From Ktedonobacterales bacterium (GTDB taxonomy: Bacteria > Chloroflexota > Ktedonobacteria > Ktedonobacterales > DATBGS01): 64,000 bases of DNA. Below, piece by piece: positions 1 to 64,000 of this stretch (positions are counted from its first letter, which is position 1; each line of letters opens with the position of its first letter). The notes beneath the pieces were generated by a model. That model ran no database searches. It was not told where the DNA came from and worked only from the letters and a program-made list of their open reading frames with translations. The stretch covers positions 1 through 64,000 of the forward strand of contig DATBHW010000012.1 in assembly GCA_036557285.1 (NCBI GenBank). Direction: 5' to 3'. The position numbers were made by a program, and so were the translations under genes.

Positions 1-43
1 CCCGCCCCGCCAGGCCGCCGTCTCGGCGGCCTGGCGGGGCGGG
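1..43. repeat. Perfect 20-bp hairpin, terminator-like
   Basis: Bases 1-20 and 24-43 are exact reverse complements separated by a 3-base loop, all G and C except the loop. It lies downstream of fabF (minus strand) and could end that transcript, but the window begins here, so any T-run cannot be seen. It may also belong to the palindromic repeat family that follows immediately. Confidence 0.6.
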
Positions 44-45
44 GT

Positions 46-116
46 GGCCGCCTGGGAGGCGGCGGTACGCCCCCTCAGCCCCTCTTGCCGCCTGGGAGGC
101 GGCGGTACAAGTGGGG
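46..116. repeat. Two copies of the GC-rich palindromic repeat
   Basis: Two near-identical units, GCCGCCTGGGAGGCGGCGG plus TACGCC or TACAAG, stand in tandem just behind fabF. Each is a short hairpin with a TAC-starting tail. The same family recurs near 9.1, 14.7, 22.4, 25.8, 33.1, 36.4 and 52.1 kb. Confidence 0.75.
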
Positions 117-119
117 CGC

Positions 120-1400
120 TTAGTTTTCGTAGCGACGGAAGGCAAGGACGGCGTTATGGCCGCCGAAGCCCATTGAGTTGGAGAGCGCGACGCGAACGTC
201 GGCATGGCGCGATTCGTTGGGAACGTAGTCCAGGTCGCATTCAGGGTCGGGCTGGGTATAGTTGATGGTAGGCGGCAGGATGTTGTGATAGACGCTGAGG
301 GCGCTGATAGCTGCTTCGACGCCGCCTGCCGCGCCCATCATGTGGCCGATCATGGATTTGGTGGAACTGACGGCCAGCTTGTAGGCGTGAGCGCCAAAAA
401 GGCTTTTGATGCCGCCGGTTTCGCTGCGGTCATTGTAGAGGGTGCTGGTGCCGTGAGCGTTGATATAGTTGACTTCTTCGGGGGCAATGCCGCTTTTTTG
501 CAGCGCCCGGCGCATGGCGCGAACGAGGCCGCGCCCCTGTGGAGCAGGCTCGGTGATATGGAAGGCGTCGGCGGTTGCGCCATAGCCAGCAAGCTCGGCG
601 TAGATGCGCGCGCCGCGCGATTGGGCGTGTTCCATGTCTTCGAGGATGAGAATGCCCGCGCCTTCGCCCATGACAAAGCCGTCGCGCCCGGCGTCAAAGG
701 GACGGCTGGCGTGTTGGGGGTCGTCGTTGCGGCGCGAGAGGGCGTGCATGTTGCCGAAGGAGGCGATGGAGACTGGCTGGATGGCGGCTTCTGCGCCTCC
801 GGCGATCATGATGCGGGCATCGCCGCGCCGGATGGTTTCGTAGGCTTCGCCGATGGCGTGCGCGCCGGTAGAGCAGGCGGAGACGATGGCAAAGTTTGGC
901 CCTCCTAGGCCAAGGGTGATGGAGATGAAACCAGCCGCCAGGTCTATGGGTGTCATGGTGCTGAAGAAGGGGCTGATGCGGTCCGGGCCGCGATCAAAGA
1001 GGAGCTTGAACTGTTCGTGCATGGTGGTGAGGCCGCCAATACCGCTGCCGATGATGATGCCGGTGTCTTCGGCAATGTCGGCGGTGTCCTGGTCGGAAGC
1101 CTGGGGCTGGCGGTCCGCGAGGCCGAACGGGAGGGCGGCGTCTTTGAGAGCCTGGATGGTTGCTGCGAGGGCGAAGTGAGCAAAGCGGTCATTGCGGCGC
1201 ACTTCTTTGCGGTCCATATAGGGAAGCGGGTCGAAGCCCTTGACTTCGGCGGCGATACGAGTTTCGTAGGCGCTGGCGTCAAAGTGGGTGATGGGGCCAG
1301 CGCCGGAGACGCCCTTTTTCAGCGCCTCCCAGCTTGCTGCGGTGTCGTTGCCAAGCGGTGTTACCATGCCGATGCCGGTAACTGCCACACGTGTTGTCAT
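120..1400 (-). CDS. fabF: Beta-ketoacyl-ACP synthase II
   Basis: Elongating condensing enzyme of type II fatty-acid synthesis; it joins malonyl-ACP to an acyl-ACP in the cytoplasm. The 426-residue product has the usual length. The nucleophile Cys lies in SACSTGAHAIG (about residue 176). The two catalytic histidines are in NAHGTST and SMIGHMMGAAGG, and the C-terminal GFGGHNA motif is present. The start is placed at MTTRVAV, 11 codons inside the longest frame, because a purine-rich AAAGGGG site sits just upstream and family members begin here. fabH is 40 kb away, so the fab genes are not clustered. Certain as a KAS II; fabF is preferred over fabB from the N-terminal TGIGMVTPLGN pattern. Confidence 0.95.
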   Translation of the reverse strand: MTTRVAVTGIGMVTPLGNDTAASWEALKKGVSGAGPITHFDASAYETRIAAEVKGFDPLPYMDRKEVRRNDRFAHFALAATIQALKDAALPFGLADRQPQASDQDTADIAEDTGIIIGSGIGGLTTMHEQFKLLFDRGPDRISPFFSTMTPIDLAAGFISITLGLGGPNFAIVSACSTGAHAIGEAYETIRRGDARIMIAGGAEAAIQPVSIASFGNMHALSRRNDDPQHASRPFDAGRDGFVMGEGAGILILEDMEHAQSRGARIYAELAGYGATADAFHITEPAPQGRGLVRAMRRALQKSGIAPEEVNYINAHGTSTLYNDRSETGGIKSLFGAHAYKLAVSSTKSMIGHMMGAAGGVEAAISALSVYHNILPPTINYTQPDPECDLDYVPNESRHADVRVALSNSMGFGGHNAVLAFRRYEN

Positions 1401-1508
1401 GTTGTCTGTTCCCCTTTCGCGTTGTGGCAGCATGGCGCCGCCTTGCCTGGTTGCAGGGATATTGTATCATGCAGCAGGTCGAGTATCCAAGACAAGGAGG
1501 ATGTGAGG

Positions 1509-2057
1509 ATGCTGAGAGGTGAGAAGGTGATCTTGCGCGCGCTGGAGCAGCAAGATTTGCCGCGATTGTGGACGTTCTATAATGATGTAGCGTTTGAGTT
1601 GGTGATCGGCGGCGATCCGTGGGAGCCGATGTCGTTGGCGCGCCTGCAAGCGCACTTTGAGGAGCGGAGCCGAGAAAGAGAACACGATGGGATGAATTTT
1701 GCTATTGAGGCGGACGGGAAGTGTATTGGGACGTGCGGGCTGTTTCATGTCGATCAGACGGCGCGTACCTGCGAGTTGGGGATTGGGATTGGCGATAAGG
1801 ACTATTGGGGACATGGCTATGGGCGCGAGGCGCTGCGGCTGCTGCTGGATTATGCGTTTCGGCTGCGTAATTTTCATAAAGTCTGGCTGCGGGTGAACGC
1901 GGTGAACGAACGGGCTATACGCGCGTATCGGGCGTGCGGCTTTGTCGAGGAGGGGCGTTTGCGCGAGCATACCTGGGGCGATGGGCAGTATGTGGATGAG
2001 GTGCATATGGGTATTTTGCGCAGCGAGTGGGCGCAAGGGCGCACTTCAGGGCAATAA
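1509..2057 (+). CDS. GNAT family N-acetyltransferase (RimJ-like)
   Basis: A 182-residue acetyl-CoA-dependent acetyltransferase of the RimJ/RimL type (protein N-terminal, amine or antibiotic acetylation; substrate not predictable). The opening MLRGEKVILRALEQQD is typical of the group. The acetyl-CoA binding segment is DYWGHGYGREALRLLLDYAF, followed by VNAVNERAIRAYRACGFVEEG. The start is fixed by an AAGGAGG site about 9 bases upstream; the frame is open much further 5', but that part runs antisense to fabF. It is divergent from fabF with about 100 bases between starts. Its end overlaps the longest form of the next frame but not the chosen start of that gene. Confidence 0.85.
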   Translation: MLRGEKVILRALEQQDLPRLWTFYNDVAFELVIGGDPWEPMSLARLQAHFEERSREREHDGMNFAIEADGKCIGTCGLFHVDQTARTCELGIGIGDKDYWGHGYGREALRLLLDYAFRLRNFHKVWLRVNAVNERAIRAYRACGFVEEGRLREHTWGDGQYVDEVHMGILRSEWAQGRTSGQ

Positions 2058-2143
2058 TGTTGGGGTTGCTTGTAGCGCCAGCCTGCACGCGGGCGGCTGT
2101 GTTGAGCGCCAGGCTCTGTGCTGGCGAGAAGGTGAGGCGCGCG

Positions 2144-2851
2144 ATGCTTATCAAAGACATCATGGTGCGCGACGTGGCGACGGTGATGGAGACGGATACG
2201 CTGGAACACGCGGCGATTCTGTTGGAGCGGGGGCGCTTTCGCCATTTGCCGGTGGCTCAACTGCTGCCGCAGGCGCCAACGCTGGAGCCTGCGCTGAAGC
2301 ACTTCCAGTATCCACCGCCGAAGCCGCCTGTAGCGGTGGTGGGCATCCTTTCGGACCGCGATATGCCCGGCGGCAGGGTTGGCGCGGCTCCGTTGGAGGA
2401 ACTGCGGGGACGGCAGGCGCATGAGGTGATGCGTCGTCCGGTGATTACGGCGAGTCCAGAGACGCCGGTTGAGTACGCGGCGCAGTTGATGGCTGATAAT
2501 GCTATCGGGTGCCTGCCGGTGGTGGATGACGCGGCGCAAGGGCGATTGGTGGGCATTATTACGGAGAGCGATCTGTTTCACGCGCTGGTGCGGCTGGTGG
2601 GCGCGCAAGAACCCAGCACGCGCTTGCGTCTGATGCTGCGAGGGGGCGATCCGGCGCATCTGGCGAGCGCGTTGATGATTGTGGCCCAACACGAGGGGCG
2701 GCTGGCGGGCGTGCTGGCTGAGCCGGTGGATGCGCAGGGGCGCTGGCCGGTGACGCTGCGGGTGCGGACGATTTACCCTGGGCCGCTGCTGCACGATCTG
2801 GAGGCGGCAGGCATCGAGGTGGAGCAGCCCGCCGAGGGAAAGCAGCAGTAA
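2144..2851 (+). CDS. CBS-domain pair protein
   Basis: A 235-residue protein with two CBS motifs. The first spans about residues 1-95 (MLIKDIMVRDVATVMETDTLEHAAILL) and the second about 96-155 (VMRRPVITASPETPVEYAAQLM, then GIITESDLFHALV). A C-terminal part of about 75 residues resembles the ACT-like or unknown tails seen on such proteins. CBS pairs bind adenosyl ligands such as AMP, ATP or SAM and act as regulatory modules; the partner is unknown. The start at MLIKDIM follows GAAGGTGAGG. About 25 residues (CBS1: TLEPALKHFQYPPPKPPVAV) form an insertion that lengthens the first motif. It is likely cotranscribed with the preceding GNAT gene. Confidence 0.8.
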   Translation: MLIKDIMVRDVATVMETDTLEHAAILLERGRFRHLPVAQLLPQAPTLEPALKHFQYPPPKPPVAVVGILSDRDMPGGRVGAAPLEELRGRQAHEVMRRPVITASPETPVEYAAQLMADNAIGCLPVVDDAAQGRLVGIITESDLFHALVRLVGAQEPSTRLRLMLRGGDPAHLASALMIVAQHEGRLAGVLAEPVDAQGRWPVTLRVRTIYPGPLLHDLEAAGIEVEQPAEGKQQ

Positions 2852-2873
2852 TGGCGAAGGCTTGCGCGTGGCT

Positions 2874-3434
2874 TTACGTTCGCTTTGCGGGCTTGCTCCG
2901 GCTGACTGGTTTGAGGTTGGCGACCAGAGCTTCTTCAATCTCGCGGATTGTTTGCACTGAGTAGAAGTGTCCGATGCGGAGAGCGAGTGATCTATCGGCT
3001 TCGCGCAGTACGACCAGCTTTCCTCCCAGCAAGCCTGGCTGGCGATAGGCGCTGGTGATCTTGGTGAAGGGCGAGCCGATGAGCTTCTTGCCCGCGACGA
3101 AGACGAAGCCGTCAGGCGTGACCAGGAAGAAATATTGGCTGCTCTTTCTAAGAGGCGGGATGAGGCGCAGACCAACTGAGAGGAAGAGGCATCCGCAGGC
3201 GAGAAGGGCGACGAACTCAATTGGGGCGAGGCCGTCATCACCGTTGGAGCCGCCTGGCAGAGAGCCAGCGATGAAAAGGTAAGCAGCCAGCCCAAAGGTC
3301 AGGACAGCGCCGACGGTATAGATGGTGAAGTTTGTCCAGATTGCGCTGCGCGAGACGGCGAATCTGGCCCATACAGGGGGGATGGCTTCGCCGCGCCCCT
3401 GAAGCGCGGCTTCTTCGATGTCAAATGCTGCCAT
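2874..3434 (-). CDS. Membrane protein with two TM helices and a PH-like tail
   Basis: A 186-residue hypothetical protein. Two hydrophobic helices lie around residues 35-58 (IYTVGAVLTFGLAAYLFIAG) and 70-93 (FVALLACGCLFLSVGLRLI). A cytoplasmic beta-rich tail (YFFLVTPDGFVFVAGKKL...) resembles the bacterial PH/DUF domains often found after such helices. Layout matches other small membrane proteins in this window (20639 and 52163). It converges with the CBS gene, with 22 bases between stops. Function unknown. Confidence 0.65.
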   Translation of the reverse strand: MAAFDIEEAALQGRGEAIPPVWARFAVSRSAIWTNFTIYTVGAVLTFGLAAYLFIAGSLPGGSNGDDGLAPIEFVALLACGCLFLSVGLRLIPPLRKSSQYFFLVTPDGFVFVAGKKLIGSPFTKITSAYRQPGLLGGKLVVLREADRSLALRIGHFYSVQTIREIEEALVANLKPVSRSKPAKRT

Positions 3435-3528
3435 ACGGCTATGTGCCCCTCTCTTCCGGCCTTATTTGGTTTCCCATTATTTCCCTCTATTGTAACTGAT
3501 GCTGTCTCTTTTGGGAGGGTCGGTATCT

Positions 3529-3546
3529 TTTGCGGCGGTACAAGCA
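3529..3546. repeat. Remnant of the palindromic repeat tail
   Basis: TTGCGGCGGTACAAGC keeps the right arm and TACAAG tail of the repeat family but has no left arm. It lies in the gap between two minus-strand genes. Confidence 0.45.
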
Positions 3547-3565
3547 GAACGGGACAGCGGTTCGT

Positions 3566-5131
3566 TTAGCGTTTGAGCAAATCAACGACTTCATCAGGGT
3601 TGGTGGCGCGAATGACCGGAGCAAGATAGGGATGGCGCTGAGAAAGCTGGCGGTACATGTCGTAGGCGACGCGCCGGTAGGAGAAGTGGCCGGTGACGCC
3701 GGAGCGCAGTTCGATGATGTAGGCGGCTTCGGCCAGGTCCATCTTGAAGAGGGCGCGCTGGCGAACGCCGAGCGGTAAGAGATAGGGTGCGTATTCGGGA
3801 AGTGGGAACGCCTGGGCAGCAGCGATGGCTTGCTGCATTGCCTGGCGGTAGGCGGAGATCAACCCCTTTTGTTCGGCCAGGGCTGCGCCGTCTGGTCCCA
3901 GTCCGGCGTGGAAGATGGTTGTTGGGTCGTCAAAGCCGAGATGCAGCTTGAGGTCGGGGATAATCTGGACACAGCGGCGGTGGCGGTGCAGGTCACGCAG
4001 TGCCCCGAAATCTACGAGCAGGTCAAAGGCGAGCAGATAGCCGAGGCGATGCAGGCGCAGCCAGTCGTCATGTGGGCCGCGCTGCGCAAGCGTGTGTGTG
4101 AAGAGGGCGCGTTTTTCTTCTTCGGGGAGCGCGCGGGCGAGCGGCTGAAGCTGGCGATAGGCGCGGCCCTGGTGGTCGGTGAGATAGAGCAGGCTGGCGG
4201 CGTAAGCTTCCAGCAGGTCGGTTTCTGGCTCGATGAGCGCGATACCTGCGGAGAGGTCGGGCGCGGCTGGCTGCGCGTGCAGGTATGGCTCCAGGCGCGC
4301 GCGCGCCTCTGCGAGCGCGCGGGGGCCGTAGACTTCTGGTGTGGTGTATTTGACGAGGGTGGGTGCGGCGCTGAGGCCAAGAATACCGGCTTCTTCCAGG
4401 GCGCGCTGCTGCTGCTCGATCTGTTCCGGGCTGAGGGCGGCGGCTTCCCAGGCGGCGCGCAGTTTGCTTTCGATAAAGTTATGAGCGGGCGTCTGGCATG
4501 CCTGGCGAATGGCTTCGCCAATGTCGCGCAGTTCGGCGCTGGAGTGGCCGGTGAGGCGGCTGATCTGCTGTTCGAGGACGCGGGCACTGGTGATCTGGCC
4601 TACGCTGGTGCGTGTGGCGAGTGGTAAGAAAGCGCGCGCTACGTCGAAGGCGCGTGCGCGGAGCGTGCGGTTGTAGACGCCAGGGGCCATGTCGTCGGGG
4701 CATGGCTGGACCTGCTTCAGTACGTCGGTGAGTTCGGTGGAGAAGTATTCGTAGCGATCCAGCAGAGCGTCGAGGGCGCGGGCATAGGTGGCGCGTTCAG
4801 GAGCGTCTTCGGGAAGCTGGGGCGGGATGTAGAAGCCGCTTTTGCGGAAATCTTGATAGCGCGAGGAGCGTTCCTGCCCGTCCCACAGGGGTTCGTCAAC
4901 GACGTGGAAGGCAGCCAGCATGGAGATGTTTTCGATGGCGAGGGCGACGTGGGCGAGGTCGGCAATGGAGCGATGGCCGTACTGGAAATAGAAGGTGTTG
5001 AGGAACTGTTCGGCGCGCTGAGTGGAAAGCTCGTCAATGCTTTCGCTCAATTGCTGCGCTGAGCGGCTATATTTGGCAAGCGCGTATGCCTGAATCTCTG
5101 GCGGCGCGCCGATGACGGCGTAGATGTTCAT
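3566..5131 (-). CDS. Tandem ThyX-like (FAD-dependent thymidylate synthase family) protein
   Basis: At 521 residues this is about twice the usual ThyX length of 220-270. The N-terminal half has ThyX-like features: the helix YGHRSIADLAHVALAIENIS and the segment LWDGQERSSRYQDF, which resembles the end of the ThyX signature. The C-terminal half carries LRDLHRHRRCVQIIPDL, close to the start of the RHRxxS signature, and a final VTGHFSYRRVAYDMYR helix. Classical ThyX converts dUMP to dTMP with methylene-THF, FAD and NADPH. Here the signature is split between halves, so catalysis is uncertain. It starts 5 bases after the stop of the upstream kinase-like gene, which indicates an operon. Confidence 0.75.
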   Translation of the reverse strand: MNIYAVIGAPPEIQAYALAKYSRSAQQLSESIDELSTQRAEQFLNTFYFQYGHRSIADLAHVALAIENISMLAAFHVVDEPLWDGQERSSRYQDFRKSGFYIPPQLPEDAPERATYARALDALLDRYEYFSTELTDVLKQVQPCPDDMAPGVYNRTLRARAFDVARAFLPLATRTSVGQITSARVLEQQISRLTGHSSAELRDIGEAIRQACQTPAHNFIESKLRAAWEAAALSPEQIEQQQRALEEAGILGLSAAPTLVKYTTPEVYGPRALAEARARLEPYLHAQPAAPDLSAGIALIEPETDLLEAYAASLLYLTDHQGRAYRQLQPLARALPEEEKRALFTHTLAQRGPHDDWLRLHRLGYLLAFDLLVDFGALRDLHRHRRCVQIIPDLKLHLGFDDPTTIFHAGLGPDGAALAEQKGLISAYRQAMQQAIAAAQAFPLPEYAPYLLPLGVRQRALFKMDLAEAAYIIELRSGVTGHFSYRRVAYDMYRQLSQRHPYLAPVIRATNPDEVVDLLKR

Positions 5132-5136
5132 AGAGC

Positions 5137-5727
5137 CTAGCCATTCTTTATGAGTTTGTCCACCTCGCTCTGGAGGCTGGCAACCGTCTCTTCAATCGAA
5201 AGTTCCGAGTTGTCTATGATTGGAAAGGCATGCTGGTCATGCCAGGGCAGCATCATGTCGTAAATTGTGCGAAGCATGGCTTCGCTGAGCAGGCGATGGC
5301 CGCTGCGGCTCTGGTTTCTCTCTACAAGATACTCGAATTTGGGCAGCAGCACAACCAGATAATGCGGCACTTCTCGCAGCAGTTCATGCCAACCCTGGTA
5401 GCTAACCTCGGCCCACTGGGGGAAGATGGCGTCGTCAATGATGCAGAGGAAACCGGCGTTTACATAATTGAGGGCCAGGGTTGCGCAGCCCTGCCGCGCC
5501 AGATGATATTGCTGCTGTATCGCTGTTTCCCATCCGTCCGAAGGATCGGCGTAGCCCGACTTCACAAAGTCGCGCACGTCATCGAGCGAGATGTGCGCTG
5601 TTGGACGCTGCTGGGCGCTGGCCCAGGCTCGCGCTGTTGTTGTTTTGCCCGCGCCCGCCGGGCCGGCCAGCAGCAGCACAAACAGGCGCTCGTTCTGAGG
5701 GGATTTCAGCATATGCGTATCTATCAT
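5137..5727 (-). CDS. P-loop kinase-like ATPase (zeta-toxin/AAA_33 type)
   Basis: About 196 residues with a Walker A motif LLAGPAGAGKTTTARAW near the N-terminus, a DD pair in HISLDDVRDF and IIDDAIF, and an R-rich lid-like segment VERNQSRSGH. This fits small nucleotide or aminoglycoside-type kinases of the AAA_33/zeta-toxin fold. The substrate is not identifiable. The frame is open to 5889, but the extra 54 residues have unlikely composition, so the start MIDTHMLKSPQNER (5727) is preferred; ATG 5889 has a better GAGAGG site and cannot be excluded. It is in an operon with the ThyX-like gene. Confidence 0.65.
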   Translation of the reverse strand: MIDTHMLKSPQNERLFVLLLAGPAGAGKTTTARAWASAQQRPTAHISLDDVRDFVKSGYADPSDGWETAIQQQYHLARQGCATLALNYVNAGFLCIIDDAIFPQWAEVSYQGWHELLREVPHYLVVLLPKFEYLVERNQSRSGHRLLSEAMLRTIYDMMLPWHDQHAFPIIDNSELSIEETVASLQSEVDKLIKNG

Positions 5728-6102
5728 TGTGTTCTGAGGGATGGCGCCAAGGGTGTCCAGAAAGAAATCATGGTCATCGTTCTTCTGAATATATGACTTG
5801 AAATTATCGTTTGCCGGACAGATATAATAACACAACCAGCGACTTGACAGGGTAGGAAGCATAGTAAATAATACGGGTAAGCCCCACATATCTGTAACCC
5901 TCTCGCAGCAATGAAGCGAACGTGGAGTGGTATCGGTATTGATGCTTGTGCAACAGGGGTGTTTTTTTCACAGAAAGAGAGGAGGCAGGCCGCTCGTATT
6001 TTTCGCGTTCCCACATGATCTCCTACTGCATGGCGCTTCAACTCCAAAGGATTGAACATTGTTCGTACAGTACGCGCTCATTTTTGTACCAGGAGACATG
6101 CA
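5728..6102. other. Divergent intergenic region upstream of the permease
   Basis: Apart from a possible 5' extension of the minus-strand kinase gene, this stretch holds no convincing gene. It contains one arm of a 16-bp inverted repeat (6031-6046) whose partner lies at 7644-7659, and a small palindrome CGTACAGTACG at about 6064-6074 just before the permease. These are candidate regulator sites. Confidence 0.5.
6031..6046. promoter_or_regulatory. 16-bp site, arm 1 (inverted copy before glutamine-synthetase gene)
   Basis: TGGCGCTTCAACTCCA lies 56 bases before the permease start. Its exact reverse complement occurs at 7644-7659, before the next gene. An identical 16-mer upstream of two functionally linked genes suggests a shared operator; this is inference. 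Confidence 0.45.
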
Positions 6103-7638
6103 ATGGCAACAACAGCAGGCGAAACAGATGTCCTCATCTCCGAGCGTGTGGCGGGCGGTATCCTGCCCAGGGTGCTCAATTCGTTCGATATGGTGGCAAT
6201 CTTTGTCGCCATTGTCCTGTTCATCACGAACTCGGCAGTTGTTACCGGGGCAGGCGCTGCCTCCTACATTTTCTGGATACTAGGCTTTCTTACCTTCCTT
6301 ATTCCAGGCGCGATTGTGACCGGCCAGTTAGGTTTGATGTTCCCCGGCGAGGGGTCCATCTATGTGTGGACGCATAAAGCCTTCGGCAAGTTCTGGGGCT
6401 TTTTTGCGGGGTTCTGCGCCTGGTGGCCAGGTGTGCTGGTGATGGTGGCAACGGGCGTTGCGGTGGTTTCGTTCATTCAGTTGCTGGGCAGCAATCATGG
6501 ATTTAACTGGCTGACGCAACCCTGGCAGCAGGGTCTGGTGATTCTGGTGGTGCTGGCTTTTTCGATGATTCTGTCCTGGCTGCGCTTTCGGGTGACCCAG
6601 AACTGGGTCAACGTTGTCTTTATCGCCTATGGCGGCGCTATCCTGCTCATCGGGCTGGCTGGGGTGTTCTGGCTGTTGGGGGGGAATGCTCCCAGCGCGG
6701 ATTTCTCCAGCGCAAGCTGGTCAGTGGGCAGCCCCTTCGATGTGAATACGAAGTGGACGTTCTACGGCCTGGTCATTCTGGCGCTGCTGGGCATTGAAGT
6801 ACCCCTGAATATGGGCGTTGAGATTACCGATATGCGGGCCATCACGAAATACCTCTTCTGGGGGTCAATCGTCGTCATGGCGGCATATCTGATCGCAACC
6901 TTTGGGGTTCAGATGACGGTGCCAGCCAGCGCGCAAGGCATCCCGTCTGGTGTGGCTCAAGCGGTGCAGATAGGCTTTGGGAGCGCAGGCACTGTCCTGA
7001 GCGATTTGGTGATCGTCATCTTTATCGGGTTCTTCTTGTTCAACACCGCCGTGTATAACTACTCCTTCGGGCGGTTGCTCTTTGTCTCCGGGCTAGATCA
7101 GCGGTTGCCCGCTGCGATGAGTAAGGTGAATCAGAATCGGGTTCCCTGGGTGGCTGTGCTGGTGCAGACGCTGATCGCTGCGCTGGTTGCCATCCTTGCT
7201 TTCATTGTGCCTTATGCCTTCGGTGGCAGCAGTGACAATGCCAGTGCCCTTTCCGCCAAGGTGTATAATGTCCTGCAAGCGGCAGTGACGGTGATCTGGT
7301 GTGTCTCGATGGTGATCCTCTTCGTAGATGTGGTTATCATCCGCTTCAAGTATCGACAGCAGTTTGACGCAAAGCAACTGACCGCGCCCTGGGTTTTCTA
7401 CGTCTGCGCGCTGATTGGTCTTTTTGCGAGCGCGGTGGGCATCTTCGTGACATTCCGATACCCCTGGATACCACAGTTGGTGGGAGAGGGCGATTGGTCA
7501 TTACTCCTTGCGGTGATTGCTGTCGTTTCGCTGATTGTGGGAGCAGTGGTCTACTTTATTGGCGAGGTGACGGTTGCCAAAAGTTCACCACCGATAGCAA
7601 CCGGAGAAGGTGGAGCCGCTCCGGCAGCGTCGGACTGA
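6103..7638 (+). CDS. APC-superfamily amino-acid/amine permease
   Basis: A 511-residue membrane transporter with about 12-14 hydrophobic helices and the APC start region VLNSFDMVAIFVAIVLFITN. It probably imports an amino acid or polyamine by proton or cation coupling. The start is at MATTAGETDVL because CAGGAGAC stands just upstream; the longer frame adds 17 unlikely residues. The following gene encodes a glutamine-synthetase-family enzyme, a pairing typical of amine or amino-acid utilisation through gamma-glutamylation. The two are 107 bases apart and each has one copy of a 16-bp inverted repeat upstream. Substrate unknown. Confidence 0.85.
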   Translation: MATTAGETDVLISERVAGGILPRVLNSFDMVAIFVAIVLFITNSAVVTGAGAASYIFWILGFLTFLIPGAIVTGQLGLMFPGEGSIYVWTHKAFGKFWGFFAGFCAWWPGVLVMVATGVAVVSFIQLLGSNHGFNWLTQPWQQGLVILVVLAFSMILSWLRFRVTQNWVNVVFIAYGGAILLIGLAGVFWLLGGNAPSADFSSASWSVGSPFDVNTKWTFYGLVILALLGIEVPLNMGVEITDMRAITKYLFWGSIVVMAAYLIATFGVQMTVPASAQGIPSGVAQAVQIGFGSAGTVLSDLVIVIFIGFFLFNTAVYNYSFGRLLFVSGLDQRLPAAMSKVNQNRVPWVAVLVQTLIAALVAILAFIVPYAFGGSSDNASALSAKVYNVLQAAVTVIWCVSMVILFVDVVIIRFKYRQQFDAKQLTAPWVFYVCALIGLFASAVGIFVTFRYPWIPQLVGEGDWSLLLAVIAVVSLIVGAVVYFIGEVTVAKSSPPIATGEGGAAPAASD

Positions 7639-7643
7639 TGGTT

Positions 7644-7659
7644 TGGAGTTGAAGCGCCA
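7644..7659. promoter_or_regulatory. 16-bp site, arm 2
   Basis: TGGAGTTGAAGCGCCA, exact reverse complement of 6031-6046, lies 86 bases before the glutamine-synthetase-family start, between the two genes. It could be an operator or a remnant of an insertion boundary. Confidence 0.45.
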
Positions 7660-7745
7660 GTGTTTTGCGAGGAGAGGTGAAAGCCAGGCTGCTTCGCCTC
7701 TCCCTCTGCGTTAGAAAACCACTGCTCTTGTTTTTAGGAGGCGTT

Positions 7746-9107
7746 ATGGACGCACAAGCCGTGCTTCAGCGTTCCCAGGAAGCCCATTTGCGCCTGGTGC
7801 GCTTTCTGTATTGTGACAATGGTGGGATTATTCGCGGCAAAGCGACGCATATCAATGGTCTGGCCCACCGGATGTTTGAGGGGATTGGGCAAACGCTTGC
7901 CATGCAGGCGTTTGCCGGTGTAGATGCGCTGGCGTCGGTTGAGGGGATGGGGCCGGTTGGCGAGTTTCGCCTGGTACCTGATCCCAATACGTTTACGGTG
8001 CTGCCTTTTGTGCCGCATGGTGGGATGATGCTGTGCGATATGATTGCGCAGGATCGGCAGCCCTGGGCGGCCTGCCCTCGCACGTTCCTCAAGCGGGTGC
8101 TTGCTGAGGCGGGGCAGATGGGTATATCGGTGCAGGCGACAGTGGAGCATGAGTTTTATCTGGCCCGCGAAACGCCTACGGGCTACGAACCGTTTGACCG
8201 CAGCCTGTGTTACAGCAGTATCGGCTTCGATTCGTCGGCGCAGATCATTGATCAGATTGTTGCGACGCTGGAGCTTCAGGGGATTCAGGTGGAGCAGTTC
8301 ATGCCTGAGCTTGGCCCCGGCCAGCAGGAGATTTCTGTTCGTCACGCTGATGCGCTGCGCGCGGCGGATACGGTGCTGATCGTGCGCGAAACGGTGCGCG
8401 GCGTTGCCCGCCAGCATGGAGTGCTTGCCAGCTTCGCCGCCAAACCATTTCTGGATCAGGCTGGGAGCGGCGCGCATATCCATTTCAGTCTGTGGGGCGC
8501 GCCCGGTACGCCTACACAGGGGCACAACCTGCTCTACGATCCCAATGGCCGAGGGGGGATCAGCCAGACTGGCTATCAGTTTATTGGTGGTGTTATGGCG
8601 CATCTGCCAGGGCTGCTGGCGCTGACCTGCGCCAGCCCCAATTCGTATCGTCGGCTTCTGCCGCATTTCTGGAGTTCGGCTTATACGGCCTATGGGTTCG
8701 ATAACCGCGAAGGGGCGATTCGCATTCCTTCGCCCTTCTGGGGGCGCGAGGCAGAATCTACGAACCTGGAGCTAAAGCCAGCCGATCACAGCGGCAACCC
8801 CTATCTGGCGATGGGGGGACTGATCGCCGCCGGATTGGATGGCATTCGTCGCAATCTGGACCCAGGCGAGCCGGTGGATGTGGACCCTGGCAACTTGAGC
8901 GATGAGGAGCGCGAGCGACGGGGCATCAAGCGGCTGCCGGAAACGCTGGATGCTGCGCTGGATGCGCTTCAGGCAGATGCGGTTTTGACGGAGGCGCTGG
9001 GTCCGACGTTAACGGCTTCGTATCTGGCGGTGAAGCGGCTGGAAAGCAGTTATTTTGCGGATAAGTCGCCTGAAGAGGAGACACGCCAGCATTTCTATAA
9101 ATATTAG
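7746..9107 (+). CDS. Glutamine synthetase family protein (gamma-glutamylamide ligase-like)
   Basis: A 453-residue ligase of the GS-I fold. The metal-binding glutamates are seen in VEHEFYL and PELGPGQQEISVRHAD, and the ammonium/ATP loop in GSGAHIHFSLW. The C-terminal LELKPADHSGNPYLAMG segment is conserved in family members. Such non-GlnA members ligate glutamate to amines (putrescine, ethylamine, aniline) or degrade amino acids. The company of an APC permease favours a catabolic role over ammonia assimilation. The start follows TAGGAGGCGTT; an upstream in-frame start would add 27 unlikely residues. The substrate is inference only. Confidence 0.85.
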   Translation: MDAQAVLQRSQEAHLRLVRFLYCDNGGIIRGKATHINGLAHRMFEGIGQTLAMQAFAGVDALASVEGMGPVGEFRLVPDPNTFTVLPFVPHGGMMLCDMIAQDRQPWAACPRTFLKRVLAEAGQMGISVQATVEHEFYLARETPTGYEPFDRSLCYSSIGFDSSAQIIDQIVATLELQGIQVEQFMPELGPGQQEISVRHADALRAADTVLIVRETVRGVARQHGVLASFAAKPFLDQAGSGAHIHFSLWGAPGTPTQGHNLLYDPNGRGGISQTGYQFIGGVMAHLPGLLALTCASPNSYRRLLPHFWSSAYTAYGFDNREGAIRIPSPFWGREAESTNLELKPADHSGNPYLAMGGLIAAGLDGIRRNLDPGEPVDVDPGNLSDEERERRGIKRLPETLDAALDALQADAVLTEALGPTLTASYLAVKRLESSYFADKSPEEETRQHFYKY

Positions 9108-9116
9108 GAAACGCCG

Positions 9117-9315
9117 CGCGTGTAGCGCCGCCGTCCCTGGCGGCCAGCCGTTCGCCAGCGCGAGCGTTTGTCCTCGTGAGCCACGTACCAGCAGGCCGAC
9201 GTTGAGCCGCCTGGAAGGCGGCGCTACAAGTAGCGTTCGTCTGGAAGGGCAGCGGGCGCGCGGGCGCATCGTTTCGCCGCCACGGACGGCGGCAGTACAG
9301 GCGGCGCTACAATGC
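9117..9315. repeat. Cluster of palindromic repeats in both orientations
   Basis: The gap between the GS-family gene and the aminotransferase gene holds at least three or four units: GTAGCGCCGCCGTCCCTGGC (inverted), GCCGCCTGGAAGGCGGCGC with tail TACAAG, and a CCGCCACGGACGGCGG unit with tail TACAG followed by a half unit GGCGGCGCTACA. No gene is visible in 9108-9408. Confidence 0.7.
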
Positions 9316-9456
9316 TATTCAGGCGGATTTGGTACAGGGCGTGCCGACAGGCAAAAGGTGTGGCAGGGTTGAGGCCACTGGGGTATCATATGAGGGTAGC
9401 GACACGCGATGAAGAGGTTGAGGGGGCGGAAACAATACGTAGAGCAGGAGACTTCA

Positions 9457-10569
9457 GTGGATACTTTTCAGCTTGATGTTCTGGTTCCTGGGCCGGTGCC
9501 GGTTTCGCCGGAGGTGCTGGCAGCTATGGGGCGACCTGTCCCTGTGCATTATGGACCTACCTTCGTACCCTTTTATAATGAACTGATTGAGCGCCTGAAG
9601 CCGATTTTTGGGACAAGCAGCCGCGTTTTTACGCTCAGTGGGTCCGGTACGGCGGCTGTGGACGCAGCAATGGGGACGCTGCTTGGAGTTGAGAAACACG
9701 CGGCGGTGGTGCTGAATGGAACGTTTGGCGAGCGCCTGCTGGCAATTGCGCGCTCGTATGACCCTGAAGCACTGGCGATTGATATTGAGTGGGGCAAAGT
9801 GGCTGACCCTGCCGAGATAGGCGCGCTGCTCGATAAGCATCATGTGGATGTGCTGGCGGTGGTGCATTCGGAGACTTCAACCGGGACGCTGAATCGTGTC
9901 AAGGAACTGGCGGAGGTGGCGCGCGAGCGCGATGTGGCTCTGATGGTGGATGGGGTTGGCTCGATAGGTGGCGTGCCATTCTGCCTGGATGATTGGGGTA
10001 TTGCCGCCTGCGCGACGGCTTCGCAAAAGTGCCTGGAAGCGCCGCCAGGATTGGGGCTGGTGGCGTTGTCGGAGGTTGGCTGGAAGTTGGCCGATAGTGT
10101 AAAGCGCCCGGCGCCGGGGTTTTATCTCAATTTGCGCAACTGGCGGCAATACGCGGAGGAGAACACGGAGTGGCATCCCTATCCGGTGACGATAGCGACG
10201 AATAATTTGATGGCGCTGGATGTGTCGGCGCGGCGCGTGCTTGAGGAAGGGCTGGAGGCGCGCTTCGAGCGGCATCGGCGCGTTGCGGCGCATCTGCGCT
10301 CGGCCTTGCGCGCGCTCGATTTCCGGCTGCTGGCGGATGATGACGCGGCTTCGCCAACCGTGACGGTGGCTTTCCCGCCAGAAGGAGTTGACGCGGCGTG
10401 GCTGTTGAGCATGCTGCGGCAGGAGTATGGCATGATCGTAGGCGGCGGTCTTCAGCGGCTTTCGGGGAAGGTGATTCGCGTTGGGCATCTTGGATCGTCG
10501 GCCAATGAGGTGATGATGAATCGCCTGGCTGCGGCGATTGAGGCGTCGCTGAGCAGCGCGCGGGCGTAA
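9457..10569 (+). CDS. Class V PLP aminotransferase (alanine/serine-glyoxylate type)
   Basis: About 370 residues of the fold-type I, class V family: cytoplasmic transfer of an amino group to glyoxylate from alanine, serine or ureidoglycine. The N-terminal PGPVPVSPEVLAAMGRPVPVHYGP signature is clear. The PLP lysine is in ATASQKCLEAPPGLGLVALS, and GSGTAAVDAAMGTLL and VVHSETSTGTLNRVKEL bind the cofactor. The GTG start (9457) has CAGGAGAC 6 bases upstream. ATG 9409 would add 16 residues without a ribosome site. It is followed closely by the RBBP9, GrpB and M20 genes. Exact substrate unknown. Confidence 0.85.
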   Translation: MDTFQLDVLVPGPVPVSPEVLAAMGRPVPVHYGPTFVPFYNELIERLKPIFGTSSRVFTLSGSGTAAVDAAMGTLLGVEKHAAVVLNGTFGERLLAIARSYDPEALAIDIEWGKVADPAEIGALLDKHHVDVLAVVHSETSTGTLNRVKELAEVARERDVALMVDGVGSIGGVPFCLDDWGIAACATASQKCLEAPPGLGLVALSEVGWKLADSVKRPAPGFYLNLRNWRQYAEENTEWHPYPVTIATNNLMALDVSARRVLEEGLEARFERHRRVAAHLRSALRALDFRLLADDDAASPTVTVAFPPEGVDAAWLLSMLRQEYGMIVGGGLQRLSGKVIRVGHLGSSANEVMMNRLAAAIEASLSSARA

Positions 10570-10602
10570 CACGTTTGTGCCAGGCAAGGGGATAGAGCAG
10601 GC

Positions 10603-11142
10603 ATGAGGACCAGCGTGTTGATCGTTCCGGGGTACGGGAACTCTGGCCCGGAACATTGGCAGAGCCTGTGGGAATGCGCGCACCCTGAATACCGACGGGT
10701 GTTGCAGCGGGACTGGGAGCGCCCGGAGCGTGATGCGTGGGTGTGCGCGCTAGACGCGGCGGTGGCTCAGGCAGAGTATCCGGTGGCGCTGGTGGCGCAC
10801 AGCCTGGGCTGTCTGGTAGTGGCGCATTGGGCCGCGCAGCACGAGGGAGCGATTCGGGGGGCGCTGCTGGTTGCGCCTCCCGATGCGGAAGACCCGGATT
10901 TTGCCGCTGACAGCGGCGGCTTTGCGCCTGTTCCGCTGGGGGCGCTGCCGTTCCCAAGCATTGTGGTGGCGAGCACGAACGATCCGTATGTGAGCCTGGA
11001 GCGGGCTGGATATTTTGCCAGGGCGTGGGGGAGCCTGTGTGTCTCGATTGGGCCAGGCGGGCATATTAACTCGGCGGCAGGCTTTGGCCCCTGGCCTTTT
11101 GGCGAAGAACTGCTGGCGGAACTCTGCCAGGCAGGAGAGTAA
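10603..11142 (+). CDS. RBBP9/YdeN family alpha/beta hydrolase
   Basis: A 179-residue serine hydrolase. MRTSVLIVPGYGNSGPEHWQ is the family hallmark, and the nucleophile Ser is in LVAHSLGCLVVAHWA. The acid is probably Asp in VASTNDPYV, and the His lies in GPGGHINSAAGFGPW. The natural substrate of this family is unsettled. It ends 3 bases before the GrpB start, so the genes are probably cotranslated. Confidence 0.85.
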   Translation: MRTSVLIVPGYGNSGPEHWQSLWECAHPEYRRVLQRDWERPERDAWVCALDAAVAQAEYPVALVAHSLGCLVVAHWAAQHEGAIRGALLVAPPDAEDPDFAADSGGFAPVPLGALPFPSIVVASTNDPYVSLERAGYFARAWGSLCVSIGPGGHINSAAGFGPWPFGEELLAELCQAGE

Positions 11143-11145
11143 AGC

Positions 11146-11850
11146 ATGATGAGTGCTGGGCAGCATCGAGAGGATGGACCTATGTCTGAGACCCACAGTA
11201 CAGCCAGCGCCACGTCGGCAGGGGAAAACAGCGCGCCAGCGGGGCAAGCCGGGGCAGCCGGGCATCTACCCCTGACGGAGGAGCAGATACGGGCTGCCCA
11301 TATTGGGGAGCTTACGCCGCTGGTGGGGCTGATTCAGATTGTTGACTACGATCCCCAGTGGCCCCGGCTTTTCGAGCGCGAGGCCGAGCGGGTGCGGGCC
11401 GCGCTGGGCGCGCGGGTTCTGATGCTTGAACATGTCGGCTCAACGTCGGTACCCGGTCTGGCTGCCAAGCCGAGAATTGATATGCTGCTTGTGTTGGCAG
11501 ATACGGCAGACGAGTCGGCCTACGTTCCGGCTATGGAGGGGGCTGGCTATAAGCTGCACATTCGAGAGCCGGACTGGTACGAGCATCGTCTGTTCAAGGG
11601 GCCGGATACCGCCGTTAATCTGCATGTCTTCTCGCTGGGCTGCCTGGAGATCGAGCGCATGCGGCTCTTCCGCGACTGGCTGCGCTGCAATGCGGATGAT
11701 CGGCGGCTCTACGAGCAGACCAAGCGGGAGCTTGCGCGTAAGAAGTGGAAATACGGACAGAACTACGCCGATGCCAAGACGGCGGTGGTCGAAGAGATTC
11801 TGGCGCGAGCGCAGGGAAACGCAGAGGAAGAGGCGCGCAAGCACGCCTGA
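11146..11850 (+). CDS. GrpB/UPF0157 family protein
   Basis: A nucleotidyltransferase-fold protein of 234 residues. The core begins at IQIVDYDPQWPRLFEREAERVRAAL. The characteristic LEHVGSTSVPGLAAKPRIDML has the GS and (D)xD-like residues of that fold, and LHVFSLGCLEIERMRLFRDWLR follows. About 60 N-terminal residues are low-complexity and may be disordered; a start at ATG 11182 would remove 12 of them. ATG 11146 is favoured by AGGAGA 8 bases upstream. Some relatives act in CoA biosynthesis fusions; a free-standing function is not established. Confidence 0.8.
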   Translation: MMSAGQHREDGPMSETHSTASATSAGENSAPAGQAGAAGHLPLTEEQIRAAHIGELTPLVGLIQIVDYDPQWPRLFEREAERVRAALGARVLMLEHVGSTSVPGLAAKPRIDMLLVLADTADESAYVPAMEGAGYKLHIREPDWYEHRLFKGPDTAVNLHVFSLGCLEIERMRLFRDWLRCNADDRRLYEQTKRELARKKWKYGQNYADAKTAVVEEILARAQGNAEEEARKHA

Positions 11851-11881
11851 GACGCGGACAATCTGGGAAGTGAGGCGCCGC

Positions 11882-13150
11882 ATGATAACCCAGGAACCAG
11901 AACAACTTGCGCGCGAGGGGCGTGTGGCGGCGGCGCTGGGCTGGCTGCGCGAGCAGAGCGAGGAGGCGCTGGCTGAGCAGATTGCCTTCTGCGAGGTTCC
12001 TGCGCCGCCCTTTGGCGAGGAGGCGCGCGGCGAGCATCTGATGGCCCGGCTGCGCGCCGAGGGATTGGATGATGTACGCCGGGACGCTGAGGGCAATGTG
12101 ATTGCGCGGGTACTTTCTCAGGAAGAGGGGCCATCGGTGGTGGTGGCCGCGCATCTGGACAGCGTTTTTCCGGCTGAGGTTCAGCCCAGGGTGCAGCGCC
12201 AGGGCCAGATTTTGCGCGCGCCGGGCATTGGCGATAACGCGCGCGGACTGACGAGCATGTTGATGCTGGCGCGGGCGCTGCGCCAGTTTGGGCTGAAGCC
12301 ACAACGCCCCCTTTTTCTGGTGGGTACGGTGGGCGAAGAGGGCGCGGGGAATCTGCGCGGCGTGCGCCATTTGCTGAAGAAGGAGCTTGCGCCTGAAAGC
12401 ATCGGCGCGTTTCTGGTGGTTGATGGTTTGCACGCGGGCTATATCACAGCGAGCGGGCAGGGAGTGATTCGGGAGCGCGTGACCTGTCGCGGGCCTGGGG
12501 GGCATAGCTATGTCCATTTTGGGCGGGCGAACCCGATTTACGCGCTGGGCCGGGCGCTGGCCGAGATCGCCAGGATCGCTGAAAAGCTGGCTCCGCCGCG
12601 CGCGGCCTCTGGCGGGGCAAGTTTGCCTAAAGCGACATGCAGCGTGACGCGCATTGGCGGTGGTACGTCAATCAATGCGCTGCCGGAAGAAGCCTGGTTC
12701 GAGATCGATCTGCGCGCCGCTGATACGCAGAAGTTGATAGAGGTGCATCAGGCGTATCGCGCCGCTGTGGAATTGGCAGTGCGCACCGAGCATGGGCGCG
12801 GCGCGTTCGATCAGTCGGGAAACGTGGCAGAAACGCTGGCGCTGACGTTTACGGTTTTGGGAGAGCGGCCCGCTGGGCGGATGACGCCGGATGCGCCGCT
12901 GGTGCTGGCGGCGCTGGCTGCGGCGCGTCATGTGACGGGCGGCGCGCATCTGGGCGAGCCAGGAAGCTGCGATGTGAATATCCCGCTTTCGCTGGGTGTG
13001 CCAGGGGTAGTGATCGGCGGCGGTGGCGACGGCGGCGATACGCACGCGCTGACGGAGTGGTATGATGCGACGAATAGTTTTCAGGGGCCGCAACTGCTGC
13101 TCTTGCTGAGTCTGATGGCGGCTGGATTGGCGGATGCAGAGAAACGTTGA
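11882..13150 (+). CDS. M20-family metallopeptidase
   Basis: A 422-residue dinuclear zinc amidohydrolase or peptidase. Metal ligands and catalytic residues are visible in VVAAHLDSVFP (His, Asp), APGIGDNARG (bridging Asp), VGTVGEEGAGNLRG (catalytic Glu pair) and the C-terminal GGDGGDTHALTEWYD (His). A dimerisation domain begins near RERVTCRGPGGHSYVHFG. It would cleave a peptide or N-acyl amino acid in the cytoplasm. The stop codon TGA at 13148-13150 is part of the conserved end of the adjacent TnpB element, so the original C-terminus may have been slightly different. Confidence 0.85.
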   Translation: MITQEPEQLAREGRVAAALGWLREQSEEALAEQIAFCEVPAPPFGEEARGEHLMARLRAEGLDDVRRDAEGNVIARVLSQEEGPSVVVAAHLDSVFPAEVQPRVQRQGQILRAPGIGDNARGLTSMLMLARALRQFGLKPQRPLFLVGTVGEEGAGNLRGVRHLLKKELAPESIGAFLVVDGLHAGYITASGQGVIRERVTCRGPGGHSYVHFGRANPIYALGRALAEIARIAEKLAPPRAASGGASLPKATCSVTRIGGGTSINALPEEAWFEIDLRAADTQKLIEVHQAYRAAVELAVRTEHGRGAFDQSGNVAETLALTFTVLGERPAGRMTPDAPLVLAALAAARHVTGGAHLGEPGSCDVNIPLSLGVPGVVIGGGGDGGDTHALTEWYDATNSFQGPQLLLLLSLMAAGLADAEKR

Positions 13151-13184
13151 CACTCCCCCGCTTAAAAGCCAGGAGATTCTTCCT

Positions 13185-14381
13185 TCAGCCAGCGAACTTA
13201 ACAGACCGCAATCGCGTGCGACTGCCAGAGGTTCCCTGTCCAGAAGCGTTTTGTCCCTGCAAGCAGAGACCCGTTCCCGCCTGCCCGGCGGTACGGAGGG
13301 CTGAGTCTAGGATATTAAGGGCGGCGTTATGATCTCGATCAAGGACCAAGCCACAACCAGGGCAGACATGGGTTCGCATGCTGAGCGACTTGTAGGCCCG
13401 TTCGCCACAGCCGGAGCAATCCTGGCTGGTAAAGCGGGGCGAAACGGCCACAACAGGCACGCTCGTTATCTGCCCATAGTAGCGCAGCCAGGAGAGGAAC
13501 TGGCCCCACGCCGCATCGCTGATGCTCTTGGCGAGATGATGGTTCTTCACGAGATTGGCAATCTGGAGGTTTTCGTAGGCGACCAAGTCGCTAGACTGGA
13601 CCAGCGCCCTCGCTGCTTTGCAGGCGAAGTCTTTACGCTGCCTACTCACTCTCAGATAGCCTTTCGCCAGGCGCTGAATCGCTTTCCTGCGATTCTTGGA
13701 GCGTTTCTGTTTCTTGGAGACGCGCCGGTGCAAGCGCTTCAACGTGCGCTCGCTCTTGCGCAGAAAGCGAGGGTTAGGAACGGCGACGCCTTCCGAGTCG
13801 GTATAGAAACTCTTCAGCCCCATATCAATGCCGACTTGATGGCCGGTGGGTTCGTGTGCTATCTGGCGATCTGCTTGCACTGCAAATTGGACATAGTACC
13901 CGTCGGCCCGCTTCAGCAACCGCACGCGCTTGATCCCTCTCGTGGGGAAGGTGGCAATGCTCCTGGTTCCAATCAGGCGCAGCGTGCCTATGCCCGTGCC
14001 ATCGATAAAGGTCAGGTGTTGCCCATCCGACTCCAATTTCCACCCGCCCACCTTGTACTCTACCGAGCGGTTATCATGCTGAAAACGGGGATAGCCCTTC
14101 TTGCCCGGTTTGTGTTCCCGGCAATTCTTGTAGAACCGGCTGATACTGGCCCACGCTCGATCTGCCGATGCCTGGCGCGCATTGGAGTGCAGTTTCGCCG
14201 CAAAGGGGAACTCTTTGGCAAGCTGAGCACAGAGGCGCTGCTGTTCTGCCCAACCGACACCGCGCCCATCTACCCACAGGCGCAGCGCCTTGTTGCGGAT
14301 AAACTGGACCGTTCTAATGGCTTCGTTAATCGCGGTGCGTTGTGCCTGATTGGTTCTGAGTTTGTATTCCAGTATCAGCAT
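13185..14381 (-). CDS. tnpB: TnpB, RNA-guided nuclease of IS605 type
   Basis: 398 residues. RuvC residues appear complete: Asp in VGIDMGLKSF (about 186), Glu in LVAYENLQIANL (about 270) and Asp in LDRDHNAALNIL (about 350). The zinc ribbon CSGCG...CPGCG (about 322-343) and the N-terminal MLILEYKLRTNQAQ are intact. The family cuts DNA beside a transposon-adjacent motif under guidance of a right-end RNA. A longer start (14417) adds 12 residues. Its start overlaps the end of the RHH gene by 56 bases. The last about 30 residues (GTGLCLQGQNASGQGTSG...) are probably also template for the guide RNA scaffold. Confidence 0.92.
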   Translation of the reverse strand: MLILEYKLRTNQAQRTAINEAIRTVQFIRNKALRLWVDGRGVGWAEQQRLCAQLAKEFPFAAKLHSNARQASADRAWASISRFYKNCREHKPGKKGYPRFQHDNRSVEYKVGGWKLESDGQHLTFIDGTGIGTLRLIGTRSIATFPTRGIKRVRLLKRADGYYVQFAVQADRQIAHEPTGHQVGIDMGLKSFYTDSEGVAVPNPRFLRKSERTLKRLHRRVSKKQKRSKNRRKAIQRLAKGYLRVSRQRKDFACKAARALVQSSDLVAYENLQIANLVKNHHLAKSISDAAWGQFLSWLRYYGQITSVPVVAVSPRFTSQDCSGCGERAYKSLSMRTHVCPGCGLVLDRDHNAALNILDSALRTAGQAGTGLCLQGQNASGQGTSGSRTRLRSVKFAG

Positions 14382-14517
14382 GGATACCCCGTTTGCGGGC
14401 GGCTTCTCGGATGGCAATTTCTAACATGGCGGTATGCGAGATACCGTCGGCTTCTGCCATTGCGTTGAGAAGGCGCTGGGCATGGCCTGTTAGACGAAAG
14501 GTAGCGGCTTTTCTCAT
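14326..14517 (-). CDS. Ribbon-helix-helix small protein upstream of tnpB
   Basis: 63 residues: MRKAATFRLTGHAQRLLNAM followed by a helix-turn-helix-like stretch (EADGISHTAMLEIAIREAAR), as in CopG/Arc-type DNA-binding proteins. It is encoded immediately upstream of tnpB in another frame and overlaps it. It may repress the element or its own promoter. A -10 box lies 6 bases before the ATG, so the mRNA is likely leaderless. Function inferred from fold only. Confidence 0.75.
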   Translation of the reverse strand: MRKAATFRLTGHAQRLLNAMAEADGISHTAMLEIAIREAARKRGIHADTGIQTQNQSGTTHRD

Positions 14518-14523
14518 ATGGAT

Positions 14524-14553
14524 ATTATACAGCGTAGTGCAATACATAGTCAG
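14524..14553 (-). promoter_or_regulatory. Promoter of the RHH-tnpB unit
   Basis: On the minus strand TATAAT (14524-14529) is preceded at 18 bases by CTGACT. It ends 6 bases before the ATG at 14517, so transcription would begin at or within the start codon. Confidence 0.55.
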
Positions 14554-14685
14554 GAGCGAAAGGAGGGTACGGCCATTCTTCCCCGGCTGAAAAGCGCCTG
14601 GCTCACTGGCCGCGCAAAACTCTGTGAGAACTGTCTATTCAGTTCGTATATCTCATAGCACATCTTACCAGCGAAACGATTCGCC

Positions 14686-14712
14686 GCCAGGGACGGCGGC
14701 GGCACACGTTGG
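14686..14712. repeat. Palindromic repeat copy
   Basis: CGCCGCCAGGGACGGCGGCGG followed by CACACG. It lies in the 230-base gap between the TnpB element and pepF, where no gene is seen. Confidence 0.6.
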
Positions 14713-14764
14713 GATGACCAATGAAGACAGCCTATATGTTGAGAAATAGATGAGGAGAATCATC

Positions 14765-16561
14765 TTGCAGACGACGCTTCCCAAACGGAGTGAGGTTCCG
14801 GTTGAACTGACCTGGAATCTGGAAAGTATTTTTGAGACGCCGGAATCCTGGGAGCAGGCGTTTATCCGGGTGAACGATGAACTGCCCAAATTGAGCGCCT
14901 TTCAGGGGGCGCTGGGCAACAGCGCCCAGACGTTGTATGAGGCGCTCCACCTTGATAGTACACTTTCTGAGGCGCTGGGCAAGTTGTATGTCTATGCTTC
15001 GATGCGTTCAGACGAAGATACTTCCAACAGCACGAATCTGGCGCGCTTGAGCCGCGTGACGACATTGGCGACGAAAGTTGGGGCGGCCAGCGCGTTCATG
15101 ACGCCAGAGATTCTTGAGATTCCGCAGGATCGTATCGAGGGCTTTTTGCGCGAGGATACGCGCCTGGAATTGTATCGGCATCTGCTGGATGAACTGCTGC
15201 GGCGCAAGCCCCATGTGCGCTCTGCTGAGGTGGAGGCGCTGCTGGCCGAGGTGAGCGAGCCGTTGGATGCGCCATCGCAGGTGTTTAATATGCTCAACAA
15301 TGCCGATCTGAAGCTGCCGACGATCAAGGACGCGGCGGGGCAGGATGTGGAACTGACGAAGGGCAACTATATCCTCTTTCTGGAGGAACGCAATCGGGAT
15401 GTGCGCAAGGCGGCGTTTGAGGGGATGCACCGCACGTTCTTCAAGCAGCGCAATACGCTGGCGGCGACGCTGAACGGGCAGGTAAAAGGGCAAATCTTCG
15501 GGGCCAGGGCGCGCCACTATGACACGGCGCTGGAGGCGGCGCTGGATGCGAATAATATTCCGGTGAGCGTCTATGAGAATCTGGTTGATACAGTACATGA
15601 CAATCTAGGTGTGCTGCATCGCTATCTGCGGCTGCGCAAGAAGCTGCTGGGCCTGGATGAACTGCATATGTATGATCTGTATGTGCCGATGGTGGCAGAG
15701 GTGGAATACAAGGTTTCGTTTGAGCAGGCGAAAGAAACGGTTGCCAAAGCCCTGGCTCCACTGGGACCGGATTATGTGGCGGATATGACGCGAGGCTTCC
15801 ATTCACGCTGGATTGATGTGCTGGAGAACGAAGGCAAGCGCGGCGGGGCGTATAGCAGCGGGACGTATGGCACGAATCCGTTTGTGCTGCTGAACTACCA
15901 GGAAAATCTGGATAATATGTTTACGCTGGCGCACGAGTTCGGCCATTCGATGCACTCGTTTTACACCCGGCGCACGCAGCCCTATCCCTATGGCAGTTAT
16001 ACGATCTTTGTAGCGGAGGTGGCTTCGACGCTGAACGAGGCACTGCTGACGCACCATCTGCTGGAGAAGACGACAGACCGGGCGCTACGGATGTATATCA
16101 TTAACCACTATCTGGAGGGCTTCCGCACGACGCTGTATCGCCAGACGATGTTTGCCGCCTTCGAGCGCCAGATTCATACAGTGGCTGAGGCAGGGGAGGC
16201 GCTGACGGCTGATTCGCTTTCGCAGATATACAAAGAACTCAACGATGCCTACTATGGGCCGGAGGTCAATGTTGATGATCTGATTAGCATCGAGTGGGCG
16301 CGCATTCCGCACTTCTATTACGATTTCTACGTGTATCAGTACGCAACGGGCATTTCGGCTTCGGCGGCGCTGGCCCAGCAGATTTTGAGCGAGGGCGCGC
16401 CCGCAGTGGAGCGTTATCGGCGCTTCCTGACGCGGGGGTCTTCTGATTACAGCATCGATCTACTGCGGGATGCGGGGGTGGATATGACTTCGCCCGCGCC
16501 TGTGCAGCAGGCGCTTGATCTGTTTGGGCGCTATATTGGCGAGATGGAGAAGATGGCATAG
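14765..16561 (+). CDS. pepF: Oligoendopeptidase F (M3B)
   Basis: A zinc endopeptidase of about 598 residues that degrades short peptides in the cytoplasm. The HExxH motif is in FTLAHEFGHSMHSFYT (about residues 390-394). The third ligand Glu follows in VAEVASTLNEALLT, and the substrate-binding IPHFYYDFYVYQYATGISAS is typical of PepF. The TTG start at 14765 is preceded by GATGAGGAG at good spacing. ATG 14750 adds five residues but has no ribosome site. Length and motifs are complete. Confidence 0.92.
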   Translation: MQTTLPKRSEVPVELTWNLESIFETPESWEQAFIRVNDELPKLSAFQGALGNSAQTLYEALHLDSTLSEALGKLYVYASMRSDEDTSNSTNLARLSRVTTLATKVGAASAFMTPEILEIPQDRIEGFLREDTRLELYRHLLDELLRRKPHVRSAEVEALLAEVSEPLDAPSQVFNMLNNADLKLPTIKDAAGQDVELTKGNYILFLEERNRDVRKAAFEGMHRTFFKQRNTLAATLNGQVKGQIFGARARHYDTALEAALDANNIPVSVYENLVDTVHDNLGVLHRYLRLRKKLLGLDELHMYDLYVPMVAEVEYKVSFEQAKETVAKALAPLGPDYVADMTRGFHSRWIDVLENEGKRGGAYSSGTYGTNPFVLLNYQENLDNMFTLAHEFGHSMHSFYTRRTQPYPYGSYTIFVAEVASTLNEALLTHHLLEKTTDRALRMYIINHYLEGFRTTLYRQTMFAAFERQIHTVAEAGEALTADSLSQIYKELNDAYYGPEVNVDDLISIEWARIPHFYYDFYVYQYATGISASAALAQQILSEGAPAVERYRRFLTRGSSDYSIDLLRDAGVDMTSPAPVQQALDLFGRYIGEMEKMA

Positions 16562-16709
16562 CCGGGGAGAGGATGTTTTTCGTGACGTTGCAGCGTATGT
16601 AATAGTGAACGGGTTCATAGTTACTTGACCTGTAATGCGGTATACTATGAAGTAGTAGATGTTCACGAAGCTCCAACTGAGGGATTGGTACTGAAAACGA
16701 GGGCCTCCT

Positions 16710-16937
16710 ATGGCAACGCTGGTATTCGTGTTGGTCTTACTGGTTGCTGTTGCCCTGATTGTGGTGAGCTTGCGCGCCCTGGTTGTGGCTTTTGAGGCGC
16801 TGCGACTGACCCATCGCCTGAAATTGACGGCGCGCGCGCTGCCGGAGCGGGTCCGACGCCCGAACGTTTCAGACCCGCTGGCCCTATCGCATTCTAGCTA
16901 TCCGCCTATTCGTGTACTCTACCCGGCGAAACGCTAA
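16710..16937 (+). CDS. Small single-pass membrane protein
   Basis: 75 residues with one strong N-terminal helix (VFVLVLLVAVALIVVSLRAL) followed by a basic cytoplasmic tail ending PPIRVLYPAKR. No family recognised. It sits between pepF and the T-box leader. The ribosome site is weak (GAGGGCCTCCT), so this is a plausible but unproven gene. Confidence 0.45.
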   Translation: MATLVFVLVLLVAVALIVVSLRALVVAFEALRLTHRLKLTARALPERVRRPNVSDPLALSHSSYPPIRVLYPAKR

Positions 16938-16939
16938 AC

Positions 16940-17224
16940 AAGTACATAGGGCGAAAAACGCTGAGCAGGCCAGTAGGAGAACAGAGCAGGAGAGCAGCGA
17001 GCCAGGAGCGTGAAAGCTGGCATCCGGGCCGTTTCCGAAACCCACCTGTGAGCGCGAGTGAATGAGGGCGCGCCCTCTGGAAACTCTGCCGGTTTCCTCC
17101 CGTTATCATGAGGAGCGACATCGAGCCAACAGGTTCCGTGTCGGCTGAGGGGCTGCTGGAGACGGCAGCAAACGAAGGTGGTACCGCGAGCAATGCCTCG
17201 TCCTTTTAGGGACGGGGCATTTTT
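16940..17224 (+). ncRNA. T-box leader controlling proS
   Basis: The T-box core AAGGTGGTACCGCG is at 17175-17188. Its bulge sequence TGGT (17179-17182) would pair with the ACCA end of an uncharged tRNA with discriminator A. Upstream, in the Stem I region, GAAA-CCC-ACC places a proline codon CCC (17041-17043) where the specifier is expected. A terminator hairpin follows (17191-17224), 39 bases before proS. Specifier, acceptor pairing and downstream gene agree. The 5' limit is approximate. Confidence 0.88.
17191..17224 (+). terminator. T-box regulated terminator
   Basis: ATGCCTCGTCC, a short TTTTA loop, GGGACGGGGCAT and then a run of T. Uncharged tRNA binding would favour the competing antiterminator containing the T-box core. 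Confidence 0.85.
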
Positions 17225-17262
17225 GTTTGGTTTGTCTTTCTAATCTGCAAGGAGGGGCGCCG

Positions 17263-19032
17263 ATGCGTTATTCTCGACTCTTTTTGCGCACACTGCGCGA
17301 GCCGCCGACTGATGCGGAAACGATCAGCCATCAATTGCTGGTGCGCGGAGGCTTTGTGCGCCAGCTTACCTCCGGGGTCTATAGCTTTCTGCCGCTGGGA
17401 CAGCGCGTCTTGCTGAAGATTGCGAACATTGTCCGCGAGGAGATGAACGCTGCCGGAGGCCAGGAGTGTACCCTGCCGGTCTTGCAGCCGCTGGAACTGT
17501 GGGCGGCGCAGCCAGCGCGGGGAGTCAGCCGCGCCGATATGCTGGGCGAGGTGCTGTTTCGACTGAAGGACCGGCGAGGGCGTGATCTGGCTCTGGGGCC
17601 GACACACGAGGAAGTGATTACGTTGCTGGCGAAAGAGATGGCGCAGAGCTACCGCGATCTGCCGCAGCGGCTCTATCAGATTCAGACGAAGTTTCGGGAT
17701 GAGGCGCGCCCGCGCGGCGGGCTGCTGCGGGTGCGGGAGTTCTGGATGAAAGACCTGTACAGCTTCGATGCCGATGAGGCGGGATTGGATGCGAGCTATC
17801 GGGCGATGATCGAGGCGTACAAGCGCATTTTCGGGCGCTGCGGGCTGGATGTGCTACTGGTGGAGGCCGACAGCGGCGCGATTGGTGGCAAGGATTCGCA
17901 GGAGTTTCTGGCGCTGGGCGAGGCTGGCGAGGACGAGGCCATCTTTTGCCCGCAGTGTGGCTACGCGGCAAACCGCGAAAAGGCCGAGTTTGCGCGCGCT
18001 GCGCCGCCGGATGAAGTCGAGGCGGCACTGGAGGAGGTCTATACGCCAGGACAGAAGACAATTGCCGATCTGGCTGCTTTTTTGCATATCTCGGCGGCAA
18101 AGACGCTCAAGTCAGTCTGCTATATGGCCGATGGTCGGCTGATCTTTGCGCTGGCGCGCGGCGATCTGGAGGTCAACGAGGTGAAGCTGTTCAACGCCGT
18201 CGCTCGCGCGGGGCTGAACGCGACGACGCTGCACCTGGCGTCGCCAGAGGAGTTGCAGCAGGCTGGGACGGTAGTAGCAGGCTCTATGTCGCCAATCGGC
18301 CAGGGCGAGGACGCGCTGATTCTTGCCGATACGTCGCTTCAGGGCAGCAAGAATCTGGTGGCTGGGGCGAATCGGGAAGATTATCACCTGCGCAACGTGA
18401 ACGCGGGGCGCGATTTCCGGGTGGATGCCTGGGAGGATATTGCTTCGGCTTTTGCGGGCGCGATCTGTGCGCGCTGCGGCGGGACGCTGGGGGTGAAGCG
18501 AGGGTCTGAGCTTGGGCATGCTTTTAAGGTGGGGCGGAAGTACAGCGAACTGTTCAACGCCACGTTTCTGGGCGAAGATGGGCAGGAGCATGTGATGCTC
18601 ATGGGCTGCTATGGCCTGGGCCTGGGGCGTGTCATGGCAATGGCGGTGGAGCAGCGCCATGACGCGCGCGGCATCTGCTGGCCGACGGCGATTGCGCCGT
18701 ATCAGGTGGCGCTGTGTGCGCTGGGCGCTGGCGATGCAGACGTGACACGCGCCGCCGATGATCTGTACGCGGCGCTCTGCCAGGCTGGCGTAGAAGTGCT
18801 GTACGATGATCGGGCCGAGTCGGCGGGCATCACGTTCAATGACGCTGATCTGATTGGGCTGCCGGTTCGTCTGGTGGTGAGCAGGCGCACGCTGGCGCGA
18901 GGAGCGGTTGAGTTCAAGCGGCGCGCGGAGCAGGAGAGCCGGATGGTCGCGCTGGCGGATGTGGTTGAGGCGGCTCGCCAGGCGCTGGGGCAGAACGATG
19001 AAGGTTTGCCCGATGAGCTACGGAGGTCTTGA
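17263..19032 (+). CDS. proS: Prolyl-tRNA synthetase, bacterial type
   Basis: 589 residues. Class II motif 1 appears in FVRQLTSGVYSFLPLGQRVL and motif 2 in QTKFRDEARPRGGLLRVREFWMKD; motif 3 lies near MGCYGLGLGRVMAM. The YbaK-type editing insertion (about 230-390) includes AAKTLKSVCYMADGRLIFAL, so it is the long bacterial type with deacylation of Ala-tRNA(Pro). The C-terminal anticodon domain contains VLYDDRAESAGITFNDADLIGLP. The start follows AAGGAGGGG. Regulated by the T-box leader directly upstream. Confidence 0.95.
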   Translation: MRYSRLFLRTLREPPTDAETISHQLLVRGGFVRQLTSGVYSFLPLGQRVLLKIANIVREEMNAAGGQECTLPVLQPLELWAAQPARGVSRADMLGEVLFRLKDRRGRDLALGPTHEEVITLLAKEMAQSYRDLPQRLYQIQTKFRDEARPRGGLLRVREFWMKDLYSFDADEAGLDASYRAMIEAYKRIFGRCGLDVLLVEADSGAIGGKDSQEFLALGEAGEDEAIFCPQCGYAANREKAEFARAAPPDEVEAALEEVYTPGQKTIADLAAFLHISAAKTLKSVCYMADGRLIFALARGDLEVNEVKLFNAVARAGLNATTLHLASPEELQQAGTVVAGSMSPIGQGEDALILADTSLQGSKNLVAGANREDYHLRNVNAGRDFRVDAWEDIASAFAGAICARCGGTLGVKRGSELGHAFKVGRKYSELFNATFLGEDGQEHVMLMGCYGLGLGRVMAMAVEQRHDARGICWPTAIAPYQVALCALGAGDADVTRAADDLYAALCQAGVEVLYDDRAESAGITFNDADLIGLPVRLVVSRRTLARGAVEFKRRAEQESRMVALADVVEAARQALGQNDEGLPDELRRS

Positions 19033-19057
19033 CTTAGAACGTATTTTCTAGTATACT
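19029..19057 (+). promoter_or_regulatory. Promoter with TAGAA-N6-TTCTA operator in the spacer
   Basis: TTGACT, a 17-base spacer and TATACT (19052-19057). The spacer holds the dyad TAGAACGTATTTTCTA (19035-19050), which is close to Gram-positive-type LexA boxes (GAAC-N4-GTTC). The -35 overlaps the proS stop codon. It probably drives the AHSA1 gene at 19197. A possible 36-codon frame starts 5 bases after the -10 (ATG 19062). Confidence 0.6.
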
Positions 19058-19196
19058 TGTTATGCCAAAGGTTCCTCATGTCTATCATGGCAAGGTACGT
19101 GCATTTATGGAGGGGCAGCCTGGATGTCAGGCGTGGCGTAGAGCGAACCGGCAGCAAGCCAGGGCTGGATAATAAACCTATGCAATGGGGTAATCT

Positions 19197-19685
19197 ATGA
19201 TTAGCGATCACATGATGGTTTCTCCTTCTCCTTTATGGCAGCTCCCCTCAGCGAACGATTGGCTGGTTGCTGCGGCGGAGTTTCCGACGACGGCTCCCAG
19301 GGCGCTCTTTGATTACTGGACGATACCGGCGCTGCTGCGGCGGTGGTGGCCGCCAGAAGTGGAGAACGTGGCGCGCGTGGATGGGGGGTATCATTTTTCC
19401 TGGCCCGGCAGGGGCCGGAATCTGCGCGGCTATTATACGGCTTTTGAGCCAGGGAAGATGCTGTCGTTCACCTGGAAGTGGGATAGTGAGCCGGACCTCG
19501 CGCCGATCAGGCATGTGATCGTGACGTTTGAGACGCTGGCAGAGGGTGGCACGCAGATTACTATTATTCATGGCCCCTATGCTGAATCCAGGGACGATCA
19601 AGAGGAGCGTATGGGCCATCTCGAAGGCTGGACACATTTCCTGGGCAGGCTGCAAGGTCTGCTGCTGAGCGAGGAGTCGGCCTGA
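19197..19685 (+). CDS. SRPBCC/AHSA1 domain protein
   Basis: 162 residues of the START-like AHSA1 group, a hydrophobic-ligand cavity fold of unknown substrate. Typical elements are PTTAPRALFDYWTIPALLRRWW, the strand pair GGYHFSWPGRG and YYTAFEPGKMLSFTWKW, and the final EEERMGHLEGWTHFLGRLQ-type helix. The first about 15 residues may be excess if ATG 19212 is used. It has its own promoter at 19029. Confidence 0.75.
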   Translation: MISDHMMVSPSPLWQLPSANDWLVAAAEFPTTAPRALFDYWTIPALLRRWWPPEVENVARVDGGYHFSWPGRGRNLRGYYTAFEPGKMLSFTWKWDSEPDLAPIRHVIVTFETLAEGGTQITIIHGPYAESRDDQEERMGHLEGWTHFLGRLQGLLLSEESA

Positions 19686-19870
19686 GATAGAAGCGGATAT
19701 TTTCTCACTTTCTTTTCCGCGAGCGGAACCCCATTGGCGGCGACGCGAGCGACGCCAACCACAGCGAAGATATGCTGTGGTTGGCGTCGTTAGTCGGGCA
19801 TGATCGCTATAGCCTTGCCTGGGTGTGCGTCTTCTTCGGCAGCCAGTATTCAATAGAGAGAGGAACGGTT

Positions 19871-20356
19871 ATGAGTCTTTCGGGGAACAAACTAATGGCG
19901 AATCGCTCGGTACCAGCATGTACCGTCATCCCTGTGCTTGCTTATGAGGATGTAGGTCGGGCGGTGGACTGGCTGTGCAGCGCCTTTGGATTCACCGAGC
20001 GTTTGCGAATAGGCACTCACCGCGCCCAGCTTGTCGTTGGCGATGGCGCGGTCGTTGTGAGCGAGGGACACCCAGACCAGGGTTCCAAGACGCCGACGAA
20101 CGCGGTCAGCCATTCGGTACTTGTGCGCGTGGAAGACGTGGACCGCCACTACGAGCGAGCCAGGGCGCGCGGCGCACGAATCCTGCACCCTCCGACCGAC
20201 TACCCATTCGGGGAGAGACAGTACAGCACCGAAGACCTGGGCGGCCACTGCTGGACGTTCTCTCAATCAATAGCTGACGTTGAGCCTTCGGAGTGGGGGG
20301 CTACCGTCGCCAGACAGGAAAGCGCATCGTCTTCCAGCGAGGCGCAGCAGGGATGA
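19871..20356 (+). CDS. VOC/glyoxalase superfamily protein
   Basis: 161 residues with the PhnB-like opening CTVIPVLAYEDVGRAVDWLCSAFGF, internal strand AQLVVGDGAVVVSE and C-terminal PFGERQYSTEDLGGHCWTFSQS. Metal-site residues typical of the fold appear partly (His in AVSHSVLVRV, Glu in YSTEDLGGH). Members include glyoxalases and antibiotic-binding proteins; the substrate is unknown. Start at MSLSGNK because GAGAGGAACGG lies just upstream. It stands alone. Confidence 0.8.
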   Translation: MSLSGNKLMANRSVPACTVIPVLAYEDVGRAVDWLCSAFGFTERLRIGTHRAQLVVGDGAVVVSEGHPDQGSKTPTNAVSHSVLVRVEDVDRHYERARARGARILHPPTDYPFGERQYSTEDLGGHCWTFSQSIADVEPSEWGATVARQESASSSSEAQQG

Positions 20357-20638
20357 GCGATTTTCTTGCTCTCTGCTAGCTGCTGCCGATCCTCTATTAC
20401 CTTCGCCTGGAGAGGCTATCAGCTTCTGAAGACAGGGCAACCCCTTGTATCAAGAATGGAAGCCGCAGAAAAAGCAAACTCCGTAACGATGGCCGTAACG
20501 TTTGGAAGATGGGCATCTGGTACACTTGAGGCAGGACATTGGCGGATTTCGCCAGCAGAAAACGCAGCGGGGGCTTCTGCGTAAAGAGTGAGCGCATCCT
20601 CTCGCATCAGACGCATCCAGAAAGGGGATTCATCAGTT

Positions 20639-21262
20639 ATGGCATCCCTGACCCCAGAAGCGCAACAGCTTATCAGCAAATATCGCCTTGGCGCCTCTAC
20701 AGCGGTGTACCAACCGAACACTGTCTTGAAGATCATCGGATTCCTGTTCCTGGCGGCGTTTTTTGCCGCCTGGACCCTGTTCACCGCCGCTATCACCAAC
20801 AGTCCCCTCCTTCCAAACGACCTCCACCTGTTTGATAGTTCGCCTCTGTCTACCTCCGAGCCGATCTTTCAGGTGGTCCAGATTCTTTTCCCGCTGGTTG
20901 GGCTGCTGGGGATAGTGTACAGCCTCTGGCAAATCGTGAAGGCCATCGGGAACAGTGGCGCCCGCGCGGTTGTTTGCACGCATGGCGCTGCTCTGGTCAC
21001 ATCCAGAAGGGCTGACGCCTTTCGTTGGCAGGACGCGATCACCGTGACCCACAACGTCAAAGTCAGCAGAAGCACCCACCAGTCTGCGTCTGGCGTCACG
21101 TCCACCTCAACCAGCGTGCGCCACAGGTACACGGTGCATTGCCATGACGGGAGAAAAATCCTCTTCGACAGCGCCCTCTTTGGTGGAAAAGTCCAGAAAC
21201 TGGGCGAGACGTTGCAGGTCGAGGTGGCCCGCTGGAATCAGGGGAGAGGCGCGCGCCCATGA
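20639..21262 (+). CDS. Membrane protein, DUF6585-like
   Basis: 207 residues. An N-terminal QLISKYRLGASTAVYQPNTV segment precedes two membrane helices (about 37-58 and 85-107). A beta-rich cytoplasmic tail follows, with ALVTSRRADAFRWQDAITVTHNV and HRYTVHCHDGRKILFDSAL. The layout matches the DUF6585 proteins I associate with Ktedonobacteria, but that is from memory of the pattern. Start at MASLTPEAQ after an AAAGGGGA site. Function unknown. Confidence 0.65.
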   Translation: MASLTPEAQQLISKYRLGASTAVYQPNTVLKIIGFLFLAAFFAAWTLFTAAITNSPLLPNDLHLFDSSPLSTSEPIFQVVQILFPLVGLLGIVYSLWQIVKAIGNSGARAVVCTHGAALVTSRRADAFRWQDAITVTHNVKVSRSTHQSASGVTSTSTSVRHRYTVHCHDGRKILFDSALFGGKVQKLGETLQVEVARWNQGRGARP

Positions 21263-21342
21263 AGCAGCGCAGCGAGACAGCAGCGCCTACCGGCTGGGCT
21301 GGCAGAATGCAAGAGCGGGAAGGATTTCATCTAACACTTTGC

Positions 21343-21371
21343 TTGACGATGGCTGACTCAGCGAGTATACT
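21343..21371 (+). promoter_or_regulatory. Consensus-like promoter for the HEAT-repeat gene
   Basis: TTGACG, a 17-base spacer, TATACT. The leader is about 120 bases to the ATG at 21499. Confidence 0.65.
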
Positions 21372-21498
21372 TTGAGCTGCGCGATTCAGTCGCCCCCTGT
21401 CCGTGGAAAGGGCTTAGTCTACTGGTCCTGACATGTAATGAACCTTCTTCTCGCCTGGCGCGACGGACAACAGGCTTCCTTGTGAGGGGAGGTTCTTT

Positions 21499-22401
21499 AT
21501 GTCCCTGCTGTCTGGCTTGCCCAATCTGGAATACCTCAAGAACCAGGCGAAAGCCCTGCTCAAGGCGTTTCGCGCCGCTGATCCACAAGCGCGTCAGCGT
21601 GTCGAGGCGCATCTTCCTCGTTTCACTCAATCAGCGCCCACTGTTCGCAATATAAGGAACTTTGCGCTGGCCGATGCCCTGCTGGTCGTTGCGCGCGAGG
21701 CGGGCTTTTCAAGCTGGCCGAAGCTGAAAGCGCACATTGAGGCGATGGGCCAGGAGAAGCCGTTGGAGAGAGAGACAAGCAAGCCATCAGAGGATATGGC
21801 CGCCGAGGGTAAAAAGTCTGCTGCGCAGCGGCCATCTGTGCGCGAACTGGCGCGGCAGCTTGCTGATCTGGCGATGCAGCGAGATGCTGTGGGACTGGCG
21901 CGGCGCTTTTCGCGCATGCCGCTGCGAGATATTCTGGCGGCGCGCGAGGTGGTCGTGGAGCAAGGCAACCACTCGGCGCTGGTGGAGACGCTGCTGGAAG
22001 GGCTGCTCCACGCAAGTCCGAGGGTGCGCTACGATTGCACGCACACGCTGGACCATATGGCAGATGATCGCTGTGCCGAGCCGCTGCGTCGGCTGCTGGA
22101 TGATACGGTACCGCGCGTGCGGCGTATGGCGCTGCATGTCCTCAGTTGTGACGCCTGCAAGTTACATCCCCTGCAAGTAGAAGAGGATATAGTTGCCCGC
22201 GTGGTGGCTCACGCGCTGACAGACCCAAGCATCAACGTCCGTCGCCATGCCACGACAGCCCTCGGTAACTTCTGCGCTGACCCGCGCGTGGGCCTGGCCC
22301 TGGAGGTTCTGAGCGCGAAGGAAACCGATCCGGCTATCCTACGGCACGCCTACCGGGCACTGCGCCGCCAAAAAGGTGTATCTGAGGATAGGGCTACTTG
22401 A
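21499..22401 (+). CDS. HEAT-repeat protein
   Basis: 300 residues. The N-terminal part has LKNQAKALLKAFRAADPQA and EAGFSSWPKLKAHIEAM, a module that commonly precedes ankyrin or HEAT repeats in Chloroflexota and Bacillota proteins. A hydrophilic linker follows, then about four HEAT-like helical pairs from residue 170 (ASPRVRYDCTHTLDHMADDR, DTVPRVRRMALHVLSCD, DPSINVRRHATTALGNFC). A cytoplasmic protein-protein interaction role is likely; the partner is unknown. A strong GGGGAGG site precedes the start and a TTGACG-17-TATACT promoter lies upstream. Confidence 0.75.
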   Translation: MSLLSGLPNLEYLKNQAKALLKAFRAADPQARQRVEAHLPRFTQSAPTVRNIRNFALADALLVVAREAGFSSWPKLKAHIEAMGQEKPLERETSKPSEDMAAEGKKSAAQRPSVRELARQLADLAMQRDAVGLARRFSRMPLRDILAAREVVVEQGNHSALVETLLEGLLHASPRVRYDCTHTLDHMADDRCAEPLRRLLDDTVPRVRRMALHVLSCDACKLHPLQVEEDIVARVVAHALTDPSINVRRHATTALGNFCADPRVGLALEVLSAKETDPAILRHAYRALRRQKGVSEDRAT

Positions 22402-22407
22402 AGCGTT

Positions 22408-22565
22408 GTTGCCTGTACCGCCGTCCCTGGCGGCGAACCATTGGGCTGCTGGTCCGGTGGCCTGGAGGGCGAACGCTCGCCCTGGCGCACCGTTGCGCCG
22501 CCAGGGACGGCGGTACAGGCGGCCCCCACCCCGCCGTTCGCCGCCAGGGACGGCGGGGTGGGGGC
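22408..22565. repeat. Palindromic repeat cluster between HEAT gene and metG
   Basis: Units CCGCCGTCCCTGGCGGCG (inverted), CGCCGCCAGGGACGGCGG with tail TACAGG, and CGCCGCCAGGGACGGCGG again are packed between two convergent genes. They may act as a bidirectional terminator. Confidence 0.7.
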
Positions 22566-22575
22566 AAACGCCCTT

Positions 22576-24180
22576 CTACACCTCGACGGGCAGTTCCAGC
22601 TTGGGGAACAGGACGCCGCCGGGCTGGACGCTGGTCCCCGCCAGATAGCCGCCCCAACGGGAGACCTGCGCCCAATCGCTGCCGGTGTCCAGGGCGATGC
22701 CAAGCTGGCTGGCGATGGCTTCGGCGGTGGCCGGAATGAACGGCGCGCAGTAGTGCGCGATCAGGCGCAAGGCTTCGGCCAGGTTGTACAACGAGGTCGC
22801 CAGCCGCGCTTCGGCTGCCGCGCTATCTGGCCCCTTGCGCTGCTTTGCCAGTGTCCAGGGTTCGACATCGGCAACGTATTTGTTGGCCGCGCCCACAAGT
22901 TCCCAGATGGCGGCCAGGGCTTCATGTGGGGCGAACTGGGCCAGCGCGGCATCTACCCGTTCGGGCAGTTCTTCGGCGACGCTGATGAGCCGCCGATCAA
23001 TTTCCTCCGGCTCGCCGGGCGCAGGCACGACGCCGCTGTAGTAGCGAGTGACCATATTGACGACCCGATTGAGCAGGTTGCCTAGCTGATCGGCGAGATC
23101 GACGTTGTGCGTGCGAATGAATCGCTCCAGGCTGAAATCGCCGTCGTCAGTGGCGCGAATCTCGCGCAGCAGGTAGTAGCGCAGCGCGTCTGTGCCATAG
23201 CGCCCGGCAAACTCAACTGGATCAATGACGTTGCCCAGCGATTTGCTGATCTTTGCGCCCTCGATAGTGACGTAGCCATGTACGAAGACTTCGCTGGGCG
23301 GCAGCACTCCGGCTGAAAGGAGCATTGCCGGCCAATAGATGGTATGGAAGCGCAAAATGCCCTTGCCGATGACGTGAACTCGCTGCGGGTTGTGTGCCCA
23401 GTAATGCTGATAGAGCGGCGCTTCGCTGGCGTAGCCCAGCGCGGTAATGTAGTTGCCTAGCGCGTCGAACCAGACGTACATCACCTGATCTGGATCACCG
23501 GGGACAGAGATGCCCCAGTCGTGGGCGCGCGCCCGCGAACGCGAGATGCTGAAGTCTTCCAGACCCTGGCGGATGAAGCTCAGCGCCTCGTTCTTACGTG
23601 TCTGGGGGACGATGCGCAGTTGGTCGGATTCGATCAGTTCGTATAGTCGGTCAGCGTAGCGCGAAAGGCGAAAGAAGTAGTTCTCCTCCTCGACGACTTC
23701 CGGCGGCGTCAGATGTTCCGGGCAGAGGCCGTCAATGAGTTCGTCCGGGGTGTAGAACTGTTCGCAGCCGACACAGTAAAGCCCTTGATAGGGGCGCTTG
23801 TAGATGTCAGCGTTCTCTGTGCACGCCTGCCAGAGCTTGCGCACGCCCGCCAGATGGCGCGGGTCGTTGCTGGTGCGAATGAAATCATCGAACGACAGGT
23901 TCAACGGTTCTCGCAGCGCCTGGTACTGCGCGGCGTTGCGGTCCACCAGCGCCTGGGTGGTGATACCTTCTTTTTCCGCCGCCTGGACATTCTTCAGGCT
24001 GTTCTCATCCGCGCCGGTGAGGAAGCGCACGTCTTCGCCTTTGAGGCGGTGATAGCGCGCCAGCGCGTCGGTCAGGATGATCTCCAGCGCGAAGCCGATA
24101 TGGGGCTTTGCGTTGACGTAGGGTATGGCAGTGGTGACATACCAGGGTGGGTGTCGCTCATCTAATGTAGGGTTGGTCAT
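22576..24180 (-). CDS. metG: Methionyl-tRNA synthetase
   Basis: 534 residues, class I. The HIGH motif is HIGF in TTAIPYVNAKPHIGFALE, and KMSKS is replaced by the functional variant KISKS (EGAKISKSLGN). CVGCEQFYTPDELIDGLCPEH is a single-knuckle-like zinc insert, with the second Cys partly replaced. There is no C-terminal EMAP domain, as in short MetRS forms. Start at MTNPTLDERHP after AAGGAGA; the longer frame adds 58 residues that belong to the leader. A 200-base leader with terminator lies upstream. Confidence 0.93.
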   Translation of the reverse strand: MTNPTLDERHPPWYVTTAIPYVNAKPHIGFALEIILTDALARYHRLKGEDVRFLTGADENSLKNVQAAEKEGITTQALVDRNAAQYQALREPLNLSFDDFIRTSNDPRHLAGVRKLWQACTENADIYKRPYQGLYCVGCEQFYTPDELIDGLCPEHLTPPEVVEEENYFFRLSRYADRLYELIESDQLRIVPQTRKNEALSFIRQGLEDFSISRSRARAHDWGISVPGDPDQVMYVWFDALGNYITALGYASEAPLYQHYWAHNPQRVHVIGKGILRFHTIYWPAMLLSAGVLPPSEVFVHGYVTIEGAKISKSLGNVIDPVEFAGRYGTDALRYYLLREIRATDDGDFSLERFIRTHNVDLADQLGNLLNRVVNMVTRYYSGVVPAPGEPEEIDRRLISVAEELPERVDAALAQFAPHEALAAIWELVGAANKYVADVEPWTLAKQRKGPDSAAAEARLATSLYNLAEALRLIAHYCAPFIPATAEAIASQLGIALDTGSDWAQVSRWGGYLAGTSVQPGGVLFPKLELPVEV

Positions 24181-24184
24181 GGTA

Positions 24185-24384
24185 GTCTCCTTCTCAAGGG
24201 GGGCGCCGGGCAAACAGAAAGGGCTGCCCATGCTGGGTAGCCCTGAATAAGACGGTTCGTATGCTTGAGTCAGGCAGCAGGCAGCATGGACTTTGGATCG
24301 CGCGGTAGCCCGCGCATCCGCATCACCATGCGAATTGTGGAGGAAAAGATACACATGCTGCCACCTCAGTTTCAGGATGCTTTG
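24185..24384 (-). promoter_or_regulatory. metG leader with possible attenuator
   Basis: Between an extended -10 promoter (24385-24393) and metG lies about 195 bases of leader. It holds an 18-codon frame (24273-24329) with four Met codons (MVMRMR...M), a GCGCGG-GCTA-CCGCGC hairpin, and a terminator-like hairpin (24215-24246). The frame has no ribosome site. The class is not recognised; the core T-box sequence is absent or badly decayed. Confidence 0.45.
24215..24246 (-). terminator. Terminator-like hairpin in the metG leader
   Basis: Minus strand GGGCTACCCA-GCA-TGGGCAGCCC followed by TTTCTGTTT, 35 bases before the metG start. Confidence 0.65.
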
Positions 24385-24393
24385 ATTATATCA
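24385..24393 (-). promoter_or_regulatory. Extended -10 promoter of metG
   Basis: Minus strand TGATATAAT, a consensus -10 with the TGn extension. No convincing -35. It is back-to-back with the plus-strand promoter at 24433. Confidence 0.5.
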
Positions 24394-24432
24394 CATGCAG
24401 GCACAATACGCGAACAACCATCAACAGCGCGC

Positions 24433-24461
24433 TTGCATTTCTCAAGCGCAGCGAGTATACT
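24433..24461 (+). promoter_or_regulatory. Promoter for the tandem GNAT gene
   Basis: TTGCAT, a 17-base spacer and TATACT. The leader of about 240 bases to the ATG contains a CCCC/GGGG hairpin near 24545-24575. Confidence 0.55.
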
Positions 24462-24706
24462 GCTGGCAGCTTCATTGAAGAGAGGATGAGCCAGAACATG
24501 TCTCTACGCTACTGATAACAACGCAAGCGAAATCACCTGTACTCTCCCCGCGATCTGGTGGGGGCGAGTCTTGTTGACTTTGCGCGGGTATCGAGTGGCG
24601 TCTCTGAGATATGCTCCGTGGCTGGCAAACGTGTTCTCTCTTTCCGTCCCCACGTGCGCCCTCAAGCAGCCGCTCCCTGCCTGCGCGACACACGAAAGAG
24701 GACGAT

Positions 24707-25681
24707 ATGTATCCCTATTTAACTCCTGGCTACATCGTGCGCTCCCCGACGATGGAAGACATTCCGGCGATTCTGGCCCTCTTGCGGGTCTTCGACACTG
24801 CCGAGATGGGCGAAGCCGATCCCCTGACCCCCGACACCATTATTGGCGACTGGGAAGAACTGGACCCCACTCAGGATGCCTGGATGGTTCTGGCGTCGGA
24901 TGGGCTGCTTTGCGGCTACGCTACTCTGATGGACTACGGCGCGGGCCGTTTCTATGGCGATGGCTATGTTCATCCTGACCACAACAGGCGAGGGATTGGG
25001 AAAACGCTGGTTGAGGAGATGGAGCGGCGGGCGGCGGCTATTATCGCGGCAGAGCCAGACGGGACACGCCGGGTGCTGGTCAACAATGTTGTTGCCGAGA
25101 GCGCCGCCGCGCGAGACTTGTTGGAGACGCGCGGCTATGAACTGACGCGAGTCTACTTCCGCATGCGGATCGATCTGGAAGGGACGCGGCCAGCCCCGGC
25201 GTGGCCGGAAGGCATCAGCGTGCGAACCTGTGACGGCAGCCTGGAGGATATTCAGCGAGCCTATGAAACCGTTGAGGAGGGCTTCAGGGACTCCTGGGCG
25301 CATATCCCCCGCAGCTTCGAGGAATGGCAGCGGCATATGGTCCGCGAATCCTTTGACGCTTCGCTGTGGTTTCTGGCGCAGGAGGGCGACAAGGTGGCGG
25401 GAGCGGCGCTCTGCCGGAGGCGCGACGATGGCTCTGGCTGGATCGAGCAGCTCGCGGTACTGCGTCCCTGGCGCAAGCGCGGCCTGGGGTTGGCGCTGCT
25501 GCGCCATGCCTTCACGGTTTTCGATCAGCGGGAAATTCGGCGCGTCGGGTTAGGGGTTGATGGGCAGAGTCTGACCGGTGCGCAGCGGCTCTATGAGCGG
25601 GCGGGGATGCGCGTCACGGCGCGCATTGCCTGCTATGAGAAGGAACTGCGTCCGGGAAGAGATCTCATGGACGAGTTGTAG
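24707..25681 (+). CDS. Tandem-GNAT acetyltransferase
   Basis: 324 residues with two GNAT domains. In the first (about 1-160) the acetyl-CoA loop is VHPDHNRRGIGKTLVEEMERR. In the second (about 170-320) it is VLRPWRKRGLGLALLRHAF. The two-domain form resembles mycothiol-synthase-like (MshD) and Eis-like proteins, but mycothiol synthesis is not indicated by neighbours. Both CoA-binding loops look intact. Start at MYPYLTPGY after AAAGAGGACG. Substrate unknown. Confidence 0.82.
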   Translation: MYPYLTPGYIVRSPTMEDIPAILALLRVFDTAEMGEADPLTPDTIIGDWEELDPTQDAWMVLASDGLLCGYATLMDYGAGRFYGDGYVHPDHNRRGIGKTLVEEMERRAAAIIAAEPDGTRRVLVNNVVAESAAARDLLETRGYELTRVYFRMRIDLEGTRPAPAWPEGISVRTCDGSLEDIQRAYETVEEGFRDSWAHIPRSFEEWQRHMVRESFDASLWFLAQEGDKVAGAALCRRRDDGSGWIEQLAVLRPWRKRGLGLALLRHAFTVFDQREIRRVGLGVDGQSLTGAQRLYERAGMRVTARIACYEKELRPGRDLMDEL

Positions 25682-25754
25682 GCGGCTGGCGATTGATGAA
25701 GTTTGACCTTGTATCTGGGTCTGCCCAGGCCGACGTTGGCTGGCGGTGTGGAGG

Positions 25755-25938
25755 GGACTTGTAGCGCCGCCTTCCAGGCGGCTCGACGTTGGCGTGCCGC
25801 AGCCACGTCCCTAAAGGAGCAGCGTTCGCAGCAGCGCAGCGTTGGCCGCCAGGGACGGCGGCGCCACAAGTCCCCTCGCCTCCCCTGCCGCCTGGAAGGC
25901 GGCGCTACAAGTGGCCGCCAGGGGCGGCGCTACACGCC
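25755..25938. repeat. Four-copy palindromic repeat cluster
   Basis: Between convergent genes: TAGCGCCGCCTTCCAGGCGG (inverted), GCCGCCAGGGACGGCGGCG plus CCACAAG, GCCGCCTGGAAGGCGGCGC plus TACAAG, and CCGCCAGGGGCGGCGC plus TACAC. The last copy overlaps the 3' end of the methyltransferase gene. Confidence 0.75.
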
Positions 25939-26823
25939 CTTGATCGCCCACAGATAGGCGACGGCCATGCGAGTTGTTCCCTGTCCTCGCTCAACGAGTG
26001 GGCTGAGATGGTTCGCAAATTGTTCTGCCTCGGCGGGTGTCAATGCTGCTTGCAGCACTTCTTCCAGCGTTGGGGCCAGCGGATTGGGGGCGCTTTGTCG
26101 AAAAGTGTCCCACTTCGCTGGTTCCATTGGTTTCATATCCACCTGTACGTGCAGATGAATCTCGCCGAAACCAGCTTTTTCGGCAAAGCGAAACAGATCG
26201 TACTCGCCGAAGTCCATCATCGGGCCATATGCCTCTGTCTCGTTTTTGATAAGCAGCCCATATCCGGCCTTCACTTTGTCGGCAATGCCCTGCACAGGCG
26301 TCACGTTGTACCCAAAGAAGCGGTTCCCTGGCTCTGGATAGGCGAAGCGGTTGATTGGCTCGAAAAGCGAGATGCGCCCACCGGGCTTCAGGACACGGTA
26401 GAACTCGTGGAAGGCTTGCTGTTTGGCGGCGACGTAGATCAGGACAGAACGAGTTGTGACGACATCCACCGAAGCATCTGCCAGCGGAGTCAGATCATCC
26501 GCCGAGGCGCGAACAAACTGGCAGCGATCAAGTACACTCATTTGCCCGGCCAGCGCCTGGGAGTGATCGAGCAAATCCTGGGAAATATCGCTGAAAATAA
26601 CCTGTCCTTGCTCGCCGACCTGCGGCAGCCCGCCAAAGGCAATCAGTCCGTCGCCTGTGCCGACATCGAGCATCGTTTCGCCCGCCGCAATGTCGGCATG
26701 CTGGAGTACCTGGTCTCGAACAGCGAACAATCTTTGCAGCATGGTTTGCTGCTGCTCAGGGTCGCCGCCATGCCGCCGTTGCAGCAGCCATTGCGCCCAC
26801 TGGTCCTGGATGGTCTCAGCCAT
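25930..26823 (-). CDS. Class I SAM-dependent methyltransferase
   Basis: 297 residues. Motif I is ETMLDVGTGDGLIAFGGL, motif II FSDISQDLLDHS, and the post-motif is FVRASADDLTPLADASVDVV. FYRVLKPGGRISLFEPIN is the typical motif III loop. The C-terminal half (VKAGYGLLIKNETEAYGPMMDF...) is the substrate part. It is a UbiE/arsenite-like small-molecule methyltransferase; the substrate is unknown. A GGGAGG site precedes the start. The 3' end lies in a palindromic repeat. Confidence 0.82.
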   Translation of the reverse strand: MAETIQDQWAQWLLQRRHGGDPEQQQTMLQRLFAVRDQVLQHADIAAGETMLDVGTGDGLIAFGGLPQVGEQGQVIFSDISQDLLDHSQALAGQMSVLDRCQFVRASADDLTPLADASVDVVTTRSVLIYVAAKQQAFHEFYRVLKPGGRISLFEPINRFAYPEPGNRFFGYNVTPVQGIADKVKAGYGLLIKNETEAYGPMMDFGEYDLFRFAEKAGFGEIHLHVQVDMKPMEPAKWDTFRQSAPNPLAPTLEEVLQAALTPAEAEQFANHLSPLVERGQGTTRMAVAYLWAIKGV

Positions 26824-26898
26824 TGATTATGCCTCCCTACTGAAATAAATCGTTATATATTCAGCCTATTCTGAAGATTTGTGGAAGGCGCCCGTGAT

Positions 26899-27450
26899 AT
26901 GAGGCGAGTGTTTATCAGCATCCAAACAACCCGCAGCGCGCCCCAGCAATTGATGCTGGATTGCGTGTTTGCCGCCCTTCACGACCTGGCTCTGGCGCCT
27001 GTCACCGTCCACAATAGCCAGGAGGGTTACGACCCCTTACCAGAGATACGACAACGGATGCGTAGCTGCCAGGGGGCGCTCATTATCGCTCTGGAGCGTT
27101 TTCGCTGGGCTTCTGGCGTTGAATACCCCGACAGCGCCGACGCGATGAGCTATATTGATCGCCGCAACAGCACTATCTGGAATCATATCGAGGCGGCAAT
27201 GGCGTATCAGGCTGGCCTCCCTGTCCTTATTTTACAAGAACAAGGGCTACATTCAGCGGGTATGCTCAATAAGCAGTTGGGCAGTGTCATGATCGCTGAG
27301 TTTCGCCTGGATGACTGTATGAGTGGCCTCCCCGAAGCTGTTCAGCGTTCGCTTGAGGAGTGGTCTCAAGCCGTAATGAGCCAGCCGGTAAATGCCCCAC
27401 GAAGTGAGCAGGTCTGGTCCTCAAACATGGGAAATTGCCCTCAATCTTGA
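26899..27450 (+). CDS. Small protein with possible TIR/SLOG-like nucleotide-binding fold
   Basis: 183 residues. The first strand MRRVFISIQTT is followed by EIRQRMRSCQGALIIALERF and by WNHIEAAMAYQAGLPVLILQEQG. The order strand, helix, GALIIAL strand, Glu-containing helix and PVLIL strand resembles TIR or SLOG-type Rossmann domains. The Glu in HIEAAMA would match the TIR catalytic Glu position. A GTG start at 26881 adds six residues. No neighbour gives a role. The family assignment is tentative. Confidence 0.55.
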   Translation: MRRVFISIQTTRSAPQQLMLDCVFAALHDLALAPVTVHNSQEGYDPLPEIRQRMRSCQGALIIALERFRWASGVEYPDSADAMSYIDRRNSTIWNHIEAAMAYQAGLPVLILQEQGLHSAGMLNKQLGSVMIAEFRLDDCMSGLPEAVQRSLEEWSQAVMSQPVNAPRSEQVWSSNMGNCPQS

Positions 27451-27650
27451 GCAAGACGACCAGTGACAGGTTGAGAATCCGCTCTCATGCGGATTGTCGC
27501 ATGCCGTTTTTGTAAATTCAGCGCGCATTATTTGTCGCACGTCTGATGTTGAATGCTCGGACACCTTTCCAGAGTCGGCCAGGTTCAAGCCGAGTGTTCG
27601 GATATGAGCCAGGTCTGGAAGAACTGCGGTGATTCGTCAGGATCTGAGTT

Positions 27651-28109
27651 TTACCTCTCCTCTGGCACCATCTGCGGGTTCCAGATAATTTCCCAGAGAT
27701 GCCCATCGACATCTTTGAAATACCCTGAGTAGATACCCCAGGGTCGCTCATGTGGTTCGTCAGTTACCGTCGCCCCAGCAGCTTCTGCTTGTTTCAGCAG
27801 AGTATCGACCTCTTCTTTGCCTCGCACGAGATGCCCAATACTGAACTCGGTGGAACTTGCTGCTCCAACAGGCTCTTTGGCATCTTTCGCTAATTCAGTC
27901 TGGGGATAAAGCGCCAGAATGACTCCATGTTGGAGTTGAAACAGGACGATTGCCCCTGACGGATGCGTTTCATCGCCTTTGAATTCAGTGCCGATCATCC
28001 CACTGGTTGGCAAGCCCAGGCCATCACGATAAAAAGCGAGTGATTGTTCTAGATCGTTGACTCCCAAGGTAATCACCGAAATGCTCGGGGTCATCTGAGA
28101 GGTTGCCAT
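27651..28109 (-). CDS. VOC family protein (glyoxalase-like)
   Basis: 152 residues. SISVITLGVNDLEQSLAFYRDGLGL is the classical VOC opening and GAIVLFQLQHGVILALYPQ the second strand set. Near the C-terminus, PWGIYSGYFKDVDGHLWEIIWNP carries the conserved DPDGHxWE pattern (here DVDGHLWE, with metal-binding Glu). Start at MATSQMTPS after AAAGGA. Likely a small-molecule dioxygenase or lyase homologue; the substrate is unknown. Confidence 0.82.
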   Translation of the reverse strand: MATSQMTPSISVITLGVNDLEQSLAFYRDGLGLPTSGMIGTEFKGDETHPSGAIVLFQLQHGVILALYPQTELAKDAKEPVGAASSTEFSIGHLVRGKEEVDTLLKQAEAAGATVTDEPHERPWGIYSGYFKDVDGHLWEIIWNPQMVPEER

Positions 28110-28548
28110 AATTTCAATCCTTTCCAGGATGGAAAAGCTCTTCTGCAAATAGTTTCTTTCCTGCTCCTTTGCGGCCAGCGACACGTTTCGTAGCGCTACC
28201 CCATTTACACTATTGCATGTCAATACCCCAGGTGTGGAGCGACTTGCCCAGCTACTTTCCTCCTGGTGCTCATGATTGGAGGCAAATGCTCATGTTTCAG
28301 GGCCAAAGCTGCTCACATGGTAGGGCATTTACCACCAGCGCCGCTCATCCCCAGGGCGCCAGAAATAATGACCCCTTGACAGCAGCGATACAGTAAGGGG
28401 GGAACAAAGCTCACCCCCTTTGAGAAGGCTGCCCGTGTGAAGGGAGAGGGAGACCGCATGCTGGCGCTATCAAAAGGGCAATGCCTGGAGTATTGCGCTG
28501 CACGCATGTACTCCAAGAGGCTGCATTGGTTTCTTAAGGAGACGCTTC
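28110..28548. other. Intergenic region between divergent genes
   Basis: 440 bases with no convincing gene on either strand. It must contain the promoters of the VOC gene and of the receiver genes, but no strong -35/-10 pair was recognised. Confidence 0.4.
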
Positions 28549-28956
28549 ATGTCCAAGTACCCCCTCTCACCCATCGTAGTAATTGACCCTGACCCGCTTT
28601 ATCAACGGCAGATCGCGTATCTTCTTCAGGAGAGTTTTCAGTGTATTCCGGCGGCGACCCTGAGCGCAGCCTTTCAGATGATTCTGCGCTATCAGCCGGG
28701 CCTGATTATCCTGGAACTCGATCAGCCAGATGGTGATGCGTTCTCCTTCATCCACTATCTGCAACGGGATAGCGCGCTGAAAGCGATCCTGATTGCCTGT
28801 GTGACCACGCGCGCTTCTGTCGCCGACAAGGTGCGCGCCTTCCGGGTGGGTGCTGATGACTATATCGTCAAGCCAGTGTCAACCACGCTTTTCCACGGGC
28901 AGATGCTCCTGCTGCGCCGCACCGGATACATTGCGCGCAACGTTTCGGTGAGGTGA
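28549..28956 (+). CDS. Atypical receiver-domain protein (Glu at the phosphosite)
   Basis: 135 residues, a single REC domain. In LIILELDQPDGDAFSF the phosphoacceptor Asp of the usual D-x-x-x-P pattern is Glu (E-L-D-Q-P), a natural mimic of phosphorylation. The acidic pair is reduced to IDPDP, while the conserved Thr (ACVTTRAS) and Lys (YIVKPVS) remain. It is likely constitutively 'on' or a phospho-independent adaptor. It overlaps the next receiver gene by a few bases if that uses GTG, and a histidine kinase follows. Confidence 0.8.
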   Translation: MSKYPLSPIVVIDPDPLYQRQIAYLLQESFQCIPAATLSAAFQMILRYQPGLIILELDQPDGDAFSFIHYLQRDSALKAILIACVTTRASVADKVRAFRVGADDYIVKPVSTTLFHGQMLLLRRTGYIARNVSVR

Positions 28957-28961
28957 TAGAG

Positions 28962-29408
28962 ATGGCTGCTTCGCACGGACTGCCCACTGTTCTCATTGTC
29001 GAGGATAATCGTGATCTGCTCGATCTCCTGCTCATGGCTCTGCCGCGCCTTGGATCGTTCAGGGTCGTTGGCGTCTCCGATGGCATATCAGGGCTGGAGC
29101 AGTTCTACGCGCTGCGCCCGCAGTGTGTGGTGATTGACATTAAGATGCCTGGACTGGATGGCTACCAACTGGTGCGGGCGCTGCGCGGCGACCCGGAGAC
29201 GGCGGCTACTCCGCTCATTGTGCTGACGGCGCTGGCCCAGCAAAAGGACCAGTTTGCCGGGCTGGCGGCGGGCGCTGATCTGTATGTAATTAAGCCCGTT
29301 ACTCCGCAGGAACTTGTGGCGGCGATTCAGCAAGCCATTACCTTCAGCGAAGCAGATCGGCTCCAGCGCATGCAGGCGCTGCTGGAAGAAGAACTGCCCG
29401 AATCATAA
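28962..29408 (+). CDS. Response regulator, single receiver domain
   Basis: 148 residues with a canonical REC domain: acidic pair in LIVEDNRDLL, phosphoacceptor Asp in CVVIDIKMPGLDG, Thr in IVLTALA and Lys in VIKPVTPQE. There is no DNA-binding output domain, so it likely acts by protein contact or as a phosphorelay intermediate. The start is ATG 28962 or the overlapping GTG 28953. It lies between the atypical REC gene and a histidine kinase, probably one operon. Confidence 0.85.
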   Translation: MAASHGLPTVLIVEDNRDLLDLLLMALPRLGSFRVVGVSDGISGLEQFYALRPQCVVIDIKMPGLDGYQLVRALRGDPETAATPLIVLTALAQQKDQFAGLAAGADLYVIKPVTPQELVAAIQQAITFSEADRLQRMQALLEEELPES

Positions 29409-29431
29409 AAATCCCCCAAGGAGCGGATACC

Positions 29432-30901
29432 ATGAAGAATCTCGCTTCGCGTCGGTTTCTCCCCCTTTCTGCCGCAGAGTTTACAGTCTACCAGACCTAC
29501 GAGCGCCAGCGCCGCCAGCGCCTTTTAGGGGCTATGCTGCCTCTTTCGACGGTGGTATTTGGGCTTACCAGCGTTGTTTTCACTTTGCGGCTGGTCTTCG
29601 AGGATTTCGGGTTCACCACGCCAGCGTGGGTACTCTATGGCGCGACACTGGTGATAACGCTTTTCTTTCTTTTGGGGACAATAGCCTTGCGGCGGGGGCG
29701 AACGACGCTTGCTACCATGATGATGATCACGACAGGTAGTGTGGGGATTCTCTTCCTTGTTCTGTTTCAGGTGTTTGTCGAGGAGGGTTTAGACCCCTAT
29801 ACCTTGAGTGAGTTGATGATCTTTGGGTGTGTGATTGTCCTTGTCGGAGTGCTGGGCAACCTGTGGACGGTAGTGGGAGCGACGCTGCTGGTCAACATTT
29901 TGACGGTGTTCATGCTTTACCAGGCGCCGCGCCACGCGGGGCTGGAAGCGATCATCGAAGAGCAACTCGTGAGCATCATCGTGGCCGCGCTCATCCTTGA
30001 ATGGTTGATTGCGGCGTTCTTGATTGCAAACTGGCTGACGTATCGCCAGACGCTGCGAACACTGGGCGCGGCTTACGAACGGGTCTATCAAGCCGAGCGG
30101 CTGGATGAACTGAAAGATCAATTTATTACGCATGTCAATCATGAACTGCGCACGCCGATCATGGCGCTTCACGGCTATGTGGAATATCTGCGGGAGGCGC
30201 AGCCGCAGTTGTCGGATGCGGAACTGGCGCTGGCCCTGGAAAAGGCTAGCCGCACAGGTTCTTCGCTGGTCGCGCTGCTGTCCAGTATTCTGGAGGTGCG
30301 CCGGATTGATGGCAAAACCGATTCATACACACCAACGGCAGTGCCGGTACGCGAGGCTCTGGACACGGCCCTGACGCTGATTGACCCGCGCGAGACGCAT
30401 CGTGGGGGGCAGGATATACAGGTGGCGATTCCAGAAGGGATCGCTATCTGGGGGGAGCCGGTGCGCTTCCAGCAGATATTGACGAACTTACTCTCTAACG
30501 CGCTCAAGTATTCGCCGCCAGGGTCGCCGGTCCAGGTAGCGGCGCGGGTTCTGGCTCAGACCGGGCCTGGCTCGCGTCGGCGGCATGGGAACAGGCGCGC
30601 GCGATTTCTGGTGGAGATTCGGGTGCGCGACTTCGGCCTGGGGATTCCACCAGAGCAAGTTCCACTGCTTTTCAATCGGTTTGTGCGCTTGCCGCGTGAC
30701 CTGGCTTCGTCAGTAGTCGGCAGCGGGCTGGGGTTGTATCTGTGCCGGGTGATGACTGAGAGCATGGAGGGGACTATCCGGGTAGAGAGCAGCGGTGTGG
30801 AGGGTGAAGGCTCGACTTTCGTTGTCCGTTTGCCGCTTTCGCCAGCGCAAGTGGCGCACGAACCCCACCCAGCGGCGTCGGGTTCAGCGGCCTTTTCCTG
30901 A
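29432..30901 (+). CDS. Membrane-bound sensor histidine kinase
   Basis: 489 residues. Six hydrophobic helices (about 35-205) form a membrane sensor without a large outside loop. HisKA follows with the phospho-His in HVNHELRTPIMALHGYVEYL (about 236). HATPase_c has N-box ILTNLLSNALKYSPPG, G1 DFGLGIPPEQ and G2 GSGLGLYLCRVM. A short Arg-rich insertion (GSRRRHGNRRARF) interrupts the ATPase domain. It probably phosphorylates the canonical receiver encoded just upstream. Signal unknown. Confidence 0.9.
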   Translation: MKNLASRRFLPLSAAEFTVYQTYERQRRQRLLGAMLPLSTVVFGLTSVVFTLRLVFEDFGFTTPAWVLYGATLVITLFFLLGTIALRRGRTTLATMMMITTGSVGILFLVLFQVFVEEGLDPYTLSELMIFGCVIVLVGVLGNLWTVVGATLLVNILTVFMLYQAPRHAGLEAIIEEQLVSIIVAALILEWLIAAFLIANWLTYRQTLRTLGAAYERVYQAERLDELKDQFITHVNHELRTPIMALHGYVEYLREAQPQLSDAELALALEKASRTGSSLVALLSSILEVRRIDGKTDSYTPTAVPVREALDTALTLIDPRETHRGGQDIQVAIPEGIAIWGEPVRFQQILTNLLSNALKYSPPGSPVQVAARVLAQTGPGSRRRHGNRRARFLVEIRVRDFGLGIPPEQVPLLFNRFVRLPRDLASSVVGSGLGLYLCRVMTESMEGTIRVESSGVEGEGSTFVVRLPLSPAQVAHEPHPAASGSAAFS

Positions 30902-30926
30902 TGGCTTCAACTGCTAAACCAGCGCA

Positions 30927-30956
30927 TTGACAGAGGGGCGCTTCGGGGGCTAGACT
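30927..30956 (+). promoter_or_regulatory. Promoter of the 2-oxoacid dehydrogenase operon
   Basis: TTGACA, an 18-base spacer and TAGACT, 78 bases before the GTG start of the E1 alpha gene. Confidence 0.5.
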
Positions 30957-31033
30957 GCGGGTAAGAGAGGACTCCTCTGCTTATCAATCGCTTCGTGCCG
31001 CCGTGTTGCGCGCATATTCACAAGGAGGTTGCT

Positions 31034-32092
31034 GTGGTCACAACCTATTCACAGGAAACCGCTTTCCAAATCCTTGACCCTGAAGGGAAGATTGTTGGCC
31101 CTGTTCCCGATCTTTCCAATGAGCGATTGCTGGCTATGTTCCGCTGGATGTGGCTGGCGCGCAAGCTTTCCGATAAGATTATCGCGCTTCAGCGCCAGGG
31201 CCGGGCGACGACGTTTGGCTCGCTCGTCGGGCAGGAAGCGTCAGCCATTGGGCTGGCTGCGCCGCTGCGGCCAGAGGACTGGCTGGTTACATCGTATCGA
31301 GAGATTGCTTCGCATCTGGTGAAGGGCGTGCCGCTTGCCACGAAGATTTTTTCTTTCCGGGGCTGCACGCATCCGAGCTATCCGGTTGAGACGCACTGCC
31401 TGCCCATCCAGATCGTTATCGGTACGCAGCTCTTGCATGCCGTGGGGATTGCGATGGCCGCCAAAATCAAGGGCGATCCCATCGTGGCGGTTGGCGCGTG
31501 CGGCGATGGCGCAACCTCGGAGGGCGATTTCAACGAGGCGCTGAACTGGGCAGGCGTGTATAAAGCGCCGGTGGTGCTGGTGGTGCAAAATAACGGTTGG
31601 GCTATCAGCGTGCCACGCCACAAGCAGACCGCCGCTCCAACTATCGCGGCGCGCGGCGCTGGCTTTGGTGTGCCGTCGCGTCTGGTGGATGGTAACGATG
31701 TTCTGGCGGTCTACAGCGCGATGAGCGAGTCTGTTGACCGCGCCCGCGCAGGCGACGGCCCGACGCTGATCGAACTGCTGACCTATCGCATCGGTGCGCA
31801 TACGACTGCCGATGATCCGACGCGCTACCGCGATCCCGCCGAGATCGAAGTCTGGAAGGCGAAAGACCCCATCGCGCGCTTCAAACGCTATCTGGTCGGG
31901 CGCAAGCTGATGGATGACAAGAAGGAGAGCGCGCTGGTGGAAGAGGTCGAAGCGGAGATTAACGCTGCGGTTGACGAGGCCGAGGCGATGCCTTTGCCCT
32001 CGCCCGAAGAGATGTTCAACTGGGCGTATGCCAAGCCCTTCCCGCGCCTGGAAGAAGAGCGCGCTATGCTACAGCATTATCTGGCGAAGTAA
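31034..32092 (+). CDS. pdhA: 2-Oxoacid dehydrogenase E1 alpha subunit (pyruvate or branched-chain)
   Basis: 352 residues. The TPP-binding GDG...N motif is GACGDGATSEGDFNEALNWA through VVLVVQNNGWAIS. The phosphorylation-loop region RIGAHTTADDPTRYRDP is present. Together with E1 beta it decarboxylates a 2-oxoacid and acylates E2 lipoyl groups. The GTG start has AAGGAGG 5 bases upstream. The order E1 alpha, E1 beta, E2, ..., E3 fits one operon. Pyruvate versus branched-chain substrate cannot be decided; some features (RYRDPAEIEVW) are shared by both. Confidence 0.88.
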   Translation: MVTTYSQETAFQILDPEGKIVGPVPDLSNERLLAMFRWMWLARKLSDKIIALQRQGRATTFGSLVGQEASAIGLAAPLRPEDWLVTSYREIASHLVKGVPLATKIFSFRGCTHPSYPVETHCLPIQIVIGTQLLHAVGIAMAAKIKGDPIVAVGACGDGATSEGDFNEALNWAGVYKAPVVLVVQNNGWAISVPRHKQTAAPTIAARGAGFGVPSRLVDGNDVLAVYSAMSESVDRARAGDGPTLIELLTYRIGAHTTADDPTRYRDPAEIEVWKAKDPIARFKRYLVGRKLMDDKKESALVEEVEAEINAAVDEAEAMPLPSPEEMFNWAYAKPFPRLEEERAMLQHYLAK

Positions 32093-32112
32093 CGAGCGGA
32101 GCATAAAGAGCC

Positions 32113-33090
32113 ATGCAATCAACAATGGTTGAGGCGCTGAATCAGGCGCTGGCGCTCGAACTGGAGCGCGATGAGCGGGTGGTCCTGCTGGGACAGGATA
32201 TTGGCCCAAACGGTGGCGTCTTTCGCGTCACCGATCAGTTGCAAAAGCGTTTTGGCGAGCGGCGCGTCTTTGATACGCCGCTTTCGGAATCGGCAATCAT
32301 CGGCAGTTCGGTGGGCATGGCGGCCTATGGCCTGCGCCCGGTGGCCGAGATTCAATTTGCCGGTTTCCTCTTCCTGAGCATGAGCCAGCTTGTGACCCAG
32401 GCGGCGCGCATGCGCTTTCGCAGCGCGGGCGCGTTTGGCTGTCCGCTGGTTGTGCGCTCGCCCTTTGGCGGGGGCGTGCGCACACCGGAACTGCACCCGG
32501 ACAGCCTGGAAGGCGTGTTCTTGCAGACGCCAGGGATCAAGGTCGTGCTGCCCTCCAGTCCCTATGATGCCAAGGGGCTGCTGGCCTCGGCCATAGACGA
32601 TCCTGATCCGGTCATCTTTCTGGAGCATATGAAGCTGTATCGCTCCTTCCGCCAGGAGGTGCCCGAAGAACGCTACACGCTTCCGCTGGGTCAGGCGAAT
32701 GTGGTGCGCGAGGGCAGTGACGCTTCGGTGATTGCCTATGGCGCGATGGTGACGGTGGCGCTGGAAGCGGCAAAGCAGATTGAAGAGCGCAGCGGCAAGA
32801 GTGTTGAGGTGATTGATCTGCGCACGATCTGGCCGCTGGACGAGGCGACGATTACGGCTTCTGTCGAGAAGACAGGGCGGGCTGTTATCGTCCACGAAGC
32901 GCCGCGCGCGGGCGGTATCGGCGCGGAACTGACGGCGATCATTAACGAGCGTTGCCTGTATTCGCTGCTCAAGCCGGTTGAGCGCGTGACAGGCTACGAC
33001 GTACCTTATCCTGTGCCTGGGCATGAAGATTTCTATGTCCCGAACGTTGCGCGTGTCACCGATGCGCTGGAGCGGGCGCTGGCCGACTGA
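32113..33090 (+). CDS. pdhB: 2-Oxoacid dehydrogenase E1 beta subunit
   Basis: 325 residues. VVLLGQDIGPNGGVFRVTDQ and RVFDTPLSESAIIGSSVGMA are conserved. The Glu of LSESAI activates TPP. The C-terminal transketolase domain has VEVIDLRTIWPLDEATI and a PVPGHEDFYVPN end. It forms the alpha2beta2 E1. It follows E1 alpha by 20 bases. Confidence 0.9.
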   Translation: MQSTMVEALNQALALELERDERVVLLGQDIGPNGGVFRVTDQLQKRFGERRVFDTPLSESAIIGSSVGMAAYGLRPVAEIQFAGFLFLSMSQLVTQAARMRFRSAGAFGCPLVVRSPFGGGVRTPELHPDSLEGVFLQTPGIKVVLPSSPYDAKGLLASAIDDPDPVIFLEHMKLYRSFRQEVPEERYTLPLGQANVVREGSDASVIAYGAMVTVALEAAKQIEERSGKSVEVIDLRTIWPLDEATITASVEKTGRAVIVHEAPRAGGIGAELTAIINERCLYSLLKPVERVTGYDVPYPVPGHEDFYVPNVARVTDALERALAD

Positions 33091-33116
33091 CGCCGCCAGG
33101 GACGCAACGGTACACG
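33089..33116. repeat. Degenerate palindromic repeat between E1 beta and E2 genes
   Basis: CGCCGCCAGGGACGCAACGG followed by TACACG; the right arm is mutated. It lies inside the operon, in the 77-base gap. Confidence 0.5.
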
Positions 33117-33167
33117 CAACTGGCGGGTGGCGCCATTGATGATGAGCGAGCAACGGAGCTATAAGCC

Positions 33168-34469
33168 ATGATAGAGTTCAAGCTTCCAGATGTGGCTGAG
33201 GGTATTCACGAAGCAGAAATCCTGCGCTGGATGGTCAAGCCCGGCGATCAGGTGAAGCTGGACCAGCCGATGGTGGAGATTCAGACGGATAAATCCGTCG
33301 CGGAAATTGGCGCGCCGGTCACTGGCAAGGTGCTGGAGATTCTTTTCCAGCCTGGCGCGATTGCCCACGTGGGCGAAGTGCTGATTACACTGGAGCCGCA
33401 GGGGGCGCAGGCAGGCCCAAAAGCCGAGCGCGCGCCGCGTAACAACGGGGCAGAGGCTGGGGAAGTTGGCCTGAGCCAACTTAGCGGCGGCACGCCCGTA
33501 GAGGCGGTTTCGACCGCCAAACGCCACGCATTGGCTGCGCCTGCCGCGCGCAAGATGGCCTTTGAGATGGGCATTGACATTGATCAGGTGCAGGGCACCG
33601 GCCCTGGCGGGCGCGTGACGATGGAGGATGTACGCCAGTTTGCTGCGCGAGGCGCTGCTGCCTCTGCGCCTGCACCCGCCGCGACGAACGGGGTCACCGC
33701 TCCGGCTGCCGCTGGCGCGCCTGCTGCGCCTGCGCTGCCCCCCGCGCTGGCTGAGCCGGGTGGCGAGCAGCGCGAACCGCTGGTTGGGCTGCGCCGTCGC
33801 ATAGCGGAGCGCATGGAGCTTGCCTGGCGAACGATTCCGCACGCTACCGCTTTTGGCGAGGCTGATGGCGAGGCGCTGATGGCGCTGCGCGAAGAACTGA
33901 AGCCGCAGGCCGAGAAACAGGGCATCCGCCTGACCTATCTGCCGCTGCTGGTCAAGATCGTGGTGCAGGCGCTGAAAGAGTTCCCGATCTTCAACGCCAG
34001 CCTGGACGAGCAGCGCCGCGAGATCGTTTACAAGCGTTTCTACCACATCGGACTGGCAACAGATACGCCGGATGGTCTGCTCATCTCGGTTGTGCGCGAC
34101 GCAGACCGGCGCACGCTGCTGGACCTGGCCCGCGAGATCAATCGGCTGGTGGAGGCCGGGCGCAATCGCAAGCTGACACTTCAGGAGTCGAGCGGCAGCA
34201 CGTTCACGCTGAACAATGTGGGCAGCTTTGGTGGCAGCGGCGGCACAGGCGTGCCGATCATCAATCCACCGGAGGCAGCTATCCTGGCGGTGGGCGCGCT
34301 GCGCGAGCGGCCCGTCGCCCGGCAAGGAGCGATCATTGCGCGACCCACGCTGCCGCTGTCGCTCTCGTTCGATCATCGTTTGATTGATGGGGCTGGCTCT
34401 TCCGCCTTCATGGCGCGCTTCCAGGAACTGGTGGAGCATCCGTCACTGCTGCTGCTGAACAGCTATTAA
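33168..34469 (+). CDS. pdhC: Dihydrolipoamide acyltransferase (E2)
   Basis: 433 residues. Lipoyl domain (1-80) with lipoyl Lys in EIQTDKSVAEIGAP. An Ala/Pro linker surrounds a peripheral-subunit-binding domain (APAARKMAFEMGIDIDQVQG, then GPGGRVTMEDV). A second, long Ala/Pro linker follows, then the acyltransferase domain. The active site is SFDHRLIDGAGSSAFM with His and Asp. The protein is complete with one lipoyl domain. It forms the core of the complex. Confidence 0.92.
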   Translation: MIEFKLPDVAEGIHEAEILRWMVKPGDQVKLDQPMVEIQTDKSVAEIGAPVTGKVLEILFQPGAIAHVGEVLITLEPQGAQAGPKAERAPRNNGAEAGEVGLSQLSGGTPVEAVSTAKRHALAAPAARKMAFEMGIDIDQVQGTGPGGRVTMEDVRQFAARGAAASAPAPAATNGVTAPAAAGAPAAPALPPALAEPGGEQREPLVGLRRRIAERMELAWRTIPHATAFGEADGEALMALREELKPQAEKQGIRLTYLPLLVKIVVQALKEFPIFNASLDEQRREIVYKRFYHIGLATDTPDGLLISVVRDADRRTLLDLAREINRLVEAGRNRKLTLQESSGSTFTLNNVGSFGGSGGTGVPIINPPEAAILAVGALRERPVARQGAIIARPTLPLSLSFDHRLIDGAGSSAFMARFQELVEHPSLLLLNSY

Positions 34470-34488
34470 GTCGGCCAGGGGAGAGGTT

Positions 34489-34956
34489 ATGAGTCGTTAT
34501 CCAACTGCTGGCCTTACGGGCGCGACGGCTGCTGACCTGGCCTGGCTGCCCGGTAGCTGGTCCGGCTATCACGGCAATGCTTCTATTGAAGAATACTGGA
34601 GTACGCTGGCCGGGGGAACACTCATGGGCATGTTTCGCTTGCTGCGAGACAACCAGATAGGCTTTTACGAGCTTATCACGCTGGCCCCCGAAGGAGCGTT
34701 CCTGGTTATGCGCTTCAAGCACTTCCACGCTGATCTGATCGGCTGGGAAGAAAAAGACTCGTCGTTGGAGTTTGTGCTGGTGCACTATGCGGATGGGGAA
34801 GCGGTGTTTTTTGAGCGCAATGTGCCTGATCCCCGCTGGCTGATTTATCGCCGGGAAGGTGAGGATGCCCTGGTTGTTTACTTCGAGCATGAGGGAGCGG
34901 CGGTCACGGCTGACGATCAGTTTATCTTCACCCGGCACGCGGGCTGGGCGATGTAA
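34489..34956 (+). CDS. DUF6265-like protein
   Basis: 155 residues. LAWLPGSWSGYHGNASIEEYW and GTLMGMFRLLRDNQIGFYE match the DUF6265 pattern, a small beta-barrel lipocalin-like fold. Unknown function. It lies between E2 and E3 genes on the same strand, 19 bases after E2, so it is likely cotranscribed; a role in the complex is not implied. Confidence 0.7.
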   Translation: MSRYPTAGLTGATAADLAWLPGSWSGYHGNASIEEYWSTLAGGTLMGMFRLLRDNQIGFYELITLAPEGAFLVMRFKHFHADLIGWEEKDSSLEFVLVHYADGEAVFFERNVPDPRWLIYRREGEDALVVYFEHEGAAVTADDQFIFTRHAGWAM

Positions 34957-34978
34957 TGCTCGATTGAAAGGATTCGCT

Positions 34979-35365
34979 ATGTCTACAGTAAGCGTTCGCT
35001 ACATTGTACACGACGTTGACGCCGCCATCGCGTTTTACTCTCAGCATCTCGACTTCCAGGAAGAGATGCACCCTGCCCCTACCTTCGCCATACTCTCCAG
35101 AGGCGATCTGCGTCTCTTGCTCAGCGCGCCCAGTGAGATAGGTGGCGGCGGGCAGGCCATGCCAGATGGCACGAAGCCCGAACCTGGGGGCTGGAACCGC
35201 ATCTCGCTTCAAGTCTCCGATCTGGCTGCCATTGTCGAGGCGCTGCGCCAGGAAGGCGTTCACTTTCGCAACGACATCGTGAACGGCGTTGGCGGCAAAC
35301 AGATTCTGCTGGATGACCCTTCAGGGAACCCCATCGAACTGTTCGAGCCACTGAGCAGAGGGTAA
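34979..35365 (+). CDS. VOC family protein
   Basis: 128 residues. VSVRYIVHDVDAAIAFYSQHLDF opens the domain and QILLDDPSGNPIELFEPL closes it with the conserved metal Glu. NRISLQVSDLAAIVEALRQEG starts the second module, though the usual His is replaced by Gln. Start at MSTVSVRYI after GAAAGGA. It lies between DUF6265 and the E3 gene. Confidence 0.82.
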   Translation: MSTVSVRYIVHDVDAAIAFYSQHLDFQEEMHPAPTFAILSRGDLRLLLSAPSEIGGGGQAMPDGTKPEPGGWNRISLQVSDLAAIVEALRQEGVHFRNDIVNGVGGKQILLDDPSGNPIELFEPLSRG

Positions 35366-35481
35366 GCCTGCCCTCTCGTCTCTCTTAGCTTGATTGAAGC
35401 CACATTTTGTGCAAACGCCTCGCAGATGCTATCATGACGGCAGGCATTGTGAGAGACTTGAGAGCAGAAAGTGTCGAGCTT

Positions 35482-37014
35482 ATGGTTGTCGGAGATGTTG
35501 CTACGGCTGTGGATGTGCTGGTGTTGGGCGCTGGCCCGGCGGGCTATGTCGGGGCGATTCGCGCCGCGCAGTTGGGGCGGCGCGTCACGTTAGTAGACCC
35601 AGGGCCGCCGGGTGGCGTTTGCCTGCATCGCGGCTGCATCCCGCTCAAGGCGCTGCTGGCGGCTTCCGAACGCTATCATCAGACGCGAGCGAGCCTGGAA
35701 GAGATGGGCATCAGCGCCGGGCCGGTGAGCTTCGATTGGGCGCAGATGGCCGCCTGGAAGCAGGGCGTGGTTGATCGGCTGAGCGAAGGCGTGGCGCGGC
35801 TGCTGGCGGGCAACAAGGTCGAGATGGTGTCGGGCCGGGGCTGGTTTATCAATGACAAGGAGATGCGCGTCGAGGGCGAATACGGCTCGCATCGCTTTAT
35901 CTTCGAGCACTGCCTGATCGCTACTGGCGCAAAGCATCGCTTGCCAGCCGCGCTGCCCAGCGATGGCGTGAAGATACTCTCGCCAGAGCAGGCGCTGGCC
36001 CTGGCAGAGTTTCCGGCGACACTGAGCATCATTGGCAACGATTATATCGCGCTGGAGCTTGCCACGCTCTTTGCGCGCCTGGGAACGAGGGTCACGCTGC
36101 TGCTGCCGGGCGAGGCGCTGCTGGATGGCGTGGACCCGGCGGCGCTGCGTCTGGTACAGGCCGGGCTGCGCGGGCTGGGTGTGCAGATTGTCGCCAATGC
36201 GCGCCCGGTTGGTTCACGCGAGGATGCCTTCGTCTATACGACTGGCGAGAAGCCAGAGGAGCAGCGCGCGCCGCTGCCGCTGGTCGTCTCGCTGGGCGTG
36301 GAGCCGCTGCCCGGCGATGAACTGCATCTGCGCGCTGCTGGCATAGAGTGCGAGCAGGCTGGCGACCCTGTTGTGGATAGCTCTGGTCGCACGACCAATG
36401 AGCGGGTATATGCTGCTGGCGACGTGCGCTCTTCCCTGCCCCTGCCAGCAGGGACGCTGGCGGTACACGCCTCCCCGCCCCCGCCAGCAGAGACGCTGGC
36501 GGTACACGCCTCTCTCCCCCTATCGGCGGTACAACCGGCGCTGGCTTCGGTGGCAATCAAGCAGGCCAAAATTGCCGCCGAGGCTATGAATGGCGCGCGT
36601 GTGCAGTACGCGCCGATGGTCACGCCGCTGGTGGCGCTGACTGTGCCGGAGATTGCCAGCGTCGGCCTCTCGCCCCAGGCGGCGCAGGAGGCGGGCTATC
36701 GGACGATGACAGGGCGCTTTCCGCTGGCGGCCAATGGCCGGGCGCTCACGCTGGGAACGAACGCGGGCCTGGCGCTGGTGACTGCCGACGCGGAAAACGA
36801 GGCGCTGCTGGGCGTGACGCTGGTGGGGCCGCGCGCCTCCGATCTGATCGGCCAGGCCACCCTGGCAATCGAGATGGGCGCGACACTCACCGACCTCACC
36901 GAGATTCTCTATGCCCACCCGACGCTGAGCGAGACGCTGCTGGAAGGGGCGGAAGCGGCGCTGGGCCGGGCAATTCATGTGCTTGGGGCAGCACTGGCAA
37001 AGGCGGGCGCGTAA
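35482..37014 (+). CDS. lpdA: Dihydrolipoamide dehydrogenase (E3) with repeat insertion
   Basis: 510 residues, about 40-50 longer than usual. FAD motif VLVLGAGPAGYVGAIRAAQLG, redox disulfide CLHRGC in GGVCLHRGCIPLKALL, and C-terminal HPTLSE with the catalytic His-Glu pair are present. Oddities: the NAD-binding GxGxxG is degenerate (SIIGNDYIALELATLF), and residues about 317-351 after VYAAGDV are a low-complexity insert (PAGTLAVHAS, PAETLAVHAS) made by in-frame palindromic repeats. The start is chosen at MVVGDVATAVDV by family similarity; upstream starts lack ribosome sites. It should reoxidise E2 lipoyl groups. Confidence 0.85.
   Translation: MVVGDVATAVDVLVLGAGPAGYVGAIRAAQLGRRVTLVDPGPPGGVCLHRGCIPLKALLAASERYHQTRASLEEMGISAGPVSFDWAQMAAWKQGVVDRLSEGVARLLAGNKVEMVSGRGWFINDKEMRVEGEYGSHRFIFEHCLIATGAKHRLPAALPSDGVKILSPEQALALAEFPATLSIIGNDYIALELATLFARLGTRVTLLLPGEALLDGVDPAALRLVQAGLRGLGVQIVANARPVGSREDAFVYTTGEKPEEQRAPLPLVVSLGVEPLPGDELHLRAAGIECEQAGDPVVDSSGRTTNERVYAAGDVRSSLPLPAGTLAVHASPPPPAETLAVHASLPLSAVQPALASVAIKQAKIAAEAMNGARVQYAPMVTPLVALTVPEIASVGLSPQAAQEAGYRTMTGRFPLAANGRALTLGTNAGLALVTADAENEALLGVTLVGPRASDLIGQATLAIEMGATLTDLTEILYAHPTLSETLLEGAEAALGRAIHVLGAALAKAGA
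36433..36537. repeat. In-frame palindromic repeat units inside lpdA
   Basis: GCTGGCGGTACACGCC occurs twice with a 39-base period, each preceded by GCCAGCAG(G/A)GAC. A half unit CGGCGGTACAAC follows 27 bases later. All distances are multiples of three, so the frame is kept. Confidence 0.75.
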
Positions 37015-37133
37015 CAATGCCTGGCCCAGGCTTCTCCATCATGGCTTATAATAATAAGTAGTATCGTTCGCCGCCCAGGTGGCATTGTCGCCGCCGAATA
37101 CGTTCGTTGCACTGAATGAAGGAGGCGCAACCA

Positions 37134-38369
37134 ATGGGAACCGCTTACATTCTTGATACCGCTCGCACGCCGCGTGGACGTGGCAAGCCAGGCAAAGGCG
37201 CGCTGAGCGGCATTCATCCCCAGGAACTGCTGGCGCAGACCTTGAACCGCGTGGCAGAACTGGCTCGTATTGACAAAAACGATATTGACGATGTAGTGAT
37301 GGGCTGCGTCTCCCAGGCGAACGAGCAAGGGGCCGATATTGCGCGTGCCGCTGTGCTGGCCGCCGATTGGCCGCTGGAAACAACCGGCGTCACGCTCAAT
37401 CGCTTCTGCGGCTCTGGCCTTCAGGCGATCAACTTTGCGGCGATGGGCATTATGGCGGGCATGCAGCAGTTGGTGGTGGGCGGCGGCGTGGAGAGCATGT
37501 CGCGCAACCCGATGGGGTCCGATGGCGCGGGCATTGATGGCAATAACCTGCGCTTGCGCCGCAAGCATTTCCAGGTGCCACAGGGCATCAGCGCCGATCT
37601 GATCGCTACGCTCGAAGGCTTTAGCCGCGACGATGTAGATAGCTTTGCGCTGGAATCGCAGCGCCGCGCCGCGCGCGCCCAGCAGGAGGGATATTTCAAG
37701 CGGAGCCTCTTCCCGGTTACGGACCCTGACAGCGGCGTGGTGGCGCTGGCGGTTGATGAGCATCCACGCGCGAATACCACGCTGGAAGGTCTGGCGCAGC
37801 TTGAGCCATCGTTTGCGATGTTAGGAGCTACGCCGTATGGCTTCAACGGCGAGACGATGGACGAGATTGCTTTGCAGCGTTATCCGCAGGCTGGAAAGAT
37901 CAATCATGTTCACACGGCAGGTAATTCCAGCGGCATTGTGGACGGTGCGGCAGCCGTATTGCTGGCCTCAGAGGATTACGTGAAGGCGCATGGCCTGAAG
38001 CCGCGCGGCAAGATTATCGCTATGGCGACGGCTGGCAGCGAGCCGATCATCATGCTGACCGCGCCAACCCCGGCGTCAAAGAAGGCGTTGGCGCTGGCGA
38101 AGATGACCGCACACGACATTGATTTGTGGGAGATCAACGAGGCGTTTGCAACGGTCCCCTTGCAGACGATGCGCAAGCTGGAAATTGACCACGAGAAGGT
38201 GAACGTTAACGGCGGCGCTATCGCCCTGGGCCATCCGCTGGGCGCGACGGGGGCGATGCTGTTTGGGGCCGTCCTCGATGAGCTTGAGCGGCGCAACCTC
38301 AGCACCGCGCTTATCACGCTCTGCATCGGCGGCGGGCAGGGTGTCGCTACGATTATCGAGCGCGTCTAA
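37134..38369 (+). CDS. Acetyl-CoA C-acyltransferase (thiolase)
   Basis: 411 residues. The nucleophile Cys is in [15 protein letters not shown], the His in [15 protein letters not shown] and the second Cys in [16 protein letters not shown]. It carries out thiolytic cleavage or condensation of acyl-CoA. Start at [12 protein letters not shown] after AAGGAGG. It follows lpdA with 120 bases between, so it may be a separate unit (a TATAAT lies near 37047). Degradative versus biosynthetic role cannot be told; no other beta-oxidation gene is adjacent. Confidence 0.92.
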
Positions 38370-38383
38370 TTGCGCGTTTCTGC

Positions 38384-38423
38384 GAAGGGGCTGTATCCCT
38401 GGCGCCAGGGATACAGCCCCTTC
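38384..38423. terminator. Perfect 40-bp palindrome after thiolase
   Basis: Two exact 20-base arms (GAAGGGGCTGTATCCCTGGC and complement) without spacer, 15 bases after the thiolase stop. No T-run follows. Probably a terminator or mRNA 3' stabiliser. Confidence 0.6.
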
Positions 38424-38438
38424 TGGAAAGCAGCGGCT

Positions 38439-38663
38439 ATGTTCACTATCGGCGCATTCGCTATCATTCAGGATGCGCAGCGGCGCGTCCTGCTCTGTCA
38501 TAGACGCGATATTGACAGGTGGAATCTGCCCGGCGGCGGGGTTCTGCCTGGGGAAACACCCTGGCAGGCCGTTATCCGCTTGAAGCTGGCGCTACAAGTG
38601 GTGGGAACATTGCTGCAACAGGAGGACGGCACAAACCGTACAGAGGAGAAAGGAGGCACACCT
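38439..38663 (+). pseudogene. Truncated Nudix hydrolase remnant, in frame with the methyltransferase
   Basis: MFTIGAFAIIQDAQRRVLLC and DRWNLPGGGVLPGETPWQAV are a good Nudix N-terminus. The Nudix box then fails: the expected REUxEExGU reads RLKLALQVVG and lacks the metal-binding glutamates. From 38586 the DNA is CTGGCGCTACAAGTGG, the tail of the palindromic repeat family, so the gene seems cut by a repeat. The frame has no stop and continues directly into the methyltransferase. Confidence 0.65.
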
Positions 38664-39260
38664 ATGACAACAATGTCGCGTGAAAAAGACATCGAGCATT
38701 TCGATCATTGGTCAAGCACCTATGAACAGTCCTGGATGCAACGAGCCTTTTTTGATCCGGCGCATCACGCAACGCTTGCTCTGGCAGCCGGTATCGTTCA
38801 TCAGCCTGCCAGCGTCCTTGACGTGGGCTGCGGAACAGGAAAGCTGTTGCGTCAGGCCAGAACCTGCTGGCCGGAGGCGCACTTGATTGGAGTAGACCCG
38901 GCAAACGGCATGATAGAGCTGGCAAAACGCCTGACTCCCAACGCTACCTTCTTTCCAGGCATGGCGGAAGCGTTGCCGCTCCAGGACGCCTCGGTAGACC
39001 TGGCCTTGAGCACCATCTCTTTCCACCACTGGCAGGATCAGGCAGCAGGCATACGTGAGATAGCACGAGTGCTCCGACCAGGGGGGTACTTGATCCTGGT
39101 GGATATGTCCTTTCCAGACTGGATAGTACGCATGTTTCGTCAGAAGCGGGTTCACAGCCGCGCTCGCTTGCAGGCGCTTTTCAATCAGGCAGGATTGCAG
39201 GTGGAGAGGCAGCAAAAAGTTGCCTGGCGCAGCTGGCTTGCCACGATAGGAAAGAAATGA
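38664..39260 (+). CDS. Class I SAM-dependent methyltransferase
   Basis: 198 residues. HFDHWSSTYEQSWMQRAFFD, motif I SVLDVGCGTGKLLRQA, AEALPLQDASVDLALSTISF and IREIARVLRPGGYLILVD make it a UbiE-type enzyme. The start has a perfect AAAGGAGG site, so it is translated separately, though the frame is open 75 codons upstream through the Nudix remnant. Substrate unknown. Confidence 0.85.
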   Translation: MTTMSREKDIEHFDHWSSTYEQSWMQRAFFDPAHHATLALAAGIVHQPASVLDVGCGTGKLLRQARTCWPEAHLIGVDPANGMIELAKRLTPNATFFPGMAEALPLQDASVDLALSTISFHHWQDQAAGIREIARVLRPGGYLILVDMSFPDWIVRMFRQKRVHSRARLQALFNQAGLQVERQQKVAWRSWLATIGKK

Positions 39261-39507
39261 GCAGGCAGACGTTCCCTCAAAGGAGTTGGCGGCATATGAT
39301 CGGATTGCTAAGAAACATTGAGGGATGTTTCATGTCAGTTCCTTGTTACTACCTCCTTGCGCATCCCGTGGGAACTTGTATGCCCGCTGGAGCGTATAAA
39401 TGTGGTGAAGTTCACGCTCAGGCGCTTGCGCTTCTGAACGATGGCCCGTAGAATACAAGTGGTCCTGTCAGTGGGAGACGCCAGGGGTCGTAGCAAAAGG
39501 GGGATTT

Positions 39508-40251
39508 GTGTTCGCTTTCTTACTCGCGCAGCTTTCTCTCGTGGGCGCTCACGGCAGTGTGCTGGGCGCGATAGATGTGCTGGAGACTATACAACACGCG
39601 CTGGGCTATTTTGGCTACGCGGCGGTGGTCCTGTTCATTATGATCGAGAGTTCCGGCATCCCTTTCCCTGGCGAGACGATGCTGCTGTTCGCCTCGTTCA
39701 CTGCTGGCCTGCCTGGCAGCCATCTTCTCATCTTCTGGGTGCTGGTGGCCGCCGCCAGTGGCGCGATCATCGGCGATAACCTGGGCTATCTGGCCGGGCG
39801 CTATGGCGGGCGTCCCTTCGCGCTGCGCTTTGGCAAGTATTTCTTCTTAAAAGAGCATCATCTGGACTCCGCCGAGCAGTTTTTTGTCAAACATGGCGAT
39901 AAGACGGTCTTCTTCGGGCGCTTCGTTGCCGTCTTGCGCGCCTGGGCAGCGTTCCTGGCGGGCGTCAATAAGATGACCTGGCCCAAGTTCCTTCTCTATA
40001 ATGCCGCGGGCGGCATCTGCTGGGCAACGCTGATGGGGCTGCTGGCCTATTACGCGGGCCATTTCCTCAAAGATTTCAGTGAGGTCGAAGGTATCGGCAG
40101 ATGGCTTGGCTTCGCTGCGCTGGCCGTTGTCGTTGGGCCGGTGATCTACTTGATTGTACGGCACAAGCTCAGGGCGCGCAAAGCAAAACGGGCAGGCTCT
40201 GCGTCTGCCGCGACCAGTGAGGAGCCGGAACAGGTCTCGCCGCTCACATGA
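39508..40251 (+). CDS. DedA family membrane protein
   Basis: 247 residues. SSGIPFPGETMLLFASFTAG is the DedA signature, with GAIIGDNLGYLAGRYGG and the FFGRFVAVLRAWAAFLAGVNKM re-entrant segment containing conserved Arg. Several TM helices. Members flip polyprenyl phosphates or phospholipids in the inner membrane. The GTG start follows AAAAGGGGG. The basic C-terminal tail (KLRARKAKRAG...) is cytoplasmic. The gap 39261-39507 has only a doubtful 64-codon frame. Confidence 0.9.
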   Translation: MFAFLLAQLSLVGAHGSVLGAIDVLETIQHALGYFGYAAVVLFIMIESSGIPFPGETMLLFASFTAGLPGSHLLIFWVLVAAASGAIIGDNLGYLAGRYGGRPFALRFGKYFFLKEHHLDSAEQFFVKHGDKTVFFGRFVAVLRAWAAFLAGVNKMTWPKFLLYNAAGGICWATLMGLLAYYAGHFLKDFSEVEGIGRWLGFAALAVVVGPVIYLIVRHKLRARKAKRAGSASAATSEEPEQVSPLT

Positions 40252-40298
40252 GCGGTCAACCCCCCGAGCCTGAAGCACGCAGCCTGGGTGTATAGCCA

Positions 40299-40835
40299 TC
40301 ACGGCTGCCACTCGTGCGCCAGGATGGCATAGGTATAGGCGTCCCACCAGCGGCCTTTGAACCATTCTTTGTCCCGAAAATGGCCCTCGCGCCGCATACC
40401 CAGCTTCTCCAGCACGTGGACAGAGCCAACGTTATCAGCAACACAGCTGGCCGAGATGCGGTGCAGCCTTAATTCTCCAAATCCGAGGGTCAGCATGGAT
40501 CGGGCGGCTTCAGTGGCGTAGCCCTGACCCCAGTGCTGGGGCGCGAGTTCATAGCCGATGGCGCCCTCCTGCGCGCCAGGATACTCCAGCCGCAGCCCAC
40601 AATTGCCGATAAGCTCCCCCATCTCTGGAAGGGTGACGGCGAATTGATAGCGATAGCGCGGCTCTTCGCGCTGCCAGTCAATGAACCTCTGGACAAACGC
40701 CTGTACGTCGGCGGCGGCGCGTTCAGCCCAGCTATTATAGCGCAAATAGGCTGGCTCGGACTGATAGGCCAGGACAGCAGGCCAGTCCTCTGGCACAAAT
40801 TCTCGCAATATCAGGCGTGTGGTGACACGAATCAT
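40299..40835 (-). CDS. GNAT acetyltransferase (RimJ/RimL type)
   Basis: 178 residues: TRLILREFVPEDWPAVLAYQ, acetyl-CoA loop ELAPQHWGQGYATEAARSML, and NVGSVHVLEKLGMRREGHFRDKEWFKGRW. Close in type to the GNAT at 1509 but not a duplicate. It converges with dedA. Substrate unknown. Confidence 0.87.
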   Translation of the reverse strand: MIRVTTRLILREFVPEDWPAVLAYQSEPAYLRYNSWAERAAADVQAFVQRFIDWQREEPRYRYQFAVTLPEMGELIGNCGLRLEYPGAQEGAIGYELAPQHWGQGYATEAARSMLTLGFGELRLHRISASCVADNVGSVHVLEKLGMRREGHFRDKEWFKGRWWDAYTYAILAHEWQP

Positions 40836-40869
40836 GGTTCCCTGTTTCTAACAAGAGGATAGATGACAT

Positions 40870-41859
40870 TCAGGCGGTCCATTCGACCAGTACGGCGCTC
40901 CAGGTGAGGCCCGCGCCAAAGCTGATCAGCATCAGCCGCGAGCCAGTCTTGATGCGTCCATCGGCAGCGGCTTCGCAGAGCGCGATGGGAATTGATGCCG
41001 CTGAATTGTTACCGAAGCGATCTACCGTGACGACCATTTTCTCTATAGGGATATGCAGCCGCCTGGCGATGGCTTCGATGATGCGCAGGTTAGCCTGGTG
41101 GGGGATGAAGAGGTCAATATCCTCCAGGCATAACCCGGCCTGGGCCAGCACCGTTTCTATCGCCGGGCCGCTGATCTGTGTGGCGAACTTAAAGACTTCC
41201 TGGCCCTGCATGCGCACGTACTGCAAGCCGAGATCAAGTTCTTCGTGGCCGATGGGGCGCGCGCCACCGCCCGCAGGCGCCCACAGGACTTCGGGGCGCG
41301 CGCCATCCGAGCCGAGCGTGAAGCCACGAATCCCGCCAGGCTCGTTGCTGGCCGAAAGAATCACCGCGCCCGCGCCGTCGCCAAAGAGGGCGCACATCGA
41401 GCGGTCAGTATAATCAACGTAGGGCGTCAGATGCTCGACACCGATCACCAGCACATGGCGCGAGGAACCGGCGCGAATAAACTGATCGCCGATGGAGAGC
41501 GCGTAGAGAAAGCCGGGGCAGCCCGCCTGAAGATCAAGCGCGCCACAGCGAGCGCCGAGGGCATGCTGAACCAGGCAAGCTGTGGAGGGTGTGCGATAAT
41601 CGGCGGTGCAGGTACCCAGCAGAATCAGATCGAGGTCTGTCGCTTCCAGACCCGCCTGGGCAAGCGCCTTGCGCGCCGCGTGCGCTGCCATTATCGAGGA
41701 CGTTTCGCCAGGCGCGGCGATATGCCGCTCGCGGATGCCGGTGCGGGTGATGATCCACTCATCGCTGGTATTGACCATCTTCTCCAGATCGGCGTTGGTC
41801 AGGATGCGTTCGGGGACATAGTAGCCCCAGCCGCTGATGTGGGCAGAAAGGTGTGGCAT
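40870..41859 (-). CDS. fabH: Beta-ketoacyl-ACP synthase III
   Basis: 329 residues. The Cys nucleophile is in LQAGCPGFLYALSIG, the His in LFIPHQANLRIIEAIA and the Asn in RFGNNSAASIPIAL. ERILTNADLEKMVNTSDEWI and TRTGIRERHIA are the standard N-terminus. It starts fatty-acid synthesis by condensing acyl-CoA with malonyl-ACP. The start is MPHLSAHISGWG, 23 codons inside the longest frame. It is separate from fabF and next to an unrelated GNAT gene. Confidence 0.93.
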   Translation of the reverse strand: MPHLSAHISGWGYYVPERILTNADLEKMVNTSDEWIITRTGIRERHIAAPGETSSIMAAHAARKALAQAGLEATDLDLILLGTCTADYRTPSTACLVQHALGARCGALDLQAGCPGFLYALSIGDQFIRAGSSRHVLVIGVEHLTPYVDYTDRSMCALFGDGAGAVILSASNEPGGIRGFTLGSDGARPEVLWAPAGGGARPIGHEELDLGLQYVRMQGQEVFKFATQISGPAIETVLAQAGLCLEDIDLFIPHQANLRIIEAIARRLHIPIEKMVVTVDRFGNNSAASIPIALCEAAADGRIKTGSRLMLISFGAGLTWSAVLVEWTA

Positions 41860-41988
41860 CGCTGGCGCCTGGCTTTCTCGCGCTCCGGTTGGGTACGCGC
41901 TTGCTTTTCGCCTATTGTACCACACCACTTGCAGCCTGGCGTTGTTAAGGAAAGCAGGCGGGGCTTTCCGCGTCGTGCCAGGACACGA

Positions 41989-41994
41989 TATACT
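41989..41994 (+). promoter_or_regulatory. -10 box of a likely leaderless gene
   Basis: TATACT ends 6 bases before the ATG at 42001, so transcription probably begins at the start codon. No clear -35 at 17 bases. Confidence 0.4.
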
Positions 41995-42000
41995 ATCTAC

Positions 42001-42501
42001 ATGCGTGATACCAGACTACGTATCCGACCCTTTATCGCAGCCGACCAGGAAGCTGCGCGCCGGACGATTCTCGACGGCCTTGGCGCCCATTTCGGCTTCA
42101 TTGACGAAACGCGCAACCCGGACATTGATGACATCCTGACGCACTATATCGCTTCAGGCCAGACCTTCATCGTTGCAGAAATGGATGGGCAGGTGATTGG
42201 GACCGGGGCGCTTCTGAGCGAGGGCGGGCAGACGGGGCGCATCGTGCGCATGTCTGTTGTCCGTGAATTGAGAAGAAAAGGCATCGCCCTGGCTCTGATG
42301 GCGCGGCTGGTGCAGATTGCGCGCGAGCGAGGGTTTCGGCGGCTGGTGCTGGAAACGAATATCGGCTGGGACGATGCGATAGGGTTTTATCAGCACTGCG
42401 GTTTCCGAGAGTATGAGCAGACCGATGGGCTGACGCATCTGGCTCTGGACCTGGAAGCCGCGCATTTTGGAAAGGAACGAGATCAGCAGATGCGGTCATG
42501 A
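42001..42501 (+). CDS. GNAT acetyltransferase
   Basis: 166 residues: LRIRPFIAADQEAARRTILD, VAEMDGQVIGTGALL, acetyl-CoA site RMSVVRELRRKGIALALMAR, then VLETNIGWDDAIGFYQHCGF. A typical small-molecule GNAT. There is no ribosome site; a -10 box 6 bases before the ATG suggests a leaderless mRNA. It is divergent from fabH. Substrate unknown. Confidence 0.85.
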   Translation: MRDTRLRIRPFIAADQEAARRTILDGLGAHFGFIDETRNPDIDDILTHYIASGQTFIVAEMDGQVIGTGALLSEGGQTGRIVRMSVVRELRRKGIALALMARLVQIARERGFRRLVLETNIGWDDAIGFYQHCGFREYEQTDGLTHLALDLEAAHFGKERDQQMRS

Positions 42502-42550
42502 GTGAGGAGTGAGCGAGTGCAAAGCCTCGCGCCCGATGCCAGCGAAGCCA

Positions 42551-42968
42551 GGGATTTGTTTCCCATTTTCTTCCCATTTCCTTCACAACGTCATCAGCCG
42601 CGAGGCCGCTCCCTGCCTGGGCTGAGGGAATTAGTTTGATTTGCTTCATTAGTTTCCCAGAGGCGGCGTCTGCCGTTGCTGCCTCTGAGGATGCCACAGG
42701 AGAAAGAGTCGTATCTGAGATAGGCTCACTCTCCTCTGCTGTGGTCTGTGTTGTTGTTGTCCTATCTCCTGTTCTCTGGGTAGCAGAGAATTGTTTCAAT
42801 AGCTCATACAAGGATGTCATCATCATCCACCTCCACCAAAAGGCAGCGCAGAGCCACCTGCTGGGAAACTAATGAAGCAAATCAAACTAATTCCGCAGGT
42901 GGCTCTACACCTGGCCTCATGCGAATCATCAGCGGGAAACTAATGTGAAGGAAATGGGAAACAAACCC
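42551..42968. mobile_element. MITE-like 418-bp element with nested inverted repeats
   Basis: Outer arms: 42551-42586 and 42945-42968 (GTGAAGGAAATGGGAAACAA ACCC complements the left arm, which has an extra 11-12 base TTCCCATTTTC duplication). Inner arms: 42627-42660 and 42861-42894, a perfect 34-bp inverted repeat. A third pair, GAGCCACCTGC/GCAGGTGGCTC (42851-42861, 42895-42905), encloses the right inner arm. No clear target duplication. No transposase. Confidence 0.6.
42604..42826 (-). other. Possible 5' part of a reading frame inside the inverted-repeat element
   Basis: On the minus strand GGTGGAGGTGG stands directly before ATGATGATG. The frame reads MMMTSLYELLKQFSATQRTG, a Thr/Ser/Ala-rich stretch, then GKLMKQIKLIPSAQ, the latter encoded by the inner repeat arm. 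It runs on antisense into the GNAT gene. It could be the remnant N-terminus of an element-encoded protein. The end coordinate is arbitrary. Confidence 0.25.
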
Positions 42969-43073
42969 ACCATCGGAGGACGCCTCGGCGCTTGCAACCG
43001 TCGAGGAAAGCCAGCATAGGCATGGTTAGCAGGCGAACAAGGGCCAGTATTTTGATGTAACGCCGCTCGTCTC

Positions 43074-43102
43074 TTGACAAGGTAGAACAAATATTCTATT
43101 CT
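43074..43102 (+). promoter_or_regulatory. Promoter with LexA-like operator, no gene directly after it
   Basis: TTGACA, a 17-base spacer and TATTCT. The dyad TAGAACAAATATTCTA (43083-43098) fills the spacer and enters the -10. It is one mismatch from GAAC-N4-GTTC and shares TAGAA-N6-TTCTA with the promoter at 19029. The first convincing gene downstream is 43393. Confidence 0.55.
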
Positions 43103-43110
43103 CGCATCAG

Positions 43111-43209
43111 ACTGGACAGTTCCCTCTCACAGTTCCCTCGCCTGGCGCGCTGCGCCACCAAGCGTCACCTACAAACCCCCTGGCCTGTCCAGTTGGCAGC
43201 GCGCCAGGC
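43111..43209 (+). ncRNA. Candidate structured RNA (crossing inverted repeats)
   Basis: ACTGGACAG (43111-43119) complements CTGTCCAGT (43185-43193). GCCTGGCGCGCTGC (43140-43153) complements GCAGCGCGCCAGGC (43196-43209) perfectly. The pairs interleave as A-B-A'-B', so they form a pseudoknot or two exclusive folds. It begins right after the promoter at 43074. No known RNA family recognised. Confidence 0.35.
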
Positions 43210-43392
43210 ATCCCCCCCTGGATCAAAATATGCGGTAGAGCCATCGCCTTCATGGGTTGGTTTCTGAAACTTGAGCATCATATCAATATTCTGAATAGAA
43301 CTATTGACTTTTTCAATAAAGCATGTTATATAACTAAAGACCAATGACGAGCTGACCATCACGTAATGCTCCTAGAGAGCAGGAGGCATAGT
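43210..43392. other. AT-richer stretch upstream of a membrane-protein gene
   Basis: Clearly lower GC than surroundings, especially 43270-43350. A minus-strand frame at 43165-43362 has no ribosome site and unlikely composition. This may be decayed foreign DNA left by the element at 42.5 kb. Confidence 0.35.
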
Positions 43393-43914
43393 ATGACCGG
43401 GTGGCGCTTTCTCAAACATTCTCCGCAACGTCGCGCTTCTGACCGGCTCCCTCGCTATCTGCCAAGCAAGGGCCGCTGGAACGCGCCTGAACCTGTGAAT
43501 CTGCGCACGAATCTCATCATCATTGGCTTTGGGCTGGCCCTGGGCGCTGGCTATATTTTGGAATTGATCTCTGGTAGATCAAGTGAGGCTGGCCTGTTCT
43601 TCTTGCTCGCCAGCGCGCTGCTCGGCCTGGGCGGCTTTTCGCTGTTCTTTGCATTAGGCCGGAGGCTTGCCAGCAGGCTAAGAGGTGTTAAAAAGCACTG
43701 CGGCTGCTGTCGCTTCTATGAGGTACGGAGCGGGCTGTACGTGATTGGCCGCTGTCAGGCCGACCCTTCCAGGAACATGGTTACTTGCGCCGATGGCTGC
43801 CGCTCATTCCGCTTTTCAGAGCGCGCGATGGTGCGCGAGCGTCTGGCGCAGCACCCCCGCATCCTCAAGCAGCTTCAGATTATCTGCGCCAGCGATGCGA
43901 CAAAACAATCGTAA
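43393..43914 (+). CDS. Two-TM membrane protein with Cys-rich tail
   Basis: 173 residues. Two helices at about 44-62 (LIIIGFGLALGAGYILELI) and 70-92 (LFFLLASALLGLGGFSLFFAL). The cytoplasmic tail has CGCCRFYEV...GRCQAD...CADGCRSF, six Cys that could bind a metal. No family recognised. Start at MTGWRFLKH after CAGGAGG. Function unknown. Confidence 0.65.
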   Translation: MTGWRFLKHSPQRRASDRLPRYLPSKGRWNAPEPVNLRTNLIIIGFGLALGAGYILELISGRSSEAGLFFLLASALLGLGGFSLFFALGRRLASRLRGVKKHCGCCRFYEVRSGLYVIGRCQADPSRNMVTCADGCRSFRFSERAMVRERLAQHPRILKQLQIICASDATKQS

Positions 43915-43934
43915 AAAGGTTTTCTTGTGTCCTT

Positions 43935-43980
43935 CACAAGCGCCTGTACTCGGACAAGCTGCCGGGTACAGGCGCTTGTG
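43935..43980. terminator. 15-bp stem-loop between membrane-protein gene and fdhD
   Basis: CACAAGCGCCTGTAC and its exact complement (43966-43980) enclose a 16-base loop. It follows the 43393 gene by 20 bases and is followed at once by CTATACTAC, a probable -10 box for fdhD. Confidence 0.6.
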
Positions 43981-44031
43981 CTATACTACACAGAAAGATT
44001 CGCTTTCATCACATCGAAGACAGGTGCGCCC

Positions 44032-44949
44032 ATGACCGATATGATGTCTGATGAGGCGCTGACCGCTCCCATCCGTTCGCCACTTGACCCGCTGCGTCAG
44101 GTGAGCGTCGAGGTGGTTCGCTGGTCAGGCACAGCCTCCAACCTGACCCATGATGAGGTCACTGCCGAAGAGCCGCTCGACATTCAAGCGCCCCCCGTCG
44201 AAGGCGCACCCGACCAGCCAGGGGCGACGCTGGCGGTCATTATGCGCACGCCAGGACACGATGAGGAGCTGGCCGCCGGTTTCCTCTACAGCGAAGGGCT
44301 GATTCGCGGCCCGCGTGAATTGGCTGGCTTTGCGCCTGGCAGCGACCCGGATGGCCTGCCCTCCGATAACGTTCTAGAAGTTCTCGCCGCGCCAGGCGTT
44401 GATCTTCAGCGCCGCGTCCAGGAGGAAGGCTACACGCGCCAGTTTGCGGTCAACGCGAGCTGCGGCGTTTGCGGCAAGAACAGCGTCGCCGCTGCCTGCG
44501 CGGCACTGCCGCCGCTGCCTGATGGCCCGCTGCGCATGGAACCGGCTGTTCTCTGCACGCTGTCTGATCGCCTGCGCGCCGGGCAACAGGTCTTCGAGCA
44601 TACGGGCGGGCTGCACGCCGCCGGACTCTTCGATGCCGCTGGCAATTTACTGGCGCTGCGCGAGGATGTGGGCCGCCATAACGCTGTTGATAAACTGGTG
44701 GGCCGCGCGCTGCTGGATGCCGCGCTGCCTCTGGCCGAGCATGTCTTGCTGGTCAGCGGGCGACTTTCGTTTGAGATTGTCTTGAAGGCGCTGGCGGCGG
44801 GTATTCCGCTGGTTGCCGCTGTTTCCGCGCCCAGCAGCCTGGCCGTTGATCTGGCACTGGCGAGCAACATCACGCTGGTGGGTTTCTTGCGCGGCTCCAG
44901 CTTCAACGTCTACACCCATCCCTGGCGCGTCAGCATAACAGATCATTGA
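44032..44949 (+). CDS. fdhD: Formate dehydrogenase accessory sulfurtransferase
   Basis: 305 residues. FdhD transfers sulfur from IscS to the molybdenum cofactor of formate dehydrogenase. The CxxC active site is in AVNASCGVCGKNSV. TPGHDEELAAGFLYSEGLI, EHTGGLHAAGLF, LREDVGRHNAVDKLVG and LLVSGRLSFEIVLKAL are the family blocks. Start at MTDMMSDEAL. No formate dehydrogenase gene is in the window. Its 3' end is followed by the HTH-cyclase gene 20 bases later. Confidence 0.92.
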   Translation: MTDMMSDEALTAPIRSPLDPLRQVSVEVVRWSGTASNLTHDEVTAEEPLDIQAPPVEGAPDQPGATLAVIMRTPGHDEELAAGFLYSEGLIRGPRELAGFAPGSDPDGLPSDNVLEVLAAPGVDLQRRVQEEGYTRQFAVNASCGVCGKNSVAAACAALPPLPDGPLRMEPAVLCTLSDRLRAGQQVFEHTGGLHAAGLFDAAGNLLALREDVGRHNAVDKLVGRALLDAALPLAEHVLLVSGRLSFEIVLKALAAGIPLVAAVSAPSSLAVDLALASNITLVGFLRGSSFNVYTHPWRVSITDH

Positions 44950-44969
44950 GGGCCGTAGAGGAGCGAGCG

Positions 44970-45866
44970 ATGAGTACACCGCCCAAGCAGAACTTCGGGG
45001 ATTTGTTTCGCCAATATCGCCTGACCAGTGGGCTGACTTCAGAAAAGCTGGCGAAGTGGGCCAGAACCACCGCCGATGCTCTTGCGCGGCTGGAGTCCGG
45101 GGTGAATATCCAGGTGACTCCCCAGGAGATTGAGCGCCTGGCTGATTTTCTAGGGCTTGATGACCGTGAACGCGCGAAGTTTTTTGCCGCTGCGCCGCTG
45201 GCCGCGTCTGCGCCCGCCGGACATGCGCCCACAGCCAAGGGGCTGCCCGCCATCCTGATCTTTCTGATTGCTGATGTGCGCGGCTATACTCGCTTCACTC
45301 TGGAGCATGGCGATGAGGCCGCCGCGCGGCTAACCACCCGCTTTGCCACCCTGGTGCGCGAAGGGGTCATGCTCCGACACGGCCATTTGATTGAATTACG
45401 TGGAGATGAGGCGCTGGCCTGCTTTAGCTCTGTCCGTCAGGCGCTTCAAGCGGCGATGGAGATGCAGGAACATTTTATCCAGGCAACCAGAGCCGACCCG
45501 CTGTTTCCGCTGCCTGTCGGCATTGGCCTGGACGCTGGCGAAGCGGTGCCAGTCGAGAACGGCTATCGGGGCGCGGCGCTTAATCTGGCGGCGCGGTTGT
45601 GCAGCCTGGCCGGTCCGGGCGAGATTCTGGTCAGCGAAATTATCACGCATCTGGCCCGCCGGGTTGATGGCCTGCGCTATCGCCCCTGGGGACAGGCCGA
45701 ACTCAAGGGCTTTGACGAGCCAGTGCGCATCATTGCGGTCCAGCGTTCCGATCAGAACGACGAGCCAGTCTCCCCGCCGATCATCGAGCCTGCGCTTCCT
45801 GCGCCAGTGGTGGAAGCAGAGCAGCCGAACGCGCCGCTCGCGCCAGCCAGGGACGACGAGCCATGA
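44970..45866 (+). CDS. HTH domain fused to class III adenylate/guanylate cyclase-type domain
   Basis: 298 residues. Residues 1-75 form an XRE-like helix-turn-helix (FRQYRLTSGLTSEKLAKWAR, ADALARLESG). Residues about 85-260 are a class III cyclase homology domain: first metal Asp in FLIADVRGYTRFT, second in LIELRGDEALACF, and YRGAALNLAARLCSLAGPGE. FGDLF and a Pro/Ala-rich tail complete it. Catalytic activity is plausible, as both Asp are present; nucleotide specificity is not judged. It follows fdhD by 20 bases. Confidence 0.8.
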   Translation: MSTPPKQNFGDLFRQYRLTSGLTSEKLAKWARTTADALARLESGVNIQVTPQEIERLADFLGLDDRERAKFFAAAPLAASAPAGHAPTAKGLPAILIFLIADVRGYTRFTLEHGDEAAARLTTRFATLVREGVMLRHGHLIELRGDEALACFSSVRQALQAAMEMQEHFIQATRADPLFPLPVGIGLDAGEAVPVENGYRGAALNLAARLCSLAGPGEILVSEIITHLARRVDGLRYRPWGQAELKGFDEPVRIIAVQRSDQNDEPVSPPIIEPALPAPVVEAEQPNAPLAPARDDEP

Positions 45867-45905
45867 GATGTATACACAGCAATCTGACGAGTGAGGATAC
45901 GAGCC

Positions 45906-47387
45906 ATGCCTGATACCTACAAAAACTATATCAAGGGCCGCTGGGTGGAGGCGCGCTCCGGGCGCACCTTTGAGAACCGCAATCCGGCCAACGGCGAACT
46001 GCTGGGACTCTTCCCCGACAGCGGCGCGGAAGACGTGAATGACGCCGCTGCCGCTGCGCGCGCCGCTTTCACTTCCTGGCGCGTGTATCCCGCGCCCAAG
46101 CGGGGCGAAATCCTCTTTCGCTTCGGCCAATTGCTGGCGGCGCACAAAGACGAGATCGCCCGGCTGATGACAATGGAGATGGGCAAGGTCTTGAAAGAGG
46201 CGGGCGGCGACGTGCAAGAGGGCATTGACATGGCCTTTTACATGGGCGGCGAGGGTCGGCGGCTCTTTGGCTTCGTGACGCCTGTGGAACTCCCCAATAA
46301 ATCGGGCATGGCTGTGCGCGATCCAATTGGCGTGGTCGGCGTGATCACTCCCTGGAACTTTCCCATCGCTATTCCTTCGTGGAAGATGCTGGCGGCGCTG
46401 ATCTGCGGCAATACCATCGTCTTTAAGCCTGCCAAAGATACGCCGTTGTGCGCGACAAAGTTTGTCGAGCTTTTAACCGAGGCGGGCGTGCCGGAGGGCG
46501 TGGTCAATCTGGTGCATGGCTCTGGCCCGAACGTCGGGATGCCTATTGTGCAGCACCCTGACGTGGATGTGATTACCTTCACCGGCTCCAACGAGACGGG
46601 GCGCGAGGTGAACGTCGAGGCGGCCAGACGCATCAAGCGCGTTTCGCTGGAGCTTGGCGGCAAGAACGCGATCATGGTGATGGACGACGCCGACCTGGAC
46701 CTGGCGGTTGATGGCATCCTCTGGAGCGCCTTTGGCACCAGCGGCCAACGCTGCACCGCCGCCAGCCGCGTCATCGCGCATAGGGGCGTCCGCCGTGAAC
46801 TGGAGGAGCGGCTGGTCGCCCGCGCTTCGGCGCTGCGGCTGGGCGATGGCCTGCTGCCAACGACGGATGTTGGCCCGGTGATTAACGAGGCGGCGATCAA
46901 GCGCATTGATAGCTATACTCAGATTGCTCGTCAGGAGGGCGCAGCGGTCCTGGTTGGCGGCGCGATTGCCCGCGAGGGCGAATTGGCGAAAGGCAGCTTC
47001 TATCGCCCCACGCTGTACAGCAATGTCCGGCCAGAGATGCGCGTGGCCCAGGAAGAGATTTTCGGTCCCTGCACCTCGATAATCGAGGTTGCCAGCCTGG
47101 AAGAAGCCATTCAGGTCAATAACGGTGTGGCCTATGGCCTGTCCAGTTCGCTCTATACCCAGGACATCAACGCTGTGCAGCGGGCGATGCGCGATGTGAC
47201 CAGCGGCATTCTCTACATCAACGCCGGAACCATCGGCGCGGAGATTCAACTGCCCTTCGGCGGGACGCGCGGCACCGGCAACGGCCACCGCGAGGCTGGG
47301 CTGGGCGCTATCGAGACGTTCACCGAATGGAAGAGCATCTATATTGACTACAGCGGCAAGCTGCAACGCGCACAGATTGATGCCTGA
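45906..47387 (+). CDS. Aldehyde dehydrogenase family protein
   Basis: 493 residues. Catalytic Cys in FGTSGQRCTAASRVIAH, general base Glu in VSLELGGKNAIMVMDDAD and the NAD(P) site in TFTGSNETGREVNVEA. VGVITPWNFPIAIPSWK is the conserved N-terminal block. It oxidises an aldehyde to an acid in the cytoplasm. The closest types are semialdehyde/aldehyde dehydrogenases of amino-acid catabolism (ALDH7 or KGSADH-like), not resolved. Start at MPDTYKNYIKG after GTGAGGA. Confidence 0.92.
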   Translation: MPDTYKNYIKGRWVEARSGRTFENRNPANGELLGLFPDSGAEDVNDAAAAARAAFTSWRVYPAPKRGEILFRFGQLLAAHKDEIARLMTMEMGKVLKEAGGDVQEGIDMAFYMGGEGRRLFGFVTPVELPNKSGMAVRDPIGVVGVITPWNFPIAIPSWKMLAALICGNTIVFKPAKDTPLCATKFVELLTEAGVPEGVVNLVHGSGPNVGMPIVQHPDVDVITFTGSNETGREVNVEAARRIKRVSLELGGKNAIMVMDDADLDLAVDGILWSAFGTSGQRCTAASRVIAHRGVRRELEERLVARASALRLGDGLLPTTDVGPVINEAAIKRIDSYTQIARQEGAAVLVGGAIAREGELAKGSFYRPTLYSNVRPEMRVAQEEIFGPCTSIIEVASLEEAIQVNNGVAYGLSSSLYTQDINAVQRAMRDVTSGILYINAGTIGAEIQLPFGGTRGTGNGHREAGLGAIETFTEWKSIYIDYSGKLQRAQIDA

Positions 47388-47404
47388 CGAAAAGGCCATG
47401 CGGC

Positions 47405-47433
47405 TTGACGGGTCAGTTGGGCCGCGCTACAAT
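47405..47433 (+). promoter_or_regulatory. Promoter of first kinase-WD40 gene
   Basis: TTGACG, a 17-base spacer and TACAAT, 60 bases before the kinase start. Confidence 0.6.
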
Positions 47434-47492
47434 ACGCGGCGCAAGCGGTAGATGGGTGTCGGGGGAATCTGCGCTGTGGGAGCGGCTTCAGC

Positions 47493-49769
47493 ATGGCTGA
47501 TCGTATCGGGCAACAGCTTGGTGATTATCGGTTGATTCGTTTGATAGGCAAGGGCGCTTTGGCGGAAGTCTATCTAGGCGAACACGCGCAAGAAGGCACG
47601 CAGGCCGCCGTCAAGGTATTTCATAAACGCCTGGAGGGCGAGGATGCGGAGCGTTTTCAAGAGGAGGCCCTCCGCGTGGCGCGCCTGAATCATCCGCATA
47701 TCGCGCGCATCTTCGGGTATGCCGTTGAGGAGGGCGTGCCGTTTCTGGCGATGGACTACGCCCCCAACGGCGCCCTGCGCAGCCGGTTTCCCAGGGGCGA
47801 TCCCCAGGCTCCGGGCGCGATTCTGCCCTACGTGTGGCAGGTGGCCGATGCCCTGCACTATGCTCACGGCCAGCATCTGGTTCATCGAGATGTCAGACCA
47901 GAAAATATGCTGCTTGACGCGCGCAACGAGGTCTTGCTCAGCGACTTTGGCATTGGGGCGGCCTTGCAGAGTTCGAGCTATCAGATGGCCCAGGAAATTG
48001 TTGGGACGGCAACCTACATGGCCCCGGAACAGATTGAAGGGCAGGCCCGCCCGGCCAGCGATCAATATGCCCTGGCGGCTATTATTTACGAGTGGCTGTG
48101 CGGCGTGCCTCCCTTCGAGGGGTCAGCCAAGGAAGTGATGGCAAAGCATCTCTTTACCGAGCCGCTTTCCCTGCATGGACGTGTGCGAACGATCTCCCCG
48201 GCGATAGAAGCGGTCATCATGGGGGCGCTCTCCAAAGACCCGGCGGATCGGTTCCCCAGCGCCCAGTCGTTTGCCGCTGCTTTTGATGAAGCCTGCCAGG
48301 CGGTGCCGGTGCTGCTGTTTATGGCCCCACGAGTGATTGAACCGCCTGAGCCAGAGGATGAGGAACTGGCTGAATCCACACAAACCATGTCCGCTATGCA
48401 AGCCGCGCCAGACGAGCCAGACGCGCCTGCTGTGTTGGATGTGCCAGCCGCGCCGGTTCTGCCGATTATACTGGCCCCGCCGCCTTCCAGCGCGGTTTCG
48501 CCTTCGGCGAATCCAGCAAGATGGCCCATGAACCCGGAACCTATCGTGGTCACGCCGAAGCCGTCGTTCTCTGGCCCTGGCGCTCCTCCTGCTGGCGAGC
48601 CTCCGCCCCCGTTCGACAAGGTAACGCGGGGAGCCTCCTGGCGCGAAGTCAACTGGATGCCGCCCGCCACACGTGATCCAGCGCCGCTGTTCCAGCCGCT
48701 GGAGGAGCCTCGCCCGCTTATTTCGCGGCGCACTATCCTCATTGGAGGCGTGGCGGGCCTGACGGTGATTGCTGGCGCGCTGACCTGGATGCAGATCAGC
48801 CAGCCGCGTGGCGCTGCGCCTGGCTCGGTCGGCCCGGCCACCACCAACACGCCCAGGGTGACGCCAAAGCCTGCCCGCACCCCGACGCCGAAGCCTGCTT
48901 CCCTGGGCACGACGCTTTTCACCTATCACGGCCATTCCGGCTTTCTGCGCGGCGTTTCCTGGTCGCCCGATGGCAAACGTATCGCCTCGGCAAGCGATGA
49001 CCACACCGCCCAGGTTTGGGATGCCTTCAGTGGGGAGCAGCCGCTGACCTACAAGGGCCACAGCCGCGAGGTAATGGCTGTCGCCTGGTCGCCCTCCGGC
49101 AAATTGATCGCTTCAGGGGGCAAGGATCAAACGCTGAAGGTTTGGGACGCGATTACCGGCAAGACCCTGCACAGCTTTGATTTTGGACACTGGGTCATGG
49201 CCCTGGCCTGGTCGCCTGACGGCAAGCATCTGGCAGCCGGAAGCTGGGATTATACGGTGCAGGTGTGGAATACAACGACCTGGAAGCGCGTCCACAACCT
49301 CAACGCGCCCGGATGGGTCAACGCGCTGGCGTGGTCCTCGGATAACATCCACCTTGTCTCTGGCGACGGCGCGAAAGTGGCTGTCGTCTGGAATATTTCC
49401 ACAGGCGGCAAGATTCTCACATACCGACGCCACACCGCCGCTGTCCTTGCTGTGGCCTGGGCGCCCGTTGGCAATCAGATTGCATCTGGCGCAGACCTTC
49501 CCGATACGACGGTGCAATACTGGAATCGCTTGAACGGAGCGCGGCTCTGGAGCGCAAAGATGGAAACGCCTGCAACTTCGCTGGCGTGGTCGCCCGATGG
49601 GAAGCGGCTGGCTGCGGGCGGCGGCAGTGCCTCTCTGCTGAATCCCGCGACGGGAGCGCAGCTTTTCACCTATCAGGGAGACGGCTCGGCGCTGGCCTGG
49701 TCGCCTGATGGGAAGTATATCGCCTCTGGCGGCCAGCCGACCACTGTGCAGGTCTGGCAAGCGATATAG
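47493..49769 (+). CDS. Ser/Thr protein kinase with TM helix and WD40 propeller
   Basis: 758 residues. Kinase domain about 10-270: Gly loop GKGALAEVYLG, Lys in AAVKVFHK, catalytic loop HRDVRPENML (usual Lys is Arg), DFG in LSDFGIGAAL and YMAPEQ. A Pro-rich linker (290-400) leads to one TM helix (about 408-430). At least six WD40-like repeats follow outside the cell (VSWSPDGKRIASASDD, VAWSPSGKLIASGGKD, LAWSPDGKHLAAGSWD). This receptor layout is common in Ktedonobacteria. The external ligand is unknown. It has its own promoter. Confidence 0.92.
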   Translation: MADRIGQQLGDYRLIRLIGKGALAEVYLGEHAQEGTQAAVKVFHKRLEGEDAERFQEEALRVARLNHPHIARIFGYAVEEGVPFLAMDYAPNGALRSRFPRGDPQAPGAILPYVWQVADALHYAHGQHLVHRDVRPENMLLDARNEVLLSDFGIGAALQSSSYQMAQEIVGTATYMAPEQIEGQARPASDQYALAAIIYEWLCGVPPFEGSAKEVMAKHLFTEPLSLHGRVRTISPAIEAVIMGALSKDPADRFPSAQSFAAAFDEACQAVPVLLFMAPRVIEPPEPEDEELAESTQTMSAMQAAPDEPDAPAVLDVPAAPVLPIILAPPPSSAVSPSANPARWPMNPEPIVVTPKPSFSGPGAPPAGEPPPPFDKVTRGASWREVNWMPPATRDPAPLFQPLEEPRPLISRRTILIGGVAGLTVIAGALTWMQISQPRGAAPGSVGPATTNTPRVTPKPARTPTPKPASLGTTLFTYHGHSGFLRGVSWSPDGKRIASASDDHTAQVWDAFSGEQPLTYKGHSREVMAVAWSPSGKLIASGGKDQTLKVWDAITGKTLHSFDFGHWVMALAWSPDGKHLAAGSWDYTVQVWNTTTWKRVHNLNAPGWVNALAWSSDNIHLVSGDGAKVAVVWNISTGGKILTYRRHTAAVLAVAWAPVGNQIASGADLPDTTVQYWNRLNGARLWSAKMETPATSLAWSPDGKRLAAGGGSASLLNPATGAQLFTYQGDGSALAWSPDGKYIASGGQPTTVQVWQAI

Positions 49770-49808
49770 CGTCGTCGCTTTTTGCGAGCGTCCATCTCTT
49801 CTGCTCGT

Positions 49809-49837
49809 TTGACAGGCTTGCTCGATAGCCCTACAAT
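49809..49837 (+). promoter_or_regulatory. Promoter of second kinase-WD40 gene
   Basis: TTGACA, a 17-base spacer and TACAAT; 64 bases before the ATG. Nearly the same spacing and -10 as the promoter of the first kinase gene. Confidence 0.65.
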
Positions 49838-49901
49838 ATTGATTGGCAGATCGGTTGTAGCCGATCAGGGCTGAGTAGGTTTCCAAGGAGCATGGAAGAT
49901 C

Positions 49902-52058
49902 ATGGCCGCTTCTCTGTTTTGCCCCCAGTGTGGGGCGATGAATCCGCCGGAAGAGAAAACCTGTTTCGCCTGTGGACATTCCCTCGCTGATCCCACGCCC
50001 GCAGCGATGAGTGCGCCAATGGGGCAGCGCCTGATCCGGCAGCGTTATCGGCTGCTGCGCCAGATTGGCGTGGGGGGTTTTGGCGCGGTCTATAAGGCTG
50101 AAGATACCGCGTTAGGGAACCGGCTGGTCGCCGTCAAAGAGATGAGCGCGGGCGGCCTGACCTCGGAGGAACAGCGCGAGGCCACCGAAGCGGTCCACCA
50201 GGAAGCTTTGCTGCTGGCCCGGCTGTCGCATCCCAACCTGCCGCGCATCTACGAGCAGTTCGAGGAAGCCGGGCGCTGGTGTCTGGTGATGGAGTTCATC
50301 GAGGGCCAGTCGTTGGATGACTATCTGGCGCAGCAGGGCGGACGCCTGCCAGTAGCCGAGGCGCTCCAGATTGGCCTGCAACTGACGAAGGTGCTGGGCT
50401 ATCTGCATAGCCGCCAGCCGCCGATTGTCTTTCGTGACCTGAAGCCATCCAACGTGATGCGCACACCTGACGGGCAGGTGTACCTGATTGACTTTGGGAT
50501 TGCGCGCCTGTTCAAGCCAGGGCAGCAGAAAGATACGATGGCCTTTGGATCGCCAGGGTATGCCGCGCCGGAGCAATATGGCAAGGCGCAGACGACGCCG
50601 CGCTCGGATGTCTTCAGCCTGGGCGCGCTGCTGCATCATCTGCTTACCGGCAACGACCCGTCCGAAACGCCCTTTCGCTTCAAGCCGCTGACCATGCCCC
50701 GTCCCGCCGGGCTTTCAACCCTGATCCAGCGCATGGTTGATCTGGATACGGCCAGACGCCCGGCCACGATGGAGCTTGTCCGGCATGACCTGGAGCGTAT
50801 GGCGAGCGATCAGGCGCCCTGGCGCACTGAAGACGCTGGCCTGGCTCAGTCGGGTGTGTATATCACGCCTGCGAGCGCGCAAGCTACAGGCGGCTATCCG
50901 CGCCTGGCCCCTGCGCCCCCTTCCTGGCAGGGCCAGAACGCCTTCCAGCCTGTTCAGGGCGGGCCAGTGCTGCAACCGCCCCCAACTAAGCAGAAAAGCA
51001 AGAACTGGGGGTGGGTGATGATTATCGTGCTGGCAAGCTGTGTTCTTTGCCCGGCCTTGTTTGGCCTCATAAATCATACCAATACATATACGTCTACATA
51101 TCCATCAGACCCGTTCCCGAACGGGGACGGGTACGATTATACCCCCAACACTTACACGCCAGTTACCTCTGATTTCGTACCAGTCTACGCGCTGTCCTGG
51201 TCGCCCGACGGCCACCAGATCGCCTCCGGTGGAGCCGATGGCAAGATTGCCATCTGTCAAATAGCCCACTCCTGCAATCAGCCGACTAATTTTAGCACGA
51301 ACCTCGCTGCGGTCATCACTCTGGATTGGTCGCCAGATGGTCAGTATATCGCCGTAGCGGGCGATGCAGGTAAGGTGCAAATCTGGCGAGCGAGCGGAAA
51401 CCTTGTCAAAAGCTTCAGTGCCTCCTCTGCTCATATTAACGCGCTCTCCTGGGCCTCCGATAGTAAACACCTTGCCCTGGCGAGCCAGGATGGGACAATG
51501 CAGGTTGTTGATGCGCTGACTGGAGGCGATCCCGTTGTCTACCAGTCGGGTGGCGATCCAGTAAGGATGGTGGCGTGGTCGCCAGATGGCAAGTATATCG
51601 CCTCCTCCAGAGGCGATCAAACGGTGCAGGTCTGGGACAGCAAGACGAAGAAAGCTGCCCATGTCTATCATGACGACAAGGGGGTGATAGAAGTCATCGC
51701 CTGGTCCCCCAATAGCAAGCGAATTGCATCGTCCGATTCCTCCCGTCAAGTTCAGGTCTGGGATGCTCTGACAGGCGGCAATCACTTTACCTACACAAGT
51801 TCCGACGGTGTGGTCGATGCGATTGCCTGGTCGCCCAATGGCCGCTATCTGGCTTCGGGGAATGAAAGTTATACTGTACAGGTATGGGCGATGGGCAACA
51901 ATAAGCCGCTCTTCACCTACACTGGGCATACAAGCGTTATCCGCGCAGTAGCCTGGTCGTCTAATAGCGAGCGTGTCGCTTCGGCAAGTTATGATGGAGC
52001 GGTGATGATTTGGGATGCCCTGACCGGAAAGAATGTCGTTGCGTATCAGCAGCCCTAG
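49902..52058 (+). CDS. Zinc-ribbon Ser/Thr kinase with TM helix and WD40 propeller
   Basis: 718 residues. N-terminal zinc ribbon FCPQCGAMNPPEEKTCFACG. Kinase domain about 45-300: GVGGFGAVYKAED, Lys in VAVKEMSA, catalytic loop VFRDLKPSNVM (FRD in place of HRD), IDFGIARLF and GYAAPEQYGKA. TM helix about 367-388, then WD40 repeats 425-718 (LSWSPDGHQIASGGAD, VAWSPDGKYIASSRGD, IAWSPNSKRIASSDSS). It is a paralogue of the preceding receptor but differs in start domain and catalytic loop. Confidence 0.92.
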   Translation: MAASLFCPQCGAMNPPEEKTCFACGHSLADPTPAAMSAPMGQRLIRQRYRLLRQIGVGGFGAVYKAEDTALGNRLVAVKEMSAGGLTSEEQREATEAVHQEALLLARLSHPNLPRIYEQFEEAGRWCLVMEFIEGQSLDDYLAQQGGRLPVAEALQIGLQLTKVLGYLHSRQPPIVFRDLKPSNVMRTPDGQVYLIDFGIARLFKPGQQKDTMAFGSPGYAAPEQYGKAQTTPRSDVFSLGALLHHLLTGNDPSETPFRFKPLTMPRPAGLSTLIQRMVDLDTARRPATMELVRHDLERMASDQAPWRTEDAGLAQSGVYITPASAQATGGYPRLAPAPPSWQGQNAFQPVQGGPVLQPPPTKQKSKNWGWVMIIVLASCVLCPALFGLINHTNTYTSTYPSDPFPNGDGYDYTPNTYTPVTSDFVPVYALSWSPDGHQIASGGADGKIAICQIAHSCNQPTNFSTNLAAVITLDWSPDGQYIAVAGDAGKVQIWRASGNLVKSFSASSAHINALSWASDSKHLALASQDGTMQVVDALTGGDPVVYQSGGDPVRMVAWSPDGKYIASSRGDQTVQVWDSKTKKAAHVYHDDKGVIEVIAWSPNSKRIASSDSSRQVQVWDALTGGNHFTYTSSDGVVDAIAWSPNGRYLASGNESYTVQVWAMGNNKPLFTYTGHTSVIRAVAWSSNSERVASASYDGAVMIWDALTGKNVVAYQQP

Positions 52059-52082
52059 CGGTAGCTTCGGTGCAGCGGCGTG

Positions 52083-52130
52083 CGCGCTGGCGAGCGGCTG
52101 GCCGCCTGGAAGGCGGCGCTACAAGTGGCA
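52083..52130. repeat. Palindromic repeat copy
   Basis: GCCGCCTGGAAGGCGGCGC with tail TACAAG, in the 104-base gap between the second kinase and the next membrane protein. Confidence 0.65.
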
Positions 52131-52162
52131 GCCGCCGATATTCAGGGGGAGGGGGCCGAAAG

Positions 52163-53179
52163 ATGGCATCTGGCGATTGGATCGGTCTGCTCAGCGATCA
52201 GGCATCCATAGACGCCAATCGCTATGGGCAGATGACCCCCTGGCAGCGCGGGTACCTGAAGCCGCCGTCGCTGGTGGGTTCGCTGATTGCGCTGGCGGTG
52301 GTCGGCGCGGTGGTTGTGCCGCTGGACCTGTCCATTCTGGTGAATATCGGCGGGGAACTGCTGCGCAGCGATACCACGCTGATCGAACGTCTGATACTCC
52401 TGGTATTGCTCCTCTTCTTGCTCGCGGCTGCGTCAGCGTTCCTGCTGGTTCCCGTGCGCGATCTGCTGCGCAAGCTTCGCCTGCGGCGCGATCTGACGGA
52501 AGGGTACATTGTGCAGGAAGACGGCCAGATCGCCTTTTCCGCCAGGGGCGGGTATGTCGCGCGAGCCTCCGGGCGCACCCTGCGCGGTATTGACGGCGGC
52601 AAGGTGGTTCGCCTGACGCCGGGGATGTATCGCTTCTACTATCTGCCGCGCTCGCGCCGTGTCCTTTCTGCCGAGCGACAGATGCTCTTCGAGTCAGGCG
52701 GCCCCCAGGCGGGTCTGCTGCTGGCGCTGTCGCAGACGAATAACTTCAGCCTGGATGAATTGGACACCAATCGCCAGGGGCGGGCATCGAATCGGCAGCG
52801 GGTCCGGCTGGTGGGCAGGCTGGTAGTCTTATTGGTGGTGATGGGGCTTATCGTGGTCGGCTCGATCTGGCAGCTTGATTCGCTGCTGCACACTGCCCCG
52901 TGGAGCTTTTTAGTGCTGGGCGGGTTCCTGGTTCTATTCCTTGTTATGACCTATCAACGCTGGTTGGACCTGCTGGAAGGCCGCGTGGCGCTGCTGGAGG
53001 GATATGTGGAGGCGGTAGAAGACTCCGACGGTGAAGGCGTCACGTACCATTATGTGCTGGGTAGACAACGGTTTATGGTGAGCGGAACTGCCTACAAGGC
53101 GCTGGCCGCAGGGGTGCGCTATCGCCTGTACTATCTGCCGCACAGCAAGAGGCTCGTCAGCATCGAGCCGCTGCCCTAG
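52163..53179 (+). CDS. Four-TM membrane protein with two related cytoplasmic modules
   Basis: 338 residues. Two TM pairs (about 33-53 and 72-95; 217-238 and 246-265) each precede a beta-rich module. Both modules end in a shared phrase: TPGMYRFYYLPRSRRVLSAE and AAGVRYRLYYLPHSKRLVSIE. It therefore looks like an internal duplication of a TM-pair plus OB/PH-like unit. No named family. It may be cotranscribed with the kinase upstream. Start at MASGDWIGLL after a GAGGGGG site. Confidence 0.7.
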   Translation: MASGDWIGLLSDQASIDANRYGQMTPWQRGYLKPPSLVGSLIALAVVGAVVVPLDLSILVNIGGELLRSDTTLIERLILLVLLLFLLAAASAFLLVPVRDLLRKLRLRRDLTEGYIVQEDGQIAFSARGGYVARASGRTLRGIDGGKVVRLTPGMYRFYYLPRSRRVLSAERQMLFESGGPQAGLLLALSQTNNFSLDELDTNRQGRASNRQRVRLVGRLVVLLVVMGLIVVGSIWQLDSLLHTAPWSFLVLGGFLVLFLVMTYQRWLDLLEGRVALLEGYVEAVEDSDGEGVTYHYVLGRQRFMVSGTAYKALAAGVRYRLYYLPHSKRLVSIEPLP

Positions 53180-53297
53180 CCGAGATGGTACGATAGGTGC
53201 AGGGCTATAATGGCCGCCGCATGTGCCAGTGTCTTGCTCAGGCGTCGGCGGCGCGTCCGTAAAGCAGAACGATCTGCACCAGAAGGGATAAAAGCGC

Positions 53298-53591
53298 ATG
53301 TTTATTGCGGTGACACGAGTCAAGCTCCCGAAGGAGCCAATGCAGCGGATGGCAGAGGGTTTCAGGAGGAACGCGCCTGATCTGAAGGGGTTCCCTGGTT
53401 TCCTGGGCCTGGAACTGTGGACTAATGAGGACACTCTGGAGGCGGTTTCGCGCTGGGAGTCGCGGGAGGCGATGGAAGCCTACAGCAAGAGCGGCATGTT
53501 CCAGGCGCATCACGGGCGGGAAACGGGCGCTGGCGCTCAGGGGCCAGGCGCGGGCCAGGTAGAGTATTACACGGGCGAGACGCTGGTGTAA
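53298..53591 (+). CDS. Antibiotic biosynthesis monooxygenase-like (ABM) protein
   Basis: 97 residues: MFIAVTRVKLPKEPMQRMAE, FPGFLGLELWTNEDTLEAVSRWESREAMEAY (shortened here) and YSKSGMFQAHH. This is the dimeric ferredoxin-like fold of ABM and heme-degrading IsdG-like enzymes. No distinguishing heme ligand could be assigned. A single gene with an upstream TATAAT (53206-53211). Confidence 0.75.
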   Translation: MFIAVTRVKLPKEPMQRMAEGFRRNAPDLKGFPGFLGLELWTNEDTLEAVSRWESREAMEAYSKSGMFQAHHGRETGAGAQGPGAGQVEYYTGETLV

Positions 53592-53769
53592 CCAGATGGG
53601 AGCTTCCCAGGCGGCATGGCGCGCCTAAGCGGGTTAGCGTGGCGGGGCCATCAGGTCGCGTACTTCTGCGGGACTGTGCTGCTCCCATTCGGTGCGCGGC
53701 AGTTGCGTGGGAATGAGTGTGAATGGCCCGGACCACTAAAAGTCGTAGAAAACTCGTAGCTTGACTCGG

Positions 53770-54357
53770 AATTTTGGGCTGTCCTTTGCCTCGCTGACGT
53801 GTTATGATACCGCCTATTATCGCAGAGGCCAGGAACCAAGGGCACTGGAACGCCCTGGTGGACCTGCTGCGCGTCCAATCCCAACTGCGGGTGCAGCAGA
53901 GACGGTGGCTGGAGGCACAGTAACAGGTGGCCTGAACTCCTGCTATGCCCCACCAACACTGTGACCTGTGGCGCACATTAGAAGACCTGAACGCCACGGA
54001 GCGGACCATGTATGAATTGGATCCTGCAAAGATCACCACATGACCGTCCGTAAGCTGGCGCTGACCAATCTGGTCATGTAGACACGGGACCGCTATTTTC
54101 CGCCGATCTACGCCCAGGCGACCTGGCAGCGGCTCTGGCCGTTCTTCCAGTTGCCCAGTCTGGTGACGATTGACCAGCAGGCGGTGCGAGTCACCTTGCG
54201 CCCGTTCACTGATCGCCGCCTCACCGAAGACGTGACGAGGCTCTGCGCACGCGTGAGCCAAGCAGCACCGCCCTTGCCTGACGGTCGGCAGGTGCTCTTC
54301 ACCGTGGGAGCCATCCATCGTCCCATTCTAGATCAGTACAAGCGTTGGGTGGCCTGA
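53770..54357 (+). pseudogene. Decayed transposase fragment
   Basis: HCDLWRTLEDLNATERTMYE and LDPAKITT are in one frame. A frameshift near 54040 moves the reading to RKLALTNLVM, then a TAG stop (54078-54080), then TRDRYFPPIYAQATWQRLWP and LPSLVTIDQQAVRVTLRPF to a stop at 54357. A short 39-codon frame (ATG 53805) precedes it. The wording resembles C-terminal parts of DDE-type transposases in Ktedonobacteria (recalled pattern, not searched). It marks the left edge of the cassette that follows. Confidence 0.5.
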
Positions 54358-54360
54358 GAC

Positions 54361-54511
54361 CCTGTAATGTGATAATCCCTCTCTAACACAGCCCTCATCG
54401 GCGTATTTCTGTTTTTCCCTTGCTGTGCTGTATGAGAGAAATAGAGGGAGCCATTCCTCAGATCATGATTTGGTATAAGAGCACGCCTGATAAGCAGGGC
54501 AGGAGGAGCCT
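54361..54511 (+). promoter_or_regulatory. Upstream region of the large cassette
   Basis: Contains interrupted complements (TCCCTCT/AGAGGGA, CACAGC/GCTGTG, CTCAT/ATGAG) around 54370-54450 that can fold as a long weak stem, then TATAAG near 54473 and AGGAGG before the TTG start. No strong -35. Confidence 0.35.
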
Positions 54512-57500
54512 TTGAACATTCTGGATCAACGCATGGACGATCTCGCACAAACCCATCATGTGCCTCTCCTCAAGGCTGTGCTGGCAGCTCTGGAGAGCCA
54601 TAATCCCTTTGCCTGGCATAAAACCGCTGGGCGTCTGATGCTCGATGTTGACAGCATCACGCAGAAAGTGCTCGCCAAACCCTGGCGGGATACAGACCTG
54701 CTGACGCCAGCGCCCCAGGGAAGTGCGCGTAGCTCCACGCTGCACATGGCGCCTGAAGCGCGAGATGAGCTGCGCCATCTGCTCCAGCAGATTCAAGGCA
54801 GGCTGGCACAGCATTTGGAAGCACTGGCGGGCCTTCAGCACCTCTCGGTTCAAGACCTGGCGCGCCAGCGCATGGGCGCACTCCAGCAGATTCCTCCTTT
54901 TGGCGCCCTTGCCCAGGAGATTCCCGCAGAGTTGAAACGCCCCTTCAGCGCCAGCCGCAAGCGGCTCACTTTCATCCGTCCAGCAGACGGCACAACTGCA
55001 CATCAACTGCTTCCTGGCAAGGGAGCCATTCCTTCAACAGGGCACAGCCCGCTGTTGTCCTGGCACAAGCTGACCATGACGATTCAAGAGCCTGATGATG
55101 TGATCGAGCAATTGGCCGAGGCGGTACGTATCAAGCTGGAACAGGTACTCGAGCCATCCGATTACGAAGAACTGCACGAGCGCATCAAAGAGCAGGCCGC
55201 CTCGCCAACCTCCGAACTCACCAGACTCGTGCGCATCATTGCCACCGAAACAGTTGGGCAGTTAAAAAAAGAAGCCTGCCTCTCCTATCTCGGCTTCCTG
55301 GAGGAGCAGATGGACGAGCGCAACCGGATGCGGCCCGCGCTGCGCGAACTGCTGCGCCGTCTCCGGCTCCTTCAAGCGTACCTGCGCCGCGAAGATAAAG
55401 CGGACACGATTTATGAGGTGACGTATCGAGGCCAGACGATGGATCTGCGCTCTGTGTTTGCCCAGGCCACGGCGTTTTCAGATTTGCCCGTGTTCCCCCT
55501 GGTGGATGGATCGCTGGGCGAAATCACCAACCAGGGCACCCATACCTACGTGTTTGGCATGAAGCTCAAGCTGAACGGAAAGGTTGCCCGTTATGACAAC
55601 CTATCATCGTTTGACTACCACCTGGCGCTGCTGCAAAAACGTTATCAGGCTCAGCCTGAGCATCTGGTGCGCCTGGCGATTCTGTACCACCTCATCTTCT
55701 CCCGCTTCGGCGACTCCAGCTATGACCCCATCGCGGCGCTGGAGCAAGAAGTTCTTCCTGTCTTGCAGCGTGATACCGCCTCACCTGATGGGCAAGCAGC
55801 GGTTGAGCGCCTCTTTGTCAGCCTTGCCAACACCTGTCTGTCAGCGCGTGGAGAGGTGAATGCGCTGGCGGCTGCCCTGCGTGGTGTGGTGAGGCAGACC
55901 ACGCAAGCCACCAGCCAGCGTTGGGATGTCGCGCTCAGCGTCCGCGAGGGCATCCTGGAAAGCACTCCGACTACGCTTCTGGACGAAGGGCGGCTCTTGC
56001 GGCAGGTGTTTGCCTCAGATCGCAAAGAGTATCTTGCCTATCTGGAAGTGGGCGAGCCTCAAGTGACCAGCCACACGCTTCTGACACTCCGGGCGCAGAT
56101 CGCTTTTGATGCGTTGCACTGCTTTGAGGCCGAGGGTCAGGTAGAAACCTGTGACATTGGATACGATGCCGACGGGTGGACCATCCTCCCCGTCTTTCTT
56201 TCCGTCCCTTCGGAGCCACTGGGCCAAGCAGATTTGACCAGCACCCCAAATAGCCCACCACGCCCTGGATTGATGCTCCAATGCGCTGCTCAGATCAATC
56301 ATAATGGAAAGCTCCTGTCAGCCCATGCCTCCTCGACTACGGATTGGTTTGTCTATCGCTACGTCGTCACCCTGCTGGCCTATCTGGGCATCCGACTGCT
56401 GGCCTCCTTTGGACCAGACCCGACGCGGTTGTTCATCAGCCTTGCCCGGATGCACCGCATCAGCGAGCAAGAAGGCAAAGATGGCGACCCAGAAAGCTTT
56501 CTGGCTGACCTGAGCAAGGTACTTGCCCAGATGCTCGGCGTTGATTACCTGGCAAGCGCCCAGGGGCTGCTCCAATCAACGGTTGACATCTACAAGGCCG
56601 CAATGCCGCCACCTCTTTGTACGCGCCCTTGCCAAAAGTGTTCACGCTCCAGCAGGCGCCTCCCGATGTCCTGCCGCGCCTCGCGCTGGTGGTTGTTTCC
56701 AGCCGCGAAAGCGACAGCCTGCGCCAGAGCAGTCCAGACACCCAGGAGCGGCTTTCCACCGTCTATGGCGAGGTTGTCGGCATAGATCGTCTGGATGAGC
56801 GCCGTATGCGAGTGCAGCGGCGCGCTACCTTCAGCGGAACCTATCCGGCCCAGGACCTCTATACCAACCCGACCATCATCCTGGACCAGATGCATCATCT
56901 CTATCAAGCCGGGTATCGCCATATCCTGTATGTGGCGCAAGCGCCCTACAGCAGCACCCTGCACATCACCCGCAAGGGACAGGACCGCGCGGTGGCAGGC
57001 CAGGATGATGACAGGCTGTTCTTCCTCTCGCGCCAGATCATCACCCGCTGCCTTCAGGAAAAGCCAGGGCTGCACATTTATCCCGTCTTCCGCGATCAGT
57101 ACCACGCAATGAAGCTGGCCCGCGATCTGGGGGCCGATACCCTCTATATCCAGGATCTGGCCGAACTCACCCAGGTGGTGGATGACCGCAGCCAGGCGCA
57201 GCAAATGGTCGTGTTCCTCAACCTATTCAGCGGACACACCAACGTCGCCAGCCGGGATAGGGCAGATAAATACAATGGGGTCGTCTCCTACGCGACCCTG
57301 CTCAATATCTACGGCGGCGTTCTCAACGAGCGTGATCTGCGGGCAGCCTTGATCCATGATGAAGGGGGGAAGAATCCCCTGAAAAACCTGCTGGTGCTCT
57401 ACCTTACCCTCTTTCACCTCTCGCGCTACGAGAAGCAGGAGCGGGGGCCAATTGCTATCAAGCTCAATCCCTATGAAGCCATCATCGGGGATGAATCGGT

Positions 57501-57618
57501 TGGCGCCGCTGCCGCTCAGCCGCATGCCAATCGCGCCTTGCGCTTTAATTTCCTATCTTTCCTGACGATGGTGCGCAACGACATCCTGGCTGCGCCAGAG
57601 AAACGAGGCGTGCAATGA
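54512..57618 (+). CDS. Cassette protein A: ~1,035-residue unrecognised protein, interrupted by a -1 frameshift
   Basis: The first frame runs 54512-56785; the second from 56587 at the earliest (TTG 56617) to 57618. Coding character switches between 56587 and about 56617: frame 1 reads YKAAMPPPL and then nonsense, while frame 2 continues YAPLPKVFTLQQAPPDVL and LALVVVSSRESDS. Frame 2 has a stop at 56584, so the shift lies after it. No canonical slippery heptamer is there (only C CAA AAG at 56632-56638). No domain recognised. The C-terminal third alternates strands and helices (RHILYVAQAPYSSTLHITRK, LHIYPVFRDQYHAMKLA), as in a nucleotide-binding or RNase H-like fold; this is speculation. TTG start with AGGAGG. 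Its stop overlaps the next ATG (ATGA). Confidence 0.7.
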
Positions 57619-60600
57619 TTGATCCACTGGTTGAGGACGCCGGGCGTCTTTTTGAGGCCGGATTTATGCTGGGGGTCATTCGCGCGCTGGGGACGCTTCC
57701 CACGCCACCACCAGCCCTGGAGTTCTATCGGGCACAGCGAGAGAGCTATCCGCTCCCCCAGGTTATTGATCGCTTTGTCCGCCGGGTGCCATCCCTGAGC
57801 GTGCGCGATGCCGGGCGGGTACTGGCGCGCTACTACCTGTTCAAAGGCCACGTCTCTGGCCTGACTTTCTTGAATGAGTACCTGGATGCGCTGGTCGCCC
57901 AGGCAGGCGAAGGGACACGCAAACAAGAACGTGCCAGGCGCGAGCTACAGGTGCGCTATTGGCAGTGCTCGCTTCAGGGACGCAATCGGTTGGAGGAACC
58001 TTCAGAGCAAGCACGGGACGAGCAATATACCTGCTGGTTGGAGCAGCTTGGCGTACCGCTCAGCGCCATCTGGGAGGCGGAGCGGAAGGGTGGCGGCTTC
58101 CTCAATGCAGACCTGCTGCTCTGGGTGCAGCATGCTCACAACACGCGCCATGATATTCTCGTGATAGACACCTCTATCGCTACAGCCGGAAGCCGCCACC
58201 TCGCCACCGACCTGACGATTGGCGGGGAACTGCTGCGCATGCTGGAACGCGATGTCAGCTATCTCGCGGAAAAAGGAGCCTTTTCCCGGCTTGCCATCGA
58301 GACGGGCGCCGAAACTGGCCCGCTGTTCACCCGGCAGCTTGTGCCGTATTTTACGGCCTTTGCTAGCAGCGATAAGGAAAGCTCCAAGCTGATCCAGGCC
58401 GCCAGCTATGCCCAGAGCTTTTATCACTTTGTTCGTCGTTCCAACCTGCTGCAACCTGATGCGCCCCTCTCCTTTCACGTCGTTGGCTATTCTGGGCGCG
58501 GCATCAGCAGTATGACCCTGCGCCCAGATCAGGAGGAAGTGCTGGAGGCATGCGCCGAAACCTACCGCCGGGGAAAATATGACCAGCCTGAACTGGAGCA
58601 AGCAGCACGTCTGGAAGAGGCACGCAAGCGGGTCTTTCAGGTCATTCAACGCAAAACGGCGCTGCTCTTTCAGGATGGCAAGACGTTTATGCAGAAGCTG
58701 ACCGAGCAGCTTCCCGCCAGCGGCGGTATCGAACACACCGAGACTCTGGCCGGATTGTTTCAGAACACAACCATGCTCCCCCCAGAGGCAACCCTGCGCC
58801 GCTATGATCTAGCCCCGGCAGACCTGGTGCGACACAGCAAAAGCGGCGTCCCGGATACGCGCGCGGCGCATGCCGAACTGGTCTGGCGTGCCCTGGAATC
58901 TGGACGCCGCTACCTCTTCTTGACTGGCAACCCCGGCATCGGCAAGACAACGACGATTGCCACCTATCTGAAAAAACGCTGCCACGAGGAAGGTTATCTC
59001 CTGCTCTACGCCAGCCCGCGCAAAGCCGTCAATCGTGATATTCTGGAAAAATTCAAAGCAGCGCCCCAGGAGGCAAGCAATGGCGCAGAAGCATTTTACA
59101 GCGATCAGTTTCTTGGGCTGAGCGCCAACGCCGCTTTGATCCGCAGTGCCGGTGGTCGGCCCACCGTCGAGTATGTCGGCGCTTCGGCGCGCCTGCCGCT
59201 TCAACCTCGTGGGGTGCAGTTTCTTTCCAGCGAAGCGGTCGAGCGTCTGAACCAGAATCCCGCCGCTGGTGGGCAGAGGCGATTGGCGCAGGTGGCTGAG
59301 GATACGCTGCGCGACAAAGGCATGCAGGGGGCTGGAGTCGTGAAGAGTATTTGTACTGCCATTGGCGCCGCGCTAAGTACCACACAGCCCAATGCCCTTG
59401 CCGCTGCACTGGCTATTCAGGCCCTCAAACGCGACGACCAGGGCCGCGACACGCTGGAACACCTCCGCGAAATCTTTGGCAGCGCCTACAGCCGTAAGGA
59501 TAACCGCTTTCTCCCTGACCAGATGTGCGCGCTGGCAGCGACGACCCGGCATATCATTATCATGATTGATGAGATTACGGGGGATGACTCTGGCTACGAG
59601 TTCTTCCGGCGCGTGGCCGAATGGCTGAAGGAGCTGCGCCTGGAGCAGTATGGCTTTCGCACGACCATCATCGTTTCCGATGCCTCCATTACCGGCGTCG
59701 AGGTGGCGCGTGCGCATTTCGCGCTCGACCAGCGCGAGCCGGACGCCCGGAAAATCTACCTGACCACAACGCCCCACCATCAGGATCAGGCTGCGGAAGC
59801 CGTTTCGCTGCTTCCCTTCAGCTTCGAGCAGGAGGGCGCGGACGATGCCTATCTGGTCAACAGCAACTCCTATCCAGCCAGCACGCTGCATCTGCGCTAT
59901 CAGGTCTGCCTGGATACCCTGGAACTGTCGGATGAGCTGACACGCACCGAACAGCGTGAACTGCTTTCAAGCTGGAGGACGCAGCGGCGCATCGATCAGT
60001 GCATCGTTCAGGATGTTTGCTCACTCCTGGAGAAGCGGGACAACGAAGAGCAAATCATCGTGTATGTCCAGGATAAAGGGCGGCTGCAAGGCATCATTGA
60101 AGCTATCCGCAAGCAGCAAGAGCAGGTCGGGAAAACCTTTACCAGGCACGAACACTACGTCGAGATTCACGCCGATAGCTCAGAGAGCGAGCGCGCTTTT
60201 ATCGAGCGAGCGGAGGACCGTGACCGTTTCGCCATCGTGTTCATGACGTCTTCGGCCAGCCGGGGGCTGACCTTCTCCAAAGCCAGGCATATCCTGGTGG
60301 ACGTAGCGCGTTTCAATATCGAAACCAACTTGATGGAGATTATCCAGGTTCTCTATCGCGGGCGCGGTGGCTCCTACGACCTGGGAGAGAAACACGTGAC
60401 CTTCTACCTGTCTGATCGCGTGGTCATCCATCCAGATCGACGAGAGAGCTGTCTGCGCGAAGGACTGATGAGCCTGATGACCATGCTAAGCCTCCTCAAG
60501 ATGTGTGTGATGACCCGCATTGCTGGCGCGGCGCCACTGCGAGATCGAGCAGTGAGCCTGATCCCCATCGGGGGAAATCGGTCTCTGGCGCCGGGCAAGC

Positions 60601-61399
60601 CTACCACCATGATGTTGCTGCCTTCGAGCGCGCTTTGCGCCAGCAGATGCGCGGAGCGCGCAGCAATGACTGGGCGCTGACGACCTTGCACAAAGCCATC
60701 AGCCGCCTGATGGACCACGCTGAGATTCGCCTGCCTCCTGGACCTGGCTCCTACCTTTCGCTCTATCAGGGGGCCTCCGAGGGACGCCTGGAGCAGTGGA
60801 TGCTCAGCGATGAGCTGGTGGAAGAGGCGTATGTCCTGGGGAATCTGCTGATAGTGCCAGTAGATGCGGCGGTTGAGACCACCCATCATCTGGGCATCTC
60901 GCGCGAGATTGCTGCCGTTGCCAATGAGCAAACGCGTAAGGCCCTCTGTCATGTGCTCAACCACCCCCGTGAGTATTCACAAAGCGTGGTTGATGGTGCG
61001 AAAGCATTTCGTCAGTTGCTCAAGGAAGTGGAGGACGCCGAGCGTTCGCAGCGACTGGAACATCGTGGCGGGATACAGCGCGGTTATCATGTCGTTCCCC
61101 TGGCGATGTTTGTGGCAAAAGGGCCGATTGCCGCGTATTGTCAGGAACTGGCCGAGCGGGAAGAGGACGAGCAAGCCGCGCTCCTGCGCAGCGCGCTGAT
61201 TCATTACGTTCGGGACAGCTATCCCATTGATACCTTACTGCCCATTGGAAGTTGGTATAGCCGCTTCCCGTTCCTGCTCATCACCAGCCAGGACTTGCAG
61301 GCGCTGCGGGCCAAGACCTTTCAGGCCGGGCATACCCTGATGTCGCGCGAGATGAACCTGCTCACCCTGCTGCTCTCTGACGAGAAACAAAATACTTAG
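57615..61399 (+). CDS. Cassette protein B: SF2-like helicase/ATPase, ~1,260 residues, with -1 frameshift
   Basis: The first frame is 57615-60680; the reading then passes in the -1 frame to 61399. An N-terminal domain of about 410 residues is unrecognised. The motor follows: Walker A LTGNPGIGKTTTIATYLKKR (about 437), Walker B IIIMIDEITGDD (about 650), VSDASI, IIVYVQDKGRL, FMTSSASRGLTFSKARHIL and QVLYRGRGG (about 910, motif VI). The shift occurs at G GGA AAT (60572-60578), giving IPIGGKSVSGAGQAYHHDVA instead of a 34-residue nonsense tail. The last about 270 residues (ALTTLHKAISRLMDHAEIRL...) are unrecognised. Start ATG overlaps the stop of gene A. Confidence 0.75.
60572..60578 (+). promoter_or_regulatory. 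Candidate -1 frameshift slippery heptamer
   Basis: GGGAAAT in phase G-GGA-AAT of the helicase frame; a tandem slip gives GGG-AAA and enters the open downstream frame. CTGGCGC at about 60584 could pair with GCGCCAG near 60640 as a downstream stem. A plain one-base deletion in the G run remains possible. Confidence 0.45.
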
Positions 61400-61412
61400 T
61401 ACAGAGGTTCTA

Positions 61413-61441
61413 TTGACACTGTTCTGCTCGCCTCCTATACT
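61413..61441 (+). promoter_or_regulatory. Consensus promoter before the sigma-like gene
   Basis: TTGACA, exactly 17 bases, TATACT. It lies 14 bases after the end of cassette gene B and excludes the upstream starts of the next frame. Confidence 0.75.
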
Positions 61442-61544
61442 CGACATTGCCTCACAGCACAGTGGCCGCGCCTCCAGCAGCCCCGGAACCTTCCTTCGCC
61501 GCCTGGAGTGGCAGCCTGTGGCAGCAATGATGAAGGAGCGAGTC

Positions 61545-62330
61545 GTGGAAGGCGAGCAGGACGACTATTTAGCAGCACGGCAGGCTGACTTTGAGCAGCA
61601 ATTTCAGGCACTGCCAGCCGCTGGCACAGCCGCCTATTGGCAGCGCGTAGAGACATTCGGGGCAGGCGCGTTGCTCCTTGAGGTACTGAGCCGCTGCCTG
61701 CGCGAACGGTTGCGCGCGGGGGCCAGACGAGACGCAGAACGTATTTTTGATGTGATCATCCCCCACGTGCGGAAAACGATTCAATTCTGGATCAAGATAT
61801 TCGACAGCCAGACCCCTGGTGGCATCAATCAAGAAGTCGCTAAGGATTTAGCATCAGAGTGTTATCTCGCGCTCTGGAGAGAACTTGCCAATGCTCCAGA
61901 CACCTTCTTGCTCAAGGGCTTTCGCAAGAAGCTCAAGTGGATCATACATCATGTCGCGCATACATTCTTAGAACAAGAAGGAGTGTGGCAGCGCAAAGGG
62001 GTTAAAGACCCGACGCGCGTACCCATCACTGAACAGGACAGCATAGACGTCAGCCGAGATGAGGAAAGCACCACTGGGCTGCTCAGTCTGACTGATTCGC
62101 ACAGTCAGCCCTTCGGGGAGGAAGAAGTACGTATAGATATAGAGGAGTTCCTGGCACAGCTTGATCCTAAATCACGACAGATGTTCTACAGATACTTTTA
62201 TGCTGGTTATACGCAGCAGGAAATTGCCAATCTGCTTCACATCACCGACAAAACGGTGCGTGAGCATCTCAAAAGAATCGTGGACGAACTGCGCACATAT
62301 CTAGGGGGCGAGGAGGAGTCACGTGGCTAA
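61545..62330 (+). CDS. Sigma-70-family-like factor
   Basis: About 261 residues. The N-terminal half has helices like sigma region 2 (ASECYLALWRELANAPDTFL, FRKKLKWIIHHVAHTFLEQE). The C-terminus has a clear region-4 helix-turn-helix: LDPKSRQMFYRYFYAGYTQQ, EIANLLHITDKTVREHLKRI. It could be a sigma factor or a sigma-like regulator. GTG 61545 has AAGGAG at 6 bases; ATG 61527/61530 are alternatives. The promoter at 61413 lies directly upstream. It overlaps the next gene by 8 bases. Confidence 0.75.
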   Translation: MEGEQDDYLAARQADFEQQFQALPAAGTAAYWQRVETFGAGALLLEVLSRCLRERLRAGARRDAERIFDVIIPHVRKTIQFWIKIFDSQTPGGINQEVAKDLASECYLALWRELANAPDTFLLKGFRKKLKWIIHHVAHTFLEQEGVWQRKGVKDPTRVPITEQDSIDVSRDEESTTGLLSLTDSHSQPFGEEEVRIDIEEFLAQLDPKSRQMFYRYFYAGYTQQEIANLLHITDKTVREHLKRIVDELRTYLGGEEESRG

Positions 62331-62982
62331 CTCACAACACGATCAGCCTACCGGCGCAGACTACCAGCGGCAATATGAACTGGATCATATTACTGCCCAA
62401 TATGAGGACGAGTACTACGCAGGAAAATCCCCCAAAATCGCAGAGTATATACAGCGTTACCCACAGTTTGCCACAGAATTAATGGAGTTTGCCCTCTTCT
62501 TCCATACCATAGGAGCAGCAGAAGAAGAACCTGATCCTGTGCCTTCCCCTGAATTCACTGCTGCCGAGCAAAAAGTACGCGCCCTCATCCAGGCGGAATC
62601 CGCCTCCTTCCAACATGCTGCCATCGAAGGATTAGTACAGCAGGGCCTCTCAGTTGGCTATCTGCCACCAAAATTGGCTGAGGCACTGGGCATCAGCCGG
62701 GATGTCCTGGCAAAGCTGGAGGCCCACGCTGTTGCAGCCAGTACCATTCCCCGTACCTTCATTCAGCGAGCGAGCAAAATCCTCCAGGTTGTTCCCGAAG
62801 CGATCATCGGCTTTCTCCAGGGAGCTACCCCAGCACAAGCCGGGGGATTTTTCTATGCCGATCAGGCTCCTCAGCAAGAACAAGAAGCTTTTCTAGAAGC
62901 CATCCAGACAAGCCCCCGGCTCACAACTGAACAAAAACAAGAATGGGCTGAGATCGTTGCGCGAGACCTATCAGACGCCTGA
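62323..62982 (+). CDS. Partner protein of the sigma-like factor (HTH-like, unrecognised)
   Basis: 219 residues. The N-terminal YYAGKSPKIAEYIQRYPQFATELMEFAL resembles segments found in anti-sigma or kinase-associated proteins that read 'RYP...EL'. The middle part, LVQQGLSVGYLPPKLAEALG and ISRDVLAKLEAHAV, looks like a degenerate XRE helix-turn-helix. The GTG start has GAGGAGG and overlaps the sigma-like gene, so the two are translationally coupled. It may control the sigma factor; inferred from position. Confidence 0.65.
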   Translation: MANSQHDQPTGADYQRQYELDHITAQYEDEYYAGKSPKIAEYIQRYPQFATELMEFALFFHTIGAAEEEPDPVPSPEFTAAEQKVRALIQAESASFQHAAIEGLVQQGLSVGYLPPKLAEALGISRDVLAKLEAHAVAASTIPRTFIQRASKILQVVPEAIIGFLQGATPAQAGGFFYADQAPQQEQEAFLEAIQTSPRLTTEQKQEWAEIVARDLSDA

Positions 62983-62997
62983 AGTGAGAAACCTTGT

Positions 62998-64000
62998 ATG
63001 GAACGCATTGAAGTCATCTGCCAGGCTGCCATTACTCTGCGCCAGCGAGTTGGCGCATTCGAGGGCAGCATAACCCAGGGAAGAGAAACAAAAGCGCCCC
63101 AGGCCAACGGGTTAGTCGAACAACTCTGCGATCTTTTAGGTCTCGAATTAAACGAGGGCATGTATTGCCGCAGAATGCTCGGTGGGGCCTACTCGCGGTT
63201 GCAATTATGGAGATGGAACAATCCAGAGATTGGCGGTGAAATCTGGCTGCATCCCGATCTCACACCTGAAAAGCGTGCCTTTGCCATTGCTCATGAACTG
63301 GCGCACTTCACGCTGCACCGAGGAGAACAAACCACCTTTCACCCCGCCTGCACTGAGGCCGAGGTAAACGAACAAGCTGACCCCAGCAATCTTCGCCACC
63401 TCGACCACCGGGTCGAGGAATATTCACCGCGCGTCTACCGGGAACTGGAGGCCAATGCCTTCGCTGCTGAGCTGCTTGCTCCACGAGCCGAGGTACGACG
63501 CCTCTTTGCGACACGCCCAACATGTGATGCTGCCTGGCTTGCCGCGCACTTTGGTATTTCACCCCTGCTTGCGCAGCAGCGCCTGATAGATGCTGTCTTA
63601 ACAGCCGGCCTCAGGTTGGAGACCGGGCGCGCTAGCCAGCTATTACCTGCTCTAGCTGAGAACCAGCCCGCAGCGAGCAGTACCACCGACATTATCGCCC
63701 AACTCGATGAGTTTCAGCGGGAAGCCGCTCAGGCTATCGGACCGGCCCTGGTGGTAGCCGGGCCAGGGACTGGCAAAACGGCTACACTGGTCGGGCGCGT
63801 CGCGTATCTCATCGAAAAACAGCGCATCCCTCCAGAGCGCGTGCTGGCCTTGACCTTCTCGAACCGCGCGGCGGGCGAGATGCGCGAACGGCTGGAGCGC
63901 GCGCATCTGCCGGGCGAGCGTATGCCGGTAATGACCATCCATGCGTTTGCCGCTGCCCTCTTACGTGGGTACGCTTCTCGCGTGCCCTGCGGCCCTGGCG
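62998..64000 (+). CDS. ImmA/IrrE-type metallopeptidase fused to UvrD/Rep helicase (3' end outside window)
   Basis: An open frame from ATG 62998 to the window end (334 codons so far). Residues about 50-200: zinc peptidase of the ImmA/IrrE (COG2856) type, HELAH at about 99-103 in FAIAHELAHFTLH and likely third ligand Glu in RELEANAFAAELLAP (about 151). Residues about 235 onward: SF1 helicase start with Q-motif-like LDEFQREAAQAI, Walker A VAGPGTGKTATLVGRVAYLI (about 254), motif Ia ALTFSNRAAGEMRERL and motif Ib MTIHAFAAALLRGYA. It begins 15 bases after the partner gene. This fusion is unusual. Confidence 0.85.
   Translation, partial: MERIEVICQAAITLRQRVGAFEGSITQGRETKAPQANGLVEQLCDLLGLELNEGMYCRRMLGGAYSRLQLWRWNNPEIGGEIWLHPDLTPEKRAFAIAHELAHFTLHRGEQTTFHPACTEAEVNEQADPSNLRHLDHRVEEYSPRVYRELEANAFAAELLAPRAEVRRLFATRPTCDAAWLAAHFGISPLLAQQRLIDAVLTAGLRLETGRASQLLPALAENQPAASSTTDIIAQLDEFQREAAQAIGPALVVAGPGTGKTATLVGRVAYLIEKQRIPPERVLALTFSNRAAGEMRERLERAHLPGERMPVMTIHAFAAALLRGYASRVPCGPG

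Follow-up and report, generated by a model that had tools for sequence, protein, structure and literature searches.

What a bacterium gains from carrying an ImmA/IrrE-type zinc peptidase and a UvrD/Rep helicase in a single polypeptide is the question raised by a gene that begins near the end of the DNA analysed here (the window, 64,000 nucleotides, which corresponds to bases 1-64000 of a 150,614-base contig in a 5.1-Mb Chloroflexota genome). The preliminary description of this DNA had proposed that such a chain could couple DNA sensing to cleavage of a regulator, with the adjacent partner or a sigma-like protein as candidate targets. The features of the locus are as follows, with the basis of each assignment in brackets.

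61397..61412, + strand: LexA-box-like sequence TAGTACAGAGGTTCTA, adjoining the promoter of the sigma gene (read directly)
61413..61441, + strand: putative sigma-A-like promoter of the sigma gene, TTGACA-N17-TATACT (sequence reading)
61527..62330, + strand: gene for a sigma70-family (ECF-like) factor (TIGR02937, Sigma70_r4; homologues at other loci)
62323..62982, + strand: XRE-like HTH regulator of 219 aa (AF2 model, CapH match, conserved sigma neighbour)
62998..64000 within the window, continuing to contig position 67026, + strand: fusion of M78 peptidase, UvrD helicase and apparently inactive nuclease, 1342 aa (ORF reading, Pfam)
63232..63585, + strand: Peptidase_M78 (ImmA/IrrE) domain, residues 79-196 (Pfam PF06114, E 2.9e-13; Foldseek)
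63292..63306, + strand: HELAH motif with zinc ligands H99 and H103 and catalytic E100 (homologue alignment)
63442..63444, + strand: E149, corresponding to the third zinc ligand of IrrE (invariant alignment column; aligned to IrrE)
63706..64000, + strand: start of the UvrD/Rep SF1A helicase with motifs I, Ia and Ib, motifs II-VI lying past the window (Pfam)

Domains of the fusion protein

The reading frame of the fusion starts at ATG 62998, is open through the end of the window and is stop-free to contig position 67026, and the fusion of an ImmA/IrrE peptidase to a UvrD/Rep helicase, as first described, is borne out by this full frame of 1342 aa with both Pfam domains. The helicase matches UvrD-helicase (residues 237-551, E 4e-61) and UvrD_C (residues 917-992, E 1e-32) and is followed by PDDEXK_1 (residues 1074-1336, E 1.8e-9), a third domain that, like the identity of the 219-aa neighbour, lay beyond the view of the preliminary description. 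Helicase motifs I-VI are all intact, as in SF1A enzymes, and read GPGTGKT, LVDEFQD, VGDRNQSIYRWRGA, CYRS, TVHASKGLEF, and YVGLTRAQ. A stop codon between the domains or a loss of motifs III-VI had been named as grounds for abandoning the proposal; downstream extension found no such stop, and motifs III-VI are retained.

The peptidase has the HExxH motif and downstream glutamate ligand of the M78 family, and the earlier statement that the peptidase ligands and helicase motifs I, Ia, and Ib are intact holds, with H99, H103, E149, and E100 all present. In the 75 aligned fusion homologues from which residue statistics were drawn (about 75 were found among the matches listed), H99 and H103 are present in 75/75 and E100 in 74/75. 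The closest PDB match of the peptidase by sequence is CapP (8.8e-14), followed by IrrE, and the top structures returned by Foldseek are IrrE 3dte, CapP 7t5t, and PprI 8sln. A loss of HExxH in the Ktedonobacteraceae copies, suggested by partial match positions, was rejected because the alignment shows the motif intact.

The best PDB match of the C-terminal domain is mycobacterial AdnA (6ppu, E 2.5e-11), and four Fe-S-type cysteines are invariant in the alignment, as in the AdnA class. The catalytic VVDLKTG of AdnA is aligned opposite vlRrvrTG in the fusion family, which places arginine at the catalytic aspartate; across the 75 proteins, the aspartate column contains arginine in 53/75 with no acidic residue among those tallied, and arginine is also dominant in the lysine column, which makes the replacement of D-x-K mostly R-x-R. 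An active D-x-K centre was not found in the family, and an active AdnA-type nuclease was rejected on this ground; the AdnA-like domain is, judging from these residues, probably catalytically dead. Since D-x-K is gone and HExxH and the helicase are kept, the DNA-cutting centre appears to have been lost and the protein-cutting centre and the DNA motor retained. The likeness to AdnA (of AdnAB; RecBCD/AddAB functional class) consists of the UvrD-type motor, the C-terminal RecB-like domain, and the four Fe-S cysteines, whereas the fusion homologues have D-x-K replaced, carry an extra peptidase, and have no AdnB among their scanned neighbours.

Distribution, gene order, and the regulator-sigma pair

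A search with the N-terminal 247 aa of the fusion against 400 Chloroflexota genomes gave matches in 60, mostly in open frames of 1130-1420 aa, and 52 recovered loci encode homologues aligning over the fusion, a few of which end at contig edges. In a wider scan of 84,980 species genomes, fusions were also present, among the matches listed, in Pseudomonadota (alpha, beta, and gamma), Armatimonadota, Nitrospirota, Planctomycetota, Acidobacteriota, and Actinomycetota, giving at least seven phyla with Chloroflexota included. The search for the same domain order that had been suggested as a check thus returned about 50 Chloroflexota loci plus six other phyla, and this recurrence rules out an assembly artefact. 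A phage origin of the fusion was also rejected, as a phage collection matched the helicase half only. In the tree, a clade of 33 rows represents the order of the window and includes a second fusion copy from the window genome (contig C37), the window copy itself lies in a separate clade of five proteins (L003, L036, L037, L038, and L040), and the labels of other phyla are scattered, a pattern that a core gene together with a mobile gene set should produce. Fusion and regulator each occur twice in the window genome. The Ktedonobacteraceae fusion is a stand-alone core gene with coaX, plsC, and cmk-like genes as its neighbours.

The sigma gene matches TIGR02937 (E 1.5e-18, residues 128-297, model 20-165) and Sigma70_r4 (2e-11), so that regions 2 and 4 are both present, and it likely starts at ATG 61527 or 61530 rather than at the listed TTG 61413, which forms the -35 box of the putative promoter. 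The regulator gene overlaps it by 8 nt and ends 15 nt before the fusion. In its AF2 model (mean pLDDT 86.7), the regulator consists of a three-helix N-terminal domain, an XRE-type HTH (~104-166), and a C-terminal tail; a linker modelled with low confidence (~167-188) is a candidate cleavage site. Its top PDB sequence match is CapH (7t5u, E 0.003), a weak match confined to the HTH part, and its Foldseek search placed XRE structures on top, with CapH at probability 0.84 and E 2.0 and no match with E under 0.001.

The order sigma-regulator-fusion occurs at 18/52 Chloroflexota loci, and a sigma homologue lies upstream of the regulator at all Chloroflexota loci examined, both where the pair is linked to the fusion (18/18) and where it is not (20/20, directly upstream). 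In other phyla, 17/23 loci among the matches listed have a match to the regulator HMM immediately before the fusion. When the same 400 genomes were searched with a profile of this ~220-aa regulator family (strong matches having E below 1e-12), the strong matches outside the order of the window fell in exactly the 13/353 Chloroflexota genomes that have the fusion (Fisher p 6e-24), a co-occurrence that is not independent of gene order because many of these pairs are linked. More informative is the order of the window, where every genome has the regulator and 38/46 others have the fusion, even where the two are unlinked; the eight genomes of this order with no fusion match include some incomplete ones. 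As the Ktedonobacteraceae fusion is unlinked from the pair, its substrate there is suggested by co-occurrence only. The first gene of several alphaproteobacterial and nitrospirotal modules received no or only a weak sigma call from Pfam and NCBIfam, being too divergent.

Variants of the arrangement were also observed. At L049 (G065), genes for two HTH proteins separate the sigma gene from the fusion, and the second of these proteins combines a classical XRE domain with a second copy of the HTH region of the regulator. At L130, L133, and L141, the sigma and/or regulator genes are duplicated before the fusion, which suggests stacked modules. At a Thermoleophilia locus (L153:6635-8333), genes for a sigma-like protein, a regulator-like protein, and an M78 peptidase free of any helicase follow one another as in the module, possibly an unfused form of the switch considered below. 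In Chloroflexales (L108:11454-14396 and L056:3530-6460), the module is followed by a UvrD-like protein of 976-981 aa whose helicase carries a large N-terminal insertion.

Promoter elements, recA, and LexA

A motif with fixed spacing, TTTCCGYTTT-N14-GNATAG, lies upstream of sigma genes in the order of the window. In 10 complete or nearly complete genomes, the form TTTCCGYTTT-N14-GAATAG with at most one mismatch gave 41 matches vs. 5 for the reversed control, and the genes that follow it include that for the sigma factor, recA, an rpsF-like operon, and an RNase H-like gene, with the recA motif free of mismatches in two genomes. The recA gene was taken from 30 genomes, and 29 upstream regions were scored against a background of random 440-bp windows. 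The looser form TTCCG-N17-21-GAA(T/G)A was found upstream of recA in 28/29 vs. 1.7% of background windows, although these 28 cases are not independent because the genomes are related, and a stricter motif matrix placed 23/29 recA upstream regions above the 99th percentile of background. The window genome has a single match with at most one mismatch, at contig position 67082, 56 nt after the stop codon of the fusion, which reads toward a lipoprotein-like gene and an Hma cluster; its core pair has a weaker motif, TTTCCACTTTT. In G188, where the fusion lies away from the pair, a weaker motif is present ~100 nt upstream of the unlinked fusion (L040:9857). In Chloroflexales, neither sigma genes nor recA were found to have the motif upstream, and a TTTCCG promoter for the stand-alone Ktedonobacteraceae fusions was not seen by eye, sigma-A-like -10 boxes being present instead. 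The motif might be read by another sigma factor or an activator.

The LexA-like box abuts the sigma-A promoter at 61397-61441, and the sigma gene of the window may therefore be SOS-induced first. AGTACA-N-GTTC boxes like that of the window are also present upstream of recA in the window genome and in G084, and an SOS function of the LexA-box-like sequence is plausible from its letters. LexA is encoded in 45/47 genomes of the order, which rules out the fusion as a replacement for SOS control in a LexA-less order. In addition, three recA frames of 707-794 aa (G032:C33, G076:C139, and G180:C63) have the RecA domain split in frame by about 340-410 aa in an intein-like manner.

Defence neighbourhoods and a possible DNA-damage switch

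In the window genome, the module is followed by genes that match HmaA (1.8e-176), HmaB (2.8e-123), and the DUF499_antiphage ATPase (2.4e-33), i.e., the helicase, methylase, and DUF499-type ATPase that define an Hma system, and DISARM was rejected as the identity of these genes because DrmD models score well below HmaA. This Hma-type cluster (L003:8343-19503, equal to contig C12:68343-79503) consists of an HmaA-like helicase that ends in a NO VEIN domain, a DUF1156 methylase, and a DUF499 ATPase, with a small transposase-like gene inside it (L003:12095-12757). Outside Chloroflexota, immune operons lie beside the module at 11/23 loci among the matches listed; in the same listed matches, the module is followed by BilD or BilC at eight loci, by E1-E2/ThiF proteins at two, and by a CBASS cyclase with a phospholipase effector at one. 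The N-terminal part of the fusion also matches 83 plasmid records at 80% coverage or more, the best of which is annotated merely as 'UvrD-helicase domain-containing protein'. A ThiF protein is encoded in 6/7 plasmid regions inspected, with a multiubiquitin protein (Multi_ubiq E 2.6e-58) right after the module in four of those six, and the inspected module plasmids are mostly conjugative. On the other side of the module, two adjacent long genes of the window (54512-57618 and 57615-61399) each seem to be split by a frameshift, with frame overlaps near 56617-56785 and 60503-60680; in the second, AAA and helicase C-terminal domains are accompanied by weak matches to DpdF and PDC-S73, and the pair (54512-61399) is possibly another defence set or a product of assembly errors.

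The sequence comparisons directly support the domains, the loss of D-x-K from the nuclease, the conserved gene order, the co-occurrence, and the common motif. The reading of the module that we hold to be fairly probable is a three-component DNA-damage switch in which the DNA-activated fusion cleaves the regulator, the sigma factor is freed, and TTTCCG promoters fire. The fusion would be the sensor-protease, its SF1A helicase and dead, Fe-S-containing AdnA-like domain loading on damaged or foreign DNA; helicase and Fe-S remnant would bind and track along ends or single strands, and this engagement would switch on the N-terminal M78 peptidase, which would then cut the small XRE-like protein encoded just upstream. 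Activation by DNA is suggested by analogy with CapP and PprI, which are ssDNA-activated and cleave HTH repressors (PMC13373217, PMC10904395). While uncut, the XRE-like protein would act as an anti-sigma factor, a role to which the gene order points, or as a repressor of the promoter of the sigma gene. The freed sigma factor would transcribe from TTTCCG(Y)TTT-N14-GNATAG promoters, as the shared motif suggests, with its own operon, recA (in the order of the window), and adjacent defence operons as targets; in the window genome, the target would be the segment leading to the Hma cluster.

The proposal that one chain couples DNA engagement to the cutting of a regulator encoded next to it is well supported by context, with cleavage as its presumed step. 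With its XRE-like HTH, the neighbour belongs to the class of proteins that ImmA/IrrE peptidases take as substrates. In PDB sequence searches, it matches CapH best, and the peptidase matches best the protease that acts on CapH, CapP. Regulator and fusion also occur together where they are not linked, and nuclease residues are lost where peptidase residues are kept. Of the two targets first suggested, the regulator is the likely substrate, whereas the sigma factor is rather the likely output.

A plain relief of repression as in CapH/CapP, where the HTH protein represses the operon promoter and is cut by the peptidase, the sigma factor is an output only, and the helicase serves repair rather than sensing, appears unlikely. 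The nearest PDB matches, the adjoining immune operons (as with CapHP), and the ordinary sigma-A promoter and LexA-like box of the window sigma gene all agree with it, but the sigma-regulator pair stays coupled away from the fusion (20/20), sigma genes and recA have in common a non-sigma-A motif with fixed spacing, and the helicase remains fused across phyla although the nuclease is lost. Still less probable is a DNA repair helicase whose M78 domain acts on a repair protein or on its own chain, with neighbours that reflect co-regulation only; its complete helicase motifs, AdnA-like C-terminus, and position as a stand-alone core gene in Ktedonobacteraceae would suit such a role, but the nuclease centre is gone in the homologues, co-occurrence with the XRE-like protein is strict, and the set moves jointly on conjugative plasmids beside immune operons. 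A Gabija-like or abortive effector, with a helicase that senses phage DNA and a peptidase toxin held by an HTH antitoxin, is very improbable, since the PADLOC GajB and RTasHel matches to the helicase domain and the defence-gene neighbourhoods that favour it are set against GajB matches that span only the generic UvrD core (for which reason, with GajA absent among scanned neighbours, membership in Gabija (GajAB) was rejected), a sigma gene in the operon and a recA motif that point to transcriptional control, and a core copy retained in most genomes of one order.

Among known systems, the proposed damage switch is close to CapH and CapP, an ssDNA-activated protease and HTH repressor that control CBASS and related operons, in its CapP-like M78 peptidase, its adjacent XRE-like HTH partner, and the immune operons (including CBASS) alongside. 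It differs in that its peptidase shares one chain with a full SF1A helicase and a dead nuclease, that the set constantly includes a sigma70-family gene as its third member, and that its core copy has a promoter motif in common with recA; the module is not filed under CapHP because its protease is not stand-alone and its CapH match is weak. IrrE/PprI-DdrO of Deinococcus is similar in its M78 fold, the proposed cleavage of an XRE regulator, and a putative link to DNA damage and recA, but the fusion has a helicase-nuclease remnant in place of a visible GAF-like ssDNA-binding domain, its partner appears paired with a sigma factor, and LexA is present too. CapW/BrxR (a WYL repressor) and CapK with CapS (HTH-STAS-GHKL kinase with STAS repressor) are likewise DNA-damage-activated regulators beside CBASS, Bil, and Bub-type operons, but neither has a protease, helicase, or sigma factor. 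No description of the M78-UvrD fusion or of the three-gene module was found in the open-access literature searched, and the best reading is that of a distinct variant, not found described, that works like CapH/CapP and IrrE/DdrO.

We give about even chances to the broader conclusion that, with this module, CapW, CapHP, and CapKS are joined by another family of controllers that DNA damage activates, one whose protease is driven by a helicase and destroys an anti-sigma factor of the XRE type. This family would be mobile and, in several phyla, connected to immunity of the ubiquitin-like, CBASS, and Hma kinds, and in Ktedonobacterales and their kin it would form a core pathway parallel to LexA that reaches recA via a dedicated sigma factor. 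To our knowledge, there is no earlier case of a DNA motor built into a protease that triggers a damage response. If the scheme is true, a nuclease domain would have been retired and a peptidase kept in such a motor-protease, and a sigma factor would be tied to Bil, multiubiquitin, CBASS, and Hma operons. The whole scheme can be tested with three genes and one promoter, and, if true, it would give Chloroflexota a LexA-independent route to recA.
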